In this document: positions 1-34,611 of the stretch, in pieces
Numbering within the stretch: position 1 is the first letter of the stretch
How the letters are laid out: each line of letters starts with the position of its first letter
NCBI GenBank assembly: GCA_016206145.1
Contig: JACQSA010000051.1
Coordinates: 1 to 34,611, forward strand
Direction: 5' to 3'
DNA: 34,611 bases
From: Candidatus Uhrbacteria bacterium
GTDB taxonomy: Bacteria; Patescibacteriota; Patescibacteriia; JACQRZ01
The notes under the pieces: generated by a model
What the model was told of the DNA's origin: nothing
The model's input: only the letters and a program-made list of their open reading frames with translations
The model's database searches: none
Position numbers and translations under genes: made by a program

Positions 1-26
1 TACTTGCATATATACGTCTCAAAATT

Positions 27-3000
27 TTAGAAACGATCCTGTCCCCATGCGTTTCTGGCATAAAAACGGCTGTTTTCTTTAAGCCACTCACGACCATCTT
101 TCTTTATCTTGGTAACAATCGCATGTCCTTCCTCTCCCAACTGGTCAGCAAGACTTTGAAAAACGTCTTTAATTTCTAAGGTTGAAAATGGATTTTCAAG
201 ATCAGGGATACGGATATTCATATTCTTCAATTCTACTGCAAAATCTTTCCCTAATCTTTTACTAAACTCAGCAGCCTCTATATTCGCTGTAATACCTGCC
301 ATAATGTTCGCACCATTTGCTTTTCCTCGATCAGCAAGTTTCCCCGCCATATTTCTTATAGCGGCCATGACATGAGTTGCCATATCCGGATTATCACTTC
401 CTTCAGGGTCCAAATATTTGGTTATCATTTTCATGATCGGAGTATCTGGATTTTGGAGTAGGGAATTATGTAGGGTCAATATCATATATGGAGCGACATC
501 GTCATCCTTCATGGCATTTTCAAAAAGCCTTTCATTGAATTCTCTATCCGGACCCTGAAAACCATCTTTTGTGATATTGAAAAGGTCTGGATTGTCAATA
601 TACGCACGGGTCATGCCTGCAGTTTTTCCCATCATCATAAAATCGTGTGTCGCATTGCCATCTTTATCTTTATCCTTACCCTGTTCTCTCATCTCTTTGA
701 TTGATTTAATAGATGCTGATTTCATTGCTGCCTCAATAATGGGATTACTTTTCATATCCATGAGATGTCCAGCAGAAATATTGTTTGCAAGACGGTTAAT
801 CGCCTTTAGTAAATCCGCGCTAATCGCGTCAGGACGTGATGCAATATCCTTGAGTGATATACGCCCTTTTTCGAGTAAATGCACAAGTTGTTCAGGGGTC
901 ATGCCAAATGCTTGGCTCGGATATTTCGACCATACGTCAAAATCAAATGCCTCCAATGCTCCCGCTCTTCCGCCACGTTGGGCAAAAAGCGTACGCGCTC
1001 CATCAATTTCTTCAGTGGTATAAAGCTGACGTTTCATCATTTCTTTTTGCGCCGCCATTTGATCGGTATTGGAAAACCCTTTTACTGCCCCGGCGGCAAT
1101 GGCTTTAACCACCTCGTCTCGCAGGCCGGAAACATGTTTTTGCGCCGATGCAATCGTTTCATTTTGAAGATCATCCATATCTCTCATCACACGCCTTCCG
1201 AATCCATCAATCCCATTTGCCATATCTCCCAAATACGGGAGTAAGAGGCCCGCCCCACCGCCCACAGCAGAAAGTACAGCGGCGCCAGCAAATTGTCCGC
1301 TCCGTAACATCACGTCTGGAGCCAAAGACATTCCACGCGCAATCGCACCTTTAAATTCTAAACTCTGTGCATTTAATTTATACTTATCTGAATCCATATC
1401 AAGTCCCACAGCTTCACTGCGCAGATCAGAGGCAATCTTCTTTTTCAGTGCGGCAAATCCTCCATCTGGATCTTCCTTACGACCATCCAAAAAGTCTGCG
1501 TACCCTCTTTCTTTTATTGCTTGTTTTTTAAATTCGTCAGCTTCCCCCAGCATTTCAGCTTTTGATTTTCCGTATTTCTCTTCAAATTCCTTATCCGTCA
1601 ACTTGGATGTATTCGCTTTATCTTCCAAATCTTTTGCATTTTCTTCAATCCGATCAGCCTTACGCCGTTTTCCGTCGGGGGTCAATATACCATCAACAGA
1701 TTCTATTTTATTGCTTATGCCATCGAGATCATCTTTGAGTGCCTGAAGCTCTGATGCTTTTTTCTTCAGTTCGTTAATATTCCCTCGTAAACTTGCGTCA
1801 TCAGCCTCTTTCGCTTTTTCATCAACTTGCTGGGCTTTTTCATCTCTTTCCCGCTCAAGCTCTGCCCTTCTCGCCAGTAAGGCTGCGGGCGATTCGGCAA
1901 GTTTGGCATCATCCTCAAGCTCTGTCATCTTTTTCTTCATTCCTTCAATGCGTTTCAACCGTTTCCCGCGCTCTTCATCTGATTCATTTTCTGGAAATTC
2001 TCTTTCTGCCTGTTCAATTTCTTCTGCAAGAACAGCCTTCATCCTACGAAAATCATCTGGCTTTGACTCAAGTCGAGCGGCTCTCTCCCTTCTATTTCTT
2101 GCTTCTTGTTCTGTTTCTCCGGATTTGTTTTTCTGATCTTGCGCATCTCCAGCGAGATCGGCAAGTTTCTCTGCCAACGCTCTCTTTGGCTCAGTGTACA
2201 TTTTATTCCACATTTCGCGCGGCTTTTTCATAATATCTCGCGTAGCAACCCACTTTGCTGCCATATCTTTTGCACCGCCCACAGCAGCTGCCGCGACACC
2301 GATAGGCCTCCCCCACCGCACCAAGCTCTCTTTAACTTTCTCTTCTCGCGCCTTCTGGCGCATTTTTGAAAACATATCATACCGCTCCCGCGCCCAACGC
2401 ATCGGCGAAGGGCCTTTCTTACCTGCGGCGTATGCGCGAGCGCCTTCGACTACTCCTCCTGCCATTTTGCCGCCTTCTACGCCAAGCTGTTGTGCAACTA
2501 CCATGGAGCCGAGTAGCATCACGATCCCGAGGAACGTGCCAAGCGTGCTTTGGGGACTGCCAAGCGCAGTGCCGACGCTGCCGGAAAAACCTGAAAGCGC
2601 ATTCGGATCAACAGGAGGTACGGCAGAAATTACCGTGCCTAGTTCAGGGCGCGCATCTGGATTTGATCCGCCGGCCAATTGCAGGGTGGTAAATGAAAGC
2701 CATAGAAAAAACATCATGATAGGCCCCACGATCAAATAATTCACAAACTGATCCCACCATTTTTTCCCAAATCCCTTGTCATCGGGAAGAGCCGAAAGAA
2801 AAAACGCAGCAGGAGACAAGACCACAAGAAACCAAAGCGCGACCACACGCGCAATCAAGATGTAAAGCATGACCACTACCACGACAAGAGCAATGACCAT
2901 GAAAATAAATGCAAGGATAAGGGAGGCAAATACTCCAACCACGTCCACTTTTGCGGGACCCGCGGCTGAGGCATAATTCAAAAACTGGTCAATTCCTAGT

Positions 3001-3584
3001 AACCCCACAAAATTACCTCCTGCGGTATTTTCTACTGCTCCCACAAACGTAAGCATCACTATATTTGAAAAATCAATGGCAAGCCCGGCAATGGTTTTTG
3101 AAAAATTGATAAGAATCGCCGCGCTGATCAATTTTGGCAAAGTTTTTGAATATGTGTATTTCTCATGCTGGAGTATGGTCCCTATTGCGATTGCGAGTAA
3201 AATAAGCACAAAAAACATATTGCATAAATCCCTGATGATTTCCCACCCGCGCGTTACGGGAATCGAATCAATAAATTGCGTGTATTGGGAAACATCCACG
3301 ATCATATTTATCACAACGAGGAAGAGGCCCGTGAGAGCTTTCAAAATCCCTTCCACGATAACAACGATACCTCCAAGAATCTGATCCTGGAACATCTTGA
3401 CAGCAAGAGCTCCTGTGAATAGCGTTAGTGCCCCGCCAATAAGTAGAGGCGCGACGAACGCCTCCCCCTTACTCGCAAACCCAAACACACCCGCAAAAAC
3501 CAACACAAAAACCGCCATGGCACTTGCATAGCGCCAACGCTTTTGTGTGCGGATATAGATTGTGAAGACTGTGATGGGGTTCAT
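27..3584 (-). CDS. TrbL/VirB6-like polytopic membrane protein with long charged coiled-coil C-terminal region
   Basis: 1185-aa ORF; N-terminal ~380 aa with multiple hydrophobic helices (e.g. VVGVFASLILAFIFMVIALVVVVVMLYILIARVVALWFLVVLSPAAFF), then a K/E/R-rich coiled-coil region; resembles TrbL/VirB6-type proteins common in CPR genomes. Confidence 0.75.
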   Translation of the reverse strand: MNPITVFTIYIRTQKRWRYASAMAVFVLVFAGVFGFASKGEAFVAPLLIGGALTLFTGALAVKMFQDQILGGIVVIVEGILKALTGLFLVVINMIVDVSQYTQFIDSIPVTRGWEIIRDLCNMFFVLILLAIAIGTILQHEKYTYSKTLPKLISAAILINFSKTIAGLAIDFSNIVMLTFVGAVENTAGGNFVGLLGIDQFLNYASAAGPAKVDVVGVFASLILAFIFMVIALVVVVVMLYILIARVVALWFLVVLSPAAFFLSALPDDKGFGKKWWDQFVNYLIVGPIMMFFLWLSFTTLQLAGGSNPDARPELGTVISAVPPVDPNALSGFSGSVGTALGSPQSTLGTFLGIVMLLGSMVVAQQLGVEGGKMAGGVVEGARAYAAGKKGPSPMRWARERYDMFSKMRQKAREEKVKESLVRWGRPIGVAAAAVGGAKDMAAKWVATRDIMKKPREMWNKMYTEPKRALAEKLADLAGDAQDQKNKSGETEQEARNRRERAARLESKPDDFRRMKAVLAEEIEQAEREFPENESDEERGKRLKRIEGMKKKMTELEDDAKLAESPAALLARRAELERERDEKAQQVDEKAKEADDASLRGNINELKKKASELQALKDDLDGISNKIESVDGILTPDGKRRKADRIEENAKDLEDKANTSKLTDKEFEEKYGKSKAEMLGEADEFKKQAIKERGYADFLDGRKEDPDGGFAALKKKIASDLRSEAVGLDMDSDKYKLNAQSLEFKGAIARGMSLAPDVMLRSGQFAGAAVLSAVGGGAGLLLPYLGDMANGIDGFGRRVMRDMDDLQNETIASAQKHVSGLRDEVVKAIAAGAVKGFSNTDQMAAQKEMMKRQLYTTEEIDGARTLFAQRGGRAGALEAFDFDVWSKYPSQAFGMTPEQLVHLLEKGRISLKDIASRPDAISADLLKAINRLANNISAGHLMDMKSNPIIEAAMKSASIKSIKEMREQGKDKDKDGNATHDFMMMGKTAGMTRAYIDNPDLFNITKDGFQGPDREFNERLFENAMKDDDVAPYMILTLHNSLLQNPDTPIMKMITKYLDPEGSDNPDMATHVMAAIRNMAGKLADRGKANGANIMAGITANIEAAEFSKRLGKDFAVELKNMNIRIPDLENPFSTLEIKDVFQSLADQLGEEGHAIVTKIKKDGREWLKENSRFYARNAWGQDRF

Positions 3585-3587
3585 TGC
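3531..3587. repeat. Direct repeat copy A (5' end of TrbL-like gene)
   Basis: gcgccaacgcttttgtgtgcggatatagattgtgaagactgtgat (45 nt identical to 4345-4389), extending to 57 nt with 2 mismatches. Confidence 0.95.
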
Positions 3588-3593
3588 GAGGAA

Positions 3594-3599
3594 ATTATA
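3594..3599 (-). promoter_or_regulatory. Extended -10 element (TGGTATAAT) 9 nt upstream of the TrbL-like start codon
   Basis: Minus strand reads TTTATGGTATAATTTCCTCGCAATGAACCCC; consensus TATAAT with TGn extension. Confidence 0.5.
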
Positions 3600-3710
3600 C
3601 CATAAATAAAGGGAGGATACATATCAACAGACGATCACTTGCATACGTTATATTTCTATGGTATTGTATTTGTACGAGTGGCAGGAGTGTCATTCGCCAA
3701 TCAACTGCAG

Positions 3711-3734
3711 AATCCCGCTTATGCGGGATTTTTT
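3711..3734 (+). terminator. Intrinsic terminator-like hairpin, T-tract on the + strand
   Basis: aATCCCGCttatGCGGGATttttt; overlaps the 3' end of the NYN gene, whose TAA lies in the loop. Confidence 0.5.
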
Positions 3735-4333
3735 GCTCTCCTTACATCCATTTTCAATAACTCCTTCCTGAAATCGACAATGTCAAAATATCGTGTTGCA
3801 GCCGGTGGTAATTCTTTTGCGATATGACCTGCCCGAGAAAATATTATGACTATCTTCCCCTGCCCTCTGAGAAACTTTATTAGATATTCAAAATCGCAAT
3901 CTCCCGAAAATAGAATAAAGGTATCATAAGATTGCAAACGAAATACAGCATCAACTGCGATTTCTACATCAAAATTTGCCTTCCTATGCGGCAGTTCTGG
4001 GGTATGATCTGCATAATTCTTAAGAGGTTTTGTATTAAGTCTATAAGTGAGATTACTGAGAAAAGAAAGAAATTTTCTATGACCGACAGTTTGAAAGTCA
4101 GGTGTGTAAAATTTAATTTCTTCAACACTGCCTTCTTTTTGAAAAAACTCTTTAATCTTCTTATAGTCAACTCTGTAACGTAAGTCGCTGGCTGAATTCT
4201 TTCTCAATACATCTGTAATGTCCTTTGGATTAACCCACATATCCTGAACAGATCGTTCAAGGTTAGCCGCATCGATAGCCACAAAAACTCTCCCTTTCAT
4301 AGCACGACGTATTGATTCAATATAATCGTTCAT
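3719..4333 (-). CDS. NYN (LabA/PIN-like) domain protein, putative nuclease
   Basis: Start at ATG AAC GAT TAT (MNDYIESIRR); motifs VAIDAANLERS, ANFDVEIAVDAVFRLQSYDTFILFSGDCDFEYLIKFLRGQGKIVIIF typical of NYN domains, with conserved acidic residues. Confidence 0.8.
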   Translation of the reverse strand: MNDYIESIRRAMKGRVFVAIDAANLERSVQDMWVNPKDITDVLRKNSASDLRYRVDYKKIKEFFQKEGSVEEIKFYTPDFQTVGHRKFLSFLSNLTYRLNTKPLKNYADHTPELPHRKANFDVEIAVDAVFRLQSYDTFILFSGDCDFEYLIKFLRGQGKIVIIFSRAGHIAKELPPAATRYFDIVDFRKELLKMDVRRAKNPA

Positions 4334-4398
4334 ACATATGTCATGCGCCAACGCTTTTGTGTGCGGATATAGATTGTGAAGACTGTGATTGGGGTCAT
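4330..4398 (-). CDS. 22-codon leader ORF derived from a duplicated 5' end of the TrbL-like gene
   Basis: ATGACCCCAATCACAGTC... encodes MTPITVFTIYIRTQKRWRMTYV; its TGA overlaps the NYN ATG as ATGA. Confidence 0.45.
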   Translation of the reverse strand: MTPITVFTIYIRTQKRWRMTYV

Positions 4399-4401
4399 TG
4401 C
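4345..4401. repeat. Direct repeat copy B, upstream of the NYN gene
   Basis: Second copy of the repeat at 3531-3587, 814 bp away; the NYN gene lies between the copies. Confidence 0.95.
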
Positions 4402-4408
4402 AATCAAT

Positions 4409-7400
4409 TTAATTTGAGATCGATGCGGTTTGAGCTTCGTACAAATTATACTTTGTTCGGGCATCTGCTTCTGGCCAGTCTTTTGAAGCGTCCTCGCGAA
4501 GTGGGAACGTAGCAAGATCATACTTATACTGCCAGCTCGAAGGCGTTATTCCCCATTTATCATCGCTATCCTTATACACTGTCCCGCATGTAGCGGCTTT
4601 TGCTTCCCAGTTGTCCATGGTGTAAATGCAAATATGCTTGCCATTCGGTTTTCCATCTCCGTAAATGTGACTGAATTCGAACGGCAGATCATCGGAATTT
4701 GTTGTGGTGCCATTGACCGCAGGGCCCGGCCGCTCATTTTTTCCACTGCCTTCTTTGTTTGAGTTCGTATACTCATATCTTCTTCCATCGCCCCAATCCA
4801 CAATGATCTTACGCAGAGGGAGTTGGTCATTATTTGGCACATCAACCCAAAAACTGATGCGCACCTTTGGATACAAAAGGAAGTCGTGATCAAAATGGAA
4901 TCCTCCTGTATCGCCTTTCGTGTATTTGTCACCGGCCGGCATAGGAATAGCCGGCGAAGTCACTGGCGCGCGCCCCTGCGCTTCGGTGCGAGATGTATCC
5001 CACATGGTTTGGAGTTTGCCAGCGTCAGAACCAACAAATTTCGTACCATCCCATGAAGCTGTTTTTTCATACTTACACTCGTCCGGCCCACCTGAAATGC
5101 AAACACCAAATATTATTGCGGTACACGGCGGGGTATAACACTTCCACTTCCAGTACTCATACGCTTTGGCAAAAACGCTTGTGCGGAGAGTATCGATAGG
5201 CTCGCGAGTAAGAGACGGGTATACTGAAATATCTGTATCTTTATCCGTATGTGGTTTTGAAAAGGATTTCACATTAAAGCCTGGGTTTTCGGTTCCTGGT
5301 ATTAATTTTTCTTTACCTGTTGTATAAGTTTTTGTCTCATTATAGGACCACAAATAATTTTTCTGAGTCGCAGTATTAAATTCAGTATAAAACTCATCGC
5401 GATCCCATAATGCACGTTGAGCCTTTAACACTACCCGCTGTGCAGGATTTACAGAAGTGAGGAAGGACTTACCCCCCAATGTGAGATATGTACCATGCCG
5501 CCCCTGATTGTCAGCATTGGAATCAGATGCAACAGGATTTTTTGTTTGCTCATACAATCCAACATTTTGCCCGTTGGTAGTTATGGGCTTGACAAACGCG
5601 GTACAGTAATTGATAAACCGATTTTGTGCTTGATGATGTACGGTCGTGGTGTTTTTCTTGAAATAAATTTTGGTGCTTACTGCCACCGCCTGATCGCCAC
5701 CGCCTGACGCATCGCAATACAGCCATTTCCATCCTGCCAACCTCTCTATACCGTTAACATTTGCAATCACGGGACCAATTACCACAAAGTTTTTCTCTTC
5801 ATTACATGATTCATTCCAATATGACTTTTTTTGACCTTGACTATTTGTCCACGCTCCCAGATTTTCTGTCGCAACTTGCCAGCACAAAGCTCTTCCGCCT
5901 TGATTATTGTTATAAATACACTTACGGTCATGACCTCCCCAGCCTCCTGCTTTTTCATCGAAATAAAATCCAACATCATTCCTTGGCTCTGGCGTACTAT
6001 CATCCCATCTTTTTCCTGCATAAATCCTATTACTCACCCCTGACTGAACAAGATACGTTTCGTCAGAATAGCCGCGAGGATTATCGACGCCATCTTCACT
6101 CATACCACTATCAATAAGTTGTTTAAATTCAGTACGCGTAGCTCCTTCTAATATATATTCGATCATATAAATGGAGTCCATAGCGAATCCGTAACTTGTG
6201 CCATTAGGAATGCCATCAGAAACTACCTCTCTGGAATTCACTCCAAGTGAAGGAAGATTAACTTCACTACCCGTATATCCTGTTCTAGCGGCAGTGTCGT
6301 CTATTTGATCGCCTCCCCACCCAAGTAGCTGACCAATAAAACTAGCCAAACCTCCGGCTATTCCAAAAACTGCACAGCCTGCACCTCCGCCAGGTATTGC
6401 GCCAACGCCTCCAACCCAAACTGTTGATACTGACCCTACTGTTGTGCCAACCAGGCAGGATGCTCCTGCCGCATTACCAACATTGTTCCAAAAATTGCTA
6501 TTAAATTCCGTCATGACAAGAAGACGGCTTCCCGCTGAAGTAATGTCCGGATTATTTTTTAATCTATCCCTATCTAAATAGCCGTCAGATTTATTCAGAT
6601 TGGAAGAATCACGGGTTTGATAACACTTTATAGAAGCACTGCCAACTGGACAGTCGGAAAGTGGAAGCGATTTTTCATACAACCAATGGTCTCTAGTGTA
6701 TGTGGCGGGTGTACTGTCGGGGTCTGCCATACCGAAATTGCCTGTGGGATCTTCTTCAACAGCAGAGCTCGACGCGATTTCGGTTGGATTTGATTGCTCT
6801 ACGCAAAAAGAAATACCCGTAATGCCACCACTTGCATACGACGACGCTGGCGCCCCTAGATTGGCAGCTGCTGCACTGCTGGCTGTTTGATTTGAAAGAG
6901 TAATGGGGTTCCACAGTAGGCAGGCCTGAGAGTAGCTTCTATAGACACAGGGGCCATCGGAGCCACAATCATCCGGGATATTGCCAGCTTCGCAGTTGCC
7001 AAGCACACTCCCTCCAATTATACGATTCATATTCTTCGCGCACACTTTTCCAGTTCTCTCCTTTCCATATCTGGTCTGCCACTGCGGGTACGGTTCCAAG
7101 CAATACCCGTATACGCCGACGAATTTCTCTGCGGTGCCGCTGATATAATTACACGCGTCATTCCATACGTTTTTATTTTTGCTGTCAACGCGGACTTTTG
7201 GAGAATCCGAACGCGGATACAGCCGGCATGAACTTGCGACTTCTGTAACGCCGGATATATTGATCTTATTCTGCAGTCTTTCATCGGGATCTTTTATAGT
7301 TGGACCAAGACTATCACTCGCAAGCGGTGCATTCGCGCCAGTAAACGATTGTATCCACGGAAGGAAATAACTGTCGCGGCCGGAAGGATTTTTGGTCGTA

Positions 7401-10400
7401 TAGTCGTCTTTAAAGACCATGTTTGGGCGAGCATACCCGGAGAGTCCGGCAAACGAAAGATCGAGCTCGTGGTATTTATCCGGGGTAAGCCGTATTGAGC
7501 CATCTGCATTCCGTATTTGCAGATAGGGTGCTTTAAAATTACCGGCAAGTGATGCGGTCGGAGACGGTTGGCAATTATGACCTGCCGCAAGGTCTTTATT
7601 CCAATAACATTCTACATCGCTCTCGCATAAACCCTTTACCAGAGAACTGCAATATGTAATCAAGTCATCTGATGTCGGGTTTGTAATGCACTCAACTCCT
7701 GAGGAACATGGCGTAAAGCGGGTACAACGTTCTGCGTTATTTTTACACACTCCAAGCGGAATACATTCGCCAACGCATCTTGTGCCGGTGCACTGGCAAT
7801 CACGGTTTTCCGAACACCGACTGCTTATATGTTCTCCCTTACACGTCCCAAGGGCAGGCAACGCAGGAACAATACATCCTCCATTTGCATTTCTCTTTAG
7901 GCAGGGGATGCGTTCAGTGCAAATCTTGCGGTTTGGATCGCCTTGCACGCGGATATCGTTCGCGCAGTCCAAGGAAACTTTACATTCGCGATCGAGTTTG
8001 CCTTTGAGTAAGATATTTGCGTCATTTGCTGTCGCGGGGGCATTTCGAGAATCAGCAATATTCAAAGTAATGCCGCGTTTTGTCTTAAAATAATCATTGT
8101 AGTACGCCGATGAATTATATATCTTTGCCTCTGCGTCAGGATCAGTGTCCTGTAAAAGAATGCATCCGTTTTCTATATTGAGTTCACCTGAACATTCTTT
8201 TTGGGTATCTCTCACGTCGCCCAGATATGTGCGATATACCTTACACGAAGCGCCGCTCACTCCTTTTGTCGGATCAAGCCTTCCATAATCGCTCCTCAAG
8301 GTGCCATTGCCGGGATCTTGTACAGGGCAATGTGGATTACCATCTCCACACTCAATACATTCGGGATCTTTGTATTTTCGACACCCGACCGCGTTTGAAG
8401 GACACTGCTTGAAATATTTCGCAGGCCCCTGATCGTTCCAATAGGTAATTGTCGGGGCAGAAATTTCGAGTTTTGATTGAGTGGTATTATACGTTTCAAA
8501 CGCGTGGGAGTATGCGGCCGGACCTCCGCCTTTGCCAGTAGTACTGTCTACACTATCACAGCTTATCAAGGCATCACATCTTCCTGTATATACGGCACTC
8601 TCAAGACCACTACAATCATCGTCCGACTGGCACGCGTAAGAAGGATAGTACAGTTCGTTTTCTTGATTTTTTTCATCATCCAAAAGATCGCCTGATTTCT
8701 TGCGGCATGCTTTATAAAACCAGCCTTCTTTGGGTTCTGTTGCGCCCTCTCCTTTAAATACATTGCCTTTTGTCCAGTAGCAAAGATTTTTTCCGGGAGT
8801 TTTGAAATACCGTTTTGCGCTTTCAGTATTGTACGCTTTGCATCCTTGCTCTTCTTGTTTACACACACCTGCCTTATACCCTTCCGAGATTACTGTGGGT
8901 GCTACATCTGATAGTTTCGCAAGGTTTTGGGTGATCTGATCCGGAGTGATCTTATAAAACACAGTCTGCCACTCCTCTTTGTATCCATCGTTTGCAGTCG
9001 TTGAGCTTGCGACTCCGTTAGAGACTGTTACTGTTGTCACTGTGCCTGAAGTATCGGCTTTCCTGTGTTCACGCGTTTTTACGGGTGCTCCGTATGCAGT
9101 GCAATTTGCCTCTTCGGACCTGCATTGCACATTGGGTTTGTCTACAAGATATTTCGGCGATTCATAGCTAACATATACACCAAACCGCTTCCCGCTAACA
9201 GTGGAAATGTATTCATCAAAACATTTGCCTTGATCAGTCAATGTTTCATCCGGTAAAGCTTGTCTTGCATCTGCGGTGGAAGTGTTTTTATCTGTCGAGC
9301 ACCGCAGGATATTTGTCGGTTGACTGTCGAGGGTCTCATTTGGAAAGAATGACCATCTCCATTCCTTAAATTCTCGACAACCCACAAAAGGAAGGGGGCA
9401 CACATTTGTGAAACCGGAAAATGCTAACGGCGTTTCAATCTCAGGAGTACTATAGAGTCGGCAAGAAGTCTGATACGTGCCGGATCCGTTCATCTCGCAC
9501 GCTTCTGGCCGCGCACTTTCTGTCTTTGTGGAAGTGTCTATCGCGTATATGGTTGCACCATCGGATTCTTTGATAAAAATAGTGTCTAAAAATGCCTGAG
9601 AAAGAGTCGTGCCTGTGGGAGGCGTAATGCGGATCGCCACGCTAGTGGTGGTTGCATTTTCTATGGTGAAATTGAAATACTGCCAGCCTGAGGTTGTAAA
9701 GGTCGCACTCGCAAGGGTATTTGTAGGAGTAATGCCTGCCGTATCCTTGCCGATAATGGCAAGGGTTGATGTCCCGACTGCTTTTGCATTCAAGGTAAGC
9801 GTATAACTCTTGAGAGAGGAAAGAACAATTTGTTTTTCTGCTTCAAGTGATCCGGCACTTGATGTGATGCGCAGGCTCCTCCCTCCTACGGTTTCCGCTT
9901 CCCGGGAAGTGTCTACGCTTGTATCCGGCCCCCATCCGGATCGGAATGGTTCTTTCTCAAATGTATCCCGTATGATCACAGAGTAATTGCCGGCAGTCGT
10001 GGAAGAATATGCGCGACATCCCACTGCAGACGCAGAGCACTGCGCGCTTAATGATCTGGAAATAAACCTTCCGGCAGCGTTATCTGCAGCACGACGATAT
10101 TCACTGCAGTCATCGGTTTGATACACAAGCTTGTCTATGTAACGATACGAGACTGCTCCTGCTGCGCTGATAAACTCGCGGCACGTGAGAGGTTGAGTAG
10201 GGGTATTAAATTGGTCAGAAAAAATCTTTGCGTCGCATGTGCAAGCGCTCCCTACCGCACAGGCAGGGTCACCGCTCGCATCTGCCTTCAGATAAAACGC
10301 AACAGGTTGCCTGCCGCCCTGTTCAGACCCGTAGTAACTATAAAACACAGTGCGGTTTTCCGGCGTATCTTTACTGACAAATTCGCACGCAGAAGTTTTT

Positions 10401-13400
10401 GTAAAATACGCATGCGCTTCTCCGCCTTTTGTTTCAAGGTCGATATTGGTAAACTCCTCACATCCCGCTTCTTGGGCGTTGCAACGATTCACCCTGTCTT
10501 CTTTGAAAAATGCAAGAGAATTCGCAGAGGTTTTATCAAAAAAGCTTGGTTGGAGGAAGTAGGCGCGTATGCCGACACACGATTCAGCCAAGCACGCCTG
10601 AGGGCTCAACGCGGGAATATCAGGATCCTCAGAATCAAGCGCACTATACAATTGGCATCCAACATTTTCTTCTTTGCAATGCAGCGCATAGCGCTTACAC
10701 TCGCTTCTCTCAAACGCTCCTGTTTCGTCGCACTTCAGGTACGCAGGCGCGACTTTGAGGTTTGCGCCATTGCTCATGGTGCGACATCCGTCAGCAGACT
10801 CTTCGCAACGCGGAGCATTGTGAGTGAGATACACGCGATTTGCAGGAGTATCAACCCATGGACTGGAGACAACTTTTGTTTTTTCTTTGTTTGTGTTATC
10901 AATGACTTTTTGGCAAAGCGCGAGTGTGGCAGACCTCGCGTCCTTGAACGCTAGATCCGCTGTCGGAGCGGCCTTGACATTGTGAAGATTATTATCAAGC
11001 ACCGTGCCTAATTTATTTTCCATCAGCACTCTCTTGCCGTCTTTTATGGGATTGCCTTCTTTATCACGCTGAAAGTCTATCACGCACGTTTCGTACTGGC
11101 GCTTTTCTTGTGAAAGCCATGTACATCCAGCGTTTTCTTCTTTGCAAAAATTGTTCTTTTTTTCATCCTCGCTCCCATATACTTCTTTTCCTATCGTATC
11201 TTTGAGCAAAGCAAAATTTTCTCCTTTCCCGTATGGCGTGATTTCAGTAAACGCATCGCAGGATGCAAATTGGTTGGGACATACAGTGCCCTGCAAACCG
11301 AATTTTTTCCATTCTTCAATGCAATATCCAAATCCAATGCTTTTTTCTTCGCATTTGCCGTCTGCGCTGTCGCTCAGACACGATGTTTCATCAACGCACG
11401 CTTCGGGCCGAGGAGATGGCCTGATTTGTAAATCTGGGGGACATGTACTCACACCATCCCCGTTTGTATCAGTAATACAGGCAGGGTCAGGATCCCGCTC
11501 TTTTGGATCTGCACTTGGATCTTGGGTGCTTTCCAGCGCAGTCGGACCGTATCCTTTGAGTTCGCACCGTACGGGCGGAAGTTTAAGGACCCAGCTCGGA
11601 TCGATTAAGCGAAAAAACACGCTGTCTTTATTGTTAAAATTATTTACCAAATCTTGCAGAGTACAGTCTTTTTGTCCGCATGGTCCCGGGTTATCGCGGA
11701 TATAGAGAGCGGCAAGTTCCCATGCCACAGGCAATACACGATATTTCCGCAATATCACCATGGAGCGGTACGGATAGTCGTTTTGATAGTCCCGAGGCTC
11801 TTCGGATGGCCTGCCCGCAGATGTATGCTTAAATCCAAACCGCCCTTCGGGATTCAGACCGCTACTGCCACCGGAAGTTTTGTATTCTTCCATTGCTTCT
11901 GCCACTGTCATACGGTTTCGTATGGCTTCGGCAAATGCGGATCCGATAGTGCACGCATTCGGATGTATGAAACAATCCTGGATTTGCAATTCGGAAAGCA
12001 CGTTTTGTATTTGTCCTCCGGAAGTTTTTACTTTGACAAGTTGCGCGATGCGCTGTACTGTCGGGCTTTGCGAACCTCCATACGATGGAGCCGCGGCAGG
12101 ATTATAAAGTTGAGCTGATTGGACACTAGAAGACGTAAAATCTCCTCCGGCGGACGCCACGCCTACCCGATTTGCATCTGCCACCAAACGGCGCACTCCT
12201 TTAAACCCAAGCTCAACTGATTTTCCGACAAATGTTTCAACAAAATCCGCAATAATGTCTACTGTGTCGACCAAGAGCTTGCCGGTGAGAGGATCTTTTT
12301 TACTGATTTCTCCCAACACATTGTCTGAGACAGCTTTTCGGATTCCTCCGGGGGACAAGATATTTCCTGCCCAGTCAGTAACCGGCTTCAGACCGCTTCC
12401 TGCAATCATATTTTCCCACCTCTCCTTTTCCTTGGCTTGCAGTTCATCTATTTGATCCTGCATAATACTGCTCTGAAGACCAAATGTGATACCGACATCG
12501 CTTTTGTATGGATCGAGCGCGTCGGCAAGAAGCTGCCAACCATTCTTGCCGGTCACTGTATTAGAAATAGCGGCGCCTGTATCTTGGATAAAGGTTGACC
12601 AATTTTGTTTTAATGTTTGATATTCACAAATTGGTTTTTCCGGTTCACTAATAGATGAGCTAAGCCCCAATCCGATCCTGAACATAACACCGAGTTTTGG
12701 AGCGCATACCCCCTGTAAAAAACTATATGCTGCCGAAGAAAGCGCGCCGGCTGCGTTTTTCTGAAATTTTTGCATGCGGGAAAACTCTGCCGCGTCATAG
12801 GTATCAACTTGGGTTTGAACGTTTTTTCTTTTTTCCGCAAAATCACCTGCTATCTGCGTAAGGCGCTTTAAGTCAGCTTTGCTTGCGTCGAGACCTTTTA
12901 ATTGCAATTTTGCTGTATCGCATTCGTCGGCATTAAAATGACTGTCTCCGCAAAACTCCTCAATATCAGCTTTTAATTCTCCTTCTTGTTCTTCAATAAA
13001 CTTTTTCTTTGACTGCTCATTATCTGAATATGAACCAGTCAAATCCTCTAACTCTCCAAGGTCCTTATGTAATCCTGCTCTATCTTTTTCGTACTTCACA
13101 TCAAACCCCAGCACCATGCCTTCAAGCGCACCGCCAACAGCATTCTGGGCCGCATCAATCGCATAAAATGTCCATGTGAGCGGATCGAATGCCGGCAATT
13201 TTCCTTTTTCTCCTGTTGCCCATTCTCCAAATAATGCGTTTGCACTGTTTTCTGAAAGTTTATGGGATAAAAATTTTAAGCCGCGATAACCGGCATTTTC
13301 AAGACCAAACCAAATAATATTTGGGACATACTCCAAAAGAGTTTTTGGAATATCAACAGTCGTGGCTGTGGGAACGACTGCATGCGCCGGTTTTGCAGTC

Positions 13401-13474
13401 GAAAAAAACAACACAGGCGCAAAGAGCATTATGATCAAAAAAGTGAAAAGGGTTTTCTTTGAGCTAGATTTCAT
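4409..13474 (-). CDS. Giant (3021 aa) secreted Cys-rich multidomain surface protein
   Basis: N-terminal signal peptide MKSSSKKTLFTFLIIMLFAPVLFFSTAKPAHA; repeated C-x5-G-C motifs; jelly-roll/CBM-like module; Gly-rich hydrophobic segment; C-terminal PKD-like VDWGDG...FSHIYGDG. Confidence 0.8.
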   Translation of the reverse strand: MKSSSKKTLFTFLIIMLFAPVLFFSTAKPAHAVVPTATTVDIPKTLLEYVPNIIWFGLENAGYRGLKFLSHKLSENSANALFGEWATGEKGKLPAFDPLTWTFYAIDAAQNAVGGALEGMVLGFDVKYEKDRAGLHKDLGELEDLTGSYSDNEQSKKKFIEEQEGELKADIEEFCGDSHFNADECDTAKLQLKGLDASKADLKRLTQIAGDFAEKRKNVQTQVDTYDAAEFSRMQKFQKNAAGALSSAAYSFLQGVCAPKLGVMFRIGLGLSSSISEPEKPICEYQTLKQNWSTFIQDTGAAISNTVTGKNGWQLLADALDPYKSDVGITFGLQSSIMQDQIDELQAKEKERWENMIAGSGLKPVTDWAGNILSPGGIRKAVSDNVLGEISKKDPLTGKLLVDTVDIIADFVETFVGKSVELGFKGVRRLVADANRVGVASAGGDFTSSSVQSAQLYNPAAAPSYGGSQSPTVQRIAQLVKVKTSGGQIQNVLSELQIQDCFIHPNACTIGSAFAEAIRNRMTVAEAMEEYKTSGGSSGLNPEGRFGFKHTSAGRPSEEPRDYQNDYPYRSMVILRKYRVLPVAWELAALYIRDNPGPCGQKDCTLQDLVNNFNNKDSVFFRLIDPSWVLKLPPVRCELKGYGPTALESTQDPSADPKERDPDPACITDTNGDGVSTCPPDLQIRPSPRPEACVDETSCLSDSADGKCEEKSIGFGYCIEEWKKFGLQGTVCPNQFASCDAFTEITPYGKGENFALLKDTIGKEVYGSEDEKKNNFCKEENAGCTWLSQEKRQYETCVIDFQRDKEGNPIKDGKRVLMENKLGTVLDNNLHNVKAAPTADLAFKDARSATLALCQKVIDNTNKEKTKVVSSPWVDTPANRVYLTHNAPRCEESADGCRTMSNGANLKVAPAYLKCDETGAFERSECKRYALHCKEENVGCQLYSALDSEDPDIPALSPQACLAESCVGIRAYFLQPSFFDKTSANSLAFFKEDRVNRCNAQEAGCEEFTNIDLETKGGEAHAYFTKTSACEFVSKDTPENRTVFYSYYGSEQGGRQPVAFYLKADASGDPACAVGSACTCDAKIFSDQFNTPTQPLTCREFISAAGAVSYRYIDKLVYQTDDCSEYRRAADNAAGRFISRSLSAQCSASAVGCRAYSSTTAGNYSVIIRDTFEKEPFRSGWGPDTSVDTSREAETVGGRSLRITSSAGSLEAEKQIVLSSLKSYTLTLNAKAVGTSTLAIIGKDTAGITPTNTLASATFTTSGWQYFNFTIENATTTSVAIRITPPTGTTLSQAFLDTIFIKESDGATIYAIDTSTKTESARPEACEMNGSGTYQTSCRLYSTPEIETPLAFSGFTNVCPLPFVGCREFKEWRWSFFPNETLDSQPTNILRCSTDKNTSTADARQALPDETLTDQGKCFDEYISTVSGKRFGVYVSYESPKYLVDKPNVQCRSEEANCTAYGAPVKTREHRKADTSGTVTTVTVSNGVASSTTANDGYKEEWQTVFYKITPDQITQNLAKLSDVAPTVISEGYKAGVCKQEEQGCKAYNTESAKRYFKTPGKNLCYWTKGNVFKGEGATEPKEGWFYKACRKKSGDLLDDEKNQENELYYPSYACQSDDDCSGLESAVYTGRCDALISCDSVDSTTGKGGGPAAYSHAFETYNTTQSKLEISAPTITYWNDQGPAKYFKQCPSNAVGCRKYKDPECIECGDGNPHCPVQDPGNGTLRSDYGRLDPTKGVSGASCKVYRTYLGDVRDTQKECSGELNIENGCILLQDTDPDAEAKIYNSSAYYNDYFKTKRGITLNIADSRNAPATANDANILLKGKLDRECKVSLDCANDIRVQGDPNRKICTERIPCLKRNANGGCIVPALPALGTCKGEHISSRCSENRDCQCTGTRCVGECIPLGVCKNNAERCTRFTPCSSGVECITNPTSDDLITYCSSLVKGLCESDVECYWNKDLAAGHNCQPSPTASLAGNFKAPYLQIRNADGSIRLTPDKYHELDLSFAGLSGYARPNMVFKDDYTTKNPSGRDSYFLPWIQSFTGANAPLASDSLGPTIKDPDERLQNKINISGVTEVASSCRLYPRSDSPKVRVDSKNKNVWNDACNYISGTAEKFVGVYGYCLEPYPQWQTRYGKERTGKVCAKNMNRIIGGSVLGNCEAGNIPDDCGSDGPCVYRSYSQACLLWNPITLSNQTASSAAAANLGAPASSYASGGITGISFCVEQSNPTEIASSSAVEEDPTGNFGMADPDSTPATYTRDHWLYEKSLPLSDCPVGSASIKCYQTRDSSNLNKSDGYLDRDRLKNNPDITSAGSRLLVMTEFNSNFWNNVGNAAGASCLVGTTVGSVSTVWVGGVGAIPGGGAGCAVFGIAGGLASFIGQLLGWGGDQIDDTAARTGYTGSEVNLPSLGVNSREVVSDGIPNGTSYGFAMDSIYMIEYILEGATRTEFKQLIDSGMSEDGVDNPRGYSDETYLVQSGVSNRIYAGKRWDDSTPEPRNDVGFYFDEKAGGWGGHDRKCIYNNNQGGRALCWQVATENLGAWTNSQGQKKSYWNESCNEEKNFVVIGPVIANVNGIERLAGWKWLYCDASGGGDQAVAVSTKIYFKKNTTTVHHQAQNRFINYCTAFVKPITTNGQNVGLYEQTKNPVASDSNADNQGRHGTYLTLGGKSFLTSVNPAQRVVLKAQRALWDRDEFYTEFNTATQKNYLWSYNETKTYTTGKEKLIPGTENPGFNVKSFSKPHTDKDTDISVYPSLTREPIDTLRTSVFAKAYEYWKWKCYTPPCTAIIFGVCISGGPDECKYEKTASWDGTKFVGSDAGKLQTMWDTSRTEAQGRAPVTSPAIPMPAGDKYTKGDTGGFHFDHDFLLYPKVRISFWVDVPNNDQLPLRKIIVDWGDGRRYEYTNSNKEGSGKNERPGPAVNGTTTNSDDLPFEFSHIYGDGKPNGKHICIYTMDNWEAKAATCGTVYKDSDDKWGITPSSWQYKYDLATFPLREDASKDWPEADARTKYNLYEAQTASISN

Positions 13475-13527
13475 ACTTATATTTCGTCATTCTGAGGTTT
13501 TACTCAAAGCAACAACTGCCAAAAATT

Positions 13528-13670
13528 GTCATCCCGAGCGTCAGGTCCGATGGCCATCGGACCGAAGTCGAGGGATCTACGTCTTTCTTAACAGCCACAT
13601 AGATTCCTCCACTCCCTTCTAGCCTGCCCTGAGCGAACAACACCGTGAGCCGAACGGGGTCGGAATGACA
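13528..13670. repeat. Intergenic repeat family member R1 (GTCATCCCGAG...GGTCGGAATGAC)
   Basis: Shares gtcatcccgag, cgagggatctacgtcttt, cttctagcctgccct..gcgaacaacaccgt.agccgaac.gggtcggaatgac with R3; contains the perfect 20-bp palindrome GGTCCGATGGCCATCGGACC. Confidence 0.85.
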
Positions 13671-13722
13671 ACCCTTAGACTATCAATTTCTGCAATCCCA
13701 GTGACATTTGTTTTTACATTCT

Positions 13723-14589
13723 TCATTGTTGTTGTGCCTGCTTGATGGATTTGAGAAATAACTCCTTGAGAGTAGCGTCATCAACTGCGTTTAGCTGTGC
13801 TTCCGGTATGGTGCCTACGCTGCGGACAAGTTCGCGGATTTCTTGGGAAGTAAGCGTTTCGGGATTTTGCAGTTTGGATTCATCTATGGAGCCTTGAGTT
13901 GCCTGAGTCTGCGGGAGAGGTTTGGCAGGCAAAGGCGTCGCACCAGAATTTTCGTATTTTTGCAAAAAGTCTTTATATGTTTTTTGGTACATCTCCTGTA
14001 GTGCGTTGTCATCCACTCCTTTCAATTGCTCGTCAGTAACGCCTTGAGACTTCAGCAATTCTTTGATCTGCTCCACTGAAAGCGCGCCAAGTTCATAAAT
14101 CGACTGCGGCGACTTGCCGCCAAAGATCCCGCCCAAGTCCGCAAATCCACTGCCCGAGCCTACACCCGTATCAGTGCTTGTCGAAGAAAATGCAGGCGCA
14201 ACACAATTGTCTCCAGTTGCGCAATTGGGGTCATGCCCGGTTGCAATCTCTTGCTTGTCATCGTATCCGTCGCTGTCAGTGTCCGCGAGATACGGACTTG
14301 TGCGGTATACATAGAGCTCATCATAGTCTGAAAGAGTGTCGCGATCCGTGTCGCTTGATCGCAATGCCTCTTTACTTGCATCTTGCGAAGAAAGATCAGG
14401 AAAACTCGACGCTCGGCTGGAGCCTCCGCGGAATTGAAACGGCTCTCGAATATTTTGAACCATCAAATATACGCCAAAGACAAGCACTCCCGCGCCTGCG
14501 AATATAAAAAACGAAAGCAACCCGTATGGTATGGAGCGGGGCGTATCGCTTTGCCACTTTTTCGACCTGTGTAAGTCGTGCTCTTGCAT
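13723..14589 (-). CDS. Single-pass membrane protein with TSP3/EF-hand-like Ca-binding repeats and two C-terminal ~40-aa repeats
   Basis: TM segment YGLLSFFIFAGAGVLVFGVYLMV; DTDRDTLSDYDELYVYRTSPYLADTDSDGYDDKQE; tandem ALSVEQIKELLKSQG... / TLTSQEIRELVRSVG... Confidence 0.75.
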   Translation of the reverse strand: MQEHDLHRSKKWQSDTPRSIPYGLLSFFIFAGAGVLVFGVYLMVQNIREPFQFRGGSSRASSFPDLSSQDASKEALRSSDTDRDTLSDYDELYVYRTSPYLADTDSDGYDDKQEIATGHDPNCATGDNCVAPAFSSTSTDTGVGSGSGFADLGGIFGGKSPQSIYELGALSVEQIKELLKSQGVTDEQLKGVDDNALQEMYQKTYKDFLQKYENSGATPLPAKPLPQTQATQGSIDESKLQNPETLTSQEIRELVRSVGTIPEAQLNAVDDATLKELFLKSIKQAQQQ

Positions 14590-14715
14590 CTTTTGCGATC
14601 AATCTTATTTGTTATAATTATACAGCTCAAAAAGTCTTGTGTACAGGGGATAAAGGGGTGAAAAATAAAAAAAATCCCCACACTAGAGGACTCCTACCAT
14701 TCGCATTTCTAAAAA

Positions 14716-14976
14716 CTATACTCTGGCAAAAGTGCGCTCCTTGACCGTCGAGCGAACCATCTGATGAAAAGGACGGCGAAACTCATCAATACTGATACCC
14801 ATAACATCAATATTCACGACTGCTCCATCTTTGTCGTAATCTATCACTACATTATCTTGAACTTCAGAATCAACGCTTTTCTTTTTCTTAAAACGAATAC
14901 TAAGGATATGTGAATCCTTGTCAAAACTTATTTTTGCCATATTATTAAAAATATTTTTGAATCTTCGAGGTATCAA
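14716..14976 (-). CDS. DUF2283-like small protein
   Basis: 86 aa; ISFDKDSHILSIRFKKKKSVDSEVQDNVVIDYDKDGAVVNIDVMGIS resembles the DUF2283 pattern. Confidence 0.65.
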   Translation of the reverse strand: MIPRRFKNIFNNMAKISFDKDSHILSIRFKKKKSVDSEVQDNVVIDYDKDGAVVNIDVMGISIDEFRRPFHQMVRSTVKERTFARV

Positions 14977-15040
14977 TAATTGTAATAACCTTCACATGAA
15001 ACTTACTAAGCTGCTCGCAAATTATGTATACTTCATACGA

Positions 15041-15886
15041 TCAATTATTTATATAATAACAAAGCGATATCCAATCGTCAACGGAAAGCTCCTGGGCTCT
15101 TGCGTTGAGTGGGATTTGTGCCGCAAAAAAGCCTTTTTTTATATCTTCCACGGGTATCTTGAGGCCGTGAGAAAGATTTCTGGAAAGCAGTTTACGCTTT
15201 GCGCTAAAACCCGCCTTCACAAAATGCGTAAACTCTTTTGCGTGCTGGCTTGCAGGAATGCGATCTTTTTTGAGTGCAAGAGAGATACATACGCTATTTA
15301 CTTTCGGAGCAGGAAAAAAACATGTCTTGGAAACGGGAAACAGAATCTTGGGAACAGCATAATACTGCACCATGGAAGAAAGAATACTCATTTCTCCGGC
15401 GTGTGCGCAAATGCGCTTCCCTACTTCCTTTTGGATCATTAAAATCATATCGCTCGGACGCGGAGATTCTTCCAAGAATTTACGGATCAAAAGTGAGGTG
15501 AGATTATAGGGAATATTTGCAATGACCCGATATGATCCTTCTTTTTTTGTGAATGTTGCATTCGGAAGCGTACGGGCATCTGCCCTGATAATCTCGATGT
15601 TTCCGATTGTCATCCCCGACCCGATCAGGGATCCATTTTGCAAAACCTCGATCAACTTCTCATCGATCTCTACGGCGAACACTTTTTTGACTCGATTTGC
15701 AAGCTCTCGCGTAAGGGCGCCGATACCCGCGCCTATCTCTACCACTGTATCTGTTTTTTTTAGATCAGCCTTTTCAATAATTTTTCGAATGATATTTCGA
15801 TCAATCAAAAAATTCTGCCCGCGTGAACGGCGCGGTTCAATTCCATAGGATCGAAGAATCTGTAAGGGGGAGGACAAAGATTGCAT
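15041..15886 (-). CDS. rsmA: 16S rRNA (adenine1518-N6/adenine1519-N6)-dimethyltransferase RsmA/KsgA
   Basis: RRSRGQNFLIDRNIIRKII, VVEIGAGIGALT, VIANIPYNLTSLLIRKFLE motifs. Confidence 0.93.
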   Translation of the reverse strand: MQSLSSPLQILRSYGIEPRRSRGQNFLIDRNIIRKIIEKADLKKTDTVVEIGAGIGALTRELANRVKKVFAVEIDEKLIEVLQNGSLIGSGMTIGNIEIIRADARTLPNATFTKKEGSYRVIANIPYNLTSLLIRKFLEESPRPSDMILMIQKEVGKRICAHAGEMSILSSMVQYYAVPKILFPVSKTCFFPAPKVNSVCISLALKKDRIPASQHAKEFTHFVKAGFSAKRKLLSRNLSHGLKIPVEDIKKGFFAAQIPLNARAQELSVDDWISLCYYINN

Positions 15887-15888
15887 AA

Positions 15889-16167
15889 TCAGATCCCACG
15901 ATACACATCTTTACGATGACGCACGAGAAGGATTACTAGCACAACGACACCCCCTTGTGAGTCTATATCAAAAACGACTCGATAGTTGCCAATCCGGAAT
16001 CTATATTCCCCTTGCGTAGCATCTTTCAACTTTTGAGCATATCGAAAAGGATTTTCGGTTTTTACAAAGAAATCGAGCTTATCAATAATGCGACGTGCTG
16101 TCTTTTTATCTAAAGAATCTAAATCCTTCAAGGCAATATCAGCAAACGAAATAACATATGATGCCAT
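15889..16167 (-). CDS. RelE/ParE-family toxin
   Basis: 92 aa; SFADIALKDLDSLDKKTARRIIDKLDF...YAQKLKDATQGEYRFRIGNYRVVFDID...VRHRKDVYR typical RelE-like pattern. Confidence 0.88.
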   Translation of the reverse strand: MASYVISFADIALKDLDSLDKKTARRIIDKLDFFVKTENPFRYAQKLKDATQGEYRFRIGNYRVVFDIDSQGGVVVLVILLVRHRKDVYRGI

Positions 16168-16174
16168 ACGTATC

Positions 16175-16432
16175 CTACAGGTTCAGATATTTTTTCACCT
16201 CCTCCATAGTATGTACCTTACCTTCTTTTACCTGTTTTCTGGCACGCGCGACAGTGTGCGCCAACTCTTCAAGTGTACTCTCACGCTTACTAAGAGGACG
16301 AACATCGAGAACAGGTTCGTTCTTCAGCAATATAATGTAACGAAGATTCTTGCTCCGAGCTTTTTTCGTGAGAGTAGAAATATTTTGTCTAAATTCTTTC
16401 AATCCTACAAAGTGTGTTTGCATATTTTTCAT
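16175..16432 (-). CDS. Phd/YefM-like antitoxin
   Basis: 85 aa; GLKEFRQNISTLTKKARSKNLRYIILLKNEPVLDVRPL; 7 nt upstream of the RelE-like toxin. Confidence 0.75.
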   Translation of the reverse strand: MKNMQTHFVGLKEFRQNISTLTKKARSKNLRYIILLKNEPVLDVRPLSKRESTLEELAHTVARARKQVKEGKVHTMEEVKKYLNL

Positions 16433-16485
16433 CGAAGATATGAATTACTTTGAATTACGGAAACTGCCAATAATGCCCCCGTGTT

Positions 16486-16754
16486 GTCATCCCGAGCCCC
16501 CGCACCAGAGCAAAACTCGGTGCGGGGTAGACTCCGCGAGGGATCTACGTCTTTCTTAGAGAGCCGCATAGATTTCCGGCAAAAGCCAGACAGACTGTCC
16601 AAAAACTGCGGGAACTCATCCGTATGTCATTCCCGCGAAAGCGGGAATCCAGTAGTTATAAGCTTTCTTTGCTGACTGGATCCCGCATCAAGTGCGGGAT
16701 GACAGTTTTTGGACAGTCTGCCTCCTCCCATGCTTTTCGGTCGGTCGGAATGAC
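16486..16754. repeat. Intergenic repeat family member R2 (with nested insertion)
   Basis: gtcatcccgagccc.cgcaccagagcaaa.ctcggtgcggggtagactccgcgagggatctacgtctt shared with R3; ends cggtcggaatgac. Confidence 0.85.
16591..16720. repeat. Nested palindromic element with 18-bp perfect inverted repeats
   Basis: CAGACTGTCCAAAAACTG (16591-16608) and its exact reverse complement CAGTTTTTGGACAGTCTG (16703-16720); interior gtcattcccgcgaaagcgggaatcc and ggatcccgcatcaagtgcgggatgac. Confidence 0.9.
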
Positions 16755-16823
16755 AAAAAGCAGCGTTTCGTAATTCAAAGGAATTAATGTGTACCTTTAA
16801 GTGTACACCTCAATATCCGCCTG

Positions 16824-18050
16824 TCAAGACAAGGATGGATCTCGTGTCTCAACCCTCCGATGGCCATCAAGCGCAAAATACAGCAAAGAAAAAATCCCGC
16901 CGAGTACAAATGCGATCCACCACTCGGGTCCAAAAAGGTAAAAAAGGATTGCAAGGATTCCCGCCGCAAGCATTTTGCCCACCGTAAGGCTCATTTCAAA
17001 AAAGAGCACAGTGCGCACAATGGATGTCTTGATCGCATGGGTATATAAGCCGCTGAAAAAAGGGAGGGAAAATACATACTTCGATGTGCGAGAGAAAAAA
17101 TCAACAAGTATCACACTGCTTGCACCGCCCACAAATAAGCGGAAAAACCAAGAAAGCGCAACAAAAATAACACCCACATGAAGTACACGAGGACGCTTTC
17201 CGCAATCTGTAAGTCTGCCGATATATAAAATCACTAAAGAAGTAATTAGCGTGGAAGTTGCAATGGCAAGCCCCGTACTTACATAATTTTGTATGGTCAC
17301 AAAAATGAATATGGGCCACACCGTAAGCGCAACGAGCTCTTCGCCGAATCCGATATGGCCGATAAGGTATTTGCGCTGGCGGGGATCTATCAAATCTTTA
17401 TAGGGTTGGAGATACGACAATTTTTTTGGTGTAAAATGCTCGCGCGTAGTCATGATGGGGATATTGGAAACAAGGATCACAAAACACATGAACGTAAAGA
17501 GCGCGCCAAATCCAAATACTCCGAGGATCACGCCACCGATCAGAGGGCCGAGAATAAAGGCAAGCGCATCAAGAATTGCAATAATGCCGATCTCCCTTCC
17601 GCGTTCCTCCGCTTGGCTAAAATACACAAAGTCAGCATGATATCCCGGCCAAAACAATGTTTTTTGCAGGGCGTATGCAAAAATAGCCAAGAAAAAAAAT
17701 ATCGGATGGGTGGGAATAGAAAGAAGGAAAATAAGATACAAGATTAAAAAAACCGAACCGTACATAATACCGTGCTCAAATCCTTTTTGTTTGATTATTT
17801 TGCCGCCCAATGGCATCAAAAAAAAATACACAAAGTATACGCCGAAATAAAACAGCATGATGATGTACAGCGGATATCCGAGACTGTAGAGATAAATAGG
17901 CTCAAAAATCACGCCGCTTGCCAACGCAAAATTGAGTATCGTCATGGTGAGATACAACTCCTTAAGCTCGCGCGGGATATGGTTTGGCAAAAACTCGCGC
18001 TCTTTACGCAGGACAAATGCAAGCGTTTTTTTGAATTCGATATGAAACAT
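16824..18050 (-). CDS. MFS-type transporter
   Basis: 408 aa with about 11-12 hydrophobic helices; MFS-like loop TREHFTPKKLSYLQPYKD and GHIGFGEELVALTVWPIFIF. Confidence 0.75.
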   Translation of the reverse strand: MFHIEFKKTLAFVLRKEREFLPNHIPRELKELYLTMTILNFALASGVIFEPIYLYSLGYPLYIIMLFYFGVYFVYFFLMPLGGKIIKQKGFEHGIMYGSVFLILYLIFLLSIPTHPIFFFLAIFAYALQKTLFWPGYHADFVYFSQAEERGREIGIIAILDALAFILGPLIGGVILGVFGFGALFTFMCFVILVSNIPIMTTREHFTPKKLSYLQPYKDLIDPRQRKYLIGHIGFGEELVALTVWPIFIFVTIQNYVSTGLAIATSTLITSLVILYIGRLTDCGKRPRVLHVGVIFVALSWFFRLFVGGASSVILVDFFSRTSKYVFSLPFFSGLYTHAIKTSIVRTVLFFEMSLTVGKMLAAGILAILFYLFGPEWWIAFVLGGIFSLLYFALDGHRRVETRDPSLS

Positions 18051-18112
18051 TGTGCTGGGCGGAAAAATATGCTACACTTACGGTACTCTAACACATTTCC
18101 TGTAATTACTCT

Positions 18113-18472
18113 ATGTCTGATGAACACAAAATCACTATTGACGACCTTGGACGTCAAATGCAAGAAGGCTTCAAAAAGGTTGACGAAAAATTTGATGGTG
18201 TGAATGAAAGATTTGATGAACTTACACTTATGACAAAGGAGGGATTTGATGAAGTCGGCAACAAATTCAAGGCTGTCAACATTCGGCTGGATGCCATTGA
18301 AAAACGCCTCGATACCATCGAAGGCGATATTGCCGCCCTAAAAATGAGAATGGATTCTGTGGAAGAAATTCTTGATAAGATTGATCGTGTTACGCTAATA
18401 GATTATCGGCGAAGAATAGAATATCTGGAAACAGAAGTTCGACGACTCAAAGAGGTCGTCGCGCAGAGATAA
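18113..18472 (+). CDS. Small coiled-coil protein
   Basis: 119 aa; repeating FKKVDEKFDGVNERFDEL...IRLDAIEKRLDTIEGDIAALKMRMDSVEE; TAA directly abuts the next ATG. Confidence 0.7.
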   Translation: MSDEHKITIDDLGRQMQEGFKKVDEKFDGVNERFDELTLMTKEGFDEVGNKFKAVNIRLDAIEKRLDTIEGDIAALKMRMDSVEEILDKIDRVTLIDYRRRIEYLETEVRRLKEVVAQR

Positions 18473-19837
18473 ATGTCCATCTTCAAAGCCTACGATATAC
18501 GGGGAACAATCCCCGATCAATTAGACGAACAGGCGATAAAAAATATTGCATGGGCGTGTGTGGCATATCTTGAAGAGCTCAGCGAGGACGCATCACGCAC
18601 GCTATCGGTTGTGATTGGCCGAGACAATAGAGAAACCTCGGCTGCGTTTGCAAAAACCGCGGTCACCACGCTCAAAGAAAGCGGGGTTGATGTCATAGAT
18701 ATTGGATTGGCATCCACTCCGTATTTTTATTACGCAAGCTCTGCGCTCTCGTGCGATGGCGGAATGATGATCACCGCGTCGCACAATCCGCCTCAATACA
18801 ATGGCTGTAAACTGGTCGGTGCACACGCGAGCGCCATCGGAGCGGATTCAGGACTTCCTCATATCGAAGCACTCTATAAAAAAGGAGTAAAACCAAAGTC
18901 AAAAAAACCGGGTACTGTTACTTTGCTTGATATGCAAAACCGCTACGCCGATGAGAGCATTGTTCTGGGAGGAGGAGCAAAAGATATCACTCCCCTCACG
19001 GTTGTGGTTGATACCGGCAATGGCGTATCTGCGTTGATGTGCGAAACACTTTTCCAAAAACTCCCCATACGATTGATCCCGCTGTTTTTTGAGCTCGATG
19101 GGACGTTCCCTCACCACATGCCCAATCCTCTCGAAGAGAAAAATACAGAAATGTTGCGAAAGACAGTCGTCGAAACACACGCAGACATAGGGATTGCAAT
19201 GGATGCGGATGGCGATCGCGTAATCTTTATTGATGAAAACGGACGCGCGATATCATCAGACCTCATTACTGCCCTGCTTGCAATTGATGTGCTCACATAC
19301 GCGCCGGGCGCCACCATTCTCTACGACCTCCGTTCAAGCCGGACAGTGCAAGAAACAATCCGCGCGCATGGAGGCAATGCGGGAGTGACGCGCGTGGGTC
19401 ATGCATTTATAAAAACACAGATGCGAAAGCAACATGCACTCTTCGCGGGAGAGCTCTCCGGGCATTTTTACTACAAATTTCAAGACTATGGATATTTTGA
19501 AGCATCGCTTGCAACGATCGTGCAAATGCTTCGAATACTTTCGCAAGAAAAAAAGCCTCTTTCTGAAATCCTACAGCCCCTCCGTCGGTATTGGGGTACG
19601 GGGGAAATAAACTTTGAAGTGGCAAACAAGGCAGAAATGCTTCAAAAACTTGAACGGCAGTTTTCCGATGCGTCGCGGATTGACAAACTCGATGGTATTA
19701 CGCTTGAATACGATGAGTGGTGGTGTAATGTGCGGCCATCAAATACAGAGAACTTACTGCGGCTTACATTGGAAGCAAAGACAAAAGAACTGAGGGATAA
19801 AAAATGTGAGGAAATAAAGAAAATTATTGAAAAATAA
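18473..19837 (+). CDS. Phosphomannomutase/phosphoglucomutase
   Basis: FKAYDIRGTIPDQL, MMITASHNPPQYNG (active-site Ser), DADGDRVIFIDENG, GELSGHFYYKF, WWCNVRPSNTENLLRLTLEA. Confidence 0.93.
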   Translation: MSIFKAYDIRGTIPDQLDEQAIKNIAWACVAYLEELSEDASRTLSVVIGRDNRETSAAFAKTAVTTLKESGVDVIDIGLASTPYFYYASSALSCDGGMMITASHNPPQYNGCKLVGAHASAIGADSGLPHIEALYKKGVKPKSKKPGTVTLLDMQNRYADESIVLGGGAKDITPLTVVVDTGNGVSALMCETLFQKLPIRLIPLFFELDGTFPHHMPNPLEEKNTEMLRKTVVETHADIGIAMDADGDRVIFIDENGRAISSDLITALLAIDVLTYAPGATILYDLRSSRTVQETIRAHGGNAGVTRVGHAFIKTQMRKQHALFAGELSGHFYYKFQDYGYFEASLATIVQMLRILSQEKKPLSEILQPLRRYWGTGEINFEVANKAEMLQKLERQFSDASRIDKLDGITLEYDEWWCNVRPSNTENLLRLTLEAKTKELRDKKCEEIKKIIEK

Positions 19838-19866
19838 AATCACCAAAAGCGGGGAATTTTAAAAAT

Positions 19867-20700
19867 ATGTCAATAGGAATCTTCGACTCCGGCATTGGCG
19901 GACTTACTGTCCTCAAACAGATTACAAAAACACTTCCCGAGTATCACTATGTATACTTAGGTGATAACGCGCGCGCGCCTTACGGCGACCGTTCGAGTGA
20001 AAAAGTATATGAGTGTACCAAGCAAGGAGTAGAATTCTTATTTACGCAAGATTGTGCGTTGGTGATATTGGCGTGCAACACAGCTTCGGCAGTTGCACTG
20101 CGTCGCCTTCAACAAGAATGGCTCCCTCATGCATATCCCGATCGACGGATACTGGGAATAATTATTCCTACAGTCGAGACGATCGTATCTCTTCACACAA
20201 AACGCCCCAAACGCATAGGCGTAATCGGTTCGCGCGCTACGATTCTTTCCAATGCGTATGGTAAAGAAATCGAAAAACGCGCTCCTGCATTACTGTCGGC
20301 GCTCTTCCAAAAAAGCTGCCCTCTCCTTGTCCCGTTCATTGAAGAAGGCATGCAAAAAAGCGTACCCGCAACCATGATCGCGAAACATTATTTGCGTCCG
20401 CTCAAACAAAAGCAAGTTACTCTTCTCGTATTGGGATGCACCCACTACCCTCTCATGAAAAAAAAGATACAGGCGATCATGGGACGTAATGTGATCGTGA
20501 TTGATCCGGGGATCATTGTCGCGCGTTCGCTCAAAAACTATCTTGAACGCCACGAAAGAATTCGAGAACGGCTCACCATGCGGGATCCTTCGTTTACTCA
20601 GATCAAATTTTTTACCACTGATATTGCGGAAAAACTCCAGTCTACTGCCGCGCGCTTTTGGGGCAAAGGCGTGCCGATAGAAAAAATTTCTTTGGGGTAA
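19867..20700 (+). CDS. murI: Glutamate racemase
   Basis: IGIFDSGIGGLTVLKQI, YLGDNARAPYGDRS, ILACNTASAVAL, LVLGCTHYPLM. Confidence 0.95.
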   Translation: MSIGIFDSGIGGLTVLKQITKTLPEYHYVYLGDNARAPYGDRSSEKVYECTKQGVEFLFTQDCALVILACNTASAVALRRLQQEWLPHAYPDRRILGIIIPTVETIVSLHTKRPKRIGVIGSRATILSNAYGKEIEKRAPALLSALFQKSCPLLVPFIEEGMQKSVPATMIAKHYLRPLKQKQVTLLVLGCTHYPLMKKKIQAIMGRNVIVIDPGIIVARSLKNYLERHERIRERLTMRDPSFTQIKFFTTDIAEKLQSTAARFWGKGVPIEKISLG

Positions 20701-20720
20701 TGGCTTCTATCGTTTAAAAT

Positions 20721-20847
20721 GTCATCCCGAGCCCACGCACCAGAGCAAAGCTCGGTGCGGGGTAGACTCCGCGAGGGATCTACGTCTTTTCCCTTCTAGC
20801 CTGCCCTACAGCGAACAACACCGTAAGCCGAACAGGGTCGGAATGAC
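20721..20847. repeat. Intergenic repeat family member R3
   Basis: 5' half matches R2, 3' half matches R1 (cccttctagcctgccctacagcgaacaacaccgtaagccgaacagggtcggaatgac). Confidence 0.85.
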
Positions 20848-20895
20848 TGTAGAGAGGGTTTCGTAATTCAAGGGTGAGGGTTCGTAATTTACAGT

Positions 20896-22767
20896 CTATA
20901 CTTTGATAATCACGGGTAATATCATGGGTCTCTTTTCGGTTTTTTGAAAGAGAAGCGCTCCGACATCGTCTCTGATCCTGTTTTTTACAGACCCCCAATT
21001 TTCTATATCCGTAAGATTATTATCTTTTATTATTTTTTCTACAAGACTGCGGACATTTGCCATCAGGCCTTCTGATCCTTTCATATATACAAACCCTCGA
21101 GAAATAATATCAGGCGAAATGGTGAGCTTCCCGTCTTTATCTACTGCCGCAATCACGACTACCATGCCATCCTGCGCAAGTACCTGGCGGTCCCGTATCA
21201 CGACGTTTCCGATATCGCCAACGCCAAGGCCGTCCACCATGATGTAATCAATATCAAGTTTGACATTGCTGACGCGTGCGGCAGCTGCGTGATTAAATTC
21301 CACCACCTCGCCATTATTGATAATAAAGATTGATTTTTCATTCCATCCCATCTGGCGCGCAACCTCGCCATGGCGCACAAGCATATACCGTTCGCCATGA
21401 ATAGGCATGAAGTAGCGAGGCCTCGTGAGACCCAACATGAGCTTCAGTTCTTCTCGAAACGCGTGTCCGGACGCATGGACATCAAAGAGCTTATTGTATA
21501 TCACGTCAGCGCCAAGATTGAAAAGATTGTTCATGAGGTTTGTAATCGCGCGTTCATTTCCCGGAATAGGGGAAGAAGAGAGAATGATCGTATCTCCTTT
21601 CTTCAACCGCACATGGCGATGCTCGCCTCTGCTCATACGACCCAACGCTGATGTTTCTTGCCCCTGGCTCCCTGTGGAGATAACTACAATACGATTGTCA
21701 GGAAATTCATTGATCTGATCAATCTTAATGACTGTCCCCCGAGGCACTTTAAGAAAACCCAGTTTGATAGCTGTGGTCAGAACTTTCTCCATGCTCATCC
21801 CGGAAATCGCAACCTTGCGATCCAATTCTGCCGCAGCGGTAATGATCTGCTGAATGCGGCTCACGAGAGATGAGAATGTCGCGATAATAATGCGGCCGGG
21901 CGCTTTTGAGAAAAGCAAGCGCAGATTTTGTTCGATTTCCAGTTCTGATTGGCAATAGCCGGGACGTTCTGCATTGGTACTGTCTGAACACAAAAGGAGT
22001 ACGCCTTCTGCTCCGAGTTTTGCAAGTTTCCCAAATTCAGTCGGCCTCTGGTCCTGCGGCGTATGGTCGAATTTCCAATCTCCTGTGTGTATGATCGTCC
22101 CTACTGGAGTGCGTACGGCGACGCCGACACTGTCAGGAATATTATGATTCACCCTGAAAAATGTAAGAGTAAACACGCCAAGCTGGAGGATGTCATCCGG
22201 ATGAACTTCAGAAAGGCGCGTATGCCGCGTGAGATTAAATTCATCAAGACGATCGCGAATCATGCCGATCGTCAATTTTGTTCCGTAGATCGTAGGCATC
22301 CCGAGATCTCGGATAAAATACGGGATCGCGCCGGTATGATCAAGATGACCGTGGGTAATAAACACGCCCCTGATTTTTTCCCGATTCTTCCGCACATACG
22401 CAATGTCGGGAAGCACATAATCCACCCCGGGCATGCTGTCGAGAGGAAACATTAAACCCATATCAATAATAACCATATCGTTACCATACTCGACCACCAT
22501 CATATTGCGGCCAAATTCGCCAACACCTCCCAATGGAATCACGCGAAGCCTTCGCTCTCCCTCAGAAAAACGCGCCGGTTCCTGCGCAAGCGGGGTGCGC
22601 CCCCGTTCTGAAGATCTCTGCACGCCCGGGCGCATCATACGTGTTCTTCCACGTAACGGAGGATGGCGGCGTCCGCGACGAGGCCGTGTTGCTCCACCGC
22701 TCACGTGTACGGCCTGCGGGGAATGTCCCTGTTGCACGCCTCGTGTTGCAATGCTCTGCTCATTCAT
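20896..22767 (-). CDS. rnj: Ribonuclease J
   Basis: VIPLGGVGEFGRNMMVVEYG, FITHGHLDHTGAIPYFI, IHTGDWKFDHTPQD, SDSTNAERPGYCQSE, HVSGHA-like VHASGHAFREEL; Arg-rich N-terminal extension. Confidence 0.93.
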   Translation of the reverse strand: MNEQSIATRGVQQGHSPQAVHVSGGATRPRRGRRHPPLRGRTRMMRPGVQRSSERGRTPLAQEPARFSEGERRLRVIPLGGVGEFGRNMMVVEYGNDMVIIDMGLMFPLDSMPGVDYVLPDIAYVRKNREKIRGVFITHGHLDHTGAIPYFIRDLGMPTIYGTKLTIGMIRDRLDEFNLTRHTRLSEVHPDDILQLGVFTLTFFRVNHNIPDSVGVAVRTPVGTIIHTGDWKFDHTPQDQRPTEFGKLAKLGAEGVLLLCSDSTNAERPGYCQSELEIEQNLRLLFSKAPGRIIIATFSSLVSRIQQIITAAAELDRKVAISGMSMEKVLTTAIKLGFLKVPRGTVIKIDQINEFPDNRIVVISTGSQGQETSALGRMSRGEHRHVRLKKGDTIILSSSPIPGNERAITNLMNNLFNLGADVIYNKLFDVHASGHAFREELKLMLGLTRPRYFMPIHGERYMLVRHGEVARQMGWNEKSIFIINNGEVVEFNHAAAARVSNVKLDIDYIMVDGLGVGDIGNVVIRDRQVLAQDGMVVVIAAVDKDGKLTISPDIISRGFVYMKGSEGLMANVRSLVEKIIKDNNLTDIENWGSVKNRIRDDVGALLFQKTEKRPMILPVIIKV

Positions 22768-22807
22768 AGAATAATAAAAATAAAAAAAATAATATCAAAT
22801 TCAATTT

Positions 22808-22869
22808 TGGTGCCGCGAGAGGGAGTCGAACCCTCACACCCTTGCGGATACATGGCCCTGAACCATGCG
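22808..22869 (-). pseudogene. 5'-truncated tRNA-Leu copy (anticodon arm, variable arm, T arm, 3' acceptor strand with CCA)
   Basis: 22819-22869 matches 50/51 nt of the intact tRNA-Leu; ends ...CCCTCTCGCGGCACCA; no GCCGCGA-type 5' acceptor strand or D arm upstream. Confidence 0.8.
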
Positions 22870-22885
22870 CGCCCCGTACAAATAA

Positions 22886-22969
22886 TGGGCGAGGAGGGAG
22901 TCGAACCCTCACATCCTTGCGGATACATGGCCCTGAACCATGCGTGTCTGCCAGTTTCACCACTCGCCC
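22886..22969 (-). tRNA. tRNA-Leu(CAG)
   Basis: GGGCGAGTGGTGAAACTGGCAGACACGCATGGTTCAGGGCCATGTATCCGCAAGGATGTGAGGGTTCGACTCCCTCCTCGCCCA; anticodon loop TTCAGGG, long variable arm, discriminator A, CCA not encoded. Confidence 0.95.
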
Positions 22970-23030
22970 ATTAACTGTACGTGGTACACCTGCCAACCCC
23001 TCGTACGGCATACTGCTACTTTTTTCCGGC

Positions 23031-24836
23031 TCAATTTCTTATTTTCCGTTTTGTATTCCGATACCAATCGGAAAGATCGGAAAAACGATCAGCAGGATAA
23101 ATCAATTGTTTTCCATCGCGAATTCCTTGGATCTGTCGCGCCACCACATAATTATACGCAGGGCTGTAGAGAAAAATCGCCGGCGTTTCACTACGGACTA
23201 TTTCTTGAAACTTTCGATATCGTGCGGAACGTTCCTTCTCATCAGTAATATGTCTGGCGTCTTCTAAAAGCCTGTCTGCCTCTGCATTCGAGAATCCTGA
23301 GAGATTGAGCCCCGGCGAGGACGCTTGCGACGAATGCCAGAAGGGGTACAAATCAGGATCTGATCCAATAATCGCCCCGTACAGAAATGCTTCATATTGT
23401 CGCGTGTCAATCACTTCTGTTTTTATAAGAGAAGGCTCTACAAATTCTACTTGAGTAGTGACTCCGATTGCTTCCCAATCCTTTTTAATCAATTCTGCGG
23501 TGGCCACATGCTCGGGCCGCTGCACTGTCGTTAATTTCACTTCAAGTCTTCTTTTTTCTTCATTTTTTGCTTCTTTTCTCTCACTCATAAAAAAACCAAG
23601 CTCATCTTTTTTCCATCCGGCAGTTTCAAGCAGCCGTTTTGATTTCTCAGGATCATGCGCGTATGGCGTTATCCCGTCGTGATATCCGAGAAATCCCGGC
23701 AAAAGCGGCCCTGCAATCGGTACCGCTTCACCGGCAATGGCTTTTTGAATAATCTCGTTTGTATCTATCGCATACGCAAGCGCCTGGCGCACTGCTTTTG
23801 ATTCCAGATCTTTTTTCGCATTTGAATTAAAGAAAATAGCTGTATATTGCGGAAGATTGAAACTGTAATACGCAAGATCCTTATCTTTCGTCAATCGATC
23901 ACGAAGAGCGCGCGGTAAAAAACTCACTCCGTCCACATGCCGATTTTTAAGCGCCTGAATTGCTGTATCGCTATCCGGATAAAATTTGAGAATGAGTTTG
24001 TCAAGATACGGTATGCGGGCAAAATACCTTTCATTGCGAATAAAGGTATACGAACGGATCGATCCGTCAGATTCTTTTTTAAAAGATTGAAATTGCCACT
24101 CCCCTGTCCCAAGAGGGCGAAGATTCGGAGAAGCGGCAAAAAGATTTTCCGGTTGTACAGAACTCCAGATGTGATGCGGCAGAATGCCCGTAGTGGCTAG
24201 ATCGAGAAAAGGGGCAAAAGGCCGCGATAGGACGAACGCAATTTCATAGTCATTCTTTTTTTCAACGCGGACATCTTTAAAGCTCACTCGTAACGGGCTG
24301 TGGGATTTTTCATCTTGGATGAGCCTGATAGTAAACAGTACATCATCAGCGGTAAAAGGAACACGGTCATGCCATACGACATTTTTTCTGAGTTTAAAAC
24401 GATATGTTTTTCCATCCTTACTAACCTTATACGATTCTGCCAGATCGCCTATAAGTTTCCTCTCTGTAGTATAGCGCAAAAGTCCGGAGTACACAAGCCG
24501 TGTCAAATCTCGATCGACATCGCTTTGCGCATAGAGAGGATTGATGTATTGCGGTTCTCCCACCAGCGCCTCTGCATATGTGCCTCCTGTAGTGGGAATT
24601 TGTTCCGTAATGCCCGCGTAAAATCTCCAGCCGAGAAAAAGAATGTTGATCGCGATGATAATGAAAAGAACCTTCACAAACCGATATTCCCCTAAAGGAA
24701 GCACACGGCCAAGATATTTTAGCTGTCTCAAGTTCGGAACCTTGCGGTCGGAAAGTGAACCTACCAATCTACGGTCAAGAAGCGCATGGCGACTATTTTT
24801 TCGTTTCCAAGAAAATATGGACAACATCCGTGGCAT
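23031..24836 (-). CDS. Membrane-anchored peptide/oligopeptide ABC-type substrate-binding protein (SBP_bac_5)
   Basis: 601 aa; N-terminal TM VKVLFIIIAINILFLGWRFY then GGTYAEALVGEPQYINPLYAQSDVDRDLTRLVYSGLLRY and ALAYAIDTNEIIQKAIAGEAVPIAGPLLPG. Confidence 0.88.
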   Translation of the reverse strand: MPRMLSIFSWKRKNSRHALLDRRLVGSLSDRKVPNLRQLKYLGRVLPLGEYRFVKVLFIIIAINILFLGWRFYAGITEQIPTTGGTYAEALVGEPQYINPLYAQSDVDRDLTRLVYSGLLRYTTERKLIGDLAESYKVSKDGKTYRFKLRKNVVWHDRVPFTADDVLFTIRLIQDEKSHSPLRVSFKDVRVEKKNDYEIAFVLSRPFAPFLDLATTGILPHHIWSSVQPENLFAASPNLRPLGTGEWQFQSFKKESDGSIRSYTFIRNERYFARIPYLDKLILKFYPDSDTAIQALKNRHVDGVSFLPRALRDRLTKDKDLAYYSFNLPQYTAIFFNSNAKKDLESKAVRQALAYAIDTNEIIQKAIAGEAVPIAGPLLPGFLGYHDGITPYAHDPEKSKRLLETAGWKKDELGFFMSERKEAKNEEKRRLEVKLTTVQRPEHVATAELIKKDWEAIGVTTQVEFVEPSLIKTEVIDTRQYEAFLYGAIIGSDPDLYPFWHSSQASSPGLNLSGFSNAEADRLLEDARHITDEKERSARYRKFQEIVRSETPAIFLYSPAYNYVVARQIQGIRDGKQLIYPADRFSDLSDWYRNTKRKIRN

Positions 24837-24856
24837 ACGCCTTCTCTAATAGTGTG

Positions 24857-25075
24857 CTATTGGATAAACACCACACCTACCGATGACCCAAGGAAAAGGA
24901 TCGCAAGAATGATAGTGAGCGTAAAAAGTTTCTTTTCAATGCCCCGCTTAGTGCGATACACATTTCCTTCACCGCCAAATGCTGCGCCTAATCCCGTACC
25001 GCGCTGTTGCAGTAGGATCGCAATGATAAGAAAAAGGGCTGATGCGAGTTGAATAAATCGAAATGCCGTTTCCAT
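24857..25075 (-). CDS. secG: Protein translocase subunit SecG
   Basis: 72 aa; QLASALFLIIAILLQQRGTGLGAAFGG...RGIEKKLFTLTIILAILFL. Confidence 0.9.
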   Translation of the reverse strand: METAFRFIQLASALFLIIAILLQQRGTGLGAAFGGEGNVYRTKRGIEKKLFTLTIILAILFLGSSVGVVFIQ

Positions 25076-25086
25076 AATTAGGCTTT

Positions 25087-25114
25087 AGTATATACCAAAG
25101 GACAAAAATGTCAA
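25087..25114 (-). promoter_or_regulatory. Sigma70-type promoter for secG
   Basis: Minus strand TTGACA (25109-25114), 16-nt spacer, TATACT (25087-25092); ATG at 25075. Confidence 0.6.
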
Positions 25115-25126
25115 CAGTCACGTCCC

Positions 25127-25179
25127 GGTAATGTTATGGAAAATGAAAGTATGCTATGATTGTATTGTATAACATTACC
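25127..25179. promoter_or_regulatory. 11-bp perfect inverted repeat flanking the promoter region of the DsbA-like gene
   Basis: GGTAATGTTAT (25127-25137) and ATAACATTACC (25169-25179), 31-bp spacer containing TGCTATGAT (extended -10-like). Confidence 0.6.
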
Positions 25180-25181
25180 CT

Positions 25182-25847
25182 ATGGATAAAAATAAACTCG
25201 TTTTTATGCTTCCTGTAGGAGCTGCTCTTCTTTTTGTTGTATTTGCTCTCATCGGACGCATTGAGGCTCCTGCGCAAAAGCGTGCATCAGATCAAGAAAA
25301 AAAATCCAGTGTACAGCAAAACCAAAGCGCTCTTATCATACACGATCTGGATCCCACATTCGGCCCAAAAGACGCAAAAGTGACTGTCGTAGAATTTGTA
25401 GACTTTCAATGCCCGTATTGCAGAGCCTCTCATGAACCTCTTATGGAAGTAATGGAAAAATACCGCACGTCCTCTGTGCGATTTATGTTTCGGCAAATGC
25501 CGATCATTGCATCTCATCCCTATGCGCTCCAAGCGGCAAATGCCGCTCTCTGCGCACACGAACAAAATCAATACCTTGCCATGCAAAATCTCTTTTTTGT
25601 AAGGCAAGAGCAAATAGCTCAAGATATTTTTGTGAAATTCGCGAAGGAACTCAGGCTTAATCTTACTGCATTCAATACATGCTTTGCGGAAAAAAAATAC
25701 CAATCAATCATCCAAAAAGATCTTTCGGACGCAGAAGGCCTGAGCCTTACAGGGACGCCAACATGGTTTTTCAATGAAGAACGCGTGATTGGCGCGCTCA
25801 CAAAGGAAGACATGATCTCCGTTATTGAAACACATCTTGCGAAATGA
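25182..25847 (+). CDS. DsbA-like thioredoxin-fold disulfide oxidoreductase, membrane anchored
   Basis: 221 aa; N-terminal TM; VVEFVDFQCPYCRASHEPLMEV, cis-Pro loop LTGTPTWFFNEERVIGA. Confidence 0.9.
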   Translation: MDKNKLVFMLPVGAALLFVVFALIGRIEAPAQKRASDQEKKSSVQQNQSALIIHDLDPTFGPKDAKVTVVEFVDFQCPYCRASHEPLMEVMEKYRTSSVRFMFRQMPIIASHPYALQAANAALCAHEQNQYLAMQNLFFVRQEQIAQDIFVKFAKELRLNLTAFNTCFAEKKYQSIIQKDLSDAEGLSLTGTPTWFFNEERVIGALTKEDMISVIETHLAK

Positions 25848-25950
25848 AGCGATGAGTGGTTGTCTCTCTTGGGGTGTCTCATGGGGTTTACATTCGACAA
25901 ATAATCGTGTAAAGTAGCCACGCTTATTTGAATACTGTCAATAGCCATAC

Positions 25951-28869
25951 ATGCAGCGCAAAATCACTGTACGCGGTTCGCGCGTCCATAATTTGAAGAA
26001 TGTTTCCCTCGATATTCCCCATGATACGCTCGTTGTTTTTACCGGCCTTTCAGGAAGCGGGAAATCATCACTTGCATTCGATACGATCTACGCCGAAGGA
26101 CAACGGCGATTTATGGAAAGCCTTTCGGGCGTATCAAAGCAATTCATGGAAAATATCGATAAGCCCGATGTCGATAGTATTGAAGGGCTTCCCCCCACTG
26201 TTGCGATAGATCAAAGGACGAGCATTGCCTCGCCCCGTTCCACTGTAGGAACGGCAACAGAAATTTACGATTATCTGCGTCTGTTATTTTCAAAAATCGG
26301 CGTGCCGCATTGCATGAATTGCAAAAAAGCAATCACTGCGCTCACGAGACAAGAAATCATCCACCGATGCCAGGCGATTCTCAAAAAACCTTCTTGCGAG
26401 GCATTGATCCTTGCGCCGCTTGCGCTGGAAGCAAGGGCGCAAATGAGTTCTGTCATAGACGAATTGCAACGAAACGGGTACACCACAGTGCGATTTGATA
26501 ACGCGCTCATGTCGCTAAGAGACCTTGCGCGTCTTGAGCAGGCCACCCCTCTTTTCGGCCATACGCTCGAAGTGCTTGTGGATCGTATTGAAGTCCGCAA
26601 AGGAATACCTCCCGAAAATCGACGTCTGGTAGAATCCATCCGTTCTGCACTTGAACTTGGGGACGGCACATTCACTATCGCAGCCACTGAAAAACAAAAC
26701 TCGCACGCTTCACAAAAAATACACACCCTACCCTCATACGAAGAACTCACCGTAAGCGAACGCCTCCGTTGCGTAGAGTGCGGATTCACTCTGCCGCAAC
26801 TCGAACCTGCTCTTTTTTCTTTCAATAACCCGCGCGGAGCATGCCAGACGTGCACAGGGCTTGGATATCTGCTCACGTTCGACCCTGACCGCATCATCAC
26901 AAATCCAAAACTCACGGTCGCTCAAGGAGCGATTCAGCCGGTCAGCAAACTTTTTGCAAACTCTACCACATTTCTTGCGCTTATTGAAAAAAAGGATCAA
27001 GAACTTGGATTCTCAGTCAATATTCCTATCAATGAATTCACGCAAAGCGAGCGCGCGCTGCTCCTGTGGGGTACAACAAGTGAAAAAAAGAAGCGCCTCA
27101 CTGCAAAAGAGGGAGTATTTGAAGGTGTCATACCATACCTTGAAACGAAATATCGCACCACGGACTCTGAATATCTACAGCGCGAACTGGAAGCATACAT
27201 GAAAGTTTCGCGTTGCCATATCTGCGAAGGAAAGCGCCTCAGACCGGAACTTCTTCATGTGACGATCGGCGCATATTCGATAGACAAGATTGTTTCCCTC
27301 TCCGTAGAGGCCGCAAATACGCTGATTTCTTCTTTTCTTGAGGAAAAAAATAAAAAAAATCCATTTTCGGCCACAGAATTCAAAATCGCAAAAAAACTTT
27401 TGAAAGAAATGCGCAGCCGCCTGCAAAGCTTAGAGAACGTCGGCCTCAATTATCTTGTGTTAGATCGAAGTATGCCCACACTTTCCGGCGGAGAAGCCCA
27501 GCGAGTTAAACTTGCCAACCACGTAAACTCTTCTCTGGTGGGTGTGGTATATGTAATGGATGAACCGTCAATCGGCCTTCACCCGCGCGACACACAACAA
27601 CTTTTGCGCACGATGCAAAATTTGAAAGCGGCGGGCAATACGGTATTGGTGGTGGAACACGAAAAGGCTATTATCATGGCCGCTGATCTCGTTGTTGATG
27701 TAGGGCCGGGCGCAGGGAAAAATGGCGGCGCCATTGTCGCATGCGCTCCGCCGCAAGAAATCATCACACATCCAAAATCGCTTACCGGAAAATATCTCGC
27801 CGGTACGCGGGAAATAAAAAAACAACCCGTTGCGCGAAAAGGCACCGGATCTGCGCTTACGATACGAGGCGCGAAAGCATTCAATTTAAAAAATATTTCT
27901 GTCGCGATTCCCTTAGGCAAACTCGTATTCATTACAGGAGTATCAGGATCTGGAAAATCGACATTGATCATTGATATTTTAAGTAAGGCGCTGATGAAAA
28001 AATTATACCGCAGCAAAGAAGATCCCGGCGAGCATGATTCGATCGAAGGTGTAGAACATATAGATAAGATCGTGTGTATCAATCAAGAGCCGATCGGACG
28101 CACTCCCCGCTCAAACCCCGCAACATATACAAATGTATTTACGCCAGTACGTGAATTGTTCACAGAACTCCCGGAGGCAAAAATCAAAGGATTTACGCCT
28201 GGACATTTCAGTTTCAATGTAAAGGGCGGCAGATGTGAAACATGCCAAGGAGAAGGAATGATGCGAATTGACATGCGATTCCTCTCTGATGTGTTTGTAG
28301 AATGCCGCGACTGCGCAGGCAAACGCTACAATCCTGAAGCGCTTGAAATACATTACAATGGCCTTTCGATCGCGGATGTGTTGAATCTCACGGTCGATGA
28401 AGCAAAAACTTTTTTTGAAAAAACGCCCGCAATTCATGATAAACTGCACACAGTGTCCGATGTGGGGCTTGGGTATATAAAACTCGGCCAGCCGGCAACT
28501 ACGCTTTCAGGTGGCGAAGCGCAACGCATAAAGCTTGCGGCAGAATTATCCCGCCGCCAAACAGGAAAAACGCTTTACATTCTGGATGAGCCTACCATAG
28601 GCCTCCATTTTGAAGACATGAAGCAACTCCTCAATATCCTCAATCAGCTCGTTGATAAAGGAAATACGGTTGTGATTATCGAACACAATATTGATATCAT
28701 AAAAAACGGCGATTGGGTGATTGATCTGGGACCGGAAGGCGGGGACAAAGGAGGAGAGCTCCTTGCCGAAGGCACACCGCAAGAAGTTGCAAAAAATCCA
28801 AAGAGTTGGACTGGGAAATTCTTAAAAGAAGCATTAGGCACTTATGAAATACGATCACAAAAAAATTGA
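25951..28869 (+). CDS. uvrA: Excinuclease ABC subunit A
   Basis: [31 protein letters not shown], zinc-finger C-x2-C motifs, [13 protein letters not shown] (twice), [21 protein letters not shown]. Confidence 0.97.
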
Positions 28870-31801
28870 AAAGAAGTGGCAAGGGTATTGGGAAAAAAAT
28901 CGAACGTTTGAAGTAGACGAGGACTCGGATAAAAAAAAGTATTACTGCCTTGATATGTTCCCGTACCCGTCCGGAGACGGATTGCATGTGGGGCATCCGG
29001 AAGGATACACGGCAACGGATATTTTTTCTCGGTATCTTCGCATGCACGGATACAATGTCTTGCATCCCATGGGCTGGGATGCGTTTGGACTGCCCGCAGA
29101 AAATTTCGCGATCAAAAAGAGCGTGCATCCTTCCACGACCACCAAAAAAAATATTGACCATTTTCGCACACAGATCAAATCGCTCGGCTTCTCCTACGAT
29201 TGGAACCGTGAAGTCAATACTGCTTCAGAGGAATATTACAAATGGACACAGTGGCTTTTTTTGGAATTATATACACACGGACTTGCGTATAAAAAGAAAG
29301 CTCCAGTGAATTGGTGTCCTTCCTGTCAGACAGTGCTCGCAAATGAGCAAGTGGAAAACGGGGTATGCGAACGATGTGAACACACGGTGGTGCAAAAAGA
29401 ACTTGAACAATGGTTTTTCAAGGTGACCCAGTATGCGGAACAATTGCTGAACGATCTCGATTCTCTTGATTGGCCCGATCCTATCAAAAACGCTCAACGC
29501 AACTGGATTGGCAAATCCGAAGGATCGTTGTTGCAATTTCCGCTTGTTGGAAAAAACGTGCCCACATATCGCTATGTGCTGTTGCATGGATATGATGGAA
29601 GTCCCGATGGCATCTTCTTTCCATGGCTTAAAAAAGAACTCGAGAAACGAGGCAGTTCTGTTACTGTTCCAAAATTACCGCATTCTGATACGCCGCAAGA
29701 GCAAGAACAAGTGGACTATGTTCTGAAACACTGCAAATTTGACCAATGCACTATTCTTTTCGGCCACAGCCTTGGAGCAGTGATAGCTCTTAAGGTGGCA
29801 GAAAAACTCTCTTCACCGATCGCAGGACTCGTACTTGCCGGTGGATTCATAGAAAACAATTTTCGAGATCAGCCTCGTCCATTTGACAGCACATTCTCGT
29901 GGAAATTTGACTTTGAAAAAATAACACGCAACGCGGGGAATATAAAAATTATTTCCGAACAAAATGATTACGCTATTCCTCGAGAGCAGGGACGAAAAAT
30001 ACAGGCAGCGCTCGGGGGATCGCTTACAGAGGTCGCAGGAGAAGAATCGCATTTCATCGGTGAAAAGGAACCTGCGCTTCTTGCGCATCTTGCGCCGACG
30101 ATAAGTGTATTTACTACTCGTCCCGATACGCTATTTGGCGCCACCTACATGGTAATCGCGCCAGAGCATCCATTGATAATGGATAAAAAATTGGGAATCG
30201 AAAATCACGCAGAGGTGAGCGCCTACGTGAGTAACACAAAAAAGAAAAGCGAGCGTGAACGCCTGCATCTCCAAAAAGAAAAAACAGGGGTTGAATTGAA
30301 AGGAGTACGCGCAGTTAATCCCGCCACGGGAAAAGAAATACCGATCTGGATCGCAGACTATTGTGTCGCGTCTTACGGAACAGGGGCGATCATGGCAGTA
30401 CCGGCGCATGACCAACGTGATTTTGAGTTTGCAAAAAAATTCGGTCTGCCTATTACAATGGTGATCTGTCCCCATTATCCTGCTCCCACCTGCCCCGTGC
30501 GTGATGAGGCATATATAGGGCCAGGCCATCTCGTAGAGTCGGGACAATTCACGGGTATGGCATCAACTGAAGCAACACACGAGATAACGAATTTTGCGGG
30601 AGGAGTAACAAAAATCAATTACAAAATCCGTGATTGGCTGATTTCTCGCCAAAGGTATTGGGGCGCGCCTATTCCTATTATATACTGCGAAGCGTGTGGC
30701 GAAGTACCCGTTCCCCAAATCGATCTTCCCGTATTCCTTCCTACCGATGTTGATTTTCGCCCGACAGGAGAATCTCCACTCACACGTTCTGCTTCATTTC
30801 ACGATGTGAAGTGTCCCTCTTGCGGTGCACACGCACGCCGAGAGTCCGATACTATGGATACATTTGTATGCTCGAGTTGGTATTTCCTGCGCTACTCCTC
30901 TGCTCACAGCGCCAATGCTCCTTTTGAAAAAGAAAAAATAGAGTACTGGCTTCCCGTAGATATGTATGTAGGAGGCGCAGAACACGCCGTACTCCATCTC
31001 CTCTATGCACGATTTATTACAAAGGCCTTACGCGATATGGGATATCTCAATTTTTCAGAACCCTTTTCACGTCTCCGGAACCAAGGCCTCATCCTTGGTG
31101 AAGACGGAGAAAAAATGTCAAAGTCGCGCGGCAATGTGATCAATCCGGATGAAATAATAGAACTCTACGGAGCAGATACTATGCGCCTCTATGAGATGTT
31201 TATGGGGCCGTTTGAAGATGCGAAACCATGGAGCACGAAAAGCATTATCGGGATTCGCAGATTTTTAGAGAAAGTATGGAGAGTGTATGAATGTCAAAGG
31301 GACAGAATCAAATGGACAGAATCAAAAATTCTTGAAAAGATGATTCATAAAACTGTAAAAAAAGTAACAGAAGATATTGTCACGTTCAAATTCAATACTG
31401 CGATTTCTGCGCTCATGATATGCACGCATGCGCTTACCGATACACATGCAAAAGGAGAAAAGATCCCGATCTCCTATTTGGAAAAATTTATTCTTCTTCT
31501 TTCCCCTTTTGCCCCTCATATGGCAGAAGAACTCTGGCAAGGTCTTGGCAAGACAGACGCGCTCGCTTTCCATCCATGGCCGACCTATGACCCGACATTC
31601 TTGGAGGAAGAAATGTATAAACTGATTATCCAAATAAATGGGAAAGTGCGGGATAGCATTGAAATCTCCAAGGAAACCACAGAAGATGAAATCAAAAAAA
31701 TCGCTCTTGGCCGAGAAACCACTCAGAAATGGCTCGAAGGAAAAACAATATCACACGTAATAGTTATTCCAAACCGATTGATCAATATCGTGGTTGAGTA
31801 G
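28844..31801 (+). CDS. leuS: Leucyl-tRNA synthetase with inserted alpha/beta-hydrolase domain
   Basis: PYPSGDGLHVGHPEGYTATDI (HIGH), WCPSCQTVLANEQVENGVCERCEH zinc module, TRPDTLFGATYMVIAPEHPL and GTGAIMAVPAHDQRDFEFA (editing), GEKMSKSRGNV; 26-nt overlap with uvrA. Confidence 0.97.
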   Translation: MKYDHKKIEKKWQGYWEKNRTFEVDEDSDKKKYYCLDMFPYPSGDGLHVGHPEGYTATDIFSRYLRMHGYNVLHPMGWDAFGLPAENFAIKKSVHPSTTTKKNIDHFRTQIKSLGFSYDWNREVNTASEEYYKWTQWLFLELYTHGLAYKKKAPVNWCPSCQTVLANEQVENGVCERCEHTVVQKELEQWFFKVTQYAEQLLNDLDSLDWPDPIKNAQRNWIGKSEGSLLQFPLVGKNVPTYRYVLLHGYDGSPDGIFFPWLKKELEKRGSSVTVPKLPHSDTPQEQEQVDYVLKHCKFDQCTILFGHSLGAVIALKVAEKLSSPIAGLVLAGGFIENNFRDQPRPFDSTFSWKFDFEKITRNAGNIKIISEQNDYAIPREQGRKIQAALGGSLTEVAGEESHFIGEKEPALLAHLAPTISVFTTRPDTLFGATYMVIAPEHPLIMDKKLGIENHAEVSAYVSNTKKKSERERLHLQKEKTGVELKGVRAVNPATGKEIPIWIADYCVASYGTGAIMAVPAHDQRDFEFAKKFGLPITMVICPHYPAPTCPVRDEAYIGPGHLVESGQFTGMASTEATHEITNFAGGVTKINYKIRDWLISRQRYWGAPIPIIYCEACGEVPVPQIDLPVFLPTDVDFRPTGESPLTRSASFHDVKCPSCGAHARRESDTMDTFVCSSWYFLRYSSAHSANAPFEKEKIEYWLPVDMYVGGAEHAVLHLLYARFITKALRDMGYLNFSEPFSRLRNQGLILGEDGEKMSKSRGNVINPDEIIELYGADTMRLYEMFMGPFEDAKPWSTKSIIGIRRFLEKVWRVYECQRDRIKWTESKILEKMIHKTVKKVTEDIVTFKFNTAISALMICTHALTDTHAKGEKIPISYLEKFILLLSPFAPHMAEELWQGLGKTDALAFHPWPTYDPTFLEEEMYKLIIQINGKVRDSIEISKETTEDEIKKIALGRETTQKWLEGKTISHVIVIPNRLINIVVE
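29545..30100 (+). other. RBBP9/YdeN-like serine hydrolase domain inserted in LeuRS (domain-level feature)
   Basis: YRYVLLHGYDGSPDGIFFPWLKKELEKRGSSVTVPKLPHSDTPQEQEQ, ILFGHSLGAVIAL nucleophile elbow, SEQNDYAIPREQG, AGEESHFIGE. Confidence 0.85.
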
Positions 31802-31862
31802 CAATTTGCCTGTATCAGGCATATCTTTTATACTACACTCATTCAATCATAAGTGCATATCT

Positions 31863-33113
31863 ATGTCGTATCTTTCGCAGACAGACCCTGACATTGCAGA
31901 TTTTTTAAACGCTGAACTTACGCGTCAGCAGGACGTATTAGAGCTCATACCATCAGAAAATATTGTATCAAGGGCGGTTTTGGAAGCCTTGGGTTCTGTT
32001 GCGACAAACAAATATTCAGAAGGATACCCGGGGAAACGCTACTACGGAGGCAACCAAGAAATTGATAAAATTGAATCTTTGGCAATCGAGAGAGCAAAGC
32101 AACTCTTCGGCGCAGAACACGTGAATGTGCAGGCTCTTTCCGGAGCGCCTGCAAATATTGCTGTGTATTTTGCCCTTCTCAAAGCCGGAGACACTGTCCT
32201 TGGTATGGATCTTTCTCATGGCGGACATTTAACGCACGGACATCCGGTGACTGCCATGGCAAAAATTTTCAATTTCGTGCGATATAAGACAGATGAAAGC
32301 GGTGCTGTCGACATGGACCATCTTCGATCCATGACTCTTGAGCACAAACCAAAAATCGTTCTGGCCGGTTTTTCCGCATATTCTCGGCAGCTCGATTATG
32401 AAGCATTCAAACGTATTGCTGATGAGGTGGGAGCGATTACGATGATGGACATGGCGCATATTGCAGGATTAATTGCAGGAAAACAACTTCCGAATCCTGT
32501 GCCGATATTTGATATTGTTACGACCACAACACATAAGACGCTTCGCGGTCCGCGAGGAGGCATGATCCTGTGCAAGGAAAAATTTGCAAAAGCCATTGAT
32601 AAATCTATTTTCCCGGGTCTCCAAGGTGGCCCTCATGAAAACGTGATTGCGGCAAAAGCAGTCGCATTTCGTGAAGCGCTTGAGCCTGAATTTGCGCAGT
32701 ACGCCAAACAAATAATCGTGAACGCGCAAATAATGTGCGATGAACTGCAAAAGAATGGATTTCATATCATGTTTGGAGGAACGCAAAATCACCTTATGCT
32801 TGTGGATGTATTTTCTTCAAAAGGAGTGACCGGACACACGGCAGAAACAATCCTCGATAATGCCGGCATTACGCTGAATAAAAATATGATCCCAAATGAC
32901 CCTCGCCCGCCTCTCGACCCAAGCGGCATACGTCTTGGAACTCCGGCAATCACGACTCGCGGAATGAAAGAGGACGAAATGCGTTGGATCGCACAAGCGA
33001 TCACAAAAGTATTAAGCGCTCCAGAAGATGCCTCTCTACACCTCTCAATCCGCGAAGAAGTAAAAAATCTTGCGCGAAAATATCCGATCTATCCGGAGCT
33101 TACATATGCCTAA
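31863..33113 (+). CDS. glyA: Serine hydroxymethyltransferase
   Basis: Start MSYLSQTDPDIADFL; ELIPSENIVSRAVLEALGS, NKYSEGYPGKRYYGG, TTTTHKTLRGPRGGMIL. Confidence 0.97.
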   Translation: MSYLSQTDPDIADFLNAELTRQQDVLELIPSENIVSRAVLEALGSVATNKYSEGYPGKRYYGGNQEIDKIESLAIERAKQLFGAEHVNVQALSGAPANIAVYFALLKAGDTVLGMDLSHGGHLTHGHPVTAMAKIFNFVRYKTDESGAVDMDHLRSMTLEHKPKIVLAGFSAYSRQLDYEAFKRIADEVGAITMMDMAHIAGLIAGKQLPNPVPIFDIVTTTTHKTLRGPRGGMILCKEKFAKAIDKSIFPGLQGGPHENVIAAKAVAFREALEPEFAQYAKQIIVNAQIMCDELQKNGFHIMFGGTQNHLMLVDVFSSKGVTGHTAETILDNAGITLNKNMIPNDPRPPLDPSGIRLGTPAITTRGMKEDEMRWIAQAITKVLSAPEDASLHLSIREEVKNLARKYPIYPELTYA

Positions 33114-34146
33114 GAAGGGGCAAGAAAAAAAACCTCATATATTTGTTTTCTCGGGAGAAAACTCCTTCGCTGTAGAAGAGAAGGTTGTCTTTTGGAGAAA
33201 TGAATTTGTGAAAAAATACGGTTCAAATGGAGTGTATGCGTGTGACGGAGCGGGTATGCAAGATGCAAATAGTTTTCCCGCACAGCTCAAAAACCTTATG
33301 CGATCCGCCTCCCTTTTTGGAGGATCGAAATTAAGCGTGATAAAAAATATTGAAAAGCTCCCGGAAAATGTCAGCGAGATGCTTCTTTCATATATACCCG
33401 TTACAGCGCCTAGCCATTTTCTGGTGTTCACGATAGGAAAAATTGATAAAAGAAAAGAACTTTTTAAAACGCTTCAAAAATACGAAAAAAATGGAACGCT
33501 TGTAATTGAGGAATTCAAAACCCCTCGGGATAGCCAGCTTGCACAATGGGTGCAAAATAGATTTGCGAAAAAAGGATATGCGATCATGCCGGAGGTCGCC
33601 GCATTTTTTTTGGATCATCTTGGGCAAAACGGATCGCACACGTTTGAAGCGCCCGATATGATGCGTATTGCAAGCGAGATATCTAAACTCTGCTCATATC
33701 TCAACGAGAAAGAAGTTACCCAAGACGCAATCGACACCATAACCTCAGGTGAACCTTCAGGAAAAATTTTTGATCTTTCCGATGCAATACTTGCGGGGAA
33801 TCTAAAAAATGCATTATCCATTTCCCATACACTGGTATCGCAACAACGGGGGGCGATAAAACAATCTCTCCTTGGACTGCTCGGATACCTTACCAAAGAA
33901 ATGCGCGGGCTTGCGATTCTTCGAGGCGCACTCGAAACACACAATACAGACGCGTCTGAAAAACTTCTTGATTGGAGCCCTCAACGCGTATGGATTGCAA
34001 AAAAGAAAATCCACTCGCGTTCTTTTGATCAGCTTCTTTCCATATACAAAATGCTGATATATAGCGAGTGGGATCTCAAACGGTCTTCGCTGAATCCTCA
34101 GGCTCTTTTTGATACACTTCTCTATCGGCTTACTGCTATCCATTAG
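33106..34146 (+). CDS. holA: DNA polymerase III subunit delta
   Basis: Likely start MPKKGQEKKPHIFVFSGENSF; FGGSKLSVIKNIEKLPENVSEMLLSYI, IFDLSDAILAGNLKNAL, KSSLNP-like ending; 8-nt overlap with glyA. Confidence 0.85.
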   Translation: MPKKGQEKKPHIFVFSGENSFAVEEKVVFWRNEFVKKYGSNGVYACDGAGMQDANSFPAQLKNLMRSASLFGGSKLSVIKNIEKLPENVSEMLLSYIPVTAPSHFLVFTIGKIDKRKELFKTLQKYEKNGTLVIEEFKTPRDSQLAQWVQNRFAKKGYAIMPEVAAFFLDHLGQNGSHTFEAPDMMRIASEISKLCSYLNEKEVTQDAIDTITSGEPSGKIFDLSDAILAGNLKNALSISHTLVSQQRGAIKQSLLGLLGYLTKEMRGLAILRGALETHNTDASEKLLDWSPQRVWIAKKKIHSRSFDQLLSIYKMLIYSEWDLKRSSLNPQALFDTLLYRLTAIH

Positions 34147-34403
34147 AGAGCTTGAATTCTTTTTGCAAGTCGCGACTTTCTGCGAGAAGCAGTATTTCTC
34201 TTGATCACATCTCGTTTTGTTGCTTTATCGATTTTCGCGCTGAATGCGCGTAGAAGTTCTTTTGCTCCCGTCGCATCTTTTGCCGCGATTTTTTTAAGGA
34301 TAATTTTTTTCAGATGCTCAATCTCGCGTTTTGTCCTTGTATTGACGAGGGTACGCTTCTTTGTTTGTCGAACGTGTTTTATGCTCGCGTGTGTATGGGC
34401 CAT
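34143..34403 (-). CDS. rpsT: 30S ribosomal protein S20
   Basis: 86 aa; HASIKHVRQTKKRTLVNTRTKREIEHLKKII...KATKRDVIKRNTASRRKSRLAKRIQ. Confidence 0.92.
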   Translation of the reverse strand: MAHTHASIKHVRQTKKRTLVNTRTKREIEHLKKIILKKIAAKDATGAKELLRAFSAKIDKATKRDVIKRNTASRRKSRLAKRIQAL

Positions 34404-34433
34404 AAATTATGAAACACTATACGCTTTTAATTA

Positions 34434-34514
34434 TTAGCGAAATCGCAAGGAAGAGATTTTCTTTCCCGCTTTTTTTCTACGCTTTTTGGATGCCATTTTT
34501 TTCTTTTTGTACAT
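34434..34514 (-). CDS. Possible 26-aa highly basic microprotein
   Basis: ATGTACAAAAAGAAAAAAATGGCATCC... encodes MYKKKKMASKKRRKKAGKKISSLRFR*; between tRNA-Asp and rpsT on the same strand; absent from the ORF track because of size. Confidence 0.35.
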   Translation of the reverse strand: MYKKKKMASKKRRKKAGKKISSLRFR

Positions 34515-34536
34515 AGGGGCAAATATGGGTTAGATT

Positions 34537-34610
34537 CGGACCGGACGGGTCTCGAACCCGCAACCTCCCGCGTGACAGGCGGGTGCTCTAACCAATTGAG
34601 CTACCGGTCC
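34537..34610 (-). tRNA. tRNA-Asp(GTC)
   Basis: GGACCGGTAGCTCAATTGGTTAGAGCACCCGCCTGTCACGCGGGAGGTTGCGGGTTCGAGACCCGTCCGGTCCG; anticodon loop CTGTCAC, discriminator G. Confidence 0.95.
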
Positions 34611-34611
34611 A

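Follow-up and report, generated by a model that had tools for sequence, protein, structure and literature searches.

A putative homing-like cassette of a NYN nuclease gene and a small RNA gene at duplicated gene ends in Patescibacteria

In a 34,611-nt stretch of DNA from Candidatus Uhrbacteria bacterium (contig JACQSA010000051.1; the whole stretch analysed is called the window), a gene for a NYN nuclease lies between two copies of the start of a neighbouring TrbL-like gene, and that gene is intact. How can a gene be inserted at the start of another and leave it whole? We show here a cassette, its flanking duplications, a regenerated target gene, empty sites in relatives, a small RNA gene and relatives of the nuclease within inteins. 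From these we infer, with a probability of about 0.62, that the 757-nt segment between the copies is a homing-endonuclease-like mobile cassette that carries the terminus of its target gene. Cleavage, homing and the role of the RNA remain inferred.

Layout of the locus and its empty sites

The flanking direct repeat is 57 nt long (3531–3587 and 4345–4401), with two mismatches; along the minus strand, identity is complete over the last 45 nt, and both copies encode M(N/T)PITVFTIYIRTQKRWR. On the minus strand the order is a giant gene, 10 nt, copy B, the NYN gene, approximately 130 nt of noncoding sequence, copy A, and the TrbL-like gene. The giant gene (4409–13474, minus strand) encodes 3021 amino acids. 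Copy B (4345–4401, minus strand) is the displaced start of the TrbL-like gene, its ATG (4398) lying 10 nt past the giant-gene stop (4411–4409). A leader open reading frame of 22 codons (MTPITVFTIYIRTQKRWRMTYV and a stop; 4330–4398, minus strand) is built from copy B, and its TGA overlaps the ATG of the NYN gene as ATGA (4333–4330). This overlap may indicate that the leader and the NYN gene are translationally coupled, a suggestion made from sequence alone.

Copy A (3531–3587, minus strand) holds the present start of the TrbL-like gene, comprising 3 nt upstream and 18 codons, MNPITVFTIYIRTQKRWR. Its ATG (3584) opens an intact frame of 1185 amino acids. The target gene (27–3584, minus strand) encodes a TrbL/VirB6-like membrane protein that is conserved in 86 of 95 relatives, and copy A is likely to be its functional, regenerated start. 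An extended -10 promoter, TGGTATAAT (3594–3602, minus strand), ends 9 nt before this ATG. If active, which is inferred, it could yield a leaderless or near-leaderless TrbL mRNA. Both the leader frame and this promoter were read directly from the sequence.

The segment between the copies (3588–4344) contains no transposase or recombinase gene; the NYN gene and the RNA gene are its sole content. Inserts at most other NYN loci with coding-end repeats measure 558–830 nt. An initial annotation of the window had described the repeat, the position of copy B behind the giant gene, the NYN frame between the copies, the intact gene opened by copy A and the lack of a visible transposase or recombinase, and all of these claims held. 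To them we add the leader frame, a likely true start for the NYN gene (ATG 4333), the nuclease itself as a candidate mobility enzyme, and a convergent small RNA gene that the annotation had missed.

Empty sites exist in the two closest relatives, neither of which has the NYN gene at this site. In one (G010), the giant gene immediately precedes the TrbL-like gene, with 63 nt between them; in the other (G006), only a tRNA-like stretch separates the two. No NYN gene of the window type was found at E <= 1e-35 in the 10 other genomes of the family. Relatives of the window NYN with 54–65% identity are scattered over Doudna-, Magasanik-, Yanofsky-, Uhr- and Kuenenbacteria and others, and the spread of NYN is patchy across phyla, including Omnitrophota and Chloroflexota. 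This scatter, together with the absence from family genomes, shows that the NYN gene was acquired. A search of viral contigs returned no relative of it.

The window also contains other repeats. A 51-nt direct repeat (98% identity) lies at 22819–22944, with its second copy inside a tRNA-Leu gene (22885–22970), and a partial tRNA copy lies 75 nt away. A dispersed intergenic repeat of 70 nt (97% identity), containing GAGGGATCTACGTC, occurs at 16485–16554 and 20720–20789, with further copies at 13569 and 13632.

The nuclease and its convergent RNA

The NYN gene (3719–4333, minus strand; stop at 3719) encodes 204 amino acids. Its product matches the Pfam NYN family (PF01936, 1.2e-24), its AlphaFold2 model (pLDDT 93) has the NYN fold, and an alignment of NYN relatives identifies D21, N24, D122, D145 and D147 as conserved. 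The protein is thus a member of the NYN domain family by both fold and conserved acidic residues. The best PDB matches of the model are 2qip (VPA0982) and the NYN domain of MARF1 (5yaa). These share its fold but differ in being known or presumed RNases, or of unknown function, and in not being mobile. Characterised NYN domains, such as that of MARF1, are RNases.

Five complete inteins (near 4001 in L086, L087, L095, L097 and L101) have a related NYN domain in their endonuclease position. The splicing domain (Intein_splicing, PF14890) was confirmed in all three that were tested (L086, L087 and L097). Four of the five intein NYNs branch among the cassette NYNs, beside one that is fused to hisS (L088; SH-aLRT 99). 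Homing endonucleases usually exchange between inteins and free-standing genes. Because NYN domains fill the homing-endonuclease position of inteins, the window protein may be a mobility endonuclease, although DNA cleavage is inferred; we regard the intein-borne NYNs as the strongest functional clue to such a role. The window cassette differs from an intein in that no splicing domain flanks its NYN, which is a stand-alone frame, and in that its target is regenerated by duplication and not by protein splicing. All five inteins sit within long, repeat-rich surface proteins.

Convergent with the NYN gene is a gene for a small structured RNA of approximately 65 nt (3670–3736, plus strand), comprising a hairpin, a conserved AUCAACUGCAG linker, and a terminator hairpin with a T run. 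Its promoter (3639–3667, plus strand), likewise read directly, is TTGCAT - 17 nt - TATTGT; most relatives have TTGACA-16/18-TATAnT at the homologous position. Across loci the RNA measures roughly 50–75 nt and lies opposite and just past the 3' end of the NYN gene. An antisense promoter with at most one mismatch is present at 43 of 75 NYN loci, against 4 of 75 on the sense strand, 12 of 322 control ORFs and 0.3% of shuffles. An antisense intrinsic terminator is present at 47 of 75 loci, compared with 3 of 75 in the sense direction.

The RNA is also conserved in structure. The window RNA folds with z = -4.7, and 13 homologues fold into two hairpins in which 16 of 22 pairs covary by double changes; a second RNA sub-family folds likewise. 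A covariance model (R1) scores the window RNA, one of its training sequences, at 67.4 bits (E 5.9e-12 over 268 kb of loci), and it locates the RNA beside two held-out NYN genes (L069 and L113). R1 RNAs occur in 7 of 380 genomes of the phylum, at least five of which also have a window-type NYN match. At the gathering threshold, Rfam detected only tRNA and DUF3800 RNAs in 28 related loci (8 + 20), with no family for the NYN RNA; within the window, scanned in the permissive mode, the only matches were sub-threshold RsmY matches arising from the terminator. The presence of a dedicated RNA partner of NYN is well supported, while its role, as cofactor or brake, is inferred. We also considered the RNA as a guide to the target, and this is disfavoured, with near-identical RNAs accompanying different targets.

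Duplicated gene ends at other NYN loci

We examined 76 distinct NYN loci, 70 of which could be tested for flanking repeats. Flanking direct repeats scoring >= 19 were found at 21 of these 70 loci and at 23 of 322 control ORFs (p about 1e-6); the controls were ordinary ORFs of the same contigs, among them a few NYN ORFs that had escaped exclusion. Since flanking repeats are enriched around the NYN family, the repeat in the window is not a chance occurrence. Some of the 21 are dispersed repeats and not gene ends, and several high-scoring ones, judged by eye to be dispersed or of low value, were set aside (L160, L074, L096, L113, L150 and L094). About a dozen NYN loci remain that copy the start or the end of a neighbouring gene. 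The initial annotation had proposed that the insertion brings along or duplicates part of its target and so restores the host gene, and had looked to empty sites in sister genomes and to other NYN genes flanked by repeats of a neighbouring gene. Both were found, the latter at gene ends as well as starts, and the core of the proposal is supported.

Gene starts are duplicated in the window (trbL) and at L078, L080 (trkH), L079 (gatC), L089 and L088 (both hisS), and L098. The NYN of the gatC and hisS cases is fused in frame to the borrowed gene start. At L078, a perfect 89-nt duplication runs from the end of one gene into the start of its neighbour, around an insert of approximately 690 nt. Gene ends are duplicated at L117 (atpH, 85 nt), L119 (123 nt), L044 (60 nt) and L045 (an unnamed gene). 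We take the L119 target to be phosphoenolpyruvate synthase-like and that of L044 to be nucleoside phosphorylase-like, both read by eye with no database result. For the atpH case there is again an empty site, the gene being without insertion in six congeners. In a sister of the L119 genome (G075), the same gene is followed by a short tail copy (VQSRPITTL and a stop) and no NYN, which might be an insertion scar.

Coding-end repeats range from 21 to 123 nt; thus, the constant target-site duplication length of transposons and insertion sequences is not met. No flanking repeat is seen at 49 of the 70 loci, including nearly all window-type relatives, from which we infer that the duplication is either frequently erased or not obligatory. 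Among the approximately 17 closest window-type relatives, the window alone has a clear gene-start duplication, and one other (L063) has a possible decayed one. Relatives with NYN but without repeats had been named as grounds for refutation; this applies in part to the window-type sub-family, and not to the wider family. Separately, an insertion hot spot at the end of one gene (L045:1-1900, L144:600-2900, and L143) contains several tail copies together with NYN and further small ORFs, and could represent serial insertions.

Where the two copies can be compared, they have diverged mostly by silent changes. Over seven loci, 47 of 61 differing codons are synonymous (neutral mean 14.2; a value this high arose in none of 4000 simulations). 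Where a gene end was copied, the downstream, second copy is headless and hardly selectable in place, so it probably diverged in a working gene elsewhere, before the copies met. We infer for the family as a whole, on these seven loci, that one copy of each pair is likely derived from another genome. The window pair, with just two differences, has too few for this test. Which copy is native could not be decided from sister genomes; the votes are weak and opposed, favouring B in L119 (15 vs 9 sites) and A in L117 (2 vs 1). A polarity of identity between copies, with one end identical, was suggested by the window and L117, and fails across cases.

A parallel design is found around DUF3800 genes, which have been described as encoding an RNase H fold with associated ncRNAs (PMC10910872). 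Like the NYN cassette, they pair a nuclease-like gene with a convergent structured small RNA at its 3' end (Rfam RF02964 and RF02968); these RNAs reportedly come from a 2017 candidate-RNA survey. In the same class of bacteria, 16 of 29 DUF3800 genes have the same convergent RNA promoter, and Rfam DUF3800-V or -IX RNAs lie at the convergent position in 6 of the 12 DUF3800 loci scanned. As at NYN loci, gene starts are duplicated, with two genomes (L201 and L202) copying the start of the same target gene (..PSPKHERVPK..). The systems differ in their protein folds, which are unrelated, and in their RNA families, with Rfam matches at DUF3800 loci and none at NYN loci. It is possible that one cassette design is common to these unrelated nucleases. 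Two further DUF3800 loci (L186 and L205) also sit at duplicated gene starts, and many DUF3800 genes have convergent RNAs. At L177:1389-2310, a solo window-type RNA without NYN adjoins a frameshifted DUF3800-like gene, which is accompanied by a convergent RNA-like unit of its own and by a spare gene tail.

A homing-like mechanism and its rivals

We propose that the NYN protein would cut element-free alleles near a gene end. The break would then be repaired from an element-bearing allele, copying in the cassette with the adjoining target terminus; the synonymous-biased divergence of the copies, the flanking duplications and the empty sites are the basis for this step. The target is seen to stay intact, since one copy of its terminus continues into the gene body while the other is displaced. 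In the window, copy A with the extended -10 box starts TrbL, and copy B is a leader frame for NYN. At gene starts, the NYN gene borrows the start of its target, as the sequences show, as a leader in the window and as an in-frame fusion at hisS and gatC. The small RNA is predicted to be a dedicated partner of NYN, either an RNA cofactor or a brake on its expression or activity.

The closest known analogues are the mORFs of fungal mitochondria, which carry the carboxy-terminus of a gene (Allomyces atp6; Glomus atp6, atp9, cox2 and nad3; PMC3630166). There too a nuclease ORF has inserted at the end of a gene, accompanied by a foreign copy of the same end, the native end is displaced, the gene is regenerated, and the copies diverge by silent changes. 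The NYN loci meet two defining features of this class: a nuclease ORF is inserted at a gene whose counterpart in relatives lacks it, and a copy of the target gene end is carried, with the target regenerated. The fungal elements differ in using LAGLIDADG or GIY-YIG endonucleases, in being mitochondrial, and in comprising carboxy-terminal cases only, whereas the cassettes described here are bacterial, combine a NYN nuclease with a convergent small RNA, and occur at gene starts and ends. Homing endonucleases are also abundant in the same bacterial group, as LAGLIDADG elements in CPR rRNA genes (PMC11270868), although these are intron-borne, located in rRNA genes and based on a different nuclease. 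None of the papers searched links NYN to homing endonucleases, inteins or Patescibacteria in the sense of such a cassette.

Several points weigh against homing. Cleavage and homing are only inferred, for a domain whose characterised members act on RNA; most NYN loci lack a visible duplication; the spread of repeat lengths is unusual for a single cutting mechanism; and homology-directed homing alone needs no displaced tail copy in the gene-end cases. The main rival, which we consider unlikely, is a toxin-antitoxin system, with NYN as the RNase toxin and the convergent RNA as a type III-like or antisense antitoxin; the pair would spread as an addiction module, would have been inserted by unrelated recombination, and the repeats would be incidental. 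In its favour are the usual RNase activity of NYN domains and the fold match to MARF1, the dedicated covarying RNA that accompanies each NYN sub-family, and the solo RNA at L177, since antitoxins can persist alone. Of type III-like features, the window has a nuclease with an adjacent RNA; that RNA is convergent, no repeat array is seen, and there are no data on toxicity or neutralisation. Against this rival, R1 found no companion RNA at the five intein NYNs (a model specific, however, to RNAs of the window type), and NYNs without a visible companion nonetheless occupy the intein endonuclease position. It also leaves the duplicated gene starts and ends and the synonymous divergence of copies unexplained.

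It is very unlikely that an unseen transposase or integrase moves the segment in trans as a non-autonomous element, leaving long target-site duplications, with NYN and the RNA as cargo. The perfect duplication of non-element sequence at L078 fits such a target-site duplication. However, duplication length varies, no common terminal motif stood out by eye at the loci inspected, coding-end repeats begin or finish near gene termini, and the copies at L119, L045 and L117 diverged under purifying selection, which is unexpected for duplication in place. Local rearrangement (a partial tandem duplication) or an assembly artefact at the 57-bp repeat can be all but excluded. The exact arrangement is known from only one draft genome, without reads, but other, independent genomes and assemblies show the same architecture at different genes, and nearly all inserts have the same two parts.

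The homing-like reading thus remains preferred, and these cassettes are likely to represent an apparently undescribed group of mobile elements, situated at gene starts and ends in many related tiny bacteria, although their mobility is inferred. A bolder and more tentative reading is that NYN and DUF3800 nucleases function as ribonucleoproteins, each together with its convergent RNA, and so constitute undescribed RNA-assisted homing elements that copy host gene ends. Each cassette comes with a predicted target, and cleavage is therefore directly testable. If the homing-like reading is true, an RNase-type fold has been co-opted to serve as a homing endonuclease, and the known DUF3800 RNAs and the NYN RNAs would be linked as components of selfish cassettes. 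It would also account for gene starts that are fused or duplicated and could therefore be misannotated, and it would mean that bacteria with small genomes have a common, overlooked route by which genes are invaded without being broken.
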